Source: Halobacteriovoraceae bacterium | GTDB taxonomy: Bacteria > Bdellovibrionota > Bacteriovoracia > Bacteriovoracales > Bacteriovoracaceae | Length of the DNA stretch: 64,000 nt | Direction: 5' to 3' | NCBI GenBank assembly: GCA_002711995.1 | Contig: PASN01000004.1 | Coordinates: forward strand, 71,674 to 135,673 | In this document: in pieces, positions 1 to 64,000 of the stretch | Layout of the letters: every line of letters begins with the position of its first letter | Numbering within the stretch: the first letter of the stretch is position 1 | The notes under the pieces: generated by a model | Seen by the model: only the letters and a program-made list of their open reading frames with translations | Told to the model about the DNA's origin: nothing | Database searches by the model: none | Translations under genes and position numbers: made by a program

Positions 1-1025
1 TGTTTATGCCGGTTGGAACTCACGGCGCAATTAAGGCCCTTCAGCCTAATCAGTTAAAGGATATGGATATTCCAATTATCCTATCAAACACCTATCACCT
101 TCATTTAACTCCAGGATCAGACCTAGTTAAGAAGGCCGGTGGACTTCATAAATTTATGGGATGGGACAGACCAATCCTAACAGATAGTGGTGGGTTCCAA
201 GTATTCTCCCTGCAAGGGAACAGCATCACCGAAGAAGGATCAAAGTTCAAAGGACCTAAGGGTAAAGACATTCTACTAACTCCAGAGACCTCAATTCAGA
301 TTCAACAAAACCTTGGATCCGATATCATGATGGCCTTCGACGAGTGTATTCCATATCCGGCCGATAAAAAGTACGTAAAAAGAAGTATTGATAGAACCCA
401 CAGATGGCTGGATCGTTGTGTTAATTCTTGGGATAACCCAAAGCAAGCTCTCTTTGGAATCATCCAAGGCTCAACCTATGACGAATTTAGAGATGAGTGT
501 CTTGAGGAAGTTGTAAAAAGAGACCTCCCTGGGTACGCAATTGGCGGAGTGAGCGTAGGTGAAGGCCCTGAGCTTATGGAGAAGGCCGTAAAATATGTAG
601 CTCCAAAAATGCCGGAGAACAAACCTAGATACGTTATGGGTGTTGGAATGCCTGAAGATCTATTTATGATCTGGGAAAACGGTGTTGATATGAGTGATTG
701 CATCATACCTACAAAGTTTGCAAGAGGTGGAACTCTCTTCACAAACAGAGGCAAGATTAGAATCACTCATAAAAACTATAGAAGAGACTTCTTCCCAATC
801 GAGCCAAACCTTAAAGACTATGTGAACTCAAACTTCACACGCGCTTATATAAAACACCTTTTTGACTCCAACGAGATCTTGGGACAAATCCTTGCTACCG
901 CGCACAACATCGCCTTCTATAAATCGTTGGCAGACAGAGCGAGGGAGGCCATACTAGAAGATAGATTCTTAGATTTCAAAAAGGAGTTTCTAGATGGTTA
1001 TTCTCGCCAGGATGGTAAAAGGTAG
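1..1025 (+). CDS. tgt: Queuine tRNA-ribosyltransferase, 5' truncated by window edge
   Basis: Exchanges guanine 34 of GUN-anticodon tRNAs for a queuine precursor. Only the 5' end is missing: the first in-frame ATG (position 6) corresponds to the internal family motif VFMPVGT, and a Phe codon precedes it. Counting from that Met, the catalytic Asp lies in TDSGGFQVFSLQ (D60) and the nucleophile Asp in VDMSDCIIPT (D231). The C-terminal zinc site is abnormal. Where the family has CDCYTC followed by a distal His, this protein has L269, D271 and N274, and only H300 is kept. The surrounding blocks (FTRAYIKHL, NEILG) align without gaps, so this is substitution and not a misread frame. The 3' end overlaps the next gene. 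The family call is near certain; whether the enzyme is active without zinc is unknown. Confidence 0.95.
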   Translation, partial: FMPVGTHGAIKALQPNQLKDMDIPIILSNTYHLHLTPGSDLVKKAGGLHKFMGWDRPILTDSGGFQVFSLQGNSITEEGSKFKGPKGKDILLTPETSIQIQQNLGSDIMMAFDECIPYPADKKYVKRSIDRTHRWLDRCVNSWDNPKQALFGIIQGSTYDEFRDECLEEVVKRDLPGYAIGGVSVGEGPELMEKAVKYVAPKMPENKPRYVMGVGMPEDLFMIWENGVDMSDCIIPTKFARGGTLFTNRGKIRITHKNYRRDFFPIEPNLKDYVNSNFTRAYIKHLFDSNEILGQILATAHNIAFYKSLADRAREAILEDRFLDFKKEFLDGYSRQDGKR

Positions 1026-1788
1026 TTCCCTTTTAATTGGTTTATTTTTTCTCGCATCATGCGCAAATAAAGTTAGGGTTCACACCCCTGCTCCACTTTT
1101 TATGACCGCTGAGACCAAAGGCAAGTCCCTTGGTGGTGATTTCTTGTTCAGCATTTCTGGTGGAACCGAAGGTTCAATAGACCTTGATGACGATGACCTT
1201 GATGGGCCACTGGCCTTAAGAAACGATGTGGCCCCAGTTTACATGCACCTTGGAATAGGCATCGTTGAAAAAGTTGACTTCTACCTTAGAAGCTCTTCAG
1301 CTGAAAGTCCGGGCGCTTTGGGACTTAAATGGCAATTTCTTGGAAAGTCAAAGCAAGAGGCGCAAAAAGGCGACCATTCATTAGCGATGTTCCTAGGTGG
1401 CGGATCAAGCACTTCCTCTAGAAAGTCAGACGACATTTTTGACGGCGACAGCGACTCAGACTTTGAAGCTGAAGCTGACCAAAAGATAAGAGAAATTGGT
1501 GTAATCCACAGCTATAGAAGTGGCGAGGAAACTGTGACCTACTCCTCCCTAAGAATGGGAATGCATGAGCTAAATGTGGACATTACTAAAGACACTGGCT
1601 CCCCCTCATTGGCAGGTGAAGAATTTGATACTAAGACCACTTTTGTAAATGCTTCTGTGGGTGTCAAAAGATACTGGGGTAAAAAAACCGCTTCTTTGGA
1701 GCTATCCGCGCAAAACACAAAATGGTCTAACAATGAATCTACTACATTCGCATTTATAAGCGGCGCCTTTGGTTGGCATTGGGATTAA
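994..1788 (+). CDS. Predicted lipoprotein, tandem copy 1
   Basis: A 264-residue exported lipoprotein of unknown function. The N-terminus is a hydrophobic signal ending in the lipobox LASC, with Cys23 the lipidation site. The ATG at 994 is preferred because AAAAGGAG lies about 7 bases upstream, inside tgt; an internal Met at codon 7 is an alternative. It overlaps tgt by 32 bases, implying co-transcription. It is a paralogue of the next gene: both share a block around GLKWQFLGKSKQEAQK (copy 2: GVKWQMLGHPKKEARK) followed by a Gly-rich stretch. The alternating hydrophobic/polar C-terminal half suggests beta structure, perhaps an outer-membrane-associated barrel or sandwich. An acidic Asp-rich stretch lies near residues 60-70 and another near 150. 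Confidence 0.8.
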   Translation: MVILARMVKGSSLLIGLFFLASCANKVRVHTPAPLFMTAETKGKSLGGDFLFSISGGTEGSIDLDDDDLDGPLALRNDVAPVYMHLGIGIVEKVDFYLRSSSAESPGALGLKWQFLGKSKQEAQKGDHSLAMFLGGGSSTSSRKSDDIFDGDSDSDFEAEADQKIREIGVIHSYRSGEETVTYSSLRMGMHELNVDITKDTGSPSLAGEEFDTKTTFVNASVGVKRYWGKKTASLELSAQNTKWSNNESTTFAFISGAFGWHWD

Positions 1789-2540
1789 TTCGCCTCAGCC
1801 TACTTTTTATTTTTACCGGATGTGGCGGGGGGCTTCTAAGAACCGTCACTCCAACTACTAATATCTTAACCTCTGAGGTTCAGGGCGAGCTGTTAAAAAC
1901 ATATATAGCAGGAACCATCTCAGAGGGTGTCGACACCTCAACTCCAATCAACGAAGACACCACCGAGTTAAACTTTGAGTCTAGAAAAAGTTTTACTCAA
2001 ATCGCGGTTTCTGGACAAATGGGAGTATCAAGCAGGATTGATATTTTTACGAAGATTGGGACTCACGCTCCGATAATGTACGGAGTGAAATGGCAAATGC
2101 TGGGACATCCTAAAAAAGAAGCAAGAAAAGACTCCAACTCATTTTCAGTTTACATGTCCGGCGGAAGAAATCGATACCAATCCCAATGGGAATCAAATTT
2201 TCCATCAGAAGGTTTCTTTAAAGCTAACCGTATTCGAACCTTAATAGATTATGGTTTTTTATATGGATGTCGAGTTTTGGAAAACATACTCGTTTATTCG
2301 CGATATTCAATAATTATTGATGAGACCCATGGAAAGTTTGATTACGAGAAAAACGAAAACCTTGATCAAACCAGATTCGACTTGGAAGGAAAACATAGGT
2401 CTGTGGCATTAGGAGGCATGTGGCACAGTTCTAAAATAAATATCGGAGTCGAATACTCCCAACTTTCTACTGATTGGAAGAACGCTTCCAACACAGTATC
2501 AGACAGTCTCTTTCTCCTGCTTTCTAAAAATTTTTATTAG
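1773..2540 (+). CDS. Predicted lipoprotein, tandem copy 2
   Basis: A 255-residue lipoprotein paralogous to the preceding gene. The signal peptide ends in the lipobox FTGC (Cys17). The apparent start is TTG at 1773, 16 bases inside the upstream gene; another TTG two codons later is possible and no strong ribosome binding site is visible, so translation is probably coupled. The block GVKWQMLGHPKKEARK aligns with the upstream paralogue, as do flanking Ser/Gly-rich segments. The C-terminal half again has alternating beta-like periodicity, ending in an aromatic residue (KNFY), which would fit an outer-membrane beta protein. Function unknown. The pair most likely arose by tandem duplication followed by strong divergence. 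Confidence 0.75.
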   Translation: MALGLIRLSLLFIFTGCGGGLLRTVTPTTNILTSEVQGELLKTYIAGTISEGVDTSTPINEDTTELNFESRKSFTQIAVSGQMGVSSRIDIFTKIGTHAPIMYGVKWQMLGHPKKEARKDSNSFSVYMSGGRNRYQSQWESNFPSEGFFKANRIRTLIDYGFLYGCRVLENILVYSRYSIIIDETHGKFDYEKNENLDQTRFDLEGKHRSVALGGMWHSSKINIGVEYSQLSTDWKNASNTVSDSLFLLLSKNFY

Positions 2541-2595
2541 AGAATTTTGTTAAGAATTACCTTAATATTTTTTAAAAATGGGCGAATAATAATCT

Positions 2596-2856
2596 ATGAA
2601 AAAAGAAGCATGCGCCCTCTGCGAGCTTGTTCACAACACCCTAGCTCCTGCATACAGTAGTCAACAAGTCTTTGGGCCTGGAAAGTCGGCCGAGATTCAG
2701 CTGTGTAGAAAGCATGACAAAGAATTCTTTTTGAGTGGCCAGGATTCAATTATTAGAAATTACTGGAATAGAATTGACTTTGAAAATAAGAATCATAAGA
2801 AGATATTGAGAGTTTTTGAGGACATCTACGCTTCAAGAAATAGAAACGCTGGCTAA
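2596..2856 (+). CDS. Small CxxC/CxxH protein, unknown function
   Basis: An 86-residue soluble protein. Near the N-terminus it has CALC and about 30 residues later CRKH, an arrangement (C-x2-C ... C-x2-H) that could bind one zinc ion. No signal peptide or membrane segment is seen, and the rest is charged and helix-prone. I do not recognise the family. No clear Shine-Dalgarno sequence precedes the ATG. It converges on the minus-strand gene that follows and overlaps its end by 4 bases. The intact reading frame and conserved-looking Cys/His spacing are the main reasons to treat it as real. Confidence 0.6.
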   Translation: MKKEACALCELVHNTLAPAYSSQQVFGPGKSAEIQLCRKHDKEFFLSGQDSIIRNYWNRIDFENKNHKKILRVFEDIYASRNRNAG

Positions 2857-4157
2857 CGCCTTCCTTGAATAAGAGATCTAAAATAACTTTCTTTGGCGGG
2901 GTGATACTTGCCAGCATCTTCGGCAAGTTCAACGAGGTATTCTTTTTTACGGCCAAGCTTCACTGCCAACTCCAACATGATTTCATATACGTAAAAATCT
3001 CTTACACCTTTACTGGTGAGGTCAACGCCTTTTTGGAAAACCTTTGCAGGACTCTCACCCATTGGTACTAAGGCCCTATACAAAGGGACACTTAATGCCT
3101 CTTCGAGCTCTTGATCCTCGGCCATTTCTTCTATTAGATTGCTTACCAATTCAAACTCTTGAAGATCGCAAAGGTTTTGCATTGCCTGTTCGATGATATT
3201 ATTTTTATGGCTAGCGAACTTGATCGCTCTTACATTTGCAGTGACAGCATTTTCTTTAGAGGTCTTTGCAAGAATGGGTGAACTTAATACAAGCCCGGCG
3301 GCCAGATAGTTTCCGGCCCCCTCCTCTGTTAAGTCTTCAGGCCCAAGCTTTAAGGAGTATTCTAAGATGCTATCGAAGTTCTTTGATAGAATTGCAGATT
3401 TTATAAAGCGCTGAAGGAAGTTTATGGGCAAAACAAATTCATCTATCAAACTTTTTGCCTGCTCAAACGCTTCGGCATAGCGATCAAGCTCAGTAAGTCT
3501 TTCAAAAAGCTCTTTTCTTAGGAGATAGTTGAAAAGGCAACCAGCTTTAATTTCCAACAGAGTCTCCACTCCCTGTTGAACTTCTCCAGTCTTAATTTTA
3601 TGAAGACCTTTCAAAAACAGAACATCCGCCTCTTCAAGGCTGCCTTTATGCTCACAAAGATTAAAAAAGGCCTCGACTTTTTCATTGTCTTCGAGGAAGA
3701 GGTTTTCATATGCTTTATGTTTCGCCCTAAGAAACCCACCGTAGGATGCCTTTTCATCTAATACCTTTTTAATTTTAACATTGAGATCATTCGCAGTGTA
3801 AGGCTTGGTGATAAATCCATCCAGCTGATACTCATGTGTAAGGTAAGGTATAGTTTGAGTCTCCTCGTCGCAAACCAGGTAGCAAAGATCTTCAGACCTA
3901 TTAAAGTTTTGCTTACGAAACGCGGATAGAAGGCCTTCAGGATTTTTGTCTTTCAACTCTGAAGTGCACAATAAAACCTTAGGTTTTAGTGCCTCCATTT
4001 GTCTTATGGCCTCATCAAATGTGTCGAAACTATGGATTCTATCAGGAAGCACCCCCAACTCATTAAAAGTTTTTTTCCAGGAGGTGCGATCCAGTTTATT
4101 GTCAGTGACAAGGAAAATAGGTTTTTTAGACAAAAAGTCTTTAGCTGTTTTTTTCAT
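2853..4157 (-). CDS. Pseudo-receiver protein with helical repeat region
   Basis: A 434-residue cytoplasmic protein. Residues 1-130 resemble a response-regulator receiver: strand 1 ends in VTDNKLDR and the conserved Lys is in FITKPY. Where the phosphoacceptor Asp should stand at the end of strand 3 the sequence is VLLCTSEL, so phosphorylation is probably lost. The remainder, from about residue 150, is a series of short amphipathic helices (for example GLHKIKTGEVQQGVETLLEI) resembling TPR-type repeats. This layout suits a protein-protein interaction scaffold. A perfect 9-bp hairpin abuts the start codon and no Shine-Dalgarno sequence is visible. The partner is unknown, but several signalling genes lie upstream on the same strand. 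Confidence 0.7.
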   Translation of the reverse strand: MKKTAKDFLSKKPIFLVTDNKLDRTSWKKTFNELGVLPDRIHSFDTFDEAIRQMEALKPKVLLCTSELKDKNPEGLLSAFRKQNFNRSEDLCYLVCDEETQTIPYLTHEYQLDGFITKPYTANDLNVKIKKVLDEKASYGGFLRAKHKAYENLFLEDNEKVEAFFNLCEHKGSLEEADVLFLKGLHKIKTGEVQQGVETLLEIKAGCLFNYLLRKELFERLTELDRYAEAFEQAKSLIDEFVLPINFLQRFIKSAILSKNFDSILEYSLKLGPEDLTEEGAGNYLAAGLVLSSPILAKTSKENAVTANVRAIKFASHKNNIIEQAMQNLCDLQEFELVSNLIEEMAEDQELEEALSVPLYRALVPMGESPAKVFQKGVDLTSKGVRDFYVYEIMLELAVKLGRKKEYLVELAEDAGKYHPAKESYFRSLIQGRR

Positions 4158-4184
4158 ATAGTGCCGCTATGTATTCGGCACTAT
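4158..4184 (-). promoter_or_regulatory. Inverted repeat abutting a start codon
   Basis: A perfect 9-bp inverted repeat (ATAGTGCCG / CGGCACTAT) with a 9-base spacer ends directly beside the ATG at 4157. On the minus strand no T-run follows, so it is not a good intrinsic terminator for serC. It may be an operator or an mRNA hairpin controlling initiation. Function is inferred from position only. Confidence 0.4.
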
Positions 4185-4205
4185 AAATAAAAATCTTAAG
4201 AAAAC

Positions 4206-5321
4206 TTAACAGTTTTCAATGGCCTGTGAAATAATTTTGGTTAGCTTCTCCAGATTCTCATAACTTACGTTGTGAAATAATGAAATTCTGAACTGATTTT
4301 TTCCCAGTTTTCTGTAGCTGTCGATGTCATAAACCACTTTCTGCTCTCTCAAAGTGGCAAGGAGATCTTTAACTGGATACTTTTCATCCACGTTAACAGT
4401 GGCCACAGAAGTTGATCTAAACTTCTCATCAGCAATGTACGGTTCCAAGTAGTCTTTTGAGTTTGCCCAGTCGTAAATAAGCTTTGCCTTCTTATTGGCC
4501 ATCTCTATAACTTTGTCATAGCCAAGCTCATTCATCGTTTTAACCTGCTCGTTTAGAAAAAAGATCGTAGAGACTGATGGCGTGTTGTAAGTTTGATTTT
4601 TTCTAGAGTTGTCTATTGCAAGCTTCCAACTCATGATCTCTGGAATGTATCTGTCTGTTTGTGCAATTTTTTCAGCTCTTTTAATCGCTTTTGGCGACAT
4701 GATAGCAACCCAAAAACCACCTTCACTAGCGAAAATCTTTTGTGGAGAGAAAAAGAACACATCACAAAGATCAAGGTTCAAAGGAACTTGGCCTGCTCCA
4801 CTTGTGCCATCCACAGCTACAAGAACATCTTTATCTCTAACGTCTGGAAGCTCAGTGATGATTACACCAGTAGAGGTTTCGTTCAAAGTAGCGCAAATCG
4901 TGTCGTAACCTTCAACCTCTTTAGGATTCACACCATTTCCAATGCCAGCGTCTTCAAGCTTTGCTTCCACACCAGGAATTTTAGCATGAGACTTTTGCCA
5001 CTTGCTGGAAAACTCACCTGTTACATAATGAATAGAGGATTTCTCAACAAGTCCAAGTCCAATCATATCAAAAAGGAAGGTCGCTCCCCCATTTCCAAGA
5101 ACAACTTCATAACCTTCAGGAATATTGAAATATTTTGCAATGCCCTCTTGCATTTCTTTAACCAAGTTTTTAACCGCTGGCTTTCTATGAGAAGTTCCTA
5201 AAAGCTCAGTTCCAGTTTGAGCAAGGCGCTCCATATATTCTACAGGAATCAATGACGGTCCAACGCCAAATCTTGGGTCAGAAGGCATTAATTCTTTTGG
5301 GACTTTGTAGTTTTCAAACAT
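4206..5321 (-). CDS. serC: Phosphoserine aminotransferase
   Basis: PLP-dependent class V aminotransferase that makes 3-phosphoserine from 3-phosphohydroxypyruvate and glutamate in serine biosynthesis. The N-terminus FGVGPSLIP, the TSHRKPAV segment, VLGNGGATFLFD and VDGTSGAGQVPL are typical. The PLP lysine is in FFSPQKIFASEGG, roughly residue 200. The form resembles the roughly 370-residue variant found in actinobacteria and others more than the E. coli enzyme. I chose the second Met (5321) because GGAG lies 6 bases before it, whereas the first ATG (5333) has no ribosome binding site. It stands between signalling genes; none of its pathway partners are in the window. Confidence 0.9.
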   Translation of the reverse strand: MFENYKVPKELMPSDPRFGVGPSLIPVEYMERLAQTGTELLGTSHRKPAVKNLVKEMQEGIAKYFNIPEGYEVVLGNGGATFLFDMIGLGLVEKSSIHYVTGEFSSKWQKSHAKIPGVEAKLEDAGIGNGVNPKEVEGYDTICATLNETSTGVIITELPDVRDKDVLVAVDGTSGAGQVPLNLDLCDVFFFSPQKIFASEGGFWVAIMSPKAIKRAEKIAQTDRYIPEIMSWKLAIDNSRKNQTYNTPSVSTIFFLNEQVKTMNELGYDKVIEMANKKAKLIYDWANSKDYLEPYIADEKFRSTSVATVNVDEKYPVKDLLATLREQKVVYDIDSYRKLGKNQFRISLFHNVSYENLEKLTKIISQAIENC

Positions 5322-5445
5322 TTTCCACTCCATTGGTTGTTTTTGATAATTTAAAATTCGTTCATATTATAGATAAATATGGTGGGATATAAAACCAATA
5401 GTAGTTTTTTCTAAGACTTTTTAAACTGAAGGAAGAGTCGATTAA

Positions 5446-5886
5446 TCAGGTATCTCTATTTGAAAGAAGTTTTTGATACTCACTCAAAGGATCGTCGCTG
5501 CTTTTAGCGTCTGATTTGGACTCTTCCACGGCCCTTTTAGCGACTTCTAAAAGTCCAGTGACATCAGGCTTGGTTACAAAATCAAAAGCGCCGTATTTGC
5601 TGGCCTCAATCATATTTGACCTTGAGCCAAATCCAGTGAAGAACACAAAAGGAACGTCTTCTGACAGCATTCTAATTTTTTTAATGACATCCAGCCCTCT
5701 TACCCTGGGCATGCTAATATCACAGATAACCAAATCGACATCCTTATTCTGACGAAACTTTTTCAGACCTTCCTCTCCCCCATTTGCGGTATAAACCTCA
5801 AATCCTAAACTGGAAAAATGCTCATCCAGAAGTTCGAGTAAATCTTCTTCATCATCAATAAATAAAACTTTACACTTGTCGCTCAT
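5446..5886 (-). CDS. CheY-like response regulator
   Basis: A 146-residue single-domain receiver. The acidic pair is in LFIDDEED, the phosphoacceptor Asp in LVICDISMPRVRG, the conserved Thr/Ser position in FFTGFGS and the Lys in FVTKPD, so all canonical residues are present. A Ser/Lys-rich tail of about 20 residues follows. It lacks an output domain and must act by protein contact. It is the last gene of an apparent operon with the receiver/PilZ-like protein (9-base gap) and the HD-GYP regulator, so it may take part in the same c-di-GMP-linked circuit. No cognate kinase is visible in the window. Confidence 0.9.
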   Translation of the reverse strand: MSDKCKVLFIDDEEDLLELLDEHFSSLGFEVYTANGGEEGLKKFRQNKDVDLVICDISMPRVRGLDVIKKIRMLSEDVPFVFFTGFGSRSNMIEASKYGAFDFVTKPDVTGLLEVAKRAVEESKSDAKSSDDPLSEYQKLLSNRDT

Positions 5887-5895
5887 AAAATCCTC

Positions 5896-7479
5896 TTACA
5901 GTTTCGTAAGTTTGTTCTTCGATTTGGGTCTTTCATTTCTCTCTATGCTTGCTTGTTCAGGAGCACTAGCTTCTTTTTCATTTTCAATAACATCCAACTC
6001 ACTAGGAGGCCCCTCTGCGTTTTCAATTGTAAGAGACTCCATACTCCACTCATCAATGCCATTGTCCAATATATGATTCACGAGCTTTCTAAGGTTGTTG
6101 TATTCGTAACTTTCAAGTCCGCAGATGAGACCCATATAATGGTGTCCGTTAATGTTAGGGCTTAGGCTCTTTAAACTTGGAATAATTACCGCGTACATAT
6201 CAAAAGGCTCAGAGATTTTTACAACAGAGTAATATGGCAACTCTTCGGCCGTCATAAAGGTAATCTCATTCTCTGTTAAGCTGGTAACCTGTGCGTCTAG
6301 AGGAAAGTACGCCTTTAACCTCTGATCCTTGGAATCAAAAAGGTAAATGTCCTGCCCATCTCTTACGGCCTTAAGCCTTTCCACCATTCCATGACTTATT
6401 CTTGCATCAATGTCTTGTGTGGTTGCTATGAGGTTGCTTCGGCCGTATAGCTTTCTCAAGGCCTCTGTTGAGGAAGGATGGCCAAAAACCGCGACAATGC
6501 TTGGATTCAAAACATTTTCATAGCTCATCTGAATCAGCATTCGCTCAAGATCATTAAAGGACTGCTCATTCTCTATTTGGAAGAAGACCAGATCTGGTGA
6601 AATTTTCACCATTTCTCCATTCCCCTCTTCAAACTCCTCTATTAAATGAAAGTCAATATCTGGGTAGGTGTTGGACAGGTTCAAAAGAAGAAGAGCAAGC
6701 CCTTTCCTTCTACCGTATATTAAAACAGAACCTTTTCTTTCAATGAATGAATCTTGATTCATTCCTATCCAGGATGTGAAGGTGTCCTCAAACAAAGCGT
6801 CTTCATCGGTGTCCCAACCGCTGGCAAACTCAATCCTAAGAGAGGCAGAATAGAGAGTTTGGAACCTTGACCCCATATCGAATTCATCAACAAGAGAGAA
6901 CTTGGTTGCGGTAAAGTCATCAAAAAGATCCAACCGCATTTCGACTTCCTCATCAAGTGATTTAAAGTCCTTGTCCACCAAAAAAGAGTTTTGGGTAAAC
7001 TCGCTAACATAGCCAATTGAGCATGGTTTAAAAGGTAGTTTGAAGCCCTTCGCAAATGCGTACTCCAAGCAGGAATCCCCTTCCTCATAGGCAATGTAGA
7101 ACAAAGAGTTAAGCGCTTGAAGATCATCCCCCCCTTTGATAAAGGCGTAGTTGAGTCCAAGTCCAAACAATACCTCATTCTCTTTAATTTGCTTTTTGTT
7201 GTTAAAGATTGCTCCAACAGCAACAGAGGCCTTGGTTTTCCAGCGCTTAAAAATTGTGAGAGGCTGCATAAATTCAACAGGTCTTTCCACTTCACAGAAG
7301 TCAATAATAACAAGAGCGTCAAGCTCGTTTTCTAAAACCTCCAGACATTCCTGTCCTTTGCTAAGTTGGCGACAATCATATGTTGCAAACTTGTCATTCT
7401 TGCCTTCAAAATAATTACTAATGACAATAAAAACGTCTCTCTGCTCACCAATATAGAGGACGAGTCTAGACTTGCTCAT
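5896..7479 (-). CDS. Double receiver-like/PilZ-like signalling protein
   Basis: A 527-residue cytoplasmic protein with an apparent internal duplication. Residues 1-125 look like a degenerate receiver (ALVIIDFCEVERP at strand 3). Residues about 145-240 are beta-rich and PilZ-like (SIGYVSEFTQNSFLVD). Residues about 262-365 are a second receiver-like unit (SVLIYGRRKG, VFFQIENE). Residues about 380-480 are a second PilZ-like barrel (YFPLDAQVTSLTENEITF, ending MGLICGL). The usual PilZ c-di-GMP residues (RxxxR and D/NxSxxG) are not evident, so ligand binding is doubtful. A charged disordered tail closes the protein. It overlaps the upstream HD-GYP gene by 4 bases, indicating coupled translation. 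The domain assignment is inference from pattern only. Confidence 0.65.
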   Translation of the reverse strand: MSKSRLVLYIGEQRDVFIVISNYFEGKNDKFATYDCRQLSKGQECLEVLENELDALVIIDFCEVERPVEFMQPLTIFKRWKTKASVAVGAIFNNKKQIKENEVLFGLGLNYAFIKGGDDLQALNSLFYIAYEEGDSCLEYAFAKGFKLPFKPCSIGYVSEFTQNSFLVDKDFKSLDEEVEMRLDLFDDFTATKFSLVDEFDMGSRFQTLYSASLRIEFASGWDTDEDALFEDTFTSWIGMNQDSFIERKGSVLIYGRRKGLALLLLNLSNTYPDIDFHLIEEFEEGNGEMVKISPDLVFFQIENEQSFNDLERMLIQMSYENVLNPSIVAVFGHPSSTEALRKLYGRSNLIATTQDIDARISHGMVERLKAVRDGQDIYLFDSKDQRLKAYFPLDAQVTSLTENEITFMTAEELPYYSVVKISEPFDMYAVIIPSLKSLSPNINGHHYMGLICGLESYEYNNLRKLVNHILDNGIDEWSMESLTIENAEGPPSELDVIENEKEASAPEQASIERNERPKSKNKLTKL

Positions 7480-8858
7480 GCAACCTCTTCCTCCTTAAAG
7501 CAACTTATAAACGCTCTGATGATGTCAGGGTCGTAGCCAAAGATTTCGGCCTTGTCCTCGACCAACTTGGAGATAATTCCGTAAGGGGAAAGACCTAATT
7601 CAATAGACAAGTCCGCCATATAGTTTGCAAACCCAACAATTTTAGCTGGAGGATAAATTTTGTTACCAGTAAGCCCTTGAGGATAACCTTCGCCATTAAC
7701 CAGTTCGTGGTGTTGGTAGACGGTTTGTTTAACTCCTTGGTCTAACTCAGGCACTTGGTCCAGCAGCTCAAGGCCATATTGGGGATGCTTTTTATACTCG
7801 ACCAACTCTTTATCACTAAGTTCTTTGCTCTTTTTAGACCTTAAGAGCTTGGAAAATTTCAACTTTCCCAAGTCGTGCAGCATTGCTCCCATTAAAATTT
7901 TATGGCGAGAATGATCACTAACCCATCCAAGCCTCTTTAGAATTGCGTCAGTATAAATCATTGTTAGAAAAAGGTGTCCCTCTTCAGAGTCATCGTACTT
8001 CAAGAGATCTTCAAAAAGAGTCTTAAGCTTAGGCATGGACTCAACGGTTTGGTGGACACTCTCACAAACATTAATAGTTTCTTTTAAAGTCTCTTGATCC
8101 ATACCTTTTGTGTAAATTTCTTGGACCATGAAGCTAGTAAGATTTTGAGTGAAGTTTAGCTTGGTCGCTGGATTGATGTTTTTCCTGGACGCCAACTTCG
8201 AAATCAACTCGTTGAGAAAGTTAATATAAACTTTTCGATCTTGGGTTTTAAAATAAAGATGAGTCACATTTTTATTTTCTTTATAATTGTCCAATCTCTC
8301 CTGCTCAAGAGACTCGCCTCTATTAAGTATTTTGAGGTATTTATTTTTTGACAGCCTTATAAAAACATCAAATATTGCCAGGTTACCGCAAAAGAACTCC
8401 TCAATTTTCATTGAAGTGAACTGATCGTCAAATGCGGAGACCTCTTCCTCGGTGAAGTTTCCGTTGTGCTGAACATCTTTCCAGCTCTGTCGATCAAAGA
8501 AACCTTTAATCTCTTTTTCAACCTTGTCCAAAGAGAAGGGCCTAGTCATCACCGTGGCAACACCAAGCCTTGTGAGGTTCCCTTTACTCAGCAAGGATTC
8601 CTCGAAAAGCCGCGAACTCTTCGCCACTAAGATTATTTTTGTTTTTATGTTTTTAAATCTAATGAACTTTACAACTTCAAGGGCACTAAAAGAACTTAGC
8701 TCAATATCTACAACAGTAACTTTTTGTTCTGACTCAACCAAGAGGCGCTGGGCCTCTCGCCCATTATGCACAAGCGAGACTTCATAGCCTCTTTCTTCCA
8801 TTCCATCTTTAAATGAACGCCCGACTTTTACATCAGGTTCACATATGAGTATTTTCAT
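7476..8858 (-). CDS. Receiver-HD-GYP regulator, putative c-di-GMP phosphodiesterase
   Basis: A 460-residue response regulator. The N-terminal receiver has the phosphoacceptor Asp in VTVVDIELSSF and a terminal TRPF in place of the usual KPF. After a helical linker comes an HD-GYP domain: HD at about residues 328-329 (MLHDLGKLKF), HHELVNGEGYP with GYP near 391-393, then the family's PPAKIVGFANYMADL. Such domains hydrolyse c-di-GMP to pGpG or GMP. GAGG lies about 5 bases before the ATG. It heads an operon with the receiver/PilZ-like protein and the CheY-like regulator, pointing to c-di-GMP-dependent control of motility or predation. Catalytic activity is likely but not certain. Confidence 0.85.
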   Translation of the reverse strand: MKILICEPDVKVGRSFKDGMEERGYEVSLVHNGREAQRLLVESEQKVTVVDIELSSFSALEVVKFIRFKNIKTKIILVAKSSRLFEESLLSKGNLTRLGVATVMTRPFSLDKVEKEIKGFFDRQSWKDVQHNGNFTEEEVSAFDDQFTSMKIEEFFCGNLAIFDVFIRLSKNKYLKILNRGESLEQERLDNYKENKNVTHLYFKTQDRKVYINFLNELISKLASRKNINPATKLNFTQNLTSFMVQEIYTKGMDQETLKETINVCESVHQTVESMPKLKTLFEDLLKYDDSEEGHLFLTMIYTDAILKRLGWVSDHSRHKILMGAMLHDLGKLKFSKLLRSKKSKELSDKELVEYKKHPQYGLELLDQVPELDQGVKQTVYQHHELVNGEGYPQGLTGNKIYPPAKIVGFANYMADLSIELGLSPYGIISKLVEDKAEIFGYDPDIIRAFISCFKEEEVA

Positions 8859-9030
8859 TTTGCCTCTAAATCTAATCTCTCTTCGGCGAGTCAGTTCAAA
8901 TCAATTAAAACTTCTTAATCAATATATCATGACGATTAATAAAGTCTTAACCACATGCGAGGTGCGGATGAAATGGGGTTACTTTGCTTGTAATTTAGGC
9001 AAGTTAGAAAAGCAGATCGAAAAAGTGGGA

Positions 9031-9057
9031 AAGGCAAAGGTCTACCACCTTTGCCTT
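9031..9057 (-). terminator. Strong hairpin downstream of the Xaa-Pro aminopeptidase gene
   Basis: A perfect 11-bp inverted repeat (AAGGCAAAGGT / ACCTTTGCCTT) with a 5-base loop lies just beyond the stop codon of the minus-strand M24 peptidase gene. On the minus strand the T-run is not immediate: TCCCAC intervenes before TTTTT. It is probably a transcription terminator or mRNA 3' stabiliser. The rest of 8859-9079 shows no gene. Confidence 0.5.
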
Positions 9058-9079
9058 AGTACTTGGCAATTTTAGTTGG

Positions 9080-10831
9080 CTACTGGAAGCTTGTCCCTCT
9101 TTTTGAGCATTCGGCTTCATATTCCTCGAGCCATTTTTTCTCATCATCATTTAATAGAGTATAGTCAATAAGTTTAGGTTCAAAACCAATGTAAACTAAT
9201 GGGCGGAACCTTAGGTATCCATCATGCTCTGGATGCTTTTCAACATAAGCAATGTTTTCAAGTCTAACACCCCCAAAGCCTGGAACATAAATACCTGGCT
9301 CGATAGACACAACTTGTCCCTCTTTCATAGGAACATCAGATGCCGGAGAAATTCTTGCTCCACCCTCGTGAACATGAACGCCAACTCCATGCCCAGTGCC
9401 ATGACGGAAGTCGTACCCAGCTCTATAGAGTGGAAGTCTTGCAAAACCATCAATGACTTTACCAGATGTCCCCTCTGGAAAAACGGAGCTTTGACAATTT
9501 AAAGTGCCTTTTAAAACGAGTGTGTATATCTTTTTAAACTCATCATTGCCCTCTTTGTCGGATGCCATAAAGGTTCTGGTGGTGTCTGTGGCAAATCCGC
9601 CTTCAAAATATCCACCACTATCCAAGAGAACCATATCGTCTTCAGTTAAGATGACATCTTCTTTTGGCTCACTATAGTGAATGATAGAACCGTTAGGCCC
9701 TGCTCCAGCAATTGTTCCAAAGCTTTGCTCCACAGCACCCTGTTCTTGATACTTAGCTGTAGTTTGATTGTAGAGGTCCATCTCAGAGACTTTCTTCCCC
9801 TCTTTTAGGCTTTCCTTCACCCATTTTATAGTGTTGAAGATTGCCTTGTCCGCTCTTTTAAAGCCATCTTCCATATGTGCAAGCTCTTCAGGGTCCTTAA
9901 TTGCGTGAAACTCTACAAGTCCTCCAGAGGACTCCACCATTCTCTCAGCGCCAAACACTCTATTGAGCATATTAAAATCAAGAACGTTAAGCATTCCCGG
10001 ATCGATGTCCACGCTTTGAAGATCGTATTTCTTTTGAATCTCTTCAAGCTTGTTCTCCACCTTATCAGGAGACATTTGAAGAAACTCACAAGTTGGATTC
10101 TCTTTTAGTGAGTCATCAAGCGGAGTTGACTCATCAACAAAAACAAAAACCTTGTCATGGGTGGCCAATGCCTTTCCAAGAAAGCTTGAAAGGTTTGGGA
10201 GATGATAGCCTCTGGCGTTTGTAATCCAAGCAAGCGAGTCAATTGCGCTTACAAAGTAAGCGTGCTTTTCATTTTTAACAGCTCTTTGAAGTTTTTCTTT
10301 TGTGTCACTTCCTCTGTACTCTCTTGGGATATGTTTGATTGGGGCCAATTCGGGCATCTTTGCAAAGTCCACAAGCTCAGAAAGCTCTTGATTGAAGTAC
10401 CCTTTAACAACACTTCTTTTTTCCAGTTTTTGGAAGAATTTAAGGCTGGTTCTATCCCCCTCATAACCAAGTTTATTTGGAGACAGTTTTTCCAGATCCT
10501 CTAAAAGCTCAGCACCTAGACCTTTGTTCGCCTGAACTTTAACGACTTCGACTACATTTGCGTCTACTTGAATGTCAGCTTGTTCCCAATACCTTCCATC
10601 AACGTAAAGCTTAACACGCCCCTCCAAAGGAACGAGGACCTCAGCAACAGAACCATTGAAGTTTGTGAAGTAAAATCTGTGGCAGTTCTGCATTGGCACA
10701 TACTCATTTAAATAAGGATCGAAGCTTGAGATGTAAAACGCGTCAAGGCCTTCTTTTTTCATAAAACCTTTTAACTTTTCAACGTTTTGAGCTACTTCGC
10801 TTTGAGTCAATTTAAATGCAGAATTTCCCAT
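9080..10831 (-). CDS. pepP: Xaa-Pro aminopeptidase, M24B family
   Basis: A 583-residue cytosolic metallopeptidase that removes N-terminal residues preceding proline. It is the long, three-part M24B form: two creatinase-type N-terminal domains (AFYISSFDPYLNEYVP, then SAIDSLAWITNARG) and a C-terminal pita-bread catalytic domain. All five metal ligands are visible: the Asp pair in LDSGGYFEGGFATDTTRT, the His in GHGVGVHVHEG, and the two Glu in SIEPGIYVP and VRLENI. I placed the start at 10831 because GGGAG precedes it by 5 bases; an in-frame upstream ATG at 10876 would add 15 residues without a binding site. The gene is transcribed divergently from kynA. Confidence 0.92.
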   Translation of the reverse strand: MGNSAFKLTQSEVAQNVEKLKGFMKKEGLDAFYISSFDPYLNEYVPMQNCHRFYFTNFNGSVAEVLVPLEGRVKLYVDGRYWEQADIQVDANVVEVVKVQANKGLGAELLEDLEKLSPNKLGYEGDRTSLKFFQKLEKRSVVKGYFNQELSELVDFAKMPELAPIKHIPREYRGSDTKEKLQRAVKNEKHAYFVSAIDSLAWITNARGYHLPNLSSFLGKALATHDKVFVFVDESTPLDDSLKENPTCEFLQMSPDKVENKLEEIQKKYDLQSVDIDPGMLNVLDFNMLNRVFGAERMVESSGGLVEFHAIKDPEELAHMEDGFKRADKAIFNTIKWVKESLKEGKKVSEMDLYNQTTAKYQEQGAVEQSFGTIAGAGPNGSIIHYSEPKEDVILTEDDMVLLDSGGYFEGGFATDTTRTFMASDKEGNDEFKKIYTLVLKGTLNCQSSVFPEGTSGKVIDGFARLPLYRAGYDFRHGTGHGVGVHVHEGGARISPASDVPMKEGQVVSIEPGIYVPGFGGVRLENIAYVEKHPEHDGYLRFRPLVYIGFEPKLIDYTLLNDDEKKWLEEYEAECSKRGTSFQ

Positions 10832-10926
10832 ATTTACTCCCTTTTTAAGTATTTTACTTACAACAGAATTCGACAAATTAAAAGCAAAGAGCTAGTTTAC
10901 AAGCCCTAGAGACACAGAGGAAATTT

Positions 10927-12012
10927 ATGAAATATGATCCAATCTATTATGGCGATTATTTGCGCCTAGACAAGCTCCTAGGAGCCCAAGAACCTGTAAG
11001 TGAGAAGCACAATAAACCAGCTCACGATGAAACTCTATTCATAATTATTCACCAAGCATACGAGTTGTGGTTTAAACAAATTCTTCATGAAGTTGACTCC
11101 GTTCACAAACTTTTTAGCAATGAAAAAATGGATCCTAGAGACCTGAGCGTTATAGTGCACAGATTGAACCGCGTCACAGAGATACAAAGAATTCTCAATG
11201 ATCAAATAAATGTAATGGAAACTATGGGGCCTTTGGACTTTATGGAGTTTAGAGACTACCTGGTTCCGGCCAGCGGATTCCAGAGCATCCAGTTTAGAAT
11301 GATTGAACTAAAGCTAGGTCTTAGACAAGAGTTTAGACTTCAAATGGCAAAAGAGTTCTTTAACTCCCGACTCAAAGAGGAAGACAAGAACAAGATGAAC
11401 AAGCTTGAAGAAGAGACAACTCTTCTTGAGCTAATAGATGCCTGGCTTACCAGAATGCCTTTTGGGAAATCAGAAAACTACAACTTTTGGGAGCAATACA
11501 GACTCGCTGTTGATGAAATGATTGGCCAGGATAAGAAGATCATCGAAAGCAACAGGACACTCCACCCAAAACAAGTTGAGATGGAGCTTAGAAACCTGGA
11601 CGCCACCAAACAAACATTCGACATTCTTTTTGATGATGATAGGTACAACGCTCTCAAAGAAGAAGGCAAAGTTCGTATTTCTCGCGAAGCAAAGCTCTCC
11701 GCTATTTTTATTCGGCTATACGCTGAAGAACCTATTCTTCAGCTTCCAAACAATTTGCTTGATAGCTTGATTGGAATTGACGAACTCTTCACCACCTGGA
11801 GGTACCGTCACGCAATTATGGTCCACAGAATGCTTGGCACTAAAATTGGCACAGGCGGATCAAGTGGCCATGACTACCTAAAGAAAAGCACTGAAAGAAA
11901 CAGAGTATTCACAGACTTTTTTGATATGGCGACATACCTTATTCCAAGAGAGCATATGCCAAAGCTTCCTGATGAAGAAAGAAAGAAACTTGGGTTCGTT
12001 TACGGAGACTAA
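10927..12012 (+). CDS. kynA: Tryptophan 2,3-dioxygenase
   Basis: Heme enzyme that opens the indole ring of L-tryptophan to N-formylkynurenine, the first step of the kynurenine pathway. The N-terminal signature YGDYLRLDKLLGAQ, the substrate-binding segment HQAYELWFKQI, the FRDYLVPASGFQS block and the C-terminal WRYRHAIMVHRMLG with GTGGSSGHDYL (proximal heme His region) are all present. At 361 residues it is longer than many bacterial enzymes and closer in size to animal ones. GAGGAA precedes the ATG. The kynureninase-like gene begins 2 bases after its stop, so the two form an operon for tryptophan breakdown, which fits an organism feeding on prey protein. No formamidase gene was seen in the window. 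Confidence 0.97.
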   Translation: MKYDPIYYGDYLRLDKLLGAQEPVSEKHNKPAHDETLFIIIHQAYELWFKQILHEVDSVHKLFSNEKMDPRDLSVIVHRLNRVTEIQRILNDQINVMETMGPLDFMEFRDYLVPASGFQSIQFRMIELKLGLRQEFRLQMAKEFFNSRLKEEDKNKMNKLEEETTLLELIDAWLTRMPFGKSENYNFWEQYRLAVDEMIGQDKKIIESNRTLHPKQVEMELRNLDATKQTFDILFDDDRYNALKEEGKVRISREAKLSAIFIRLYAEEPILQLPNNLLDSLIGIDELFTTWRYRHAIMVHRMLGTKIGTGGSSGHDYLKKSTERNRVFTDFFDMATYLIPREHMPKLPDEERKKLGFVYGD

Positions 12013-12014
12013 AA

Positions 12015-13148
12015 TTGTTTAAAAAATATTATTCTGAATTCATAAGCGCAAACGACTATATACACATGGCCGCTCACTCCCACCACTTTTGGCCGGACGT
12101 TACTAAAAAGGCCATGCTTGACTACTGGAATGATTCTCGTGATCTTGTAGACAACAAGTGGGAGAAAATAATGACTGAAGTCGTCCCCACTTCCCAGAAA
12201 TTAATATCTAAAATTTTAAACCTGAAACACCCACAGCAAATAGCGTTCGCATCAAACACCCACGAACTGTTTGCAAGACTTCTTAGCTGTTTTCCTCAAA
12301 ACGATTTAAGAATTCTCACAACTGATTGCGAGTTTCACTCAGTATCTCGTCAGTTAAAGCGCTATGACGAGGAAGAAGGAGTCTCTGTAAACTTCATCAA
12401 TGCTGAAGATGAAAACTTTAAAAGAGCATTTTTACAAGAATCCGCTTCAGGCAAGTATGACGTTATTTGTTTGTCTCAAGTCTTTTTCAACTCAGGCAAG
12501 TCTCTAGAGATTGAATTCGTCGAAGAACTTGTTAAGCAAAAAGATGAAAAAACTGTCTTGGTTCTTGATGGGTACCATGGCTTTTGCGCAGTACCCACAG
12601 ACCTCTCCTCTGTCGAAGATCACATATTTTATATGGCCGGAGCATACAAGTATGCTCAAGGCGGAGAGGGAATGTGCTTTATGACTGTTCCTAAGGGATG
12701 TGCACTTCGTCCTTTAAACACAGGATGGTTTGCAAGCTTTGAAACTCTTGAGAAGAAAACTGACAAAGTCGAATATGCAAAAGACGCACAAAGGTTTGCT
12801 GGCTCCACTAGAGACTTCTCAGCTCATTACCGCTTTAACACGGTTTGGGAGAACTTCTTTGAGAATGGCATTACTGTGGAGTCGATTCACCAACATATTC
12901 AAAAGCTCCAAAAGCTTTTCCTAGAAGGACTTGATTGCAACTTCACCAATAGAGACCTAAGCGCTCAAGGACATTTTTTAACCATAGAATGTCCATCGGA
13001 AGAAAACACAAAAGAGCTCTACGAGCGTCTGAAGGAAGATAAGGTTCTGACAGACTTTAGAGGAAACAGACTAAGATTTGGCTTTGGGGCCTATCTTGAA
13101 GAGGAAGATGTTTTAAGTGTTAAGAAAACTTTAAAACAAAATCTTTAA
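12015..13148 (+). CDS. Kynureninase-like class V aminotransferase-fold enzyme
   Basis: A 377-residue PLP enzyme. The start is TTG at 12015, supported by GGAG about 8 bases upstream and a 2-base gap from kynA. A cofactor-binding Asp region (VLDGYHGFCAVPTDL) and the PLP lysine in MAGAYKYAQGGEGMCF (about residue 215) follow the kynureninase/class V pattern. The N-terminal HMAAHSHHFWPDV is His-rich and differs from the classic kynureninase entrance motif. Pairing with tryptophan dioxygenase makes cleavage of kynurenine, with release of anthranilate and alanine, the most likely role. A divergent aminotransferase or lyase acting on a related metabolite cannot be excluded, so no gene symbol is assigned. 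Confidence 0.8.
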   Translation: MFKKYYSEFISANDYIHMAAHSHHFWPDVTKKAMLDYWNDSRDLVDNKWEKIMTEVVPTSQKLISKILNLKHPQQIAFASNTHELFARLLSCFPQNDLRILTTDCEFHSVSRQLKRYDEEEGVSVNFINAEDENFKRAFLQESASGKYDVICLSQVFFNSGKSLEIEFVEELVKQKDEKTVLVLDGYHGFCAVPTDLSSVEDHIFYMAGAYKYAQGGEGMCFMTVPKGCALRPLNTGWFASFETLEKKTDKVEYAKDAQRFAGSTRDFSAHYRFNTVWENFFENGITVESIHQHIQKLQKLFLEGLDCNFTNRDLSAQGHFLTIECPSEENTKELYERLKEDKVLTDFRGNRLRFGFGAYLEEEDVLSVKKTLKQNL

Positions 13149-13248
13149 TAAATTTTTCCTAAATTTTTGCTCGTTCCCTTAAGTTTCTGAAGAAATTTCC
13201 GATAGAAATTATTGTCAACCAAAAATGTTTTCTATAGGAAGTTACAAA

Positions 13249-13386
13249 ATGGGCGTTAAGATTAGTTCTGTTATTTTATTAATCCTCGGGATCTTCATCG
13301 CCAAGATTTCTTTTGAAAACTTTAATCAAGCTATAGCGAGCTCACCACAAAAGTCTCAATCAAGAACAACTGCAAGCTCCAACTAA
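13249..13386 (+). CDS. Small membrane-anchored or exported peptide, 45 aa
   Basis: A short frame with a good ribosome binding site (GGAAG, 8 bases before the ATG). The N-terminus is MGVKISS followed by a hydrophobic run (VILLILGIFIAKI), then a polar Ser/Gln/Thr-rich tail ending in SSN. This is the layout of a single-pass membrane peptide or an uncleaved signal anchor. It fills the gap between the kynureninase-like gene and the convergent murD, overlapping the murD end by 4 bases. An in-frame ATG at 13225 would add 8 residues. No family is recognised, and comparison with related genomes would decide whether it is expressed. Confidence 0.45.
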   Translation: MGVKISSVILLILGIFIAKISFENFNQAIASSPQKSQSRTTASSN

Positions 13387-14642
13387 AGCTCTCTCGCCAA
13401 AGCATTGAATCGCTTTGCTCTTTCTTCGTAATTTTTAAATAGATCAAATGATGGAAACGCTGGAGAAAAAAGCAGCACTCCTTTTAAATCACACTCGGCC
13501 AAGTCTTTAAATAATTCATCCAAATCATCGTAAGTCTGAACATTTTTATCTGGTAGTGACTCCTTGATGAAGTCTCTAGACTCACCAAAGGCGTAAACAC
13601 CAGCGAACTCTCTTTTTGATAGCTCAGTAAAGTCCATGCTTTTGTCTCTAAGCTTACCACCAAGTATTAAGTGAATCTTTTTTCCTTTTACAGAATCCAC
13701 AGCGGCGAGGGTCGAGGCCATATTGGTGCTCTTGCCGTCATTGTAGATTTCGAGATTGCCTTTAGTCGCTACATGCTGGATCCTATACTCCACTCCACCA
13801 AAAGAATCGATATAGGCCTGTGTTGCCTTATTTACTCTATCTTCATCTTTAATGATTTCCATTGCGCTTAGATAGGCGCAATACAAGTTCTCTTTATTGT
13901 GCTCTCCAACCATTTTAGTTTTGGAGTAGTCAAAGTTCTCTAAGGATTTAATGCTTTTCTTGCTACAAGGAAGGTTAAGGCCATAAAAGTCTCTATTTAC
14001 AATTGCGGTGTCCTCTTTGGTCATACTCTGAAAGAGTTTAAGCTTTGCATCTCTGTAGAGTTCATGTGACTCGTACCTCTCAGCATGCGAATGGCTGATG
14101 TTTGTGAGAATTGCAATTCGTGGTTTGAAGCTTTTGATGTTTTCAAGCTGAAAGCTTGAAACCTCAACTACGGCCCAATCGTATCTATCCTTAGACATAA
14201 GGATCTCACTGTATGGAATTCCAATATTGCCACCAAGGAATACTTTCTGGCCTAAAGAGCTCAAAAGCTCATGAATCATTGTCGCGGTGGTGGTTTTTCC
14301 ATTTGTTCCAGTGATTGCCACAACAGGAATATCCGAATATCGAAAGGCGTATTCTATTTCAGATATAATCTCAACCTTATTCTCTCTGGCCAATCTAAGT
14401 GCTGGATGAATGTAGGGAATCCCTGGTGACTTTACAATCACATCCATCTGGGCAAGAAGACTTAGCGAGTCCTCTTCCGAGAAGCAATTGGCCTCTCCAA
14501 TTAAGCTCGACACCTCGTCATAGTTTTCCCAAGAAGAAGGTTCTCCTCTATTAACTGCATAACAGTCATACTCACCTAATGAGCTTTGATGTCTAAGTGC
14601 GGACATGCCCGAACGAGCTAGTCCAAAAATGGCCATTTTCAT
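13383..14642 (-). CDS. murD: UDP-N-acetylmuramoylalanine--D-glutamate ligase
   Basis: Cytoplasmic Mur ligase that adds D-Glu to UDP-MurNAc-L-Ala during peptidoglycan synthesis. Domain 1 begins MKMAIFGLARSGMSAL (nucleotide-binding fold). The central ATPase domain carries the P-loop in VVAITGTNGKTTTATM, followed by GGNIGIPYSEI and VVEVSSFQLENI. The C-terminal domain has NDGKSTNMASTLAAV and HLILGGKLRDKSMDF. The long open frame extends to 14717, but homologues start at MKMAIFG, so 14642 (or 14636) is used. That leaves a 22-base divergent spacing from the methyltransferase gene. No good Shine-Dalgarno sequence is visible. Other mur genes are absent from the window. Confidence 0.93.
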   Translation of the reverse strand: MKMAIFGLARSGMSALRHQSSLGEYDCYAVNRGEPSSWENYDEVSSLIGEANCFSEEDSLSLLAQMDVIVKSPGIPYIHPALRLARENKVEIISEIEYAFRYSDIPVVAITGTNGKTTTATMIHELLSSLGQKVFLGGNIGIPYSEILMSKDRYDWAVVEVSSFQLENIKSFKPRIAILTNISHSHAERYESHELYRDAKLKLFQSMTKEDTAIVNRDFYGLNLPCSKKSIKSLENFDYSKTKMVGEHNKENLYCAYLSAMEIIKDEDRVNKATQAYIDSFGGVEYRIQHVATKGNLEIYNDGKSTNMASTLAAVDSVKGKKIHLILGGKLRDKSMDFTELSKREFAGVYAFGESRDFIKESLPDKNVQTYDDLDELFKDLAECDLKGVLLFSPAFPSFDLFKNYEERAKRFNALAREL

Positions 14643-14664
14643 GCTTTGAATATATAACGCGCCT

Positions 14665-15828
14665 ATGGATTTGGAAAGACGCTTAGGCGAGATTAGAAAC
14701 TTTTTAAAAAGGCACATGCCCCTTGCTGAAAGCGAGGTGTTAAACCATTATCCAAATCCTCTCCCTTCGCCCTATTGGGAATGGGCCAGGGAACTATCCA
14801 TGCTTTCAAGCGAAAAGCTAATAAAAATAGAAAATCTGGATGAATTTGATGGCCTAAGTGTTGATCTTAAAGAGTACTTTTTGGATTTAAAGGAACTGAT
14901 TAAAGTGCCGCTTAAAACTCCTACTGGGCATACAATTCCTAAAGAGCTTCAAGTTGGGATGAGTGAGAAGAAAAGACATGAAACCTCCCAAATAAAAAGC
15001 TTCCTGGCGCCTTTTAAATTTAATTCCTTTGTAGATATTGGCTCTGGTAAAGGACATCTCTCAAAGGTTCTGCTACATGATTTGAATGGAAGATCAGTAT
15101 GCATCGACAGTGATAAAACACTACAGGATTCAGGACACGCCCAAATCAAAAAGCTCACTCCAGAACTTGAGAATAAGATAACTTTTAAAAACCAACACTT
15201 CGATCTAAGCTCTGAACTTGAAGATAGGACGGTCACGATTTTGGGACTTCATTGCTGTGGAGATCTTTCCACCGCTTTAATAGAAACTCACAAAAAATCA
15301 GATGGCGCTCTTTTAAACTTTGGTTGTTGCTATCACAAATCCACTCAATTAAACCTTTGTGACAGTTCACGCAAAGACCCTATCGAGCTTAGCTTTCATG
15401 CCTTAAACCTTGCAACTAGATCCAATAGACTTATTGATCAGGAGACTTGGCGTCGCAGAGAAAGAGTAAAAATTTACAGATACATTCTTCACATGATTCA
15501 AGTCGATGAGCTGGGAGGTGAATTTGAGTCAATTGGAAATGCTCACCACACAGATTACGACAAGTCCTTTAGAGAGTACGTAGAGATTCACGCTCCAAGA
15601 TTAAGCACTCTCCCGTTAGAATCTCTTTTTGAAACTTACATGGGCAGTGAAAAACTTAAACGTCTTTTGAGCCTAGAGGTGATTCGCTCTCCTCTAGGAA
15701 GAATGGTTGAGCTTTTCATTTTATTCGACAGGGCCCAAAGTCTTAATGACTCAGGAAGAAGTGTTGAAGTTTTCGAACTATTCTCCCGAGACTTAAGTCC
15801 CCGTAATGTCGCAATATTCTCTCAGTAA
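14665..15828 (+). CDS. METTL25/RRNAD1-like class I methyltransferase
   Basis: A 387-residue protein. SAM-binding motif I is in FVDIGSGKGHLSKVL and the acidic motif II follows at VCIDSD. The unusual GLHCCGDLS and NFGCCYHKST blocks match the pattern I associate with the methyltransferase-25 domain of eukaryotic METTL25 and RRNAD1 proteins (GLH-x-CGDL and CCY). These proteins are poorly characterised and an RNA or protein substrate has not been settled to my knowledge. The N-terminal 120 residues are helical and include YPNPLPSPYWEWA. It is divergent from murD with only 22 bases between the starts. A downstream Met at codon 18 is an alternative start. Confidence 0.75.
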   Translation: MDLERRLGEIRNFLKRHMPLAESEVLNHYPNPLPSPYWEWARELSMLSSEKLIKIENLDEFDGLSVDLKEYFLDLKELIKVPLKTPTGHTIPKELQVGMSEKKRHETSQIKSFLAPFKFNSFVDIGSGKGHLSKVLLHDLNGRSVCIDSDKTLQDSGHAQIKKLTPELENKITFKNQHFDLSSELEDRTVTILGLHCCGDLSTALIETHKKSDGALLNFGCCYHKSTQLNLCDSSRKDPIELSFHALNLATRSNRLIDQETWRRRERVKIYRYILHMIQVDELGGEFESIGNAHHTDYDKSFREYVEIHAPRLSTLPLESLFETYMGSEKLKRLLSLEVIRSPLGRMVELFILFDRAQSLNDSGRSVEVFELFSRDLSPRNVAIFSQ

Positions 15829-15937
15829 TATAATAAGACTTTCATAAGCTTTTTCTAAGCTACTAATTTCTCGATTAGAAGTTTAAAAAAATACCAATAA
15901 CTACCGATAAAAGTATGAATAATAACTGGAAGTTAAG

Positions 15938-18214
15938 ATGAAACTACTGATGTCTTTCATTTTCGCAATTGCTCTTGGGTGCTCACAGCAGCCTGGCCAG
16001 CTAAATTTGGCGAAAACTTTCAGCAAAGCCGAAAAAGCTTGTTACAAAATTAATGCTTCCACACTGAGTACAGCAAGCCTAAAAAATGTTGTCATACCAG
16101 ATGGACTTGATGTTTCAAACCTAAACACAAGTGCCCAAGATATGGAGAACGCCGACTTCTCTAAAGCAAAAGGCCTAACAGCTTTCCAGTTAAACGCCGC
16201 TAGTGACATAAGATTTATCAAACTCCCTCCAAACATGGACATGTCAGGCTTTAACGGAGCAGGAAAAGACCTTCAGGGAATCGACTTTTCGCAAACAAGA
16301 AACTTATCAGCTTCTTCACTGTCAGGCGCCACAAGCATTCAACAAATAAAGCTTCCTGATGGGTTTGATCTGACAGGACTTGATACAACAGGCATGAATA
16401 TTTATGGGGTTGATTTCACCAACACTACAGGCCTTACAACAGCTATGCTTAACTCCGCAGTGAATATCAGAGCAATCATATTTCCACCAGGCTTTGATAT
16501 GACAGGCTTCTCTCCAGCTGGGAAAAACATTCTATATACAGACTTCTCACAAACAACCAACTTCACAGCACAAATGCTTAACGAGGCTGACTACAATCAC
16601 GAGTCTAGCCCACCTCCTATAATTCCCCCAGGACTTGATGTTTCCACGCTAGACTTGACAGGTATAAAAACTAAAATAGACTTGTCCCAATCAACAGGAC
16701 TTACAATTGAAATTTTGGACACTGCCGAAAGGTTTCTTGGAAAAATCCCACCGGGACTGGACGTTTCAAACCTAGACATTGGAAACTCATATACCGGGTC
16801 AGTTGGCAATCCATATCCCAAATATAGAAAAGTCGACTTCTCCCAGGCGATAGGCTTTGACCTTGATATCTATCTTGCATTGGCCAGGTGTAATTTTAAT
16901 AGCCACAGGCCATGGGAGAGAAGTTTTTCCAACTGCAACACCCTACCCCCATTTGATGTAGGCAGTGAAACCTTCACAAGTCAAACCCTTGCAAGCATGC
17001 ACCTTCCCAACCTAGTGAATTTTACCGGAGCTCACATTTCAGAGGCAGACGGAATTGAACGCGTCACTCTTCCATCGAACGTAGACTTTAGCAGTTATAC
17101 AGGTGCTGCTTATTTACTAGAATCAGATTTATCAACTGTCCAAAATATGACTTCTGCAATGATTAACTCCACAGACTATTTGAATTATTCAATCTTGCCC
17201 CCTATGGATTTTACGGGTGTTAATAAAGACTTTGACCGTTTGGACGGAGCTGATCTAAGAAATGTAACAAATCTTTCCGTGGCACAAGTCAATAATTTCT
17301 CAAACAGCCTAGAGTCGATTTGGTTCCCAAATGGCTTCAACGTTAGTGGAGTTAACTTTGCCAACTCCCGTTTTGAAGATGTGGATCTGTCAAATGTGGT
17401 TGGGATGACATCATCACAGGTGTATCAGATTCTCGACACAATCCTGGTTAAAAATGTTAAATTCCCAGCAGTCGATCTTACTGGAATTACAAGTCCTACA
17501 GGTAAACCTTTAACCGATATAGATTTTTCTTTATGCACAAACTTTGAAGTAGACCTTCTTAATGGAGCCACAAGTATTTGGGGTGCCAAAATTCCAGACG
17601 GAACAGACCTTTCAGGATTAAGCTTATCAAGCTATCAATATATTGATCTTTCAAATGGAGTGAACTTTCCTCCTTCTATGGTTAACTATATTCGAAGTGA
17701 CTATGTGCCAGCAGGAACAGACTTTAGTTTGTATGATCCGTCCATAGCCGACAGTGGAACCTATACAAACACAAACTATTATGGGGTGAAATATACTTGG
17801 ATGCCTGATTACAGTGTCGCTCAAATCAATAGCTTCACTGACATACACAAAGTCACTTTAGACTCAGGCTTTGATTTGGCTGGGTTCGACCCAAGTGGAA
17901 TGGGCAGTGTAGAGCACTTTAATATATATGACACTGTTAATTTCCCTATTAGTGCTCTTAACGCTGGAGTAGACTTCACCTACTTCACTCCTCCAAAAGA
18001 TTTTGATATCTCAGGTTGGGACTCAACCGGCAAAACAATGAAAGGCTGGGATCTTCGAGAAGTGGTGGGACTAACAGGTGAACACCTTAAAAATGCCACC
18101 GATATTTCAGATATCAAGCTCCCTGCAGATTTTGATTATAGAGGTGTTGATTTTGGCGGCAAGACCATCCATGACCTATCCATTCAAAACCTTCCAGAAG
18201 TCTCATGTGATTAA
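15938..18214 (+). CDS. Repeat lipoprotein, about 43-residue repeats, copy A
   Basis: A 758-residue lipoprotein with lipobox ALGC (Cys15). The mature part is a chain of imperfect repeats of about 43 residues. Each has a core like LPDGFDLTGLDTTGMNIYGV, then DFTNTTGLT and M-LN-A. The [A/V/I]DF[S/T] steps recall pentapeptide-repeat beta helices, but the longer period makes it a distinct solenoid-like family. Central repeats vary in length, and Cys pairs occur around residues 310-330 and at the C-terminus (EVSCD). Two related genes follow on the same strand. Probably anchored in the outer membrane; role in adhesion or prey contact is only a guess. Very few clear homologues come to mind. Confidence 0.8.
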   Translation: MKLLMSFIFAIALGCSQQPGQLNLAKTFSKAEKACYKINASTLSTASLKNVVIPDGLDVSNLNTSAQDMENADFSKAKGLTAFQLNAASDIRFIKLPPNMDMSGFNGAGKDLQGIDFSQTRNLSASSLSGATSIQQIKLPDGFDLTGLDTTGMNIYGVDFTNTTGLTTAMLNSAVNIRAIIFPPGFDMTGFSPAGKNILYTDFSQTTNFTAQMLNEADYNHESSPPPIIPPGLDVSTLDLTGIKTKIDLSQSTGLTIEILDTAERFLGKIPPGLDVSNLDIGNSYTGSVGNPYPKYRKVDFSQAIGFDLDIYLALARCNFNSHRPWERSFSNCNTLPPFDVGSETFTSQTLASMHLPNLVNFTGAHISEADGIERVTLPSNVDFSSYTGAAYLLESDLSTVQNMTSAMINSTDYLNYSILPPMDFTGVNKDFDRLDGADLRNVTNLSVAQVNNFSNSLESIWFPNGFNVSGVNFANSRFEDVDLSNVVGMTSSQVYQILDTILVKNVKFPAVDLTGITSPTGKPLTDIDFSLCTNFEVDLLNGATSIWGAKIPDGTDLSGLSLSSYQYIDLSNGVNFPPSMVNYIRSDYVPAGTDFSLYDPSIADSGTYTNTNYYGVKYTWMPDYSVAQINSFTDIHKVTLDSGFDLAGFDPSGMGSVEHFNIYDTVNFPISALNAGVDFTYFTPPKDFDISGWDSTGKTMKGWDLREVVGLTGEHLKNATDISDIKLPADFDYRGVDFGGKTIHDLSIQNLPEVSCD

Positions 18215-18354
18215 ATAGCGCTGACCTTTGAATTGGCCTATTTATAGAGATTCAAAACTGCTATAAGCACTTAAAATTGCGTAAAATCCTCTTCTTCCTC
18301 TTAATATTAAACAATTTTTAACCGATTAGTTAATAGCACTTCTCGGGGAATAAA

Positions 18355-18729
18355 ATGCGTCAATTATGGCCTCTATTTATGATCTTTCTATATGGCTGTT
18401 CACAGGCATCAGGAGAACTAAACTTAAGCTCAGTATTAGACTTGAGACATGTTAAGCTTCCGGATGGATTTGATATGAGTGGTTTTGACTCTACTCGAGT
18501 CAGCCTAAGCAATATGGACTTATTCAAAACAAAGAACTTAGCGGTGCAAATGCTCGAACTTAGAGAAGTGAGAGGTCTAACAGCAGACCATATCAATAAC
18601 GCTAGCAATGTAAGCATGCTCAAGTATCCTAAAGACTTTGACTTTACAGGAGTTAACTTCACCTCAAAAAGTTTATACGGAGCAGACTTCAGCAACCTTC
18701 AGCACATTGGATGCGAAAAAACATTATGA
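18355..18729 (+). CDS. Repeat lipoprotein, internally deleted copy B
   Basis: A 124-residue lipoprotein (lipobox LYGC, Cys15) containing the N-terminus of the repeat-lipoprotein family, about one full repeat (LPDGFDMSGFDSTRVSLSNM) and the family's C-terminal cap (DFDFTGVNFTSKSLYGADFS). The large middle is missing. Its last roughly 80 bases are nearly identical to the end of copy C downstream; a 34-base stretch around AAAAGTTTATACGG differs at one position. It therefore looks like a recent internal-deletion derivative or a recombination product. The frame is open, so a short lipoprotein could still be made. Its stop overlaps the next start (ATGA). Confidence 0.65.
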   Translation: MRQLWPLFMIFLYGCSQASGELNLSSVLDLRHVKLPDGFDMSGFDSTRVSLSNMDLFKTKNLAVQMLELREVRGLTADHINNASNVSMLKYPKDFDFTGVNFTSKSLYGADFSNLQHIGCEKTL

Positions 18730-20876
18730 AAAACACACTAAAAGTTCCTACTCTCTTATTTCTTACTTTAGTCTATAGCTGCTCCAAAGGCACAGGAGAT
18801 CTAAGTTTAAACCAGAGTTCCTCGTCTCAAAAAAGCTGCTATAGCTTAAAAGGCACCCACCTAAGTACCACAACAGACTTAAGAGCAGTTACTCTCCCTG
18901 AAGGGTTTGACTTAACCGGCCTTAATTCGACAGGGGTTAAAATTTCGAGTATTGATCTTTCAAAAACAGTGGGTCTAACGACAAAGATGTTAAATGATGC
19001 GGACTCAACCATGGGAGATCTCATACTTCCTACAGGTTTCGATATGACCGGTTTTAGCGCTTCAGGAAAAAGCTTATATAACGTAGACCTGTCAAATACA
19101 ATAAATCTGCAGGCATCTTCATTAAATGGCGCTACAAAATTGGACAACATTACTCTTCCACCAAGTTTCAATCTTTCAGGTTTGGATGCCACTGGAATGA
19201 CCCTCGAAGACATGAATTTTAAAAACACCACAGGGCTAACAGTTAAGATGCTGAACGACGCAACTTTAAAAGGAAAGATTGTCCTTCCTGACAATTTCAA
19301 TGTCTCCACTCTTGATCTCACTGGGGCAATGATTTCAACGGACTTCACAAATACTGTGGGCCTAACCATTGGCATTCTTGACACGGCAACTAGATTCACA
19401 GGAAAGATTCCAGCAGGCCTGGACATTTCGACAATTGACTTTAATAACGCTGAAACTGGAACGTTGGATTTCCCAAATCAAAAATATATGGGTGTTGACT
19501 TTAGTCAGACTACAGGAATCAATTTTGATATATATATGGCCCTTGCGAGGTGTACAGTCCATTGGATAGGTATGACCACAACGAGGATAACTTCATCTTG
19601 CAACACACTCCCACCATTAGATGTATCAGCAGAAAACTTTTCTGCTGTTAGTCTTTATAATATGAATCTTAAGAGTTTGGTAAACTTCAATGGTGGGCAC
19701 ATCCAGCAATCAAACGAAGGTTTAAGAAATGTTGTTGTCCCAGACGGACTTGATTTTACAGGCTACACAGGAAAAGAGTACATAGAAAATGTCGACCTTT
19801 CCAACGCAATAAATTTTACTTCGACTATGTTTAACAATACAAACGATTTAAATAATAACACCTTTCCAGTGATGGATTTCTCTGGAGTGAACATCTGGTC
19901 AACCCGGTGGAAGAACGCTAATTTAAAGAATGTTACAGGTCTTACAGCTGCACAAATTCATACTCCGTACGTGCATCCCCTAGTATACCCAGACGGGTTT
20001 GACATCAGTGGAGTGGATTTTTCAAATGTAGGTTCAAAAGCTGATGGAGTAGATTTTACCAATACAACTGGAATGGTAGTGTCACAAATAGAAAACATTA
20101 TTGCCATTCCGGCCTTACCAGGGATTATTTTTCCCGCAGTGGATGTCTCAACACTCGATACTACTGGAAAAACAGTATGGAGACATGATTTTAGCAATAC
20201 GATAAATTTCGATGTTTCAATGATTAACGCAGCTTTATCCTGGATCGACAGTCCAATTCCTGATGGAACAGACCTAACAGGACTAAACAGACCAGATATG
20301 GGGAGTTCAAACTTTAGCAATGGGGTTAACTTACCAGCAACGGAAATCAATAAATTGGCTATTACCCATATACCTGCAGGTTCAGATTTTAGTCTTTACG
20401 ACCCTATGACTGCAGAATCAGGAACATACAAAAATGTATTTGGCAGCACACTTTATTCCGAAATTCCAATTTTTCCTGTTGCACAGGTAAATACTTTTTC
20501 TAAGATAGACGGCCTAACACTACCATCCGGCTACAATTTAGCTAGTTTCGATCCTAGTGGAATGAGTCTAGTTAGGAAACTCAATGCAAAAGAAGCAACG
20601 AATTTTCCAATTTCAGCGCTAGACAAAGGTGTGGATTTCAAGGAATTCACACCTCCAGATGGACTTGATATTTCTTCTTGGAACTCCACTGGAAAAACAA
20701 TTTCAGGTTGGGACCTAAGCCAAGTAAAGGGTTTGAGTGCTAACCACCTAAACAATGCAAGCAACATCACCGCAATTAAAGTACCAAGTGACTTTGACTT
20801 TACAGGAGTGGACTTCAGCTCAAAAAGTTTATACGGGGCAGACTTCAGCAACCTAGAGCAAATAAGTTGCGAGTGA
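18726..20876 (+). CDS. Repeat lipoprotein, about 43-residue repeats, copy C
   Basis: A 716-residue lipoprotein, full-length paralogue of copy A throughout, including the central irregular segment (DIYMALARC) and the C-terminal cap ending in a Cys. The lipobox is VYSC (Cys19). I chose the ATG at 18726, which overlaps the previous stop as ATGA and starts at a typical MKN signal; an upstream in-frame ATG at 18711 adds five residues. Repeats follow the form LPxGFDLTGLxxTGxxxxxx, DLSxTxGLTxxMLNxA. Copies A, B and C are collinear, so this is a locally expanding family. Function unknown. Confidence 0.8.
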   Translation: MKNTLKVPTLLFLTLVYSCSKGTGDLSLNQSSSSQKSCYSLKGTHLSTTTDLRAVTLPEGFDLTGLNSTGVKISSIDLSKTVGLTTKMLNDADSTMGDLILPTGFDMTGFSASGKSLYNVDLSNTINLQASSLNGATKLDNITLPPSFNLSGLDATGMTLEDMNFKNTTGLTVKMLNDATLKGKIVLPDNFNVSTLDLTGAMISTDFTNTVGLTIGILDTATRFTGKIPAGLDISTIDFNNAETGTLDFPNQKYMGVDFSQTTGINFDIYMALARCTVHWIGMTTTRITSSCNTLPPLDVSAENFSAVSLYNMNLKSLVNFNGGHIQQSNEGLRNVVVPDGLDFTGYTGKEYIENVDLSNAINFTSTMFNNTNDLNNNTFPVMDFSGVNIWSTRWKNANLKNVTGLTAAQIHTPYVHPLVYPDGFDISGVDFSNVGSKADGVDFTNTTGMVVSQIENIIAIPALPGIIFPAVDVSTLDTTGKTVWRHDFSNTINFDVSMINAALSWIDSPIPDGTDLTGLNRPDMGSSNFSNGVNLPATEINKLAITHIPAGSDFSLYDPMTAESGTYKNVFGSTLYSEIPIFPVAQVNTFSKIDGLTLPSGYNLASFDPSGMSLVRKLNAKEATNFPISALDKGVDFKEFTPPDGLDISSWNSTGKTISGWDLSQVKGLSANHLNNASNITAIKVPSDFDFTGVDFSSKSLYGADFSNLEQISCE

Positions 20877-20974
20877 CAAGGTTTCAAATAGTTACCTACT
20901 GTTAGTTTTATAGCGATATGGAATATTTTACATTCTAAATTGTGACTTATTTAAGCTTATGATTAGCTTTATAT

Positions 20975-21820
20975 ATGAAACTTGCTTTAACCATTCTAAG
21001 CATCGCAACACTTACCTTTGGCTCTATCAATCCAGATAGAACAGTTGTTCCCTTCTTTGAGATTTATGGTGGATACACTGACCTAGGGGATGATTTATAT
21101 TCTGTTGAGGCCCCTTATTATTTTGAGGGAGAAGTCAGACGTAATGGTAATTGGCAGGAGATTAAAAAGGAAACCTACCATAGAGCGAGAGAGCTCGGTA
21201 AACACGTCCTTACCGCCACACCAAGGAAGGTAAGAGGTGAATGGGCACCTTCCTTTGGCACTGCTTTTCATGTGGGAGGAAATCTTGTTCTTACAGCATG
21301 GCATGTAATCGATAAGGAGTTCAGAAAGAACAGTTGCAATAGGGTCAAAACTAGACTCTCTGACGGCCTTGATGGAAATAGAATAGGATGTTTCAAGGTG
21401 CACCACTGCAATAGAAAACTAGATTACTGCCTGGCGGAAATGTACATCCAAAAAAGAGGTCTCTCTCTTCAAGACTTAGAGCCGCCCATAATAAACGCAG
21501 AGCCTCAAAGATACTCTGAGGAAGCTGAAATTATGGCAATAGGAAACACAAGTGGACTAGGCCTACACGCTTCTGTGGGAAAGGGAATCAAGAAAATCAA
21601 CGATAAGTATTGGTTCTATGCTCCAGTGTTCTTTGGCAATAGCGGAGGCCCGATCTTTAACGAAAATGATGAAATCGTTGGAATAGTCACTGCCCAGTCA
21701 AAAGAGTTCTACGGAGATAGGGCCAGAAACTATGCAACCTCCATGGCAGATATCAAATTGGATTTAGAAAAAAACTTGGGCACAGACCATCCGGCCTACA
21801 AGGCGATAAACTTTAAGTAA
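20975..21820 (+). CDS. Secreted trypsin-like serine protease
   Basis: A 281-residue exported protease of the chymotrypsin/trypsin fold (S1). A signal peptide of about 16 residues (MKLALTILSIATLTFG) is followed by the catalytic triad: His110 in LTAWHVID, Asp150 in RKLDYCLAEM and Ser223 in FFGNSGGPIF. Cys residues at about 121, 139, 145 and 152 could form disulfides outside the cytoplasm. There is no PDZ domain, unlike DegP. Predatory bacteria carry many such secreted proteases, so a role in digesting prey protein is reasonable but inferred. The gene is convergent with the M14 hydrolase and overlaps its end by 8 bases. Confidence 0.88.
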   Translation: MKLALTILSIATLTFGSINPDRTVVPFFEIYGGYTDLGDDLYSVEAPYYFEGEVRRNGNWQEIKKETYHRARELGKHVLTATPRKVRGEWAPSFGTAFHVGGNLVLTAWHVIDKEFRKNSCNRVKTRLSDGLDGNRIGCFKVHHCNRKLDYCLAEMYIQKRGLSLQDLEPPIINAEPQRYSEEAEIMAIGNTSGLGLHASVGKGIKKINDKYWFYAPVFFGNSGGPIFNENDEIVGIVTAQSKEFYGDRARNYATSMADIKLDLEKNLGTDHPAYKAINFK

Positions 21821-22814
21821 CGCTAAAGCTTTTCATGACATAGCCCAGGCAGTCCTCTTTAATAATGTAGACATCTTGAGTGAACATGGCAGGAACAAAC
21901 TCTTTCTTGGTTATGATTTTTCCTTCTCTAAATTCAAGAAGATCATCGGTAACAGCTTCACCGTCGTTATCGAGGACTTTAATCAACCCTCTATCTCGGT
22001 AAAACCCAAGCAAGGTTCCCTCGCTTATGCTTTCAAAGTTCTTAAGCTCAAGATCCTCAACAAAAGAGAAATCGGCCTTTGAGTCATTATCGTTTTTAAA
22101 ATCTACAGTCGCATCTTTGTGAATTTTAATTCTGCCGTAGGTTTGAAATACTTCCGCGTTTTTAATGTCAAAGTTGTGGTTAAAAGAATCTAGGTTTAGA
22201 ACCTCTTCAATAAATTGCGCAACTTTTAAAACTCCTTCTTCCTTTCCAGGAAGCCCTGCCTCAATTGTTACAGAAGGACATAGTGGAGCAAATGCCATTG
22301 ATTCCACTTCGCTTGGCTCGGTAAAGTAAACAGTCTTAGGGCTAAATCTTTTAGCGAGATCAAGATATTCTTCTTTAAAGACATTCACACAACCGTAATA
22401 TGGATTTTTTCCAGTGTTGTTATGCACATCTATGTTTGCGAACAGCTCGAACCCTTTAACGTATTCTAAAACTTGGGAAATAAGTTTCGCCTCTTCAGAC
22501 TCCCCTCCGGCCCATATGCGGTTGTAGTCAGGTTGTCCTTCCAGGTGTCTAAGTCCATGGGCCGCGGCCTTGGTATTGCCTACAAGAACAATCACATCTC
22601 TTGGAAGTATTTTATCAGCGTAATTGGAAAGCACTTTCTTTAGCGATAGAAACCCAGTCGTTTCATTCCCATGTAAAAGGACAGACAAGAACAAAGGTTT
22701 CGACTTCTCTCCTTTAAGGTGCATAAGAAAAGGCCCAGGGAATTTTTCATGAAGACCTAAGACATCAGTTTCAAGAAAGTTGTCTGGAACGCTGTCATAT
22801 ATTTTTAAACTCAA
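21813..22814 (-). CDS. M14-type aspartoacylase/succinylglutamate desuccinylase-like hydrolase
   Basis: A 333-residue zinc hydrolase of the AspA/AstE group. Zinc ligands His48 and Glu51 lie in LLHGNETTG and the third His in the NIDVHNNTG block. A GNTKAAAHGLRH segment and a catalytic-Glu region in VTIEAGLPGKEEG follow. The C-terminal 100 residues form the beta domain seen in this group. Members remove acyl or aminoacyl groups from amino acids or peptides. The start is TTG at 22814 with GGAG 7 bases upstream. It is 1 base downstream of a GCS2-type ligase, so the pair may make and break the same amide bond, or finish a modified gamma-glutamyl product. The substrate is unknown. Confidence 0.82.
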   Translation of the reverse strand: MSLKIYDSVPDNFLETDVLGLHEKFPGPFLMHLKGEKSKPLFLSVLLHGNETTGFLSLKKVLSNYADKILPRDVIVLVGNTKAAAHGLRHLEGQPDYNRIWAGGESEEAKLISQVLEYVKGFELFANIDVHNNTGKNPYYGCVNVFKEEYLDLAKRFSPKTVYFTEPSEVESMAFAPLCPSVTIEAGLPGKEEGVLKVAQFIEEVLNLDSFNHNFDIKNAEVFQTYGRIKIHKDATVDFKNDNDSKADFSFVEDLELKNFESISEGTLLGFYRDRGLIKVLDNDGEAVTDDLLEFREGKIITKKEFVPAMFTQDVYIIKEDCLGYVMKSFSVT

Positions 22815-22815
22815 A

Positions 22816-24255
22816 CTATAAACTCCAAAGGTGAACGGGTATGTCCTTTCTCTGATTTTCCAGGTAGGACTCCATTAGCTGCTGGAACTTCTTTCCATGC
22901 ATGTGGACAAAGGCCTTCTGCCAACGAGCTCCGTTGACGCCTTTTTTAAGCCGTGGATAAATTACTTCATCCATGTATTTAATTATATCACCATTGTCTA
23001 TTCCTCTTTGAATAAGAGCATTCTTTACCTGTGGATACAACTCATCCACCAGAAGCTGCTGCATGTCCCAGACCTTTCCATCAATCCATCTAACTGGACA
23101 GTAAAAACTCTTCTTGGCAGCTTTATAAAAATTGTCCTGTATATCAATAAACTCCAACGAGTCCTCTGGTGGATTTTCCAAGTTTGCAAGGTAATCCACA
23201 AGGCCCAAGTAAAAAGCGGTGTTTGCAACCGAATCAATGATTGTTGGCCCAGCGCTTGGAGCTCTATGCTCTATTCTCAAGTGCGGAGTTCCGTCCCCAT
23301 TCTCTCCGATAATAGGACGGTTCCATCGCCAGATTGTGCCATTGTGCATTTTTATGTGGGACATCTCACTGGGTTTAGTCTCTTTAGTTTCTGGTAAAAG
23401 AATTGGATAGTGATCAAGGTTCTGCTCAAAAAGCTCCATTAAAGAGTCTTTTACATAATCATCCCCAAGGGTCACTCTTTGAATCAGGTTGCCCCTCTTT
23501 CCTACGAAGCAGTCCATCGCAACAGCTTGTTCGAATACTGCTATTCGTGATTCATCCCAAAGCTCTCTACCAAAAAAGTATGGGGAATTCGCGCTGATTG
23601 CCACCATCAAAGGAGAGGCGATCAAAGAAGCGTTGTAATATCTTTTTGCATCTTCTTGAGATACTGAAAGGTGAACCTGAAGGCTCGTTGCCGCACACTC
23701 CACAAGAACGCTTTCAAATTCAAGATCAAGCTCGTCTTTGCCTTCAAAGTGAATGGTAGGACGCTTTCCCCCGCGCATCTTTATAATTTGATCATTAATT
23801 GCAAAATATCTATTTTGGGGAGACATATTGTCTAGCGACAACATGTTGTCCCTTAACGTGGCAAGAGTTCCCATGAGAACAGGATCTCCCTCATGCTCAG
23901 AGGTCCAGCCTTGGCAGTCCTTCCAAATACTTTTCAACTCTTCATGGAGCTTTGAAAACACATTGGAACTTAACTCATAGGGAGAAGAGTTGATTTCAAA
24001 GTTGAATTTGGATATTTCTGGAACAATCTGTGGGTTGCCAAGCTCTTTAATAAACTTAGCACCAGTTGGATTGGGCATCATATCGTTGTCCACAAGCCAG
24101 GCCTCAAGCTCGATACCTGTCATGGAGCTTTTATGCTCAAACGTTTTCTCGCTAAACCAACGGCGAAGAAGTTCAGTCTCCTCCTCTAGCTTTGCCTTAA
24201 AGGCCTGAACATCTTTTTCTGTGTAGTTTTCCTTCTTGGAAACTTCTGTGCCCAT
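22816..24255 (-). CDS. GCS2-family glutamate-cysteine ligase-like carboxylate-amine ligase
   Basis: A 479-residue ATP-dependent ligase of the glutamate-cysteine ligase 2 group (YbdK-like). Recognisable elements are TGIELEAWLVDNDMMPNP near the N-terminus, FNFEINSSPYELSS (acidic ATP/metal site), AATSLQVHLSVS (substrate/metal His) and LRIEHRAPSAGPTIIDSVAN in the C-terminal third. Family members join glutamate to an amine such as cysteine, but only some make gamma-glutamylcysteine. AGGAAGAGAG precedes the ATG. It sits between speD and the M14 hydrolase in a tight operon, which suggests gamma-glutamylation of a polyamine or peptide as an alternative to glutathione synthesis. No gshB gene is visible. 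Confidence 0.82.
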   Translation of the reverse strand: MGTEVSKKENYTEKDVQAFKAKLEEETELLRRWFSEKTFEHKSSMTGIELEAWLVDNDMMPNPTGAKFIKELGNPQIVPEISKFNFEINSSPYELSSNVFSKLHEELKSIWKDCQGWTSEHEGDPVLMGTLATLRDNMLSLDNMSPQNRYFAINDQIIKMRGGKRPTIHFEGKDELDLEFESVLVECAATSLQVHLSVSQEDAKRYYNASLIASPLMVAISANSPYFFGRELWDESRIAVFEQAVAMDCFVGKRGNLIQRVTLGDDYVKDSLMELFEQNLDHYPILLPETKETKPSEMSHIKMHNGTIWRWNRPIIGENGDGTPHLRIEHRAPSAGPTIIDSVANTAFYLGLVDYLANLENPPEDSLEFIDIQDNFYKAAKKSFYCPVRWIDGKVWDMQQLLVDELYPQVKNALIQRGIDNGDIIKYMDEVIYPRLKKGVNGARWQKAFVHMHGKKFQQLMESYLENQRKDIPVHLWSL

Positions 24256-24279
24256 AACTCTCTTCCTGAAATTCTGGTT

Positions 24280-25059
24280 TTAGTAAAGATGAAATACTTC
24301 TTTCATCTCCAAATATAAGTTTTTCATTTTTTCATCAATATCCGGACGATTCACATCTTCTTGAGAGAACACAAATCTTTCAGGCCCAAAGTCTTTGGCC
24401 ATAAGTTTTGTCTGCCAGATATTGTCTCTTGGTATGTTTAAGTCCGAACGATAAGTATAATCTTCTAAGATCTTTGGATCTATGAAGTCTTGAATTGAGT
24501 TAAAGTACTCATCATTGTAAATCTTTTTTCCATTTTCCAAACGCGTGTAGCCTCTTACAACATAGTCGATGTAAACAACGTCGCATTCAAAAGCTTTAAA
24601 TAAATGATTAATCGCGCGAAGAGGAATAATGTCCCCGCAAGTAGCGATGTCGAAGTCCACTCTGTAAGTGCAGATGCCGTTTGGATCTGATGCGTCTGGA
24701 TAAGTATGGCTTGTTAAGTGCGACTTAGTTAAGTGTGCCTTGTAGGCTGGAGTGGAACTCACCTCTTCCCATTTCCCCCCTTGAGCGTCGCTCATAAGAG
24801 TCATGGTTGAGGCCCCAACCGGATCAAAGTTCATTTTTGACTCTGAAATGACATCAGAATCAATAATTTTACAAATCTCTCTGGAGATCTCAATGATCTT
24901 GTCTGCTGAATACTTCTCATTGATCCAGTTGATATACTCTTCTTTTTGAGCGTTATCAAAGGTCAGACAAAAGTCATAAAGGTTAAAACTTAAAATCTTG
25001 GTAAGATTGTTGAAACCAGAAAGTTTAATCTTTTCTTCGGCCGAGTATTTATTTTTCAT
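24280..25059 (-). CDS. speD: S-adenosylmethionine decarboxylase, proenzyme
   Basis: A pyruvoyl enzyme that decarboxylates SAM to supply the aminopropyl group for spermidine. It is the long E. coli-type form (259 residues): KIKLSGFNNLTKILSFNLYD at the N-terminus, the self-cleavage site Lys112-Ser113 in AHLTKSHLTSHTYPD, and CTYRVDFDIATCGDIIPLRA. Cleavage before Ser113 would give a short beta chain and a pyruvoyl-capped alpha chain. AGGAA precedes the ATG. It is the first gene of an operon with the GCS2 ligase and the M14 hydrolase and is separated from mdh by a terminator. A spermidine synthase gene was not found in the window. Confidence 0.95.
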   Translation of the reverse strand: MKNKYSAEEKIKLSGFNNLTKILSFNLYDFCLTFDNAQKEEYINWINEKYSADKIIEISREICKIIDSDVISESKMNFDPVGASTMTLMSDAQGGKWEEVSSTPAYKAHLTKSHLTSHTYPDASDPNGICTYRVDFDIATCGDIIPLRAINHLFKAFECDVVYIDYVVRGYTRLENGKKIYNDEYFNSIQDFIDPKILEDYTYRSDLNIPRDNIWQTKLMAKDFGPERFVFSQEDVNRPDIDEKMKNLYLEMKEVFHLY

Positions 25060-25074
25060 TTAAAAGTTCCTCTA

Positions 25075-25104
25075 TAAAAAAGAAAGGCGCGGATAGCCCG
25101 CGCC
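25075..25104 (-). terminator. Rho-independent terminator of mdh
   Basis: On the minus strand a perfect 7-bp GC stem (GGCGCGG / CCGCGCC) with a 5-base loop is followed by TTTCTTTTTT. It lies between the mdh stop and the speD start and should separate the two transcripts. Confidence 0.88.
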
Positions 25105-25129
25105 CATCAGAGAAAATTATACTTCTAAT

Positions 25130-26116
25130 CTAAATAAGTCCAAGATCTTTTACAGTGTCTCTTTCTTTTTTGAGCTCTTCCAAGGTGGCGTTGAACTTCT
25201 CTTGTCCAAAGTCATTGTGCTCAATTCCCTCAACCACAACAACTTTGCCGTTCTCAGTTCTACATGGGTAAGAGAAGATCAAACCTTCGTCCACGCCGTA
25301 TTGGCCATTGCTGGCGATACACATGGAATATGTCTCACCCGCTGGAGTGTCGTGAGTAAGGTTGTATACACCTTGAACACATGCGTTAGCAGCACTTGCA
25401 GCAGAACTTGCTCCACGAGCTTTAATGATCGCAGCGCCTCTTTGCTGAACGTCTTTAATAAAGTCGCCTTTTAGCCACTCTTCGTCAGTGATAACTTCAT
25501 TAGCAGGCCTTCCATCAATCTTAGCGTTAAAGAAGTCAGGATATTGAGTGGCTGAGTGGTTGCCCCAAATAGTCATGTTTTGAACTTTAGTCACATCAAC
25601 GCCAGCTTTTTGAGCAAGTTGAGTCTTAGCTCTATTTTCATCAAGCATAGTCATTGCGAAGAATCTGTCTTTTGGAAGTCCTGAAGCCTCCATAGCGATC
25701 AAGCAGTTAGTGTTGCACGGGTTTCCAACAACAAATAGCTTACAGTCGTCAGCTCCAACTTCTTTGATTGCCTTACCTAATGGGCCAAAGATTCCACCGT
25801 TAACTTTAAGAAGGTCACCCCTCTCCATTCCAGCTTTTCTTGGAACCGCTCCAATGGCAAGAACCCAGTTGGCGTCCTTAAACGCAACTTCCATCTTGTC
25901 AGAGCAAACTATATTTTTAAGAAGAGGAAACGCACAGTCATCCAATTCCATTTTAACGCCTTCCAGCGCGCCAAGAGCTTGAGGAAGCTCTAGAAGTTGA
26001 AGCTCAACCTCTGTGTCAGGGCCAAACATCTGTCCTGAAGCTATTCTGAAAAGTATTGCATAACCAATCTGTCCCGCGGCGCCTGTAACCGCCACCTTTA
26101 CTCGCTTATTTGCCAT
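25130..26116 (-). CDS. mdh: Malate dehydrogenase
   Basis: NAD-dependent oxidoreductase converting malate and oxaloacetate in the TCA cycle. The 328-residue form begins with the Rossmann motif [21 protein letters not shown]. It carries NDVE-equivalent substrate residues in [18 protein letters not shown], the catalytic His in [12 protein letters not shown] and the [11 protein letters not shown] helix. It belongs to the cytosolic-type MDH clade with the roughly 328-residue length. GGAGG lies directly upstream of the ATG and a strong terminator follows, so it is probably a single-gene transcript. Confidence 0.96.
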
Positions 26117-26251
26117 ATGTCCTCCATATTAATTTGGCCAATGATAATGGAAGAAAGTATAGTTGATTAATAAAAAAGAGTAAAACCCCTGATAGACAAA
26201 TCTTGGGTAAACTCCTAGTATCTTATGTAAAATACAAAGGAGCGAAGTGTC

Positions 26252-26797
26252 ATGTCTGAAGAGGGCAAGAGCAAAAGCAAAAATTTTAAGGGCAAAAATA
26301 GACGTCCGCGCCGTGGGCCTAGAAAACCAGGTCCAAATAAGAATAAACAGGGACCTAGAAAAGAGGGTGGAGGTGCAAATAAAAGTAGGCGTCCAAAATC
26401 CCTAACTCCGGCCAGAATACTTCAAAAGTACGACAACCTTCTCGAGCAACATATTGTTGCACGCCGCAAGCTATATGAAATGCACGGTAGGGCCCAGGGC
26501 AGACAACTCGAGAAAATCCAAAATAACTTCCAGACAACCTTGGAAGCTATCAGAAGATTTGAAACCAATTTGAAAGATTGGCAAATAGAAGTTCTAAAAG
26601 AAAAAATTGATAGATACCCAGCTGATAGACAATTCTCAGCAACTCATGGCCTTGAGCCTAAAGGTGAAGAAGTTCCATTCGCTGGGGACTTTGAAGACCC
26701 TCACCTGCTTCCAACTCAGATCGAGGCGGATTACTCGAATGACACCGAAGAGTCCATTGGAACAATCGAAGACTACAAAAACTATAAAGGCCTCTAA
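26252..26797 (+). CDS. Basic, disordered N-terminus protein, unknown function
   Basis: A 181-residue protein. Residues 1-50 are almost entirely Lys, Arg, Gly, Pro and Asn (for example NRRPRRGPRKPGPNKNKQG), typical of a disordered nucleic-acid-binding tail. Residues about 52-115 form a probable coiled or helical segment (ARILQKYDNLLEQHIVARRK). The last 60 residues are acidic. The combination of a basic tail with an amphipathic helix suggests an RNA- or ribosome-associated protein, somewhat like alphaproteobacterial DUF4167 proteins, but no family match is claimed. AAAGGAG precedes the ATG, and a terminator overlaps its 3' end. Confidence 0.7.
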   Translation: MSEEGKSKSKNFKGKNRRPRRGPRKPGPNKNKQGPRKEGGGANKSRRPKSLTPARILQKYDNLLEQHIVARRKLYEMHGRAQGRQLEKIQNNFQTTLEAIRRFETNLKDWQIEVLKEKIDRYPADRQFSATHGLEPKGEEVPFAGDFEDPHLLPTQIEADYSNDTEESIGTIEDYKNYKGL

Positions 26798-26814
26798 GAA
26801 GAGGCCTTTTTTAT
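26786..26814 (+). terminator. Rho-independent terminator
   Basis: AAAGGCCTC and GAGGCCTTT form a 9-bp stem with a 6-base loop, followed by TTTTTTATTT. The stem starts inside the last codons of the basic protein gene. The A-run on its 5' side may let it also serve the convergent XRE gene. Confidence 0.9.
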
Positions 26815-26838
26815 TTCACTATAATTTTAATTATTCAG

Positions 26839-27207
26839 TTAAGAATTAGAAGACATTTTGAAATCGCCACTTGCACTTTCATTGGCGAAATCTCTTTTGG
26901 AATCAATTGTTGAGCCAGTGTGGATAGACTGAACCTCTGCCGCTTGAGAAACACGAAGGTAGTTGTCTAAAGTCTCTTCGTGGTCTTTAAGAATCGCCTT
27001 CTTCAAATCCTCAGAGTCGATGTCTAAAACCTCTGAAACTCTAACTAGCATTTTTAATGGAATATTACACAATGCTCTTTCAACGTTGCTGATGAATTGT
27101 CCGTTTTTATATCCTAACAAGTGCGACAACTCGGACTGGGAATAACCTTTTGGATGTTGTAATCTTTTAGTGCGAATAAGTTGAGCAATGTTCTTAAAAC
27201 AGCGCAT
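26839..27207 (-). CDS. XRE-family helix-turn-helix regulator
   Basis: A 122-residue DNA-binding protein. Residues about 5-65 form a Cro/C1-type HTH: IAQLIRTKRLQHPKGYSQSE, LSHLLGYKNGQFISNVERAL (recognition helix region) and a closing helix LVRVSEVLDID. The C-terminal 55 residues are Ser/Asp-rich and probably flexible, without a recognisable sensor domain. AGGAGA precedes the ATG. It is convergent with the basic protein gene and divergent from exonuclease III. The target is unknown; autoregulation is usual in the family. Confidence 0.85.
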   Translation of the reverse strand: MRCFKNIAQLIRTKRLQHPKGYSQSELSHLLGYKNGQFISNVERALCNIPLKMLVRVSEVLDIDSEDLKKAILKDHEETLDNYLRVSQAAEVQSIHTGSTIDSKRDFANESASGDFKMSSNS

Positions 27208-27334
27208 GAAGTCTCCTACTGAATATTGGGGTCATTATAATAACAATTTTTCTCTGAATGTCTCGAACATTCTCAAAAAAAATTATAGATTAATACTGCC
27301 CTAAAAAATAAAAAAAAAAAGAGAGAGGAAAATT

Positions 27335-28105
27335 TTGAAAAAGCTTGTGTCGTGGAATGTCAATGGTATTCGGGCCGTAGAGCGCAAAGGTTTTAGCGAG
27401 TGGTTGAACCAAGATTCACCAAACATCGTGTGCTTACAAGAAATCAAGGCGGCAAAAGATCAGTTTCCAAAGAATATTTTGGAACATGAAAATTATCATA
27501 TTTATATAAATTCCGCTGATCGCCGCGGCTATTCCGGTGTCTGTGTAATGACGCAGGAGAAACCGAACAAAGTGATCGACCAAATAGGAATTGACAAATT
27601 TGATGTGGAAGGAAGAACTCTTATTCTCGAATTTGATGACTTTGTTTTAATAAATTGCTACTTCCCTAATGGTGGACGTGACCATTCAAGAGTGGATTTT
27701 AAACTTGAGTTTTACCACGCAATTTTAGAGATCTACAAAGAGTACAGGGAGCGTGGGCATAACGTGGTGATCACCGGTGATTTCAACACTTCCCATAAAG
27801 AAATTGATCTTGCGAACCCAAAAGCAAACAAGAAGTCCACTGGTTTTTTGGATCACGAAAGAGAGTGGATAGATATCTATCTTGACGCTGGAATGGTTGA
27901 CTGTTTTAGAGAGCTCTACCCTGAAAAAGTTGGCGAATACACTTGGTGGACTTATAGAAATAACTGCCGTGAAAGAAATATTGGCTGGCGTCTAGACTAC
28001 TTTATGGCAAATAAAGAATTTATGGAAAAAGTTGAAGCTTGCGCCCATAGGCCAGAAGTTTTAGGCAGCGACCACTGCCCTGTTGAAATATGCATTAAAG
28101 CTTAG
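27335..28105 (+). CDS. xth: Exodeoxyribonuclease III
   Basis: A 256-residue AP endonuclease and 3'-5' exonuclease for base excision repair. The exonuclease-endonuclease-phosphatase fold is complete: SWNVNGIRA, catalytic Glu in CLQEIKA, GYSGVCVMT, the Asp-x-Asn in ITGDFNTSHKEIDL, WTYRNNCRERNIGWRLDY and the terminal SDHCPVE. The start codon is TTG at 27335, preceded by GAGAGGAA. The downstream intergenic region holds a 54-base degenerate copy of this gene's own 3' end, so the 3' flank has been tandemly duplicated. Confidence 0.95.
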   Translation: MKKLVSWNVNGIRAVERKGFSEWLNQDSPNIVCLQEIKAAKDQFPKNILEHENYHIYINSADRRGYSGVCVMTQEKPNKVIDQIGIDKFDVEGRTLILEFDDFVLINCYFPNGGRDHSRVDFKLEFYHAILEIYKEYRERGHNVVITGDFNTSHKEIDLANPKANKKSTGFLDHEREWIDIYLDAGMVDCFRELYPEKVGEYTWWTYRNNCRERNIGWRLDYFMANKEFMEKVEACAHRPEVLGSDHCPVEICIKA

Positions 28106-28605
28106 TACCCCACATAGAACTTCTCGAGACCCATTTCGAGAAGTTTCTTATTAAAATCTTTTCTAAATTTTTTAAATTCTCTATAGTCTGACTTTCCAAG
28201 GAGCTTGCGAAGCTTAGTGTTGTATTCTTCGTTTATTTTACCTATTTGAACTCTTCCTTTTTTGGAAAGCATAACTTTTTCTTTATTGCGGCCGTTGATG
28301 TATTTTTTAATTTCTTCCAGCCTTTTATCTCTGAGTTCCTGATACTTGGATATATCTTCACTGCCCAATCTCAGAATATTCGTAAAGAAGTCTTGCTTGT
28401 CATTTTCATATGTGTCATGGACTTTAGATAAGGTTTTTTCAAACTTCCCCATGTCTTTTTCTTTTTGAACTCCTGCTTGAGCAACTGAGATTTGGTCTCC
28501 ATGAAGTTCATCATTAACATCACTTTCTAAGACAGCATCATTCGTTGCAAGGAAGAAGTTTAAAGCGACACTTGCGCCCAAAAGAATAAAAAGAAGTTTA
28601 TTCAT
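28102..28605 (-). CDS. Exported helical protein, Spy/CpxP-like, duplicate 1
   Basis: A 167-residue protein with an N-terminal signal or anchor (MNKLLFILLGASVALNFFLA) and the shared motif DQISVAQAGVQK. The remaining 110 residues are long charged helices ending YREFKKFRKDFNKKLLEMG. The pattern loosely recalls periplasmic Spy/CpxP-type chaperones, but no diagnostic motif is present. AAGGAA precedes the ATG. It is a paralogue of the next minus-strand gene, sharing MNKLLF-LLGASVALNF, DQISVAQAG and KFR-FNKKL. Its 3' end overlaps the xth stop by 4 bases. The pair arose by a tandem duplication that also copied the xth tail. Confidence 0.7.
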   Translation of the reverse strand: MNKLLFILLGASVALNFFLATNDAVLESDVNDELHGDQISVAQAGVQKEKDMGKFEKTLSKVHDTYENDKQDFFTNILRLGSEDISKYQELRDKRLEEIKKYINGRNKEKVMLSKKGRVQIGKINEEYNTKLRKLLGKSDYREFKKFRKDFNKKLLEMGLEKFYVGY

Positions 28606-28631
28606 ATAGTTTCCTTATAAACGCAATGCTT

Positions 28632-28685
28632 CCAGAAGTGTTGAGCAGTAAGCACTACACTTTTGAGATAGGCATTAAAGCTTAG
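28632..28685 (+). pseudogene. Duplicated fragment of the xth 3' end
   Basis: These 54 bases align without gaps to the last 54 bases of xth (28052-28105), including the stop codon. Translated in the same frame they give PEVLSSKHYTFEIGIKA against PEVLGSDHCPVEICIKA in the intact gene. The final ATTAAAGCTTAG is identical. The piece is 5' truncated and cannot be expressed. It marks the boundary of a tandem duplication that copied the xth end together with the neighbouring exported-protein gene. Confidence 0.85.
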
Positions 28686-29263
28686 AATTGGATTAGGTAT
28701 TCCATCTTGCCATCTTCAATAAGCTTCTTATTGAAATTCTCTCTAAACTTTTGATAGTCATTGAAAGAGGTTTCACCGAAAACCTCTTTCAACATGCCAT
28801 CATAGTCTTTATCAATTTTTGCCATTTCAAGCATTTCATCAGTTGTTAAAGTTACAGTGGAAGCTTGGCCGTACTTGCGATTTAAGTACTCTGTGATTTC
28901 CTTAATTCTCTCTTCTTTCAGTTGGTAGTAAACGTCTATCTGATCAGAGGATAAATTCAAGGTGTATTCAAAAAACCTTTGAGAGTCTTGCTCAAACTGT
29001 TTTGTTACTTTTGAGATAGTCTCTTCATCTAGTTTTTGATTTTTTACAATATCTTTAGAACCTGTACACTTAACTTGCTTCTCACAAGGAGGACAATTGC
29101 TTTCCCCTTTTCTAATTCCCGCCTGAGCAACAGAGATTTGATCAATTGGGGCCGGCTCGTGATATTCTTCATCGAGATCGTCTTTAACAACAACATCAAC
29201 TTTCACTAGGTAAAAGTTCAAAGCAACACTTGCTCCAAGTAGACTGAAAAGAAGTTTATTCAT
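28682..29263 (-). CDS. Exported helical protein, Spy/CpxP-like, duplicate 2
   Basis: A 193-residue paralogue of the preceding minus-strand gene, with the same signal segment (MNKLLFSLLGASVALNFYL) and DQISVAQAGIRKG. It differs by an inserted Cys-containing stretch (NCPPCEKQVKC) that could form a disulfide or bind metal. The C-terminal helices end in YQKFRENFNKKLIEDG. I used the Met at 29263, preceded by AAGGAA; the open frame extends 11 codons further upstream without a better site. The 3' end overlaps the xth remnant by 4 bases, exactly mirroring how duplicate 1 overlaps intact xth. Confidence 0.7.
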   Translation of the reverse strand: MNKLLFSLLGASVALNFYLVKVDVVVKDDLDEEYHEPAPIDQISVAQAGIRKGESNCPPCEKQVKCTGSKDIVKNQKLDEETISKVTKQFEQDSQRFFEYTLNLSSDQIDVYYQLKEERIKEITEYLNRKYGQASTVTLTTDEMLEMAKIDKDYDGMLKEVFGETSFNDYQKFRENFNKKLIEDGKMEYLIQF

Positions 29264-29313
29264 AATGATTCCTTTGCATATAATTCTACATAGCAATTGC
29301 CGCTTTTGAAAGC

Positions 29314-30609
29314 CTATTGCTTTTCAAACAGGCATTTCCCCTTAAAGAACACCTTATTTGGCAATTGGTCATAGGAGATTCTCTTTCTTCTTCCCCTATT
29401 TACGATCTTTTCTAATGCTTGTTCTGCGCTTTCTAACTCACCCTTAGGCGCGTTGACAGTAATAAAGCTTGCTTCCTTACCCTTTTTAAAGTTTCCTGAG
29501 ACCTTGGAAACTCCCATGGCCTCCGCTCCAGCAACAGTTGATCTAAACAGGGCCTTTGTATAAGTCGCCTCAGGGTTCACACCCTTATTTTGATCAACAA
29601 ACGATCTCATAACGTCAAACATGGAAAGAATTGGGCCGCCACCGATATCCGATGCAAGCGCCCAGCGTACTTTATGCTTTTCAGTTCTTTTAAAATCAAA
29701 TAATCCAGAGCCCAGACCTTTTTGTCTGATCGGAGCATTAGAAGTTGGACAATGGGCAATAACTGTCTTGGTTCTTGAGAGCTTTCTAAGTTCAGCGTCT
29801 GACATGTGGATTGCATGTCCCATAATTGTTTTAGGGCCTAAAAGGTCAACCTTGTCATAGATATCGGTGTAGTTTTTAACGTTCTTAAACTCAGGAAGAT
29901 CTCTGTAGATAGAAAGCACAAATTCAATCTCGCCGTGGTTTTCTGAAAGGTGGGTTTGGATAAATGATCCATGTTTCTTTGCTGCGGCAGCGGACTTTTT
30001 CATAGTCTCTGGATCAGTTGCAATCGCAAACCTAGGGGTAAGGGCGTATTTCTCTTTGTATTTCTTGGAAAGCTTCTTAGCTAGATCAATTGCTTCTTTT
30101 TTTGTTTGAGTAAGAAACTTTGGAGAATTCATAGTCATCTGAACATTTCCAATTGCAAAGTGTCCAATAGCGTTTTCTTGAGCGTGGTCAAGAGCGTGCT
30201 CATGGATTGAAGAATAGATCGCTCCACCTAGAGTTCCGGTTTCAATTAGTCTTTGGAAGAACTTTTTCGCTTTATTCTTAGAGTAAGTCTTTTTCTCAAA
30301 TTTTCTTTCTGCAGGAAAAGTGTATTTTTCAAGCCATTCCAGTAGCTTTGCCTTGGGCATTTCTCTTACATCGTCTTGTACCCAGTGAAAGTGGATATCA
30401 TAAAATGAAGGCATGATAAGTTGGCCTTGCATGTCAATAAGCTCAGCTTCATTGATTGCTCTTTTAGTTACTTTGGAAGCGTCTTTAACACTATCCACAA
30501 TCCAGCCGTCCTTTGTTTCCACAATAGTTAACGCGCCATCCCTATAATAGTCGCACTTTGTGTCGCTGATTGGGTTGAGTATTTGTCCAAGTATAATTTT
30601 CTTTTTCAT
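29314..30609 (-). CDS. guaD: Guanine deaminase-like amidohydrolase
   Basis: A 431-residue metal-dependent amidohydrolase that by motif pattern converts guanine to xanthine. Metal ligands: the HxH in YDIHFHWVQ, His in IQTHLSENHGEIEFV, His in IMGHAIHMSD and Asp in LASDIGGGP. The HCPTSNAPIRQKGLGSGLF loop matches the guanine deaminase substrate loop. Purine salvage from prey nucleic acid is a plausible use. The start at 30609 (ATG with TAGGAA 6 bases before) is preferred to an in-frame TTG at 30627. It is divergent from the NfeD-like gene. Confidence 0.88.
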   Translation of the reverse strand: MKKKIILGQILNPISDTKCDYYRDGALTIVETKDGWIVDSVKDASKVTKRAINEAELIDMQGQLIMPSFYDIHFHWVQDDVREMPKAKLLEWLEKYTFPAERKFEKKTYSKNKAKKFFQRLIETGTLGGAIYSSIHEHALDHAQENAIGHFAIGNVQMTMNSPKFLTQTKKEAIDLAKKLSKKYKEKYALTPRFAIATDPETMKKSAAAAKKHGSFIQTHLSENHGEIEFVLSIYRDLPEFKNVKNYTDIYDKVDLLGPKTIMGHAIHMSDAELRKLSRTKTVIAHCPTSNAPIRQKGLGSGLFDFKRTEKHKVRWALASDIGGGPILSMFDVMRSFVDQNKGVNPEATYTKALFRSTVAGAEAMGVSKVSGNFKKGKEASFITVNAPKGELESAEQALEKIVNRGRRKRISYDQLPNKVFFKGKCLFEKQ

Positions 30610-30656
30610 CTTTATTCCTATAGGCAATTCTCTGTACTAGAGATCATTTTTATTCT

Positions 30657-31991
30657 ATGTTTTTCTGTATGAAAACTTGTATTAATTATCTCATTTTACT
30701 GTTGTCTTTATCATTTTCCAACGCGTTTGGACAAGCTGTAAAAGCTGAAGATTACGCGGTAAAGCGATTTAAGACGCTTGAAATTTCATCAAGCATAAAT
30801 CCCGCCACCTACAGTTACCTCTCAACAGAGATTAATAAAGCAAAATCCCAGTTTGGAGACCTAGTCATCATTAAGATGAACACCCCTGGCGGACTTGTTA
30901 CCACTACAAAAGATATTATTACTTTAATAGGAAAAAGTGATGTTCCTGTTGTTGTTTGGATCTCCCCCGAGGGTGCCAGCGCCACAAGCGCAGGAGCGAT
31001 TATCGCATCCAGCGCGCACATTCTCACTATGAGTGAAGGAACCAATATTGGAGCTGCCACTCCTATAGGTATGGGAAAAGATATAGAGCAAAAAGATGCA
31101 AAGGCCAAGGCAGTGAATGATCTTGTGGCCCTAGTAAGCTCACTATCTGAATCTAGAGGAAGAAATTCCGAGGCGTTTGCTAAAATGATTAGTGATGCGG
31201 CAAGCTTTAGCGCGCAAGAGGCCATGGACAAGAAGATCGTTGACGCAATTACCAATACCCAAGTTGACTTGATCAAATTTATAGACGGCCAAACCGTTCG
31301 AATTAAAGGCAAAGACGTCAAACTTAGTGTTGAAAAAGGTGCCGCAGTCATTGAGGCCGACATGGATCCAGGACAGATGATCCTTGATATATTTTCAAAT
31401 CCAATGACCGCTTACATCCTATTTATGATTGGCGCTGCACTTGTATACTTTGAGTTTCAAGCTCCAGGAGGATTCATTGCCGGCTCTGTGGGAGTGGTCT
31501 TTTTAATTCTTGCCGCCATAGGCTTTCAGGTACTGCCACTTAACTTTGGAGCATTAGGGCTAATAATCCTGTCATTTGTCCTGTTCATACTTGAGATTTA
31601 CATAACAAGCTATGGAATTCTCGCCCTGGCCGGAACTGCTGCACTGATATTTGGTTCACTGTTTTTGTTCAGAACTGAGAATGCTTATATGGACATCCAG
31701 CTCCCACTAATTCTTTCAGTGGTTGGTGCCATTCTTCTTTATATTTTTATTGTGGGATACGTTCTGTTTGCAGGAGCAACTAAAAGAAAAGATAGAAAGA
31801 AATTCTTCACCAGCAAAGACGAATTTGCTCATATTTCAAAGTACATCCGCTTTGAAGATGAGCAGCATTACTACCAAGTGAAAATCTCAGGTGAAACCTG
31901 GAACGCTAAAAGCTCCAATCGCTATGAGATAAAAGATAAAGTGAAGGTCATAGATCAAGACAACGATAAAATGATACTTATATTAGAATAG
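30657..31991 (+). CDS. NfeD-like membrane serine protease, long form
   Basis: A 444-residue protein. A signal peptide (MKTCINYLILLLSLSFSNAFG) is followed by a ClpP-like protease domain: MNTPGGLVTTTKDI, then the Ser nucleophile region GASATSAGAIIASSAHI with EGTNIGAATPIGMG. Residues about 240-375 contain several membrane segments, and the soluble C-terminal domain of about 60 residues has the OB-like NfeD fold. Long-form NfeD proteases pair with stomatin-type partners, exactly as here, where a slipin gene begins 9 bases after the stop. They are thought to cleave the stomatin C-terminus. ATG 30657 or 30669 may be the true start; neither has a strong ribosome binding site. Confidence 0.9.
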   Translation: MFFCMKTCINYLILLLSLSFSNAFGQAVKAEDYAVKRFKTLEISSSINPATYSYLSTEINKAKSQFGDLVIIKMNTPGGLVTTTKDIITLIGKSDVPVVVWISPEGASATSAGAIIASSAHILTMSEGTNIGAATPIGMGKDIEQKDAKAKAVNDLVALVSSLSESRGRNSEAFAKMISDAASFSAQEAMDKKIVDAITNTQVDLIKFIDGQTVRIKGKDVKLSVEKGAAVIEADMDPGQMILDIFSNPMTAYILFMIGAALVYFEFQAPGGFIAGSVGVVFLILAAIGFQVLPLNFGALGLIILSFVLFILEIYITSYGILALAGTAALIFGSLFLFRTENAYMDIQLPLILSVVGAILLYIFIVGYVLFAGATKRKDRKKFFTSKDEFAHISKYIRFEDEQHYYQVKISGETWNAKSSNRYEIKDKVKVIDQDNDKMILILE

Positions 31992-32000
31992 GAGTTTCTC

Positions 32001-32738
32001 ATGTTTAGCTACTTGCCGTTTATTGTCATTATCCTAGTGCTTCTAATGAGCACAATCAAAATCCTCAATGAATATGAAAGAGGCGTTGTTTTTCGTCTTG
32101 GTGAATTCGTTGCGGTAAGAGGTCCAGGTCTGATTCTTGTCATCCCAGGTCTTGAGAAGATGATGAAAATTGATCTTCGTGTTGTGACTATGGATGTTCC
32201 AACTCAAGACATCATCACAAAAGATAACGTTTCCATGAAACTAAATGGCGTTGTCTACTTTAGAGTTAACAATCCAGAGAAAGCTGTAATCCAAGTTGAA
32301 AACTTCTACCACGCAACTGCTCAGATTTCTCAAACAACCCTTAGAAGCGTTGCTGGCCAGTACGAGCTGGATGACCTTCTTTCAAGCCGTGAAGAGATCA
32401 ATGATCGTCTTCAAATCATCCTTGATGAGCTCACAGAGCCATGGGGAGTAAAGGTTACTAACGTTGAACTAAAAGCAATCGACCTGCCTGAAGAGATGCA
32501 AAGAGCAATGGCAAAGCAAGCTCAGGCGGAAAGAGATAAAAGAGCAAAAATCATTGGCGCTGAAGGTGAATTCCAAGCAGCTAAAAAACTTGCTGAAGCG
32601 GCTGAAGTACTTGCAACTCAAAAAGACGCTCTAACTCTTAGATACTTGGATACAATGAGGGATGTATCCCAAGGCTCTGGCAAATCCAGTGTCATTTTCC
32701 CAATTCCAATCGACATCTTTGACGCCTTCAAAAAGTAA
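32001..32738 (+). CDS. Slipin/stomatin-like SPFH membrane protein
   Basis: A 245-residue inner-membrane protein with one N-terminal membrane helix (residues 3-22) and an SPFH/band-7 domain: [55 protein letters not shown] and the long helix [20 protein letters not shown]. It ends soon after [12 protein letters not shown]. It forms a two-gene operon with the NfeD-like protease and is followed by a strong terminator. Members oligomerise into membrane microdomain scaffolds. AGGAG precedes the ATG. Confidence 0.93.
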
Positions 32739-32746
32739 TAAATACC

Positions 32747-32776
32747 AGGCCGAAGCTCTTTCTTCGGCCTTTTTTA
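32747..32776 (+). terminator. Rho-independent terminator of the NfeD-slipin operon
   Basis: AGGCCGAAG and CTTCGGCCT form a 9-bp stem with a 6-base loop, followed by a run of T. It lies 8 bases beyond the slipin stop codon. Confidence 0.92.
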
Positions 32777-32848
32777 TCTCCAAAACATCACATTAAGAAA
32801 ACTTAAGAAAATGTTATAATGGTCGATAATAAACTATGGGGAGGATAC

Positions 32849-33214
32849 ATGGTTCTGATTATTGATGATGAAATTGAAATTTGTGAGAGTATTCAAGAAC
32901 TTTTGGACTTAAACCACATCAATGCTGAAATTTGCTCCTGCCCTGAACTTGCTGTTAAAAACGTTTCCACTGGCAAGTACGCTTGTGTAATCACAGATAT
33001 CGCCATGCCTAAAGTTAATGGAATTGAGCTATCAAAGACACTTAAGCTTCTGAATCCCAACATAATTATCATATGCATCTCTTCTTTCGCAGAGGTAATG
33101 CAAGAAGATCTACGAAGTGCTAGAGTGGATTTTTGTTTTCCTAAGCCGTTCTCCACAAATTCGCTGGTTGCATGTGTCAAAACCTGCTTGCTAAGAGCTG
33201 GAGCCGCCGCTTAA
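32849..33214 (+). CDS. Single-domain response regulator
   Basis: A 121-residue receiver domain: acidic pair in LIIDDEIEI, phosphoacceptor Asp in VITDIAMPKVNG, Ser in CISSFAE and Lys in CFPKPF, all canonical. No output domain follows. The start at 32849 is supported by GGGGAGG just upstream; an earlier in-frame ATG (32819) adds ten residues without a binding site. It has its own short upstream region after the slipin terminator and is convergent with the HAMP protein gene, so the two may form a small signalling unit. The cognate kinase is not in the window. Confidence 0.88.
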   Translation: MVLIIDDEIEICESIQELLDLNHINAEICSCPELAVKNVSTGKYACVITDIAMPKVNGIELSKTLKLLNPNIIIICISSFAEVMQEDLRSARVDFCFPKPFSTNSLVACVKTCLLRAGAAA

Positions 33215-33625
33215 TCACCTTTTGATAAAGCTATTGAGTGCTGTCTTTAGCTCTGGAAAAAAGTCGCCTTTTCTAAATGTGATCAGAGGACAATCTTTGC
33301 TTTTAGAGTTCGCTTCCAAATAAGTTGTAAGCCTATGAATCGGTCCGGCCACCTTATGACTAATATACAATCCCCCCAGAATCCCCAATACAATGATGGC
33401 CAATGAAGTAATAATAAAATGAAAGTTTAAATCCGCCTGTTGAGTTTTTAAAAACTCCAAAAGAGCATGACCTTGCTGCAACTCTCCCATGGCCTTCTTC
33501 TCAAGTTCAATAAAGTAATATGTGATGGCGATATAAAACCCGGCACATGCGGCTAAAGACAGGCCTAGAAAATACCCAATAAATGTAAATTGAAATCTCT
33601 TGTTAATAAGAAACGTTTTTCGCAT
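33215..33625 (-). CDS. Two-helix membrane protein with HAMP-like segment
   Basis: A 136-residue inner-membrane protein. Helix 1 spans about residues 11-38, a short periplasmic loop follows, and helix 2 lies at about 69-88. It continues into GLYISHKVAGPIHRLTTYLE, which matches the start of a HAMP linker. After the HAMP there is no kinase, cyclase or methyl-accepting domain. It may be an orphan transmembrane adaptor, or may relay to another signalling protein such as the convergent response regulator. GGAGG precedes the ATG. Its promoter side faces the IS element, which may have altered its expression. Confidence 0.7.
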   Translation of the reverse strand: MRKTFLINKRFQFTFIGYFLGLSLAACAGFYIAITYYFIELEKKAMGELQQGHALLEFLKTQQADLNFHFIITSLAIIVLGILGGLYISHKVAGPIHRLTTYLEANSKSKDCPLITFRKGDFFPELKTALNSFIKR

Positions 33626-33784
33626 TTGAGCTATCCTCCAATAACCGACTTATCGGACGAATTAGCTATGAATATAAATAAAAAAGAAGATATGTATGAC
33701 CGCCCCTTGATCAAAATCTGGGGCTGGTTACCCTAATTATGATACCGCGAAGTATTCATAAAATAACCAATGGGAGGTCATACA

Positions 33785-34891
33785 ATGAAAACTGTACTAT
33801 TTGTCGGTCTAGATGTCGATGACAAGATGTTTCACGCGACTGTAATCAACTCGCAAACCGGGGAAATATCCTACTTTAAAACTAAACCAATTGGTTCAAA
33901 GTTAGTCGAAAAGCTCCTAACTTATCACTCTTGCCCTCAAGATTATCAAATTTGTTATGAATCTACATATATTGGATTTTCCCTCTGCAGGTTTTTAAGA
34001 AAAGAAAGCTTTCATTGTGATGTCATTGCATCTGGTCTTGTGCCCGAAGTCTCAGGACATAAAGTCAAAACTGATCGTTGCGACTCTGAGAAACTCGCAA
34101 AGCTATATATGAAAGACATGTTAACTACCTTGAACATTCCAGCTGAAGAAGATGAAGCTGAAAGAGATCTTGTGCGCTCAAGGTCTCTGGTAAGCAAACA
34201 AGTGATTAAAACAAAAAACCACATCCAATCACTTTTAAGAAGGCACGGGATTGACTACAGAAACGAAGAAAAACAATTGAACTTGTGGACTGAGAGATAT
34301 CGTAAATGGCTTTATGGAAAAGCTTCAAAGCTAAATGATACTTTAAAGATAAATTTGAACCTTCTTCTTTCCCAGTTAGAGTTTTTGGAGAGCTCTTTAA
34401 AGACATATAATAAGGAAATTGAGAACCTCGCCAAAACAGAAAAGTATGAGAGCAAAGTTCAAGCACTTGTCTGTTACAGAGGTATTGAGACCTTGACTGC
34501 AATGAAAGTTATAACAGAGTTGGGTGACATTAGACGTTTCGACCACCCTAGAAAGTTAATGTCATTCCTAGGCTTCGATGTAATTGAATACAGCTCAGGT
34601 GGAAAAGAAAGAAAATTCGGCATAACAAAATATGGAAATAAAATAGTAAGAACAGCACTAGTAGAAGCAACACAAAGATGTGCCACACCTCCGAAGGTTA
34701 GTTACAATCTTAGAATCAGAAGAGGAAAAACGCCACCAGAGCTTATTGTTGTCGCAGACAAGTGCATGCAAAGACTCTATCGTAAGAGCAACCATCTCTT
34801 AAGTAGGGAAAAGAACAGGAATAAGGTGAAAGTCGCATGTGCACGTGAAATGTGCGGGTTCATTTGGGAGTCTTTAATGAGAGTAAGCTAA
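33785..34891 (+). CDS. IS110/IS1111 transposase (DEDD recombinase)
   Basis: A 368-residue transposase. The N-terminal RuvC-like DEDD domain shows GLDVDDKMFHA (first Asp), ICYESTY (Glu) and KTDRCDSEKLAKL (two Asp). The C-terminal Tnp_2 domain has YRGIETLTAMKVITELGD and FGITKYGNKIVRTALVEA, the region with the catalytic Ser in this family (near MSFLGFDVIEYSSGGK). The start at 33785 is fixed by GGGAGGT 7 bases upstream. The frame is intact, so the element may still be mobile. Recent work on the IS110 family shows that the transposase acts with a bridge RNA; see the 3' region entry. Confidence 0.93.
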   Translation: MKTVLFVGLDVDDKMFHATVINSQTGEISYFKTKPIGSKLVEKLLTYHSCPQDYQICYESTYIGFSLCRFLRKESFHCDVIASGLVPEVSGHKVKTDRCDSEKLAKLYMKDMLTTLNIPAEEDEAERDLVRSRSLVSKQVIKTKNHIQSLLRRHGIDYRNEEKQLNLWTERYRKWLYGKASKLNDTLKINLNLLLSQLEFLESSLKTYNKEIENLAKTEKYESKVQALVCYRGIETLTAMKVITELGDIRRFDHPRKLMSFLGFDVIEYSSGGKERKFGITKYGNKIVRTALVEATQRCATPPKVSYNLRIRRGKTPPELIVVADKCMQRLYRKSNHLLSREKNRNKVKVACAREMCGFIWESLMRVS

Positions 34892-35075
34892 GATCTTTTA
34901 ACAAGGCCAAAGAGGAATAACTTTGGCAATCCCTGGTGCGGGGCCAGGAGTTTAAAACACTCGCAAAAAGATAAGGGCAAGGCCAAGTGGTGAACTATTC
35001 TTAATGCGTTGACCAGCACGCGAATAAAAGCGAACTAGTTTCCAAAGGTTTTGTTAAAAGATTTTACTATTGACA
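34892..35075 (+). ncRNA. Candidate bridge RNA region of the IS1111-type element
   Basis: The space between the transposase stop and the right inverted repeat is non-coding but rich in pairing. A 7-bp stem GCCAAAG/CTTTGGC lies at 34906-34927 and a second stem CCTGG/CCAGG at 34932-34948, with weaker pairings downstream. In IS1111-type members the bridge RNA is known to come from the right end, after the transposase gene, which matches this location. The exact RNA ends, donor loop and target loop were not resolved. Confidence 0.45.
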
Positions 35076-35085
35076 GGCGGTCATA

Positions 35086-35111
35086 CATAAAAGGCCTCCA
35101 TTTGGAGGCCT
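35086..35111 (-). terminator. Terminator of the flagellar operon, interrupted by the IS
   Basis: On the minus strand AGGCCTCC and GGAGGCCT form an 8-bp stem with an AAAT loop, 29 bases past the flgE stop. Only four T follow before the IS end. The T-rich remainder is found on the far side of the IS (see findings). Confidence 0.8.
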
Positions 35112-35140
35112 AACTACTAACTAACTTGTGTGTGAACCTA

Positions 35141-36421
35141 TTATCTCTTGATATTTAGGACTTCTTGCAACATTTGATCACTTGTTGTGATTGTTTTTGT
35201 GTTGGCCTGGAAGTTTCTCTGAGCTCCCATTAAGTTAATAAACTCATCTGCGATATCAACATTGGAAAGCTCAATTGACTTCGCTAAAACCTCGCCTCTT
35301 CCGTCATCGCCCGGCTTGCCCATTGCGCCCTGGCCAGACTTTCTAGTTTCTTTGAACAAGTTCTTACCCATCTTGAAAAGACCTTCATTGTTCTCAAACT
35401 TGGCAACTGCGATTTGAGCAATGTCTCTTTGGTCACCGTTGTCATAAGACGCTGTAAGGATACCTTTGTCATTGAATGATAGAGAGGCCAATGTCGCGGC
35501 ACTCGCTCCATCTTGAGTGTGTCTTGCAACCGAGGAGTCTGACCCATATTGAGTGGAAGCGTCTTTTCCGTTGCCACCTTCAGCAATTGACTCGCCAAAG
35601 TTAAAATTGATTTGCTGTCCTGGAGCCGCTCCGTTATTGAAGTTGAATGAGTTAAGCTCAGTGATCTCTTCTTGAAGCTCGCCTTTGTTGTTAAAGTTTA
35701 GCTTCCCTCTTCCCATCTCAACCATTGTTCCAGGAGTTCCGCCTGCGGCATCCTTACCATCTACCATCGCATGGTAATCCCAAGAACCGTCATTTGTTTT
35801 ATTAAAGTAAACAGTAACAAGTCTTTGAGAACCAACATTGTCATATACCGCAAAACTTGTGTTGAAGTTTGAAGTGTTTGCTGGGTCTTGAGGGTTGAAC
35901 TGCTTAACTTTTTCACGAGAGTCAAGGTTCATTGAAACGTTCACTTCACTGGTAGCTGTAGCTGGAATTGTTGTGTTTCCTAGCTTGATGGCACCCATCT
36001 TTTGAGAAATCTCTCCAGCGTCGTTTGCTTGGAAGCCTAGAACTTTGTAACCATCACCGTTGATTAGGTGTCCGTCTTTGTCAAAGTGGAAAGACCCGTC
36101 TCTTGTAAAGCCTCTTCCGCCTGGAGCTTCCACAGAGAAGAATCCGTTGCCGTTGATTGCAAGGTCAGTGATGTTCTCTGTTCTTTGGATATTACCTTGA
36201 TTAAATTTTGGAGTTACGTGGGCAAGCTTAACACCAGAACCGATCTGATCGCCGCCATCGATGCCTTTAAGGGACTTTGAAAGCATGTCTTGAAATTCAG
36301 CTCTTGAACCTTTAAATCCAAAGGTGCCGGCGTTAGCAATGTTGTCACCGATTACGCTCATGCTGGAACCAGCAGCGTTAAGACCAGACACACCAATGTT
36401 AAATGATGAAAGAATACCCAT
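35141..36421 (-). CDS. flgE: Flagellar hook protein FlgE
   Basis: A 426-residue axial protein that polymerises into the hook joining the basal body to the filament. The N-terminal rod/hook signature MGILSSFNIGVSGLNAAGSS with DNIANAGTFGFKGSRAEFQD and the C-terminal coil NLMGAQRNFQANTKTITTSD are both present. The central Gly/Asn-rich part is the surface-exposed D1/D2 region. AGGAGGGA lies directly before the ATG, the strongest ribosome binding site in the operon, consistent with a high-copy structural protein. It is the last gene of the operon and is preceded by a structured leader of about 100 bases. Confidence 0.97.
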   Translation of the reverse strand: MGILSSFNIGVSGLNAAGSSMSVIGDNIANAGTFGFKGSRAEFQDMLSKSLKGIDGGDQIGSGVKLAHVTPKFNQGNIQRTENITDLAINGNGFFSVEAPGGRGFTRDGSFHFDKDGHLINGDGYKVLGFQANDAGEISQKMGAIKLGNTTIPATATSEVNVSMNLDSREKVKQFNPQDPANTSNFNTSFAVYDNVGSQRLVTVYFNKTNDGSWDYHAMVDGKDAAGGTPGTMVEMGRGKLNFNNKGELQEEITELNSFNFNNGAAPGQQINFNFGESIAEGGNGKDASTQYGSDSSVARHTQDGASAATLASLSFNDKGILTASYDNGDQRDIAQIAVAKFENNEGLFKMGKNLFKETRKSGQGAMGKPGDDGRGEVLAKSIELSNVDIADEFINLMGAQRNFQANTKTITTSDQMLQEVLNIKR

Positions 36422-36478
36422 TTGTCCCTCCTAGACGTAAGCATTTTGAGGATCCCCGACAACTACAGGCCGTGGACA

Positions 36479-36501
36479 TGGCTTCCGGAAAGGACCAGCC
36501 A
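36479..36501 (-). promoter_or_regulatory. Hairpin in the flgE leader
   Basis: A GC-rich stretch between the flagellar operon protein gene and flgE can fold as TGGCT-[2-base bulge]-TCC-loop-GGA-AGCCA on the minus strand. No T-run follows, so it is not a terminator. It may stabilise or regulate a separate flgE message. It does not match a riboswitch class I recognise. Confidence 0.3.
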
Positions 36502-36523
36502 CCTCAATTGTAAATTTTATTTC

Positions 36524-36928
36524 CTATACAAAGACAGTCGAATCTATCTTTGTAAACACATTCTCGTTCATGCTGCCTTTATCGACAGCTGTTACCACTT
36601 TGTTGTTTTTTACATCAACAATGTAGGCGGCCTGATCAGTAATAACCAAAGAGTCTTTTCCACCCTTTGCTCTTAACTTCGTCATGGCATCTTTGACTTT
36701 TAAATATTCACTTCCGTCAAAGTTAATCTTTCTCTCTTCCAATCGCTTTGCAGCATGGGAGCTTATGTCAATTCCACCGTGAAGCGGCTTTTGAACTTGC
36801 TCATTCTCAAGCATGCGCTTGAAATCGCTAACCTTGCCTTCCTTTGGAAGACGGTTGCTTACATCAACCTTCTTCTGATTAGGAAGCTTGGTGACATTAG
36901 GAATAAGCATGTTAACGTTTTTAGCCAA
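36524..36928 (-). CDS. Flagellar operon protein (TIGR02530 type)
   Basis: A 134-residue protein found between flgD and flgE in many flagellar operons. The core GGIDISSHAAKRLEERKINF and ALVITDQAAYIVDVKNNKVVTAVD-like region (here DSLVITDQAAYIVDVKN) fit that family, whose function is still unclear. The start is TTG at 36928, 3 bases after the flgD stop, with GGAG 6 bases upstream; an ATG at codon 7 is an alternative. No signal peptide is present. Position implies a cytoplasmic role in hook assembly or its regulation. Confidence 0.8.
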   Translation of the reverse strand: MAKNVNMLIPNVTKLPNQKKVDVSNRLPKEGKVSDFKRMLENEQVQKPLHGGIDISSHAAKRLEERKINFDGSEYLKVKDAMTKLRAKGGKDSLVITDQAAYIVDVKNNKVVTAVDKGSMNENVFTKIDSTVFV

Positions 36929-36931
36929 TTA

Positions 36932-37930
36932 TTACTCCACGTCGTAGACGTTGGTTAGTCCGGTTCCAACAGCTTGGTTGTTTGCTCTATAAGCATCCAC
37001 CGGTTTAGTACCATTTAATTTTACCCCTGAATTTGATCTTCCGGCAATAGGCAAATTTGTCGGATTACTTTTTGCCGGTTTAATCTCCACACCCGCCAAA
37101 GCTTCGCTTACTGCAGGTTTGTCTTCTTTCAAGGCCATATCTTTTGTTTGTCCAGGAACATGAAAAGAATCAACGTCCCTAAGAAATACTTTTTTGCCAT
37201 CAACTAAAAGAACTGTTTCGCCGTTTTCAAAAAATACGGACTCAACGTTACCTTTAACCTTGGTTTCAACATTCATTGGCTCTGAAAATCTATCCCAGGC
37301 CAGAACGTTAACACTGTACTCACCAGGAGCACTTGGAGAACCATCCAAAGCAACTCCGTCCCATAGGACGTTTTGGTTTCCTCTACCAAGATTTTCTTTC
37401 CAGATTTCTCCAACCATATTGTTTTTGGAATCATAGATTCTTACCAACGCTTTTGAGGCTGGTTTTGGAAGAGTGAATAGAATATCGGCGTCTTTGCCCT
37501 CGCCTTCAAAGTTAAGCGAGCGACCTTGAGTCACAACCTCTTTTCCAAGAAAGCTTGCCCCATAGAACTTGTCTTTGATGTTTGCGTTTTTATTCATCCC
37601 ATCAAACTTGGAGTTCAAGTTAGCAAGCTGCTCTAGTTGCGAGAATTGCGCAAGCTCTGCCGCCATTTTTCCTTGTTCCATTGGTTTTAAAGGATCTTGG
37701 TGTTGAAGTTGGTGAGTTAAAAGCTTCAAGAACTCGTCTTTACCCATTTTGTTGTGTTTCTTGCCGTCCACATATAGGTCGTTTTTTTCTTGATAGCCTG
37801 TGATTTTGTTTAGAAGTCTCTGCTTCTCCTTCGGAGAAAGGTCCTTTCTGTTTGAAGGATCCGGTTTTGCGATTGTTACCTCGCGAAAACCTCTCTCTTG
37901 GCTGCTGAGTGGTCGTCCCATTTGGGGCAT
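36932..37930 (-). CDS. flgD: Flagellar hook assembly scaffold FlgD
   Basis: A 332-residue hook-cap protein needed for FlgE polymerisation. The family motif lies at KMGKDEFLKLLTHQLQHQDP with MEQGKMAAELAQFSQLEQL. The central part has the tudor/Fn3-like segment, including VGEIWKENLGRGNQNVLWDG and GEYSVNVLAWD. A C-terminal extension of about 90 residues (rich in Lys, Pro and Asn) goes beyond the usual length of about 230. The start codon overlaps the fliK stop (TAATG), so the two are translationally coupled. Confidence 0.93.
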   Translation of the reverse strand: MPQMGRPLSSQERGFREVTIAKPDPSNRKDLSPKEKQRLLNKITGYQEKNDLYVDGKKHNKMGKDEFLKLLTHQLQHQDPLKPMEQGKMAAELAQFSQLEQLANLNSKFDGMNKNANIKDKFYGASFLGKEVVTQGRSLNFEGEGKDADILFTLPKPASKALVRIYDSKNNMVGEIWKENLGRGNQNVLWDGVALDGSPSAPGEYSVNVLAWDRFSEPMNVETKVKGNVESVFFENGETVLLVDGKKVFLRDVDSFHVPGQTKDMALKEDKPAVSEALAGVEIKPAKSNPTNLPIAGRSNSGVKLNGTKPVDAYRANNQAVGTGLTNVYDVE

Positions 37931-39237
37931 TAGGCTGACTTCCTTTCTTTATTCAACAGACTCCATAGCTCTTCTCTTCTATTGGAGTCCTCTTTTCTTT
38001 GCTGTTGCTCTCCAGATCTATTTTGCTGGTTTGCAAACTGCTTTGAATTCGAATCAGAATTGTTTTGGTTCGTTCCATTGTTGTTTGAAGAAGAAGATGA
38101 TTCAAGTTTGAACTCCCCTACTTGGATACCTGAGTTTTGAAGAGTTTGAACAAGTTCATTTTGGTGTTTTTGAAAGAACTTTCCTGCCTCTGCTCCTTGG
38201 TGTCCAATAACAACATTAACTTTGTCGCCACCTGCTTTTTGAACCATTAAGTCGATGTCACCCAGCTCTGGATGATTGAAGCTCATTTGCGCAGTCGGCT
38301 CTTTTGCGGCCTTGGCCTGAACTATGTAGTCTTGAATTTGTCCGATAACAGTATCAATATTTGAGCTTTTATTTAAAGCGTTCAGATCAAAGACTTTTGT
38401 GCTGGACTGAGTTTGTTGAAGGGAGTTGGATTCCGCTTTCAGATTAAGAAGCTGTTCGCTGCCCTGATTCATATCCATTGAAGCGGAAGTGTCCGCCTCA
38501 ACTTGCGTTTGAACAATCTCAGGATTTTTCTTAGCAAAGGCATGATTTGTAATCATTGATTGCTGTTCATTCTTGTATTGAGAATTAAGAGCTCTCTTTT
38601 TTCCTGTTTTGCTTTGCTTTGCCATGAATTGGTTTAGATCAACAAGGCCTTGTCCATCTTGAACAGCTTTGGCCTGCTCAGCGTTTTGTGTCTGTGGCGT
38701 CTGAATTGTTTTAAGTGCCGCCTGCTCTTTTAGAGCTTGAGGTTGTTTTGTGGACTTGGCCACAATATCTTGAAGAGCACTGCTCTCTTTTGTTGTTTCA
38801 GCTTTTTGTCCTTTAAGCAACTTTGCCAAAGGACTTTCAATTGTTTCTAATTTTTGAGCGCCTAGTTTGGCAGCGTCAGGATTCTTACCTTCAGTTAAGA
38901 TCGCCTGTTCAGCAACCTCTGTGTTTCCAAATTGTGCCTTGGTTACATTTTCAGGTAAAAGAGATTGAAGTTTTTGATTAAGCTCGCCTTGTTTAAGTTT
39001 TGCGGCGTCAACTTGTTGATCAAGATTTTCAACAAGTTTTTGAGCGTCTTCAAAAGACATGTTCTTCAATGCGTCTTGGAAGTTTTCAGGCATCTCGCCT
39101 TGCTCCATGAGCATTTTTGCAATCTCAGGGTCTTGAGAGAGCTGATCACCCAACATGGCGAAAACATCTTTTTCACCAGTAGACACTCTGCCTTGGGCAT
39201 GTGTGCTAGGGGTTGAATTTAACAGTTCTTTTAACAT
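37930..39237 (-). CDS. fliK: Flagellar hook-length control protein FliK
   Basis: A 435-residue protein, long, Gln-rich and largely disordered in its N-terminal 300 residues, as expected for a molecular ruler. The conserved C-terminal domain is seen at AQMSFNHPELGDIDLMVQKA and FFQKHQNELVQTLQNSGIQV, which matches the substrate-switch domain (L-P-x-L-G pattern). A Ser/Asn/Gln-rich tail follows. Identification rests on that domain and on the position between motE-like and flgD. Confidence 0.85.
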   Translation of the reverse strand: MLKELLNSTPSTHAQGRVSTGEKDVFAMLGDQLSQDPEIAKMLMEQGEMPENFQDALKNMSFEDAQKLVENLDQQVDAAKLKQGELNQKLQSLLPENVTKAQFGNTEVAEQAILTEGKNPDAAKLGAQKLETIESPLAKLLKGQKAETTKESSALQDIVAKSTKQPQALKEQAALKTIQTPQTQNAEQAKAVQDGQGLVDLNQFMAKQSKTGKKRALNSQYKNEQQSMITNHAFAKKNPEIVQTQVEADTSASMDMNQGSEQLLNLKAESNSLQQTQSSTKVFDLNALNKSSNIDTVIGQIQDYIVQAKAAKEPTAQMSFNHPELGDIDLMVQKAGGDKVNVVIGHQGAEAGKFFQKHQNELVQTLQNSGIQVGEFKLESSSSSNNNGTNQNNSDSNSKQFANQQNRSGEQQQRKEDSNRREELWSLLNKERKSA

Positions 39238-39266
39238 TTACTCTCTCTAGTTTCCTGTTACCTATA

Positions 39267-39791
39267 TTATTGTCGCATATTCAGGTATTGTTTTTGAAGT
39301 CGGGCAGAAACTTCCTTATCCATTAAGTTAAATATCTTGGATGCTCTCTCCGGCTCAATTAATTCAATGATTTTCACTGAAATTTTAGCATCTTGCACTG
39401 AAAGAAGCTCTGCTGCCTTTGCTGGCTTCATGTTGCTAATAACACTTACAAGCTGCTTTATTCTAATTGCTTCTTTTCTTGCGTTTTCATCAAGACAGCC
39501 CAATATTTTACTTTGTCTGGACTCAAGCTTTGCAATTCTTTTTGATAAGCTTTCCTCGCCCAGGCGAACTTGCTCTTCCCTTTTGTCCAGCTGTTCACTT
39601 CGTTCTTCAAGCTTTCTTTCTTTCTCTAGAAGCTCTTTAGTTAATTGAGAAACCGAAGATTTCTTAAGACGATCAACCTGGGCGTCCACCGCCTTTTTAA
39701 GAGCTTCTCTAAACTCTTCTTCAGAATACTTTTTCTCCTGAGCTTGAGAGGCTCCAACAATAAGAAAAAGGGTTATAATTAGTTTAAACAT
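39267..39791 (-). CDS. MotE-like flagellar protein with MgtE-N-type domain
   Basis: A 174-residue protein with an N-terminal hydrophobic signal or anchor (MFKLIITLFLIVGASQAQ), a long coiled coil (roughly residues 30-100: QLTKELLEKERKLEERSEQL) and a C-terminal MgtE_N-like helical domain (MKPAKAAELLSVQDAKISVK). MotE proteins of this layout sit between fliJ and fliK and help MotC or stator/FliK function in rhizobia. The start at 39791 is preferred because the upstream in-frame ATG (39827) lies inside fliJ and lacks a signal at its N-terminus. Confidence 0.75.
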   Translation of the reverse strand: MFKLIITLFLIVGASQAQEKKYSEEEFREALKKAVDAQVDRLKKSSVSQLTKELLEKERKLEERSEQLDKREEQVRLGEESLSKRIAKLESRQSKILGCLDENARKEAIRIKQLVSVISNMKPAKAAELLSVQDAKISVKIIELIEPERASKIFNLMDKEVSARLQKQYLNMRQ

Positions 39792-39805
39792 GTCTACTGT
39801 TCCGT

Positions 39806-40249
39806 TTATTTTTTGAATTGGTTCCAATTCATAACTTGTTCTTCGATTTTTTGGTGCATTGCCTTGTTGGCCGCTTTCTTGTGCGCCCTTTTGTTTTTTT
39901 CCTTAATCTCTTCAAGTACTTTAACATTCGCGCGGTGAGTTTTAAGGTCATTAAATTTTTCCCTTAACTGCTCGTCGAGCTCTGCTATTTCCGCCTTAAT
40001 AGACGTGATTGCCGCTCTTTTTCCCTGCATGAAGTATGGATAAAACCTTAAGTCCAACCCTGTCGCCCCTGCGTTTGCAGTGGCCTCTTGAGATTCGTAT
40101 GCCTCATCTATTCCGGCGTTTTGGTTTGCGATTTCATTTTCAAGCTCAACTTTTCTAGTCTGAAGACGACCAATCTCCATCTTGCACTGGTCCTCTTTTA
40201 GCTTTCGCATCTTTAAAAGGGCCTCTAATTTGAACTTGTATTTTTTCAT
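39806..40249 (-). CDS. fliJ: Flagellar export chaperone FliJ
   Basis: A 147-residue all-helical coiled-coil protein. It begins MKKYKFKLEALLKMRKLKED, the usual FliJ opening, and ends with a Lys/Gln-rich helix. FliJ forms the stalk of the FliI ATPase ring and helps pass chaperones at the export gate. Its start overlaps the fliI stop by 4 bases, as usual for the pair. Confidence 0.9.
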   Translation of the reverse strand: MKKYKFKLEALLKMRKLKEDQCKMEIGRLQTRKVELENEIANQNAGIDEAYESQEATANAGATGLDLRFYPYFMQGKRAAITSIKAEIAELDEQLREKFNDLKTHRANVKVLEEIKEKNKRAHKKAANKAMHQKIEEQVMNWNQFKK

Positions 40250-41613
40250 CCATTACCTTCCAAAAAGTTTGGATTTACTTCGGTCTCAGCTTTTCTGGCG
40301 ATTTCAACCATACGATCAAAGACATCATCCAATGTGTATGAGTCTTCAACTCTTTGCTTAAGAAGCTCCATCAAGTCTTCGTAAATAGTGATGGCCTTGT
40401 CGACTTTTGGATTTGTGCCTCTGGCGTATGCGCCAACGTTAATGAGGTCTTCAGACTCTTTATATGCGGACATTAGATCTCTTAAATGGCCTGCAACAAT
40501 GGCGTGTTCTCTTGTGGCAACCTTGCTCATTACCCTGGACACAGACTGAAGAACATCGATTGCTGGATAATGGTTTCTTGCGGCAAGCTCACGGCTAAGC
40601 ACAATGTGGCCATCAGCAATTGCACGAACGGCATCCGCGATAGGTTCATCCATATCATCGCCTTCTACTAGAACCGTATAAATGCCAGTAATAGTTCCTG
40701 CATTCTTCTTAGTTCCGGCTCTTTCCATGAGCTTAGGAAGTTTTGCAAAAACACTTGGGCCATATCCCTTTTGCCCAGGGGGCTCACCTGTGGACATTCC
40801 AATCTCTCTGTTTGCCATTGCAAAACGAGTCACGGAGTCCATCATAAAAATTACATCATTGTTTTGATCTCTGAAGTATTCAGCGATTGTTGTGGCAGCA
40901 TAGGCAGCCTTCATTCTAATAAGCGCAGAAGTGTCCGAAGTTGCAACCAAGATAACTGAACGCTTCATTCCCTCTGGGCCTAGATCGGATTCAATAAACT
41001 CTAAAACCTCTCTGCCCCTCTCTCCAATAAGAGCGATTACGTTAACGTCAGCATTTGTGTTTCTTGCTAGCATTCCCATCAGAGTGGACTTACCAACACC
41101 AGAACCGGCCATTACAGCAAGTCTTTGGCCTTTACCGGCGGTGATAAAAGAATTAACGGCATTGATGCCGGTATCTAGATTTTGTCTAATAGGTGGCCTA
41201 TGCATCGGGTTGATGGGCTCGCCAAAGATTGAGCGACTCTCTCCCATCCCTTCAATTGGACCCTTGCCATCTATAGGATTGCCTTGAAAATCAACTATTC
41301 TTCCTAGAAGGCCATCGCCCACTTTGATGGTAGTGGTAAGTTCACGCAAATAAACTTTGGTTTGGGAATTGATGCCCACAAGTTCCTTATAAGGCATAAC
41401 CTTACACTTTTCACCATCAATGCCCACAACCTCACCAAGGCAGCGCTCGCCTGTTTGAGTTACAAACTCTACAGAGCACCCCATCACCGCGCGTGGAAGT
41501 GTGGCCTCATAAATCATGCCATGGCTGGAAAGAATTTTTCCAATATTCTGATAAGGCGAATTCGCCTCAAATTCTTTATAGATTGGTCGAAAATTCAATG
41601 AAGTGCTACTCAT
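40246..41613 (-). CDS. fliI: Flagellum-specific export ATPase FliI
   Basis: A 455-residue hexameric ATPase of the flagellar type III export apparatus. Walker A is at VMAGSGVGKSTLMGMLARN, Walker B at DVIFMMDSVTRFAMANREIG, and GEPPGQKGYGPSVFAKLPKL is the F1-beta-like loop. The N-terminal beta domain and the C-terminal helical part are complete. It overlaps fliH by 8 bases and fliJ by 4, giving the conserved fliH-fliI-fliJ order. Confidence 0.97.
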   Translation of the reverse strand: MSSTSLNFRPIYKEFEANSPYQNIGKILSSHGMIYEATLPRAVMGCSVEFVTQTGERCLGEVVGIDGEKCKVMPYKELVGINSQTKVYLRELTTTIKVGDGLLGRIVDFQGNPIDGKGPIEGMGESRSIFGEPINPMHRPPIRQNLDTGINAVNSFITAGKGQRLAVMAGSGVGKSTLMGMLARNTNADVNVIALIGERGREVLEFIESDLGPEGMKRSVILVATSDTSALIRMKAAYAATTIAEYFRDQNNDVIFMMDSVTRFAMANREIGMSTGEPPGQKGYGPSVFAKLPKLMERAGTKKNAGTITGIYTVLVEGDDMDEPIADAVRAIADGHIVLSRELAARNHYPAIDVLQSVSRVMSKVATREHAIVAGHLRDLMSAYKESEDLINVGAYARGTNPKVDKAITIYEDLMELLKQRVEDSYTLDDVFDRMVEIARKAETEVNPNFLEGNG

Positions 41614-42421
41614 TCACAATCACCGATTCAAAAATTTTCTCAAGAGACGCCATCTGGGCATTCATGGATCCGTCTATGATTCCATTTTCCGACTCAAGAA
41701 TGATTCCAGGAGCGTCTTGGTCTAGATCAACTTCAACTCTTACATTAACAAGCTTGCCCATTTTCTTTTCAATTCGCTCTATAACCTCTGGGATATGCTT
41801 AAACGATTCCTGAGACACCCTAACAACCAAATTGTTTTTGGTGTTCATCTCTAGAATTAGTTTTTCAAGAAGTCTTTCTAGGTAGCCTTCGTCGCTTATT
41901 TCCTTTAATGAGATCCACTTTGTGAGGTTTTTGATCATTTCAAAGGCGTTCTTTTTGTTTTCAGTAAGAACTTTGTGGCATTGCTCATTCAAATTGCCCA
42001 ATGTGTCGACAAAGTCTTCCACTTTGCCATCAAGAGTGCCCATCGCCTCTTGATATGCTTTGGTATAGCCTTCCTGGTGTCCGGCCTGAAAGCCTTCTTC
42101 CCTGGCCTGATCAACCATAGCTGCAAGACGCTTTTGAACTTCCTCTTCGACTTTTTCATGATAATCGCGCTCTTCTTGTGCCTTAAGTCCACGGTGCTCT
42201 TCAACTAATGGATTTATGGAGAAAGCCTTAGACTTGGCAAAGCCTCTCTCCATTCTGATCACGTCTTCAGATATGCTGTTTTTAAAAGCTGAAGCATCTT
42301 TCAGAGACTTCATCTCAAAAGATGAAACTTCCTCTAATTCAGGTGCGGCCTCCTCCTGGTCAGGATTTGGAACGAGTTGTCCAAATTTAAAAGGCTTAAC
42401 ATCGAATTTTGAAATTGACAC
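41606..42421 (-). CDS. fliH: Flagellar export regulator FliH
   Basis: A 271-residue peripheral stator of the FliI ATPase. The middle coiled coil carries QAREEGFQAGHQEGYTKAYQ, the Gly-spaced helix typical of FliH/YscL. The C-terminal part has the conserved VRVEVDLDQDAPGIILESEN, followed by IIDGSMNAQM. The N-terminal 70 residues are variable. The assignment is strong from context and motif together. Confidence 0.9.
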   Translation of the reverse strand: MSISKFDVKPFKFGQLVPNPDQEEAAPELEEVSSFEMKSLKDASAFKNSISEDVIRMERGFAKSKAFSINPLVEEHRGLKAQEERDYHEKVEEEVQKRLAAMVDQAREEGFQAGHQEGYTKAYQEAMGTLDGKVEDFVDTLGNLNEQCHKVLTENKKNAFEMIKNLTKWISLKEISDEGYLERLLEKLILEMNTKNNLVVRVSQESFKHIPEVIERIEKKMGKLVNVRVEVDLDQDAPGIILESENGIIDGSMNAQMASLEKIFESVIVNE

Positions 42422-42436
42422 TTGCTTCTCCTCTTA

Positions 42437-43471
42437 TTAAACCATTGCGTCGCCCTCTCCACCGCGGGAGATAATTGCCTTCCCTTTGGCTTCAAGGTCT
42501 TTAACCTGTTGAACGATTTCTTGTTGAGCTTTCTCAACATCGGACAACTTCGTTGGCCCAAGAGCGTCCAGGTCTTCTTTGAGAAGTGTGGCTGCTCTGT
42601 TGGACATATTGTTGAACAATTTCGTTTTAACTTCTTCAGGAGAAGTTTTAAGCGCAATTGTAAGCTTCTGATTGTCCACGCCTTTAAGAAGCTCTTGGAT
42701 ACCTTTGTCGTCCACAAAGATAAGGTCTTCGAATACGAACATAAGTTTTCTAATTTCTTCAGCAAGCTCAGGATCTTTCTCCTCAACTCTTGCCATAACG
42801 TTTTTCTCAGAGTTTTTATCCATCATGTTCAACATGTCCGCGATAGGCTCAACACCACCAAGTTGTTGAGTATCGATGGAGCCAAGAGTTGAAAGCTCTG
42901 TTTTTAAGACGTCGTCAAGCTGGGCGATAAGCTCAGGAGAAACGAAGTCTAGGTTTGCAACTCTTAGAACAACTTCCGCTTGAAGTCCTTCTGGAAGCTT
43001 TCTTAAAACATCCACCTTTCTTTCAGTGCTTAAGTGAGCAATGATCAATGCGATTGTCTGCGGGTGCTCGTTAATTAAGAAGTTTGCAAGAGTTCTAGTA
43101 TCTACTAGTTCAAGAGATTCAAGAGTGTTAACTGTTCCAACTTCCACAACCTGGCCTAGAAGCTGTTTCGCACGATCTTCACCTAAAGTGGAAAGAATAA
43201 AGTCACGGCCTTTATTTTCAGAGAATAACAAGTCCGCGTCCTCGTTAAGCATGGAGTAGAATTCCTCTAAAACTCTCTTCACCATCCAGATTGGAGATTT
43301 GTTAATCTGGGACATGTTGTTAATAAGTCTTTTAACATCATTGTCTTTCATGTGTTTGAACATCATTTTAGCGGTGTTCGGTCCCAGTGAACTCATAAGA
43401 ATCGCAGACTTATCAAGACCTGATAATAAGGCGTATTCTACATCTGGATCTAAGGTTTTAGCTTCTGCCAC
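42437..43471 (-). CDS. fliG: Flagellar motor switch protein FliG
   Basis: A 344-residue C-ring protein. It has the N-terminal FliF-binding domain (SGLDKSAILMSSLGPNTAKM), the middle EHPQTIALIIAHL-type motif (NEHPQTIALIIAHLSTERK), and the C-terminal torque helix (FVFEDLIFVDDKGIQELLKG) with charged residues facing the stator. It lies just downstream of the split fliF and appears fully intact, which argues that the operon is otherwise maintained. Confidence 0.97.
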   Translation of the reverse strand: MAEAKTLDPDVEYALLSGLDKSAILMSSLGPNTAKMMFKHMKDNDVKRLINNMSQINKSPIWMVKRVLEEFYSMLNEDADLLFSENKGRDFILSTLGEDRAKQLLGQVVEVGTVNTLESLELVDTRTLANFLINEHPQTIALIIAHLSTERKVDVLRKLPEGLQAEVVLRVANLDFVSPELIAQLDDVLKTELSTLGSIDTQQLGGVEPIADMLNMMDKNSEKNVMARVEEKDPELAEEIRKLMFVFEDLIFVDDKGIQELLKGVDNQKLTIALKTSPEEVKTKLFNNMSNRAATLLKEDLDALGPTKLSDVEKAQQEIVQQVKDLEAKGKAIISRGGEGDAMV

Positions 43472-43488
43472 TTTGTTCTCCTAATTGC

Positions 43489-44568
43489 TTAAGCTATTTC
43501 TTTTGTTGATTCTTGAGAGTGAATCATTTCATGAACAACTTGCGCGGCCTTGGCCGGGTTCTGCTCAACAAGGTTTATAATTCTCTCTCTAATCATATTT
43601 CCTTCAATTTTTTCAGGATTCATCTTGTCTTCAATGGTTGGAAGAGCGTCTTCCAATCCAGGAAGCTTTTGATTGGCCTGAATCTTCTCTAGCTCTTCAA
43701 TTGTCTTAGGCAAGAAGTCTTCAATCGACTCAACAGTGTTCTCTGTAACCCATTGGATAAACGGTCTTACAACAATGAAGAATAGCAGTGTGATCAAGAT
43801 CCCGATCATTAAGTACTTGGTAAGGTTCTTAATGATCTCTCTGTTTTCACGCTGTCTTAGAAGAGCTTCCGCCTCAGAAAGGTCTTCTTTTGCAAATTCC
43901 ATATTTTTAATAACAAGCTTGTCGCCTCTTGCTTCATCTATTCCAATGGCACTGGCAACAATGGCCTTAAAGTTTGAGATCTCGGCCTCAGACCATGGCT
44001 CATATTTTGTTACAGGAAGCCCCTCATCATTTAGAAGAACCTCTCCATTCTCATCCATTACTGGAACTCTTTTACCGTCAACCATTACCGCAACGGACAC
44101 GGCCTTTACTTCAGCTGTAGGTTTCTTTGATTGAGTTACAGTCTTTGGAACATTGTAGTTCTTTGTAACGAGGCTCTTATCCACATCGTTTCTAGTCTCT
44201 GGAATACCTGGCTGAGGGTTTTCTCCAGGTAGGTTGCTTCGAGCACCTGGGATTCCTTGAGGAGAAGGTCTTCTACCCTGAAGTTTTTGGCTATTGGCCA
44301 CCTCAGACACTACAGCTGTATTTTCACCGTCATAGGCGGTTCTTGTTTCAAAAGACTCTGTGAAGTCCATTTTAACGTTTACCTTGGCAATAACTTTGCC
44401 CTCGCCCACTACTCTTTTAAGTATTTCTTCAATTTGTGATTCGTATTTAGTGTTTACCTTGCTTTCTAGAGCTAGTCTATTAGCAGTGTGCTGCGCCATT
44501 GCGTCACCCACATTCTCAGTAAGCTTCGCCCCTTTGGCATCAATGATAACAACATCCTTTACGCGCAT
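43489..44568 (-). CDS. fliF: FliF C-terminal part, after an in-frame TGA
   Basis: A 359-residue frame encoding the rest of the MS-ring protein: the remainder of RBM2 (VKDVVIIDAKGAKL), RBM3 with the variable loop, the second membrane helix (YLMIGILITLLFFIVVRPFI) and the cytoplasmic FliG-binding tail (NLVEQNPAKAAQVVHEMIHS). It is in the same frame as the N-terminal part. Only 12 codons, including the TGA, separate the N-terminal frame from this Met. There is no proper ribosome binding site (only GGA touching the ATG), so re-initiation would be weak. See the findings for interpretation. Confidence 0.9.
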   Translation of the reverse strand: MRVKDVVIIDAKGAKLTENVGDAMAQHTANRLALESKVNTKYESQIEEILKRVVGEGKVIAKVNVKMDFTESFETRTAYDGENTAVVSEVANSQKLQGRRPSPQGIPGARSNLPGENPQPGIPETRNDVDKSLVTKNYNVPKTVTQSKKPTAEVKAVSVAVMVDGKRVPVMDENGEVLLNDEGLPVTKYEPWSEAEISNFKAIVASAIGIDEARGDKLVIKNMEFAKEDLSEAEALLRQRENREIIKNLTKYLMIGILITLLFFIVVRPFIQWVTENTVESIEDFLPKTIEELEKIQANQKLPGLEDALPTIEDKMNPEKIEGNMIRERIINLVEQNPAKAAQVVHEMIHSQESTKEIA

Positions 44569-44601
44569 TCCATCAACTGACGCGGCGATTAGATGCTGAA
44601 T

Positions 44602-45177
44602 TCATTTAATTTCTTCTTTGGTTAGAGTAAGTCCTCTTGCCACATCTAAAACAACCGATGCTCCTGGTGGCTTCTTCTCAGAAACAAATGGACTTGATTC
44701 AGGAAGGGAAAGGTGAACTCTTGCTCTTTCAACGCCGCGAATATGCTTGATCGTCTTCATGAGCTCGCCCTCTAATGCCCTTTGCTTGTTAATTTTTTGA
44801 ACAAAGCTAGTGGTTCCAAAAGCTTGCTTGTCAAAAACTTCATATCCAATGGTAGAGCTGAAATCCACGCCTTTCTTTGCGATCTCAAGTCTCCAGATGT
44901 CAACTTGATCCTCAGGCACATAGATACTCTTTCCATCATCGGCCACTTGGTAGTTAATTTTACCAGCTTCCAACAATTGAGAGATTGTTGCGGCATCTTC
45001 CTTGGAAAGGTCTGTGTACAAAAGCTTGTACTGAGTTTTTGCCGCCCAGATAATTACACCAGTCATGGCAATGACAATCATGGCGCCAATCGCCACTAAA
45101 CCAACCCTTCTATTGGCGTCCAGTGACTTGAAAAACTCCACAAAGTTTTGAGTAATTTGCTTTAAAAAGTCTTGCAA
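44602..45177 (-). CDS. fliF: FliF N-terminal part, ended by an in-frame TGA
   Basis: A 191-residue frame with the first membrane helix (VGLVAIGAMIVIAMTGVIIW), RBM1 (LYTDLSKEDAATISQLLEAG) and most of RBM2 (VERARVHLSLPESSPFVSEK, then PPGASVVLDVARGLTLTKEE). It begins with TTG at 45177, supported by AGGAGG 6 bases upstream. Codon 192 is TGA. The text either side reads straight on in one frame (LTKEEIK, stop, IQHLIAASVDG), matching uninterrupted FliF proteins. Restored length would be about 562 residues, normal for FliF. Confidence 0.92.
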   Translation of the reverse strand: MQDFLKQITQNFVEFFKSLDANRRVGLVAIGAMIVIAMTGVIIWAAKTQYKLLYTDLSKEDAATISQLLEAGKINYQVADDGKSIYVPEDQVDIWRLEIAKKGVDFSSTIGYEVFDKQAFGTTSFVQKINKQRALEGELMKTIKHIRGVERARVHLSLPESSPFVSEKKPPGASVVLDVARGLTLTKEEIK

Positions 45178-45235
45178 AGAATCCTCCTGATTCTATAAAG
45201 CTTTGTTAACGTCCATCCTAGACATTAAAGATCAT

Positions 45236-45595
45236 CTATACCTGCATTCTCATTATTTCTTGATACGCTCCGATAACCTTGGATCGTATCTGATTCATTG
45301 TCTTAAAAGCGATATCCGCTTTTTCAACGGCCAAAAGGGTTTCGTGCAAGTTCTGGCTCTCGCCACTTGCCAACTTTTGCACTGCCAAGTCCGCATCCTG
45401 TTGCATTTTGTTCACGTTTGAAAGTGAATCAAGCAACATGTCGCCAAATGTTTTGGTACTTTTCTCACCAGCTGAAACACTTTCCAGATCTTTGGTGAAG
45501 TCCATCTTCTTGCCAAACTCAACGCTTTTAGACCAGTTGGAGACGTCATAGTTTTTCAAAGTGTTCTGCATTTGACTAAATGTCTGTATCGACAT
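45236..45595 (-). CDS. fliE: Flagellar hook-basal body adaptor FliE
   Basis: A 119-residue protein that joins the MS ring to the proximal rod. The family C-terminal helix is clear: FGDMLLDSLSNVNKMQQDAD, LASGESQNLHETLLAVEKAD and NQIRSKVIGAYQEIMRMQV. The variable N-terminal 40 residues are not diagnostic. The order flgB-flgC-fliE-fliF is the standard one for this part of a flagellar cluster. Confidence 0.95.
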   Translation of the reverse strand: MSIQTFSQMQNTLKNYDVSNWSKSVEFGKKMDFTKDLESVSAGEKSTKTFGDMLLDSLSNVNKMQQDADLAVQKLASGESQNLHETLLAVEKADIAFKTMNQIRSKVIGAYQEIMRMQV

Positions 45596-45608
45596 TGATT
45601 ACCCCTTT

Positions 45609-46049
45609 TTAGTTGCGGCCAATTTCAAGAGCTTTCATTGCCATGCTCTTTGTGGTGTTAATTGCAGAAATATTGGATTCGTAAGCTCTTTGCGCCGAGA
45701 TCATGTCCGCCATTTCTTTCATTACATTAATATTTGGCATCGCCACATACCCTTGCTCGTTGGCGTCAGGGTGTGTTGGGTCATACTTTAAGATTGGCGC
45801 TTTGTTAGTGGACACAACTTCAGTCGCATGCACAGTTTGCGCTTTGGCGTCGATTTCACCTTCAAGAATTTCTGAGAAAGAATCTCTTGCTGGCTCTGAA
45901 CCAAAAACAACCTCTTTTCTTCTGTATGGCCCGCCCTCCGCAGTTCTTGTGGTTTGGGCATTTGCGATATTTGAAGATATCGCCTCGATTCTCTTACGAT
46001 TAGCTGAGAGACCGCTTGAGCTAATTTTCATACTTTTTAACAAGTCCAT
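45609..46049 (-). CDS. flgC: Flagellar basal-body rod protein FlgC
   Basis: A 146-residue proximal rod protein. The N-terminal rod signature LLKSMKISSSGLSANRKRIE with SSNIANAQTTRTAEGGPYRR and the C-terminal MISAQRAYESNISAINTTKS are both complete. It lies 9 bases after flgB. Both are exported through the flagellar type III apparatus without cleaved signals. Confidence 0.97.
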   Translation of the reverse strand: MDLLKSMKISSSGLSANRKRIEAISSNIANAQTTRTAEGGPYRRKEVVFGSEPARDSFSEILEGEIDAKAQTVHATEVVSTNKAPILKYDPTHPDANEQGYVAMPNINVMKEMADMISAQRAYESNISAINTTKSMAMKALEIGRN

Positions 46050-46058
46050 TTAGAGCTC

Positions 46059-46466
46059 CTACTTTTCAGACTGAACCGCGTATTTCATCAGTCCCATCTT
46101 TTTGTTTACAAGCTGAACAAGGGCATCGTACATGATCTTGTTTTCAGTCATTTTTGCCATCTCAGCTTCTCTATCGACGGTGTTGCCGTCTTCGCTGACA
46201 ATACCATTTGGATCATTGATCAGCTCTGGTTGAAGATTGTCAAAGCCGCCGCTTCCTACATCGTAGTGTTGGCCGTTCTCAACCTTCATTCCCATTTCAC
46301 CGTCAACATCCAAAGCTCTTGCCAAAGCGGACTCGAAATCAAGTCTTTTCGCTTTGTAGCCAGGAGTTTCAGAGTTTGCGACATTTGAAGAAATAATCTC
46401 CTGTCTCATCTCTCTAAACTTTATGGCCGATGCCAGAGCTTTTAAGGTTTTGTCATTCACATTCAT
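46059..46466 (-). CDS. flgB: Flagellar basal-body rod protein FlgB
   Basis: A 135-residue proximal rod protein. NDKTLKALASAIKFREMRQE and ISSNVANSETPGYKAKRLDF are the family N-terminus, and the C-terminal helix is MTENKIMYDALVQLVNKKMG. It is the first structural gene after the regulator and lies 10 bases downstream of it. Confidence 0.96.
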   Translation of the reverse strand: MNVNDKTLKALASAIKFREMRQEIISSNVANSETPGYKAKRLDFESALARALDVDGEMGMKVENGQHYDVGSGGFDNLQPELINDPNGIVSEDGNTVDREAEMAKMTENKIMYDALVQLVNKKMGLMKYAVQSEK

Positions 46467-46476
46467 TGCAGACCTC

Positions 46477-47418
46477 TTATCTTAGATTTACAAAGTAGTT
46501 GTTTCCATCAGTTCTGTACTCATTGATTTTGTTTCTAAGAGTTCTGATTGAAACACCTAAGATTTTTGCTGCCTGAGTTCTGTTTTCAGAAGTGTGAATA
46601 AGAGCTTTCTTAATAAGAAGTCTTTCAGCCTCTTTAAGAGACATAAGTCTAAATCCGTCCTCATCAGCTTCTTGAGTTTGAGCTTCAGCTTTCTTCTCTC
46701 CAAGCTCAACAGCGTTCACGTCGATTTGACCGTTTTGAACGTTGCTCATAGAGCCTTCAATAACATTCTTAAGCTCGGCAACATTGTGCGCCCAGTAGAA
46801 GTTGCTAATTTTATTTACAGCTTCCTCAGTGAAAGTTGCTGAAGAGGTGTTGTTTGCATTGGCCCACTCAGTTACGAAGTGTTGAGCGATAACTTTAATG
46901 TCCTCGCCTCTTTCTCTTAGAGGAACAAGGTTGATTTGAGAGCCAGAGAAGTAAGTGTAAAGAGCTCTGTGAAATCTTCCAGCGCCTACATATTTAGACA
47001 GGTTTTTTGAGGTCGTAGCTAAAATTCTTACATCCAAGTCGTAGTCGGACAACTCTTGAAGAATTGTGTAAAGCCTTTTTTGGAACTTCTCGTCAAGCGA
47101 GTCAATGTTTGCAAGTATAACTGATCCACCGTTTGCTTTTTCTAGAACACCTTTGTGGAAACGTCCTGTATCCTCATCTCTGTGTCCAAGAATTGCATTC
47201 TCAACTTTCTTAGCGTCCATTGAGCAATCAACTGTGTGAATCTCAGCACCGCTTCTAGCGCTGTTTTGGTGAACAAATTGGCAAAAGGCCTTTTTACCAG
47301 TTCCAGACTCTCCTGTTACCAGCGCCGGAGCCTTTGTTACCGCGATGTTTTTAGCAAGTTCCATTGCTTTAACAAACTTTGGGTGATTTCCGACTAACTT
47401 AACTTCTGATGCAAACAT
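46477..47418 (-). CDS. Degenerate sigma-54-activator-like flagellar regulator
   Basis: A 313-residue protein with an AAA+ domain and a Fis-type HTH but no receiver. Walker A is GESGTGKK (residues 36-43). The surrounding FHRALYTYFSGSQINLVPLR block and the C-terminal ENRTQAAKILGVSIRTLRNK helix-turn-helix match NtrC-type activators such as FlrC/FlgR. Two essential features are missing. The GAFTGA loop that contacts sigma-54 is replaced by GHRDEDTGRFHKG, and the Walker B acids are lost (VILANID, where LDEI is usual). It is thus unlikely to remodel sigma-54 holoenzyme and may act as a DNA-binding modulator of the flagellar operon. AGGAGG precedes the ATG. Confidence 0.88.
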   Translation of the reverse strand: MFASEVKLVGNHPKFVKAMELAKNIAVTKAPALVTGESGTGKKAFCQFVHQNSARSGAEIHTVDCSMDAKKVENAILGHRDEDTGRFHKGVLEKANGGSVILANIDSLDEKFQKRLYTILQELSDYDLDVRILATTSKNLSKYVGAGRFHRALYTYFSGSQINLVPLRERGEDIKVIAQHFVTEWANANNTSSATFTEEAVNKISNFYWAHNVAELKNVIEGSMSNVQNGQIDVNAVELGEKKAEAQTQEADEDGFRLMSLKEAERLLIKKALIHTSENRTQAAKILGVSIRTLRNKINEYRTDGNNYFVNLR

Positions 47419-47443
47419 TCGACCTCCTGTCTTTCTTTGCTAT

Positions 47444-50200
47444 TTATAATGTTTTATTTTTTAATACCAACGAGGATAACTCCGTCCTCGCTAATCCTTT
47501 CAAATACTCTGGTGTTTTGGCGCCCTGTACAAGCTCTTCCAAAAGTTTTTTTCCTTCAGCCTCGCCGCTTGTGTTCACTAAAGCGACTCCTCTTAAGTAC
47601 TTCACCCTGTCAAAGTAAACCGACTTGGTGTGCTCGCCTAGAAACTCTTTGGATCTTAAAGCAACCAAGTCATAGTTCACTTTCTTTTCACCGTTAAGAG
47701 ATTCGATAAACAGGTACTCCAATCGCTCTAAAGCTTTCTGGGTGTTTTTGTTTCCGCTGCGTCTTAAATCGTTGATTAAGGCGGCAACGTTTGTTCTAAA
47801 CCTCTCTTGATCACTTCCTTGATACAGAGATTCAGAATAAGTTGTTAGCATTTTAAAACTTTGTCTGGGTGACAAAATGTTTTTTAAATTAGGTTTAACT
47901 AGAAGCTTTTCAAAAAACTTCACAGATTCATTATAGTTTTTCAAATTGTAGGCAACAACGCCTTTGTAAAAATTATAGTTAATGTTCTTCTCTTTCTTTA
48001 AAGTTCCAAGAAGCTTGTCAGCTTGTTTCCAGTTTTGTTCCTGAAGAAGCTTTGTAAGTTTTAACTCGTTCAAGTAGTCTTTTACGTTAATATCCTTGTG
48101 AGCTCTCACCCATTTAGGAAAGGCGCGTGTGGCCTTATTATCCAGATTCTGAAGTCCAGAAAACGCTCTCTCAAAGCTTTTAACCAATCCTAACTTTAAG
48201 AATGAGTCGGATACAATAAAGTTTGTGTATGGATTTTTAGCAACCTTACTCTCATATTGATCCTTAAACACTTCCCAAACTTTTACAGCTCTTGGGTAAT
48301 CTTCATTCAGGTAAGCTGTCTTTATGATTCCAAGAACAGTTTCAGCTCCGTCGCCATTGAGTGTTCTTTTATCGCCCTGAGACAAGGTTTCAAGAGGTAT
48401 AGAAGACAAGTATGCCAAAGCGTCTTCATACTTGGATTGAGCCAAAAGAGATCTAAGTCGAGTAAGCCATAGAAGTCTCTTAAGGTCTGAGTCCATTTCT
48501 TTTTGTTCAACAGGCGTTGCCTCTAAGAAAGACACTGTTTCCAAGTCTTTTTTGCTTGGATCAAACTTTCTTGCCACTCTAAGCCCTACATAGCGAAGTT
48601 TTGCTTCAAATCTGGCCTTGGCGCTGGCGCTTTTATTGATTGCGCTCTCGTAAAGTTTAAGGACTTTCTTTTCATCTTTTCCTAGAAGGTCATACCCTAG
48701 CGCCACACGAACGTTTGCAAGTCCCGCAACGTCGTAGAATGAGTAGTTTGCAACAAATTCATCGAATGTCTTTATTGCTTTGTTGTACTGAGCTTTTCTA
48801 AACATGGCCTCAGCGGTGTTAAAAAGAATCGCCGGGTGAATAGGCTTGGCGTAGCTGTTTTCATTGGCCTTAAAGCTTGCGATCACTTGATCAAGTTTGC
48901 CATTAACAAGGTTTACATATCCAATGTAGGCATCGCCTTCTTGCGGAGGAAGAACTCTTATAACAGCTTTATTTTTCAAAAACTCTTCCATTTTTGCCAA
49001 CTGCTTAAGCTTTGCAAGAGAGTATAGAATTACTCTTGAGCTTCTTACAATCATATCATCGTCAAACTCAGTAGTGGCGGCAACGTAAAGCTCCTTCGCA
49101 ACTTGAAGGGATTGGATATAGTCTTTTTCTCTAAGATTTGATTCAAGGATGTAACGAATCGCTGCTTTCTTTAGCTCATAGTTGTTTGATCGGTCGGCCA
49201 CATTTTGAAGTTTTGCCAAGGCCGCGGAGAAGATGCCTTTTTTGCTTGTGCTGATTTGTGGCCCGGCCTCAACAACTTCACCGTCTTCGTTTGTTACTGG
49301 TTCCGGCTGGTCAATTTTAGTCTCAATTGAAGGTTTAATGATGTTTTTAATTAAAGAGACGGCCTTCATAAACTCAAGAATGTCTCTATTAGAGTCTTTG
49401 CCATATTGCTTTTCGTAAAGGTTAATGGACTTTGTCATTAATCCCCACTTTTGCTTTCGATAGAAGTTTATCGAAAGTTGCATATGGGCCTCTTTCTTAT
49501 CACCGTTTTGAAAAGGACGATCCTTTATCTCGTAGAAATAATCTGGGCCTTTTACAGCAAGGTTCACTTCACTCTCTAAAGGTGGAATAAATGCCGGGTA
49601 ATCCCACACAAAGGCGGCACCGTATCTAAAGTCTCTATACTCTTTATTAGCTTTATTCTTGGCAACTTTCTCAGGATTAAGAACGCTTATTTCTTTATCT
49701 AGTTTGATTGCAGGCTTCTTAACTTTCTTCTTTTTAACAACTGGCTTTGGAGCGACCTTTACAACAACAGGTTTCTTTCTTACGGCAGCTTTCTTAGTTG
49801 CCACAAGGTCTTGGTTAATCCAAAAATCCAATACGTGCTTGTTTTCTTTATCCTTATAGAATGAGAACAATTCAATGCTTTCATCTTTAAGGCCAACTGT
49901 GATTTCCGAAGGAGATCCGTTCTTTCCTTCTGTATAGTTAAAGCCGTTAAAATAACGCTTATCCCCATCAAGCTTTGTGAAGTCTTCTACAAGAGTATTG
50001 AAAAGATTTTGATCGAGAGTCTTAAGGTTAAGGTACTGCCCATCTTTATTTATGGAGAGCCTTTGTTTATCGGCGTTAAGAGACCAACGAAGATGTGTCT
50101 TAAAAGTTTGCTGATTTAGAATACGAGAATGTGCCGGGAAAAATGATCCGAATGTGACCAGAATGCATGTCAGAATTTTGAACAACGTGCTTAAATGCAT
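47444..50200 (-). CDS. Exported TPR-rich protein heading the flagellar operon
   Basis: A 918-residue exported protein of unknown function. A signal peptide (MHLSTLFKILTCILVTFGSF) precedes about 120 residues of beta-rich sequence, then a Lys/Val/Pro-rich linker (about residues 150-185). A very long series of TPR-like helices follows (for example AILFNTAEAMFRKAQYNKAI and YNFYKGVVAYNLKNYNESVK). The start at 50200 is chosen because AGGAAG lies 7 bases upstream and the signal peptide starts there; an in-frame ATG at 50236 adds 12 residues. It ends 25 bases before the regulator start and is on the same strand, so it is probably co-transcribed with the flagellar genes. A periplasmic scaffold for the basal body or sheath is possible. 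Confidence 0.75.
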   Translation of the reverse strand: MHLSTLFKILTCILVTFGSFFPAHSRILNQQTFKTHLRWSLNADKQRLSINKDGQYLNLKTLDQNLFNTLVEDFTKLDGDKRYFNGFNYTEGKNGSPSEITVGLKDESIELFSFYKDKENKHVLDFWINQDLVATKKAAVRKKPVVVKVAPKPVVKKKKVKKPAIKLDKEISVLNPEKVAKNKANKEYRDFRYGAAFVWDYPAFIPPLESEVNLAVKGPDYFYEIKDRPFQNGDKKEAHMQLSINFYRKQKWGLMTKSINLYEKQYGKDSNRDILEFMKAVSLIKNIIKPSIETKIDQPEPVTNEDGEVVEAGPQISTSKKGIFSAALAKLQNVADRSNNYELKKAAIRYILESNLREKDYIQSLQVAKELYVAATTEFDDDMIVRSSRVILYSLAKLKQLAKMEEFLKNKAVIRVLPPQEGDAYIGYVNLVNGKLDQVIASFKANENSYAKPIHPAILFNTAEAMFRKAQYNKAIKTFDEFVANYSFYDVAGLANVRVALGYDLLGKDEKKVLKLYESAINKSASAKARFEAKLRYVGLRVARKFDPSKKDLETVSFLEATPVEQKEMDSDLKRLLWLTRLRSLLAQSKYEDALAYLSSIPLETLSQGDKRTLNGDGAETVLGIIKTAYLNEDYPRAVKVWEVFKDQYESKVAKNPYTNFIVSDSFLKLGLVKSFERAFSGLQNLDNKATRAFPKWVRAHKDINVKDYLNELKLTKLLQEQNWKQADKLLGTLKKEKNINYNFYKGVVAYNLKNYNESVKFFEKLLVKPNLKNILSPRQSFKMLTTYSESLYQGSDQERFRTNVAALINDLRRSGNKNTQKALERLEYLFIESLNGEKKVNYDLVALRSKEFLGEHTKSVYFDRVKYLRGVALVNTSGEAEGKKLLEELVQGAKTPEYLKGLARTELSSLVLKNKTL

Positions 50201-50232
50201 CAAGAAACTTCCTGTCTCGTTTTTTGGCCCTG

Positions 50233-50361
50233 TCATCCTAACTGGGCCTTTAAATATATTTTACAGAAAATCGTGTGAGATAAAAGGAAAATTTTACTCA
50301 TGGGCAATTTTTTTCCTGTCATTTTTCCCACACTAAAGAAAAGTCCAGTATTTACTTTCAT
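50233..50361 (-). CDS. Possible small ORF upstream of the TPR gene
   Basis: A 42-codon frame with a good ribosome binding site (AGGAAG, 5 bases before ATG). Its TGA overlaps an upstream ATG of the TPR gene (ATGA at 50233-50236). The peptide is basic and moderately hydrophobic, with no recognisable motif. It may be a leader peptide or chance. Otherwise 50201-50399 holds no gene and should carry the operon promoter, which I could not place. Confidence 0.22.
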   Translation of the reverse strand: MKVNTGLFFSVGKMTGKKLPMSKIFLLSHTIFCKIYLKAQLG

Positions 50362-50399
50362 TTAGACTTCCTATATCCAAAACCAACAAATTCTATCAG

Positions 50400-50909
50400 C
50401 TAACGATAGTAGGTGTTTATAGGCAATCTCTGGTCTATATGAAACGAATTCAGTCGGTCCTTTTTTCCAATCTGCTTCATAATGATCTTCTCATTGCGTC
50501 TATTTTTAAGAACCTTGAGAAGCTTTCTAAAGTCAACTCGCCCCTTGGCCGTATAACAGATCGTTATGGAGTAATTATCAAGTGAGCACAGAACATGAGT
50601 AATATTCATGCCAAGGGAAAGCTCCTTGGATAAAGTGCTAACTTCCCTTTTAATTTCAATTGATTTGCGATCCATATCCCCTTCGGCAGCTTTATCTTCA
50701 GTTGTTGCGTATCTAAGAAATATGGCCTTTTCATTCTGAGTGTTTGTCTCTTCAAAAGGAAAACTTGTTATGTGGGCAAGAAAAGTTCCTTGTTCTGTTT
50801 TAATAATGACTTCGTGCCCGTAGTGGAAGGGTTCGTCATTAAGTTTGAGGATATATGAATTGGTGTCTGCCATAATTTTGGCTATAAAGAATTTTTTATT
50901 AGTGTTCAT
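50400..50909 (-). CDS. PSP1/YaaT-like protein
   Basis: A 169-residue protein. The best-conserved block is FHYGHEVIIKTEQGTFLAHI near the N-terminus and ITICYTAKGRVDFRKLLKVL with MKQIGKKDR near the C-terminus, the hallmarks of the PSP1 C-terminal domain (YaaT in Bacillus). It lacks the Cys cluster seen in longer PSP1 proteins. YaaT takes part in RNA turnover and development in Bacillus; the role here is open. The ATG at 50909 has no Shine-Dalgarno sequence; a perfect hairpin touches it. An in-frame GTG at 50930 follows a TATACAT-like -10 element, so a leaderless message is possible. Confidence 0.7.
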   Translation of the reverse strand: MNTNKKFFIAKIMADTNSYILKLNDEPFHYGHEVIIKTEQGTFLAHITSFPFEETNTQNEKAIFLRYATTEDKAAEGDMDRKSIEIKREVSTLSKELSLGMNITHVLCSLDNYSITICYTAKGRVDFRKLLKVLKNRRNEKIIMKQIGKKDRLNSFHIDQRLPINTYYR

Positions 50910-50930
50910 GTGGGCAGTATAGGTGCCCAC
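50910..50930 (-). promoter_or_regulatory. Perfect hairpin abutting the PSP1-like start codon
   Basis: GTGGGCA and TGCCCAC form a 7-bp inverted repeat with a 7-base loop, ending at the base next to the ATG at 50909. TATACAT, a plausible -10 element, lies just upstream on the minus strand. It may be an operator or an initiation-controlling hairpin. Confidence 0.35.
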
Positions 50931-50967
50931 ACATGCTATGTATACTCACTAAAAAGGTTGGTTATCT

Positions 50968-52899
50968 CTACCTTTCGTTAAAGTAGATGGGATAAGAGGT
51001 TTCAAAATGATCTGATCTTTTATTTTCAAGCACGTCTGGATTAAAAAATATTTCCCCACCAGAAGTGTTTGCAGTCTCAAAGTGCTTTTTGATATTGCTC
51101 TCTAACGTAGAGTATCTAAAGTCTTTTCCGTCTACAGAGCTTCCACCGAAAAGCCTGCCTATGTTGTTGATGTATACCTCATAGATGTCCTCACTTCTTT
51201 TACCTTTAACGGTCCACCAATAATCTTTTATTATCTCGTCGTAGTGTTCTTTTGTTCCATAGCTCCAAGAGTGAATTGGCCCTGGAGAGCATAAAATAAT
51301 ATCTAGTAGATAACTTCCAAAGATGGCCATTGTTCTATAGACAATCTTATATTGTTTTTCGGCCAGGCTTAGACTATTGCAGGAGCCATGAGCACTGCTA
51401 CTTCTTGTCCAAACAATATCGTCTTTAACTTTTATGCGAACAGCGATAGGTCCATAGCCAAAACTTCCAATAGGAGTTCTTGCCATAAACAAGGCCCTAA
51501 ATTCATCAACCCAATCGTCTTGGCCCATCCAGCTTTTAAGATTATCGAGTTTTACTTGAGGGCCCCAAGAATAGAATGTGTCGCCTTCGCACTCTTCAGC
51601 TATTAAGCCATTTCTCTCTTTAATGGGGTGATAGCCTGCATAAGGATCACGACAGTCCCTCCATTCAAACCCAATAGACTCATTAACATCATAGGGAAAC
51701 CATAATTTAAATAAGTCATCAGCAGTTGGCTTGTCCCGAAGAACCTCTACAACCTCCTCTTGAGTCATTGAAATAAAGCTTTGATTGAATCCACCAAAGT
51801 AATAACGACCTTCAGGGTCAATTACATAAACCTCTTTTAAATCACACTCTTCCAACGCTAGGTCGGTGAGATATTCATTGTTAGATGTAAAAGCGGAACA
51901 AACTCTTTGGTCATACCTTGCCCTGGTTTTGTATTGGCCAAGTCCCATACACGACTCAAGTCCTATTCCCTCAACTTTCTGCCCACCACCTGTACTTACG
52001 TTGCAAGTGGCCTGTCTTGGGGATAGATTGTACTCAATGGATATATCCATTAAGGAGTTGCATTTTTTAAGAGATAGCTGCCTATAAACGGTATTATTTG
52101 AGTTATTTATCTGATTGCAGCCTTTAAGTTCATTTTCATCAACTCTAAGCTCGAGTCTATATTTTAGAAAATCATATTGTGCCATCCGACTTCCAAACAT
52201 CTTATGAAGGGATGTGCCTTTAAGCTTTTCCGCCTTTAGAGCTTTAGTGAAATCAGTGGATTTTATTGAAGGAATTAAATGAGAAAAGAGAATCTCGGCC
52301 TTAGACATAGTCTCTTCCCACAATGGTTGTGTGGTGAAGAACTTATCGGCCAAATCAGCACGGCCATTTGATCTAAGGGACATTTCCTCATTACTGGCAT
52401 TTGTATAATTTTCAAAGTAGAAAATCTCCTCGCCTACCCTTAAAAAATTTTCCTCTGGAACAAGCTGCCTATCCTGCTCTCTTGATGAAATGAAAACGAC
52501 TCTGTTATCAAAAGAGAGTTTCTTAATATCAAGCATTCCATTAACAAGATCGGAAGGCCCAAACATTTTGGAGACCTGATCTGATAGAAGAACATCCATT
52601 TTAAGAGAGCCGCCAAAGGGTATTGCTTTTAGAATGGTTGTGGCATGAGAGGGATCGTCATTGTAAAAATGAATTATTACATTCCCTTCTGTTTGAAGAG
52701 CGAATAAAAGCTTTTCCATACCTTTATAAAGAGCATAATTACGACTTCCTGCTTTAATATGTAGCCCCTCTTTAATGTTTTCCACATTTCGAGCAGGAAC
52801 CCCTTGAACGACAGTTCCATCCACCTGAAAAATCAGATGAGTTATCTGCCCATAGGCATTGACAGAGAAAGCTAATATAAAGGTAAGTAATATGCGCAT
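50968..52899 (-). CDS. Exported HAD-like/Cys-repeat/ART-like protein 1
   Basis: A 643-residue exported protein, one of three paralogues. A signal peptide of about 17 residues ends before QITHLIF. Residues about 20-165 form an FCP1/NIF-like HAD domain, but the nucleophile is lost (FQVDGTVV, Gln for Asp). A helical linker follows, then three Cys-pair units (CNVSTGGGQKVEGIGLESC is the second). The C-terminal third contains SFGYGPIAVRIKVKDDIVWT, resembling the second core strand of ADP-ribosyltransferase folds. The expected terminal Glu is not obvious, so enzyme activity is doubtful. It is divergent from the 1268-residue protein gene. No Shine-Dalgarno sequence is visible. Confidence 0.65.
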   Translation of the reverse strand: MRILLTFILAFSVNAYGQITHLIFQVDGTVVQGVPARNVENIKEGLHIKAGSRNYALYKGMEKLLFALQTEGNVIIHFYNDDPSHATTILKAIPFGGSLKMDVLLSDQVSKMFGPSDLVNGMLDIKKLSFDNRVVFISSREQDRQLVPEENFLRVGEEIFYFENYTNASNEEMSLRSNGRADLADKFFTTQPLWEETMSKAEILFSHLIPSIKSTDFTKALKAEKLKGTSLHKMFGSRMAQYDFLKYRLELRVDENELKGCNQINNSNNTVYRQLSLKKCNSLMDISIEYNLSPRQATCNVSTGGGQKVEGIGLESCMGLGQYKTRARYDQRVCSAFTSNNEYLTDLALEECDLKEVYVIDPEGRYYFGGFNQSFISMTQEEVVEVLRDKPTADDLFKLWFPYDVNESIGFEWRDCRDPYAGYHPIKERNGLIAEECEGDTFYSWGPQVKLDNLKSWMGQDDWVDEFRALFMARTPIGSFGYGPIAVRIKVKDDIVWTRSSSAHGSCNSLSLAEKQYKIVYRTMAIFGSYLLDIILCSPGPIHSWSYGTKEHYDEIIKDYWWTVKGKRSEDIYEVYINNIGRLFGGSSVDGKDFRYSTLESNIKKHFETANTSGGEIFFNPDVLENKRSDHFETSYPIYFNER

Positions 52900-53042
52900 A
52901 TGTTACATAAAGCAGGCCATATGCCGAGACTCCCATGTAATTTCAGAGACTTAAAACTCGAAAACTGTATAAACTGTGACATGTGTAAAAGGTTTCTACA
53001 AAAAACCACACTAACCTTTTTACAATTTGAATCACCCACACT

Positions 53043-53070
53043 TGAACGCACTGCAATAAAAATGTAAATA
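53043..53070 (+). promoter_or_regulatory. Putative sigma-70-type promoter
   Basis: TTGAAC (53042-53047) and TAAATA (53065-53070) are separated by 17 bases, about 33 bases before the ATG of the 1268-residue protein gene. Spacing and sequence suit a housekeeping promoter. The rest of 52900-53103 shows no gene. Confidence 0.4.
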
Positions 53071-53103
53071 CCCTGCACTAGTTTTAAATGCGCAGGAAAG
53101 ATC

Positions 53104-56100
53104 ATGTTAAATATTAAACTCTTTTTATTGGCGATTTTTCACCTTTTCATAGGTGCCTATACCTACGCCAACACTAGACATGATCCACATGTGCCAATTG
53201 ACCACTGCTATCACTGGATTGATGAGAAATCGGACAAGTACCTTTCTTTCAAATACAGCTGGGCCGGAAATCACGGAAATGAACTTACATTTTACACCAC
53301 ACCTGCATCCTCAAACGGAGCCGTGGCAGGACCTGGGCTTTATTGTGCAAAGTCCCCTTCTGGCAGTTACGATTATGGTGATCGCGTAATAAGAATAGAC
53401 CTGATTGAGGATGTTGTTCTCTATGACGAAAATTCAGGAACTCAATACTGTGGCACCACCGGGGAAACCAGCCAGAACTCCAATGAGTGCGCCTCTAAAG
53501 AATGGGACATCAAGTTTTATAGCGGCGGTGGCACAGGCAACTATGCTTGGTATGTGATCCAAAACCCAATGGCCGTGGAGCAATGGTCAGCAAATAGCCA
53601 GGCCCTAATTGCAGACCTCAAGGCCAGCATGGCCGTAAATGATACTAGCTTCAAAGCTCATGTAAACAGCACATTGAATGCAATTGAAGCCGAACGAGAT
53701 CTTTTGGGAGAGACTGTTTTTTTCAACCATAATGCAAGAATGTCCATTGTAGATATAATTCTTAATGATCCTGAAAAACTCAATGGCCTGCCTCCACTAA
53801 ATGTTGTTGTGAGATTGGCGAATGCTAAGGACGACAGAATTTCTGAAGAGATTCGAAACGAAACCTACCTTAGATACCTTGACGCCGCTTTAAAGTCGGA
53901 TGAGATTGAATACAGAGACTATCAAAAAGCAACCTCTAAGCATAAGGATGTCGCCGTCGCATTCAAATCAATATTAAAATCGGCAATTGAAAATCACAAC
54001 AACTACAACTCTCTTGTAATTCTTAAATCAATAGCACCGAAATTAGAGGAATATGCAATAAGTGATCAAGTGTTAGCGGCCCTAATAAACGAAGTGATGG
54101 AAGATAAGTATCATCAGGCCAAAATTGCTGAAGGTGTGCTGGCCTCAAATCCTAAAGTTTCGAAGGCAATAAAGCAAAAGCTTAAATCCATGGATGTTGA
54201 AGACTTGCATCCAAAAATGATCTCAAACTTAAACAATATAATCTCCACTTATTACGGCTCTGACAATAGAAACCAATTACAATATTGGTTTACAAAGCTA
54301 TATGGAGATAATGGTGGAAACTTTGGCATAAAGTTAGGGAAAGACTTTTTCCAAATGGACCTTGAAAAGGATTTCAAAGCTCAGTGCTCGTTCTTGATGG
54401 AGTATCTTGGTTCTAATAAGGGCAATACTTTATTAGTATACAAAGACTTTAAGCTAAAATTGGAAGATGGATGCGAGAAAGGAGCATCTATCGCAAAAAT
54501 TTTAAGAGAATTACCTGCTGACATGTACATCTCTTATTTACTCGAGGGGCGAATTGAGACGGATGAATTTGTTTTCTTAGGCAGCGACTACGAAAGTATC
54601 AATGAGCAGTGCCATGACTATCATTCTCAACATCCTGGTTCCAAAGACGAAATATACTGGTCCCTAAATGGATCTGCCCAAGAAAGGATTTATAACAGCT
54701 CTGGTTACTGGAATAGCGCTAAAGAAGTCTGTAAAGAGTTGATGGCGAACTCCGGTATTCCCCACGCTATCACAGTTGAATGGATGAGAGAGGCTAAAGA
54801 GACTGCCCCATCATTTATTGTAGAAGGACGATTTGAAAAGCAGAAATTCTTTTTTTATGGTGAAAACATTGAAGAGATAAAAGATAAATGTGAAGTATTT
54901 TATGATGAAGCAGGCTTAGGATCTCTTGACGATATTTATTATAGCGTCAATGACGAACCGGAAGTTAGAAAATATAACTCTTCCAGCTACTGGCATACAA
55001 AATCGGAAGTATGCTCCAGTCTATTAACAGGAGTAGCAGATCAGGTCCCAGCCAGTCTTTTTCTGGAGAATCAAAGAGATTCAAATACTAAAAAGTCACC
55101 ATATGTGCTAAGTGGAAAATTTGAAAACCAAATGTTCTTTTTTCATGGCCAAGACAGCGATGAGATTCATGACCAATGTATAGACTTCTATGACAGCATA
55201 TTGGACACAAAAATCGATGAGATTTATTGGAGCGTCAACAATGCTTCAGCTAAGCGCTTATATAATAGCAGCGGTTATTGGACAACAAGTACAGAACTAT
55301 GTGATGTGCTTGAGAACGAGGTCAAAAACTTAATCCCATCTAAGGCATTCAATGCAGCGATGGAATTTGTGAAAAATTCAAAAGCTCACCCCAAAGCAAA
55401 GTCGGCCAGCTACAAAATTAGCGGAAGGTTTGAAGATCAAGAATACTTCTTTTTTGGGGAGACCACAGACGAAATTAAAAACCAATGCAAGGTTTACTAC
55501 CCCTACCTTAAAGAAAGTCAATTCGATGATATTTATTACAGTATTAATGATAACCCAGAAAAAACGTTTAGAAACGATTCTTCATATTGGAGGTCTAAAG
55601 GTTCTTTGTGCTCTGCCCTGGAAGAGGCTTTAAACAATGAAGGTGTTCTCACTCAAGAGAGACTCGACTTGCTGAAGAAACTAGCAGACATTCAACAAGC
55701 AGCAGAGAAGGCCACTTATAAAGTTACTGGAAAGATAGAGAATCAAAACTATTTTTTCTATGGAGAAAACAAAAGCGAGGTTATTCAGTCCTGTAGAGAC
55801 TTTCACGACATGGTTGAAAACCCTTCAAAGGTTGACGACATAACCTACTCTATTAATGGAACTAAACTTCAAAGCACAAGGAACAGTCATAGTTATTGGA
55901 CAGATGCAAATTCTCTATGTGGTCACATTAGCTCACTTATTGGAAGATCAATTCCCCTTAAAAGCACAATCGATGCTCGTGAAATGGTTTATCAGTGGAA
56001 ACTAAGTTCTAAGGCAAAGAACTCTCCTCTAACTCTAACAGGCAAATTGGCCGGTGAAGATTTTATGTTTCACGGATTTGACAATGATGAAATTCAAAAT

Positions 56101-56910
56101 CAATGCTCTGAGTACGTCAGCACAATGAATATAAGTTCGCTTATTGGTTCAGGAGCTTTTCTCTCGCTAAATCTCAATAAGTTAGAGAAACAAACTTGGA
56201 CCATTAGGCCAGGCAATAAAAAAAGTTTATGTAGCTATGTGACTGAGTACTTAAAAGGTGATGCGGTTCAAGTGCCTCTAGCAAAGAATATTAAAAGCTC
56301 AATGGATACTTTTAACGCTCAATACCCAGGGCGCTCTGACCTTGAGGAACTGACTTCATTGAGAATAGAGTCCAACATTAATGCTTTGTATTTAAGAGCT
56401 TCCGACGCAGATGATGCAAAAGAAGTGTGCATAGATATTTATCCAACCTTACAGACCAAGTTAGATCAAACCAATAGCGCAAAACTAATCATTGAAGGCA
56501 AGGAGCCTAGAAGAGTTAAAATATCAAGTTATGAGTCTGAGATGGACTTTTGCACTGAGCTTAAAAGAAATCTCTATTTTGCTCTTCCAAACCAAACAAT
56601 GAAAGACCACAAGAAAGTATTCGATGAAGAAGACGCGAAGTATAAGTTAACGGGAACAATCAATGGCGGCCCGGTCCACTTTTTTGGACATGACAAAGAA
56701 GACATTCGCACTCAATGCATCGACACATACGGGCAAGGTCTTGAAGTCGACGAAGTCTTCAATGATCTTGAGATCAATTGGGTTGTAAATGACGATACAA
56801 AAACTAAAACATTTTCTTTAACTGAGACTTCATTGGAGAACTTTTGCAATGAGTTCTCTAAGGAAGCCTTAAGTGGAGGATTTGGAAGATTCTTTAGAAG
56901 CATATTTTAG
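53104..56910 (+). CDS. Exported 1268-aa protein with Cys-pair repeats
   Basis: A very large exported protein. After the signal peptide (MLNIKLFLLAIFHLFIGAYT) residues about 25-165 resemble an ART/PARP-like fold: GPGLYCAKSPSGSYDYGDRV and WYVIQNPMAVEQW, where family members often have Glu in place of the first Trp. Residues about 180-410 are HEAT-like helices. From about 475 to the end are eight roughly 100-residue repeats, each with a strand pair (SGRFEDQEYFFFGET), a first Cys after EI-x2-Q, D-[DE]-IYYS-[VI]-N, an NSS-x-YW segment and a second Cys in the closing helix. The two Cys per repeat suggest an internal disulfide. CAGGAAAG precedes the ATG. Function unknown; a cell-surface or prey-directed protein is plausible. 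Confidence 0.75.
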   Translation: MLNIKLFLLAIFHLFIGAYTYANTRHDPHVPIDHCYHWIDEKSDKYLSFKYSWAGNHGNELTFYTTPASSNGAVAGPGLYCAKSPSGSYDYGDRVIRIDLIEDVVLYDENSGTQYCGTTGETSQNSNECASKEWDIKFYSGGGTGNYAWYVIQNPMAVEQWSANSQALIADLKASMAVNDTSFKAHVNSTLNAIEAERDLLGETVFFNHNARMSIVDIILNDPEKLNGLPPLNVVVRLANAKDDRISEEIRNETYLRYLDAALKSDEIEYRDYQKATSKHKDVAVAFKSILKSAIENHNNYNSLVILKSIAPKLEEYAISDQVLAALINEVMEDKYHQAKIAEGVLASNPKVSKAIKQKLKSMDVEDLHPKMISNLNNIISTYYGSDNRNQLQYWFTKLYGDNGGNFGIKLGKDFFQMDLEKDFKAQCSFLMEYLGSNKGNTLLVYKDFKLKLEDGCEKGASIAKILRELPADMYISYLLEGRIETDEFVFLGSDYESINEQCHDYHSQHPGSKDEIYWSLNGSAQERIYNSSGYWNSAKEVCKELMANSGIPHAITVEWMREAKETAPSFIVEGRFEKQKFFFYGENIEEIKDKCEVFYDEAGLGSLDDIYYSVNDEPEVRKYNSSSYWHTKSEVCSSLLTGVADQVPASLFLENQRDSNTKKSPYVLSGKFENQMFFFHGQDSDEIHDQCIDFYDSILDTKIDEIYWSVNNASAKRLYNSSGYWTTSTELCDVLENEVKNLIPSKAFNAAMEFVKNSKAHPKAKSASYKISGRFEDQEYFFFGETTDEIKNQCKVYYPYLKESQFDDIYYSINDNPEKTFRNDSSYWRSKGSLCSALEEALNNEGVLTQERLDLLKKLADIQQAAEKATYKVTGKIENQNYFFYGENKSEVIQSCRDFHDMVENPSKVDDITYSINGTKLQSTRNSHSYWTDANSLCGHISSLIGRSIPLKSTIDAREMVYQWKLSSKAKNSPLTLTGKLAGEDFMFHGFDNDEIQNQCSEYVSTMNISSLIGSGAFLSLNLNKLEKQTWTIRPGNKKSLCSYVTEYLKGDAVQVPLAKNIKSSMDTFNAQYPGRSDLEELTSLRIESNINALYLRASDADDAKEVCIDIYPTLQTKLDQTNSAKLIIEGKEPRRVKISSYESEMDFCTELKRNLYFALPNQTMKDHKKVFDEEDAKYKLTGTINGGPVHFFGHDKEDIRTQCIDTYGQGLEVDEVFNDLEINWVVNDDTKTKTFSLTETSLENFCNEFSKEALSGGFGRFFRSIF

Positions 56911-56922
56911 ATTAGGAAATAT

Positions 56923-57891
56923 ATGAAAAACGCTTTAATTTTATTCGTTCTATTATTTATTCAATCGGCATGGTCCCTTGAGCCCTATCAAGGTCAAGAC
57001 CATGATGTTGAGGATTGGAGATGTGGCGCGCCCGTAGTTGAGACACTACGCTCTTATGATCCTCTCGATAAGCTCGACAGTTCTGGAGTAAATGCAAAAC
57101 TTAAAGAGAGCTTGGAGTCTATTTCCACTGCTAATTTAAATTACTATAAGAGCATACTTGGAACTTTAAGCTCTGAAGAGCAGGCCCTAATAGATCATAT
57201 TGAGCAGAACCATCCAGTTCCGATAGTACACAGAACAAGCTTGGATGTTGCAAAACTCATGCTAGTGGATAGAAAGTCTCTTTCCAGTCCAGTAAAAAGA
57301 GGTGCCCCACCGAGAGTTACTCCAGGCATAGAGCAGGGACTATTTTCCGGCTGGGATTGCATCTATGCCTCGGCTGGACCTCCATACGGAATCCAAAACT
57401 ATGGCACGGTATTGGTAAGACTAAAAAATGAAAGCAACTTCTCTTGGGGTAGTATTTATACTGGCTTTAGCTGGACCAAGGAAGTCGTGGGGCGAAGTAT
57501 ATATGACCCTGCAACAGAGAGCATGAAGAGAGATTTTGCCAAGCAGATATATACTAACAATCATTACAATGAGGCAATAGCCCTGCATATCATCCATCAC
57601 GTGAGAAATGGTACAAGTATTCGTTCCAAAGGAAGGCCATACAATAAGGCCACGATCCTAAAAGAGCTGTTGAAGATAACAAACTCCGACAGATTTTGGT
57701 CCAAGGTCGCTTACCATCGCTTAGGATTCCTGGAGGCGCACTACACGGATGATGTAAGTCTAAACGACATCGAGTTTGTTCAATTTAGAACTAAAGACAT
57801 GCCAGTTGTTAAATTATGGGGTCTACCAAGCAAATGGTATGGAGCTGGGGCCTACAGCGGATTTATTCAACACTATGATCGTGAAGATTAG
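56923..57891 (+). CDS. Exported ART-like protein
   Basis: A 322-residue protein with a signal peptide (MKNALILFVLLFIQSAWS). The C-terminal 220 residues can be read as an ADP-ribosyltransferase-like core: IVHRTSLDVAKLM (first-strand His/Arg position), IYASAGPPYGIQNYGTVLVR (second strand with Ser and Tyr) and LEAHYTDDVSLNDIEFVQF (final strand, Glu followed by Ala-His). No catalytic assay or database match supports this, so it is an inference. AGGAAA precedes the ATG, which is 12 bases after the 1268-residue protein gene; the two are probably co-transcribed. A toxin acting outside the cell or on prey is one possibility. Confidence 0.6.
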   Translation: MKNALILFVLLFIQSAWSLEPYQGQDHDVEDWRCGAPVVETLRSYDPLDKLDSSGVNAKLKESLESISTANLNYYKSILGTLSSEEQALIDHIEQNHPVPIVHRTSLDVAKLMLVDRKSLSSPVKRGAPPRVTPGIEQGLFSGWDCIYASAGPPYGIQNYGTVLVRLKNESNFSWGSIYTGFSWTKEVVGRSIYDPATESMKRDFAKQIYTNNHYNEAIALHIIHHVRNGTSIRSKGRPYNKATILKELLKITNSDRFWSKVAYHRLGFLEAHYTDDVSLNDIEFVQFRTKDMPVVKLWGLPSKWYGAGAYSGFIQHYDRED

Positions 57892-57998
57892 AACTGTTTA
57901 AAAGTTAGACAGAAGAAAAAAAACATACACAAACAGAGAGCTAAGCTGCTGATTTCTCATTTAAAAATTGGCCTTTTTATTGCTCTTTAAATAGGAAC

Positions 57999-59960
57999 AT
58001 GAAAGTTTTCTTAAAAGCCTTTTTATTCACCCTTGCTTTTGCAGCATCACCGGCCTTTTCGACGGTAAAGCATATCGTTATTGATATGGACGGTGTATTG
58101 GTGAAAGAAGTCCCTTCTTGGAACAAAAATGAATACCCTGCAAGTTCAAGAGTCTGGGCGAGTCCATTTTCATCACCATTTACTAATTTGTATATTAAAA
58201 AGCCTCATGTTTCAGAATTCTTTTTAAGACTTCAAAGAGAAAATTCAATTGTTCCTCACTTTGTGACACGAAACTCTCATGACTGGGCCGTAAGTATTTT
58301 GGATGGCTTTTCTTTGCCCGCACCATTTAAAGATAGTTTGAGTGCTCACTTCACAAAATATTCTGCCAACAGAATCCTATCCCATGATGATTTAGTTGAT
58401 GGGGTGCTGGATTTAAACAAAATCACATCTGACACAGACAATGTAATTGTAGTGACAAACGATCTCAAATACTTCGGAGGAAAAGATTCACCCAACAGAG
58501 TCGCTCTTCCAAAAGAACTCTGGTACTTCAATTCATTTGAGGATGCTATGGAGTATAAGGACTCCCTTAATGATGCTGAGTGGGACCTAAAGAAAGAGAA
58601 TATGCCAAAAACAGAGAAAGAGTGGTCTTTAGAGCAATACAAGCTGGCTTCACTGATGGCAAAGTTTATTGACCTTGATTTATTCTTAAGCGATAGAGCA
58701 GTTTCTTTAACTGACGAAATTAACTCTTACGAAGAGAGCGATGCATATGAATTCGGACAAGTTCTTGCTCAGAACAACTTTTATAAAGAAGCATATAAGT
58801 GGGTCTTCAATCAAGACAAAAGCCAAGTATTAGGGTGTGAGTTATACTCTTTAAAAGAGGATAGAAAATTAAATGACTCCCCAATGGAAGATTGCATAAA
58901 TGTCTTAACAACAGAGCTGGCCTTCGACTTTAACCAAGATGATTATACTGTGAACGCCTGCTACCAAAGAGAAACTGCTCATGGCGCAGTTCTATCTGAA
59001 AGACCTCTAAATGATTGTCTTAATGGCGATGAGCTTTCTCACTACTGGATAAAATCAAAGAATGATAAAAAATGCGCGGTCTTTATTAATGACTTGTTCT
59101 ATTTTGGTGAAGCATCAGACTCCTTGTGTGGGCTTTTCGTTTACAACATCAAGGATGGAACGCCAGTCATCGAAATGGACATGGATTACTTTGGAACGTC
59201 AGGAGTTGCTTCAATTATATCTTTAAGGGATAGCGAAGTGATTCCAGAGCAATTCTTTGAGCAATACGAAGTGAATCAAATAGCCACTTCACTTATCATT
59301 AGAAAGCACAAATCTGAGGCAAAAGAAAGAAAACCAGGTTACGACTACTTTAACGACACTAAAATAGCCATAGCTTTTGACTCAGAGTGGACTCAAGAGA
59401 TATTGGAAAAAGGCTTTTTAAACCAACATAGACTTCCCCATAGCAATGGTTTTTTTGGACCTACATATAGGGCCGAAGCCGAAGACAGATTTTTGGGTCT
59501 TAAGATTGAGAAGAGTTACGGAAACATTGGCACTAAGGCACACAATCTTAGACCTAAATACGCTTTTTTACTTTTAAAGAAAGCTTCAGACCAAACAGGG
59601 TACACTCAAATTTATTCAGGTTATGGCAATGTATATGCCATTATAAAAGATGAGGTTAAAAACAGGTCAACATTCACCTTAGAAGACAGTTTGAACTATA
59701 ACATAGGTAAAGACGACGTAAGAACTTTTTTTGTTAGACCTAAGCATCCCCTGCGTCTTGCAAGCAAATATTTCGAAACTCAGATGTGGGGCACTTTGGA
59801 CCTTAAAAATGTTTCACACTTTCTTGTAGATTGCCCACACGTAACCAATGTTCGCTCGGACACTCTTAGAGCACTTAAGGCAACAGGGAAACCTGTTTAT
59901 CAGTGCCAAACCAAAGTAAAAAACAAGCCATATTTGGTTTATAAAGGTAAACAGTTATGA
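57999..59960 (+). CDS. Exported HAD-like/Cys-repeat/ART-like protein 2
   Basis: A 653-residue exported paralogue. The signal peptide (MKVFLKAFLFTLAFAASPAF) leads into an FCP1/NIF-like HAD domain with an intact nucleophile motif IVIDMDGVLV, KKPHVSEFFLRLQ, the Thr of motif II in PHFVTRNSH and a KDLS-like DLNKITSDTDNVIVVTND. The usual motif IV Asp pair is not kept. Three Cys-pair units follow (CYQRETAHGAVLSERPLNDC is the second). The C-terminal part has GYGNVYAIIKDEV and YFETQMWGTLDLKNVSHFLV, resembling the last ART strand with its Glu. TAGGAA precedes the ATG. Its stop overlaps the next start (ATGA), so proteins 2 and 3 are translationally coupled. Confidence 0.7.
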   Translation: MKVFLKAFLFTLAFAASPAFSTVKHIVIDMDGVLVKEVPSWNKNEYPASSRVWASPFSSPFTNLYIKKPHVSEFFLRLQRENSIVPHFVTRNSHDWAVSILDGFSLPAPFKDSLSAHFTKYSANRILSHDDLVDGVLDLNKITSDTDNVIVVTNDLKYFGGKDSPNRVALPKELWYFNSFEDAMEYKDSLNDAEWDLKKENMPKTEKEWSLEQYKLASLMAKFIDLDLFLSDRAVSLTDEINSYEESDAYEFGQVLAQNNFYKEAYKWVFNQDKSQVLGCELYSLKEDRKLNDSPMEDCINVLTTELAFDFNQDDYTVNACYQRETAHGAVLSERPLNDCLNGDELSHYWIKSKNDKKCAVFINDLFYFGEASDSLCGLFVYNIKDGTPVIEMDMDYFGTSGVASIISLRDSEVIPEQFFEQYEVNQIATSLIIRKHKSEAKERKPGYDYFNDTKIAIAFDSEWTQEILEKGFLNQHRLPHSNGFFGPTYRAEAEDRFLGLKIEKSYGNIGTKAHNLRPKYAFLLLKKASDQTGYTQIYSGYGNVYAIIKDEVKNRSTFTLEDSLNYNIGKDDVRTFFVRPKHPLRLASKYFETQMWGTLDLKNVSHFLVDCPHVTNVRSDTLRALKATGKPVYQCQTKVKNKPYLVYKGKQL

Positions 59961-62113
59961 AAAGTGCTATAGCTTTACTCTTTATTCTAGGGCCTTTATC
60001 CTTATTCGCACAGGTTAGGCATGTGGTTTTTGATCTTGACTCCACCTTGGTTCAAGGGATTCCGGGTTCTAAAAGATCTTTGGTCCAGCAAACTGATGTT
60101 TTTCAAGTGAATGATGGAAGATCCTACACTTATGTGGTTAGGCCACATGCTTTGGAAGTAATTGAAAGACTTGTTGCAAACGACAACTTCATTGTTCACA
60201 TCGCTTCCGATTTACCGCAAAGTAGAACAGACATGATTCTTAGCACTTTGCAAATTTATTCAACACCTTTATCCAGCGTGATTAGAAACAGCCTTGGAAG
60301 TGTGATTTACGCCAAATCTGTGGATTTAAAAAAGATCACAACTGACACAGACAGCACTGTGTATATTACCTCTAAGCCAGGAAACAGCGCTATTCCAGCA
60401 AAAAACACAATGTTTCTAGGCCAATATCAATATTATTTTGACACTTACAAGGTGGCGCAAAGTGAGATTCAAAGTCTTAAAAAGGCTGGCTATTATGCCA
60501 ATCACCAGCAGTATCTGCCAACAAGTCAAAACTCATTTGAAAAGGAAAAGCACAAGCTTGCCACAGTTTTTTTATCTCTTCTTCTTTCAAAAAAGGATAA
60601 AAACTTTTTTTCCAGTGTGGATTCGGAGTATAACTCCCCGACGACTTTGGCCAATGCCAAGCTAGTGGCGAACAATTCATACAACCCTACAATTTATAAA
60701 ATAAACTGCAATAGATGTGTGTCTCAGGACATCGTAAGTGGAGATTCAATCAGGGCCAACCCCTTGGAGTGCGCGCAGGCCTTAAACTTTGAGCTTGAGT
60801 GGACTAGCCGTTCATGTGAATACAAAAAACCTGATGGATCTGGCTTTCTAGAACTAAAAATCGACGAGTGCGTTCAAAAGCTTGCTACTGATTCATACTG
60901 GAAAGGTAGTAATAAAAAGAGCTGCTATGCTTATGCTCAGGGAAGGCCAAGGCTTAAAATCGATGATTCCAACTGCTTGAACATACACGCTATTTATGAT
61001 GCAAAAAACAAGCGCTACCACTTCATTGCTTACTTTAAGGGGATGGAGAAGCTCACTGAAGCTCAAATCATTAAAGAGCGTTTGGATTACGAGCCCAAAT
61101 TTAGTCTTGCCTATCATGATCCTGATACGAGAGTTATTGGCTCGACAGTGTTTCCAAGAAACCATCAATACCTTTGGCGTGCAATGGATCCAGTCCAATA
61201 CTCTAAAGAGGATGCCATTAAAGCGATGCTTGGTCATAGCGCTGCCAATGTAGAATCAAAAGTATTCACTAAGTTAAAGATGAGCCTTATGGGCCAAAGC
61301 TCACCCTTCCCTCTTTTATCCATGGGAAGCTATATCGACTCTGAACTTTCTAAGTTATCAAGTGAAATTCCACTTACAGAAATTGAGGCCTCGGCCAAGG
61401 CCAAGAAGATAATGGATGGGCACTTTTTCTCACTGCCTTTCTCAACGCTTAACGCTCAAAGCATGAACAGGTGGTCACCATCATATTTGGATTGGAACCC
61501 ATGGCTGGTATTCTCTTCCATATCTCCGGCCATATGTTACATATACGGAAAAGAAGTCTTAGTTTCATTCAAAGAGAAAAAGAAGAGAAGCCTTGACCTT
61601 ACCTACTATAACTATGTTCTTAATCGTCAATGGAAAGGTGGATACGGAAGTGCTGCCCACGCGGACACCGGTGAGTTCATTGCCCCAGGACACATTGAAG
61701 CGAAAGATTTAACAGGATTCTTTAGAAACAATTCTATTAGCAAGGCGGTTAACCTTGGAATGCTTAAGCTGGAGTATAAAGGCAAAAACTATATTGCAGG
61801 CCTTGTTAGTCCTAAAGGTGCCAACTGCTTTGTAATGGATGAACAAAGTGATTCTATCAGAGAATGTGATTACACCAGAAATTCTGCATATGTTACAGAC
61901 ACGGAAGCAGGTGTAGGGATTTCAAATAACACTTACGCCGCGGACTTTGTGATTGCATTATGTGAAAGAAATAAGGACTGCTCTATAGATCAGGAGCTTG
62001 CAGACAGACTTGAGCTGGAAAAAAATCCAGCTCCGTCATTGCCTTGGGCCAATATCTTGGACAATATAACGATTAATGGCAAAGTGCCTAGAGTCTTTTA
62101 CAGCGCTGATTAA
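59957..62113 (+). CDS. Exported HAD-like/Cys-repeat/ART-like protein 3
   Basis: A 718-residue exported paralogue. After the signal peptide (MKSAIALLFILGPLSLFAQ) the HAD domain has the best-preserved active-site motif of the three, VVFDLDSTLVQ, followed by VVRPHALEVIERLV, a Ser in IVHIASDLP and DLKKITTDTDSTVYI. Three Cys-pair units come next (CEYKKPDGSGFLELKIDEC is the second). The C-terminal region has AICYIYGKEVLVSFKE and GEFIAPGHIEAKDLTGF, where E-F/x-APGHI resembles the catalytic Glu strand of ADP-ribosyltransferases. The gene overlaps protein 2 by 4 bases and is convergent with the following lipoprotein gene. Confidence 0.7.
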   Translation: MKSAIALLFILGPLSLFAQVRHVVFDLDSTLVQGIPGSKRSLVQQTDVFQVNDGRSYTYVVRPHALEVIERLVANDNFIVHIASDLPQSRTDMILSTLQIYSTPLSSVIRNSLGSVIYAKSVDLKKITTDTDSTVYITSKPGNSAIPAKNTMFLGQYQYYFDTYKVAQSEIQSLKKAGYYANHQQYLPTSQNSFEKEKHKLATVFLSLLLSKKDKNFFSSVDSEYNSPTTLANAKLVANNSYNPTIYKINCNRCVSQDIVSGDSIRANPLECAQALNFELEWTSRSCEYKKPDGSGFLELKIDECVQKLATDSYWKGSNKKSCYAYAQGRPRLKIDDSNCLNIHAIYDAKNKRYHFIAYFKGMEKLTEAQIIKERLDYEPKFSLAYHDPDTRVIGSTVFPRNHQYLWRAMDPVQYSKEDAIKAMLGHSAANVESKVFTKLKMSLMGQSSPFPLLSMGSYIDSELSKLSSEIPLTEIEASAKAKKIMDGHFFSLPFSTLNAQSMNRWSPSYLDWNPWLVFSSISPAICYIYGKEVLVSFKEKKKRSLDLTYYNYVLNRQWKGGYGSAAHADTGEFIAPGHIEAKDLTGFFRNNSISKAVNLGMLKLEYKGKNYIAGLVSPKGANCFVMDEQSDSIRECDYTRNSAYVTDTEAGVGISNNTYAADFVIALCERNKDCSIDQELADRLELEKNPAPSLPWANILDNITINGKVPRVFYSAD

Positions 62114-63900
62114 GGTTCAACGAAAGCCTCAGCACCATCAAGCGTCTTAGGAATTGCTATTATACCTTGTTGTTCTTCAACAAAATTAGTTCCAGGATGC
62201 TGACTACCTTTTGCAGGATGGCCATCTCCCTTGACTTCGTAGATATGTCTAAGGTCCAATTCATTAAATTTACCGTAGTATGCAGCTCCGAAAGACTCAA
62301 TTTTTCTAATGTCGTTGGCATCTTTGTCCCCACCAATCCAGAAAAACTCTTCGCTTCTGGAAAGAGAGCTGTTCTCACTATCAAAAACCACACAACTTCC
62401 AACGCCACCTACATTTTTATAGCGGGAGAGAGAGTCCATATAGTCTTGAATGTATATTTCTTCTTCATTGCCTCTGGTTTGAAGATCAAATAGCTCCCTG
62501 TAGAAGTTTTGCTTGTCGGCCAAGCACACATTCATCTCAACAGGCTTCATTCCATCCTGCCAAGCATCTTCAGCGTATAGGTAGACATTGATATTCTCTC
62601 CAAAAGGAGTGTATTCAAACGAGAAATTAAAGTATGGAGACTTAAACAGGCCATCGGTTCTTCCTGATAGCAAAAGATAGGTCTTACTCTTAACTTTTCC
62701 GTTTGGAAGGAAGTATTTCTTTTGAACTGGAGTGAACTTAAAAGAGCTAACTCCTCTTCCTATGATGCCTTTTACTTCCTCAGGAAACATACTATTAATG
62801 ATTCCATCTCTTTTGTTTTCGTATTTTTTTCTTTTGATTTGGGATACACGGGAGCGGAATGTATCAGATGCGGCCATCTGGTCGTTTTGAATAACTTTAA
62901 GCGCTTCGTGCATATCAGACTTGTCCCCTTGCCAAATCCTTTCCATGCTTTGCATATGAGCAAGTTCTTCATCATCAACCAAAGCCTCGAGCTTATCTTG
63001 AACTTTCTTCAGAGGAGTTCTTTTTAACAAGACCTTGTAGGATCCCTCATGTTCGTTCTTTGCGTATTTGTAGTATAGGTTGACCTTACAGTTGATTTTC
63101 CCATTAAAATCAAAGAAAAATAATTGCTCAAATTCCGAGGCCTTAACCATTTTATCACCAAGAGTACAAGACAACTCATAAGCATTCATTTCAGGATCAT
63201 CCAGTGTGTCCTTCTTTCGTTTTTTAGGCTCTACGCCCTCTGGACCAGTTGTTTCAGAACTAAACCACCCCTCATCAAATTTAATTTTGCCATCAAAAAG
63301 AGAGAGCTCAACAGCTTCTGAGCTTATATCAAGTTCAAAAGACAGCCCATTTTCATAGTTCAACTCGTGAGTTTCCTCCACCAAGGAGTCCTCCACATAC
63401 CCCAACAACTCATCTGATGGATTTCTATCTTCTAGTTCATCTAAAAGCTTGTCGTATGATATGTACTCTTGAGTTTGATCAAATGGCATATTTTTTGTTC
63501 TGTTTTGGATCCTGTAAACCACTTCTATTTGATCAGAGTAAGGCATTTCTGACTTGCCATCATAATCATTTTTACAAAATATCGTCTGAAATGTTCCATT
63601 TGAGTAAGGCGCCAAAGTGTACTTTGTTTTCTTTGAAAAACGGCCCATCTCACCTACTTTGCATGAAACGGAATTTGGCAAAGGATTGGTGAATGAAACT
63701 TCCACAGGTATTTCTTTAAGAGAAGTGGCTATTGGATATTCAGCGGCCATTGCCCCTGGCCCGGTGAAAACATATATGATTTTTTTAGACTCATATACCT
63801 CTGGAAGATGATTGGCCGGCACACGAGCCACATCCCTTTTTAGGGTTGAGCAGCTAGAGAAAACCAAAATACTTAAAAAACAAATAGCTTTTATTTTCAT
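62110..63900 (-). CDS. Large predicted lipoprotein, unknown function
   Basis: A 596-residue lipoprotein with lipobox FSSC (Cys17). The N-terminal 130 residues are beta-rich (VEVSFTNPLPNSVSCKVGEM) and several Cys are spaced through the protein. The middle is charged and helical (about residues 300-370), and the last 100 residues include YYGKFNELDLRHIYEVKG, which only faintly recalls the terminal strand of the neighbouring ART-like proteins. AGGAAGG precedes the ATG. It is convergent with protein 3 and overlaps its end by 4 bases. No family recognised. Confidence 0.7.
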   Translation of the reverse strand: MKIKAICFLSILVFSSCSTLKRDVARVPANHLPEVYESKKIIYVFTGPGAMAAEYPIATSLKEIPVEVSFTNPLPNSVSCKVGEMGRFSKKTKYTLAPYSNGTFQTIFCKNDYDGKSEMPYSDQIEVVYRIQNRTKNMPFDQTQEYISYDKLLDELEDRNPSDELLGYVEDSLVEETHELNYENGLSFELDISSEAVELSLFDGKIKFDEGWFSSETTGPEGVEPKKRKKDTLDDPEMNAYELSCTLGDKMVKASEFEQLFFFDFNGKINCKVNLYYKYAKNEHEGSYKVLLKRTPLKKVQDKLEALVDDEELAHMQSMERIWQGDKSDMHEALKVIQNDQMAASDTFRSRVSQIKRKKYENKRDGIINSMFPEEVKGIIGRGVSSFKFTPVQKKYFLPNGKVKSKTYLLLSGRTDGLFKSPYFNFSFEYTPFGENINVYLYAEDAWQDGMKPVEMNVCLADKQNFYRELFDLQTRGNEEEIYIQDYMDSLSRYKNVGGVGSCVVFDSENSSLSRSEEFFWIGGDKDANDIRKIESFGAAYYGKFNELDLRHIYEVKGDGHPAKGSQHPGTNFVEEQQGIIAIPKTLDGAEAFVEP

Positions 63901-63968
63901 AATTCCTTCCTATTCAGTTCATTTATCGGAAATTAATCAAATACTCTTTAGGTCTTATTTAATTAATT

Positions 63969-63986
63969 CAAGGCCTTAGGGCCTTG
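63969..63986. other. Perfect inverted repeat near the right edge
   Basis: CAAGGCC and GGCCTTG form a 7-bp stem with a TTAG loop. AT-rich sequence, but no clear T-run, follows on the minus strand. It could end a gene lying beyond the window. No gene is seen in 63901-64000. Confidence 0.3.
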
Positions 63987-64000
63987 CTCTGAAGCCTCTT

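Follow-up and report, generated by a model that had tools for sequence, protein, structure and literature searches.

An in-frame TGA in fliF of a Halobacteriovoraceae bacterium assembly is probably a consensus error

Organization of the fliF locus

The window, i.e. the whole stretch of 64,000 nucleotides that was analysed, contains a flagellar operon on its minus strand, in which the recorded fliF gene is broken by a stop codon. The features at the locus are:

40246..41613, minus strand: fliI (export ATPase), intact, matching PF00006 and PF18269
42437..43471, minus strand: fliG, intact, with FliG_N, FliG_M and FliG_C domains
43489..45177, minus strand: fliF (MS-ring protein), TTG start at 45177, one internal TGA, TIGR00206 match
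43489..44568, minus strand: downstream ORF of 359 aa, ATG at 44568
44602..44604, minus strand: in-frame TGA, at a column that is Gly (GGN) in 38 of 38 relatives; its G>T signature also occurs elsewhere in the assembly
45178..45193, minus strand: Shine-Dalgarno region of fliF, TCAGGAGGATTCT ahead of the TTG
45236..45595, minus strand: fliE, intact, matching PF02049
45609..46049, minus strand: flgC-like rod gene, intact, matching PF06429 and PF00460
46059..46466, minus strand: flgB-like rod gene, intact, matching PF00460

The minus-strand frame from 45177 to 43489 contains a single internal TGA (44604-44602), followed by the segment IQHLIAASVDG and then by Met 44568. This segment is normal FliF sequence and a frameshift is absent, in agreement with the first-pass annotation, which had described two ORFs lying in the same frame and separated by the TGA. 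With the TGA translated as X, the gene gives a full-length match to the equivalog profile TIGR00206 (318 bits against a cut-off of 129.75, E-value 1e-94), extending over residues 8-559 and profile positions 3-553 of 555. The PF01514 match covers residues 51-225 and thus includes the stop, at residue 197, which aligns with residue ~193 of Salmonella FliF (6scn). From established domain boundaries we take this residue to lie in RBM2, the domain to which the break had been assigned earlier. The full-length match and the high identity to relatives are those of a FliF protein (TIGR00206, PF01514 and PF08345), and the gene order follows the known arrangement flgB-flgC-fliE-fliF-fliG-fliH-fliI. Unlike other FliF genes, however, the recorded gene lacks an uninterrupted reading frame, owing to a TGA in RBM2 which is found in none of the relatives. 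The arrangement of the two ORFs is far beyond chance; the doubt concerns the truth of the base. No second FliF that could compensate for the break is present in the genome, in which a single FliF was found.

The TTG start of fliF at 45177 is preceded by a strong Shine-Dalgarno site, AGGAGG, with a duplex energy of -11.2 kcal/mol. At ATG 44568 the duplex reaches -3.1 kcal/mol, compared to -5 to -7 kcal/mol at neighbouring genes, and a Shine-Dalgarno sequence is essentially absent, as had been noted before for this Met. The ORF at 43489..44568 is not a separate gene, and a usable ribosome-binding site is absent.

The domain matches of the flagellar neighbours bear out the earlier view that the flanking genes are functional. 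In an alignment of 11 operon genes (3,387 aligned columns) the fliF stop is the sole private change of this genome at otherwise invariant columns, and neither these genes nor the domains of the flanking genes reveal decay of the operon or a second decayed flagellar gene. Because the stop is the only such change, it stands alone, and gene and operon appear from the alignment to be under no relaxed selection.

The stop position in related genomes

Comparison with relatives, which the first-pass annotation had proposed as a check, yields a uniform picture. In a search of genome contigs, all 38 relatives that cover the stop column encode Gly, using GGT, GGG, GGA or GGC. A family search of 59 related genomes gave a FliF match in 49, and none of these matches contains a stop. 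The nearest relative has GGT at this column, not GGA. The most parsimonious change would be GGA to TGA, a single G>T substitution. Of the two misread codons proposed earlier as a sequencing error, GGA is therefore favoured, while CGA drops out because the conserved residue is Gly.

In-frame stops elsewhere in the assembly

Stretches totalling 797 kb (21.5% of the 3.7 Mb genome) were scanned for in-frame stops that are flanked by coding-like sequence and lack a usable downstream start. Twenty candidates were compared with Pfam, with X at the stop, and ten of these also with NCBIfam. In at least 10 genes of the 797 kb, an in-frame stop falls within the span of one family domain or full-length model:

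fliF: TGA
acyl-CoA carboxyltransferase, L063:16809: TAG
sigma-54 activator, L065:7352: TGA, just ahead of ETGTGK
rpsA, L066:11126: TAA
der, L071:3262: TGA
uvrC, L114:14646: TGA
dnaE, L121:10153: TGA
asd, L123:16195: TAA
HMG-CoA reductase, L124:697: TAG
pilN, L127:14944: TGA

An in-frame stop is also observed in a large repeat-rich protein (L064:14915); this stop and those in the sigma-54 activator and pilN probably belong to the same class.

The genes der, asd, rpsA and uvrC are each present in single copy. The stop in dnaE sits in the main copy; another dnaE-like gene shares only 33% identity with it. Der and Asd belong to the essential proteins of model bacteria, and the stop in der would truncate the protein inside its first GTPase domain. 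False G>T bases very probably exist in this assembly, because a living lineage cannot carry stops in der, asd and the like, and most of the stops listed are consensus errors.

When two well-assembled relatives (400 kb of G004 and 200 kb of G013) were scanned in the same way, none of ten tested candidates was a stop spanned by a family match; the further control candidates, judged by eye, were for the most part brief antisense frames or junctions between genes. A homology scan of genome samples for stops and frameshifts also returned none, in an overlap of merely 12,486 aligned codons, which is too small to carry weight.

Nine isolated single Ns occur in otherwise continuous sequence (in L058, L062, L063 and L064), which again points to an uncertain consensus. 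As a guide to the type of error, the ambiguity codes of the first 397 kb comprise these nine single Ns and no two-base codes.

Type of base change

Eight of the ten broken genes were compared with relatives at the stop column. A G>T change at the first codon position explains seven of the eight stops, and all three stop codons arise in this way. In those of the two same-genus genomes that cover the column, the residue is Gly in fliF, der, uvrC and dnaE, and Glu in rpsA, asd and the carboxyltransferase. The stop in HMG-CoA reductase needs T>A, with Leu encoded at this column by 15 of 15 relatives. Given the codon usage of this genome, G>T accounts for 22% of the single-base routes to a stop; at equal substitution rates the probability that seven of seven stops arise by G>T is ~3e-5, a value that leaves out the eighth gene, HMG-CoA reductase. 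In 16 genes, counting only first and second codon positions that are strongly conserved, private changes number 13 in this genome, 7 of them G>T, and 14 in a same-genus relative, 1 of them G>T. This gene set was partly picked for its stops (dnaE, asd and others), and of the 7 only two missense changes outside the stops, rpsA G265C and dnaE A123S, are independent of that choice. Extrapolated from the number of stops, and assuming that both strands are equally hit, the error rate is very roughly 160 G>T/C>A per Mb.

Decoding of UGA

UGA is a normal stop in this organism, because in a 397 kb sample TGA terminates 44 of the 299 ORFs that reach 150 aa, the frameshift site of prfB is kept and a UCA anticodon was not found. 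Both RF1 and RF2 are encoded in the genome. The prfB gene (RF2) contains GGAGGTCGCTTTGAC at L102:880-905, comprising GGAGG, CTT, TGA and C, which is a typical programmed frameshift site of RF2. The autoregulatory frameshift at CTT-TGA-C requires recognition of UGA by RF2. The anticodon was read in 31 of 32 tRNA gene matches, all but the one at C14:265815; these 31 are ordinary, with CCA for Trp, and none is UCA. Selenocysteine at the fliF TGA was rejected, since no match in the genome reaches the cut-off for tRNA-Sec.

Origin of the fliF stop

Readthrough of the TGA as Gly or another residue, or recoding of UGA, would provide a full-length FliF, and the fully conserved frame downstream of the TGA agrees with this. 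A TGA at a Gly column is also reminiscent of bacteria with genetic code 25 (SR1 and Gracilibacteria), in which UGA encodes Gly. Unlike those bacteria, this organism has RF2 with its autoregulatory UGA, a site that makes sense only if UGA terminates, many genes ending in UGA and no detected UCA tRNA, and its other breaks include TAA and TAG at Glu columns. Recoding was rejected on the grounds of stop usage, prfB, tRNAs and the TAA and TAG breaks, and, with the stop never present in relatives, it is very improbable that UGA is recoded or read through here. An MS ring assembled from two chains, of which the second would begin at Met 44568, is still harder to credit, although a Met lies 12 codons past the stop, at the head of a long ORF. 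The Met lacks a ribosome-binding site and is no more than a residue conserved in the family (in the GMR motif), the break cuts inside RBM2, and the gene is not split in any of the 49 relatives that gave a family match; the second chain thus lacks a translation start of its own that relatives would share. The titles and abstract openings of the papers found describe no naturally split FliF. The first-pass annotation had listed both possibilities, which find no support here: the stop is missing from the relatives, none of the anticodons read is UCA, the Met lacks a ribosome-binding site, and the breaks in other genes of the assembly involve all three stop codons; even jointly they are highly improbable.

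The remaining question is whether the base itself is real. A genuine recent nonsense mutation would leave a truncated FliF of 191 residues, and hence neither an MS ring nor a flagellum. One base suffices for such a mutation, fliF is dispensable in culture, and the still conserved downstream sequence would fit a very recent event; a mutator lineage biased towards G>T would even produce the same spectrum. However, der, asd, rpsA and dnaE of this assembly hold stops of the same kind, with which a lineage could not live, and among the flagellar genes examined no other shows decay, which makes a genuine mutation improbable. It is also unlikely that the fliF stop is real and the others are errors, in which case the flagellum would just have been lost, or a little full-length FliF would be made via a leaky UGA. 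With a probability of about 0.88, the comparisons described above favour a consensus error, in which a conserved Gly codon would have its G reported as T. Changes of the same type occur across the assembly, in essential genes as well, and are absent from the ten candidates in 600 kb of comparable well-assembled relatives. The shared signature and the lack of decay around fliF suggest that the fliF base belongs to the same error class. Several observations fit a consensus error less well: a living cell can do without fliF, though not without der or asd; a synonymous difference is needed in addition, given the GGT of the nearest relative; one of the eight checked stops, in HMG-CoA reductase, is T>A; and the estimated error rate is high for an assembly of 23 contigs.

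A G>T artefact would turn the GGA of fliF into TGA in the assembled consensus. The source may be a low-depth consensus combined with oxidative damage of the 8-oxoguanine type, or a similar G>T artefact; low depth would let artefacts of oxidised guanine pass. The diagnostic sign of 8-oxoguanine damage is strand asymmetry at the level of the reads. Oxidised guanine that arises outside the cell is described as a cause of G>T artefacts (PMC12390751), and artefacts of this class, such as those from library preparation, resemble the present case in the G>T change, the spread over unrelated genes and the occurrence of biologically impossible stops.

Implications

The TGA break in fliF is probably not a real feature, and the fliF of the organism is most likely ordinary and full-length. 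The earlier description of fliF as interrupted within an otherwise intact flagellar operon fits the record, but probably does not apply to the organism. As biology, the fliF stop most likely has no importance. The completeness figure of the assembly (96%) does not expose its false stops, and with many of these present, claims of pseudogenes, split genes, recoding or lost functions in this assembly need read-level proof.
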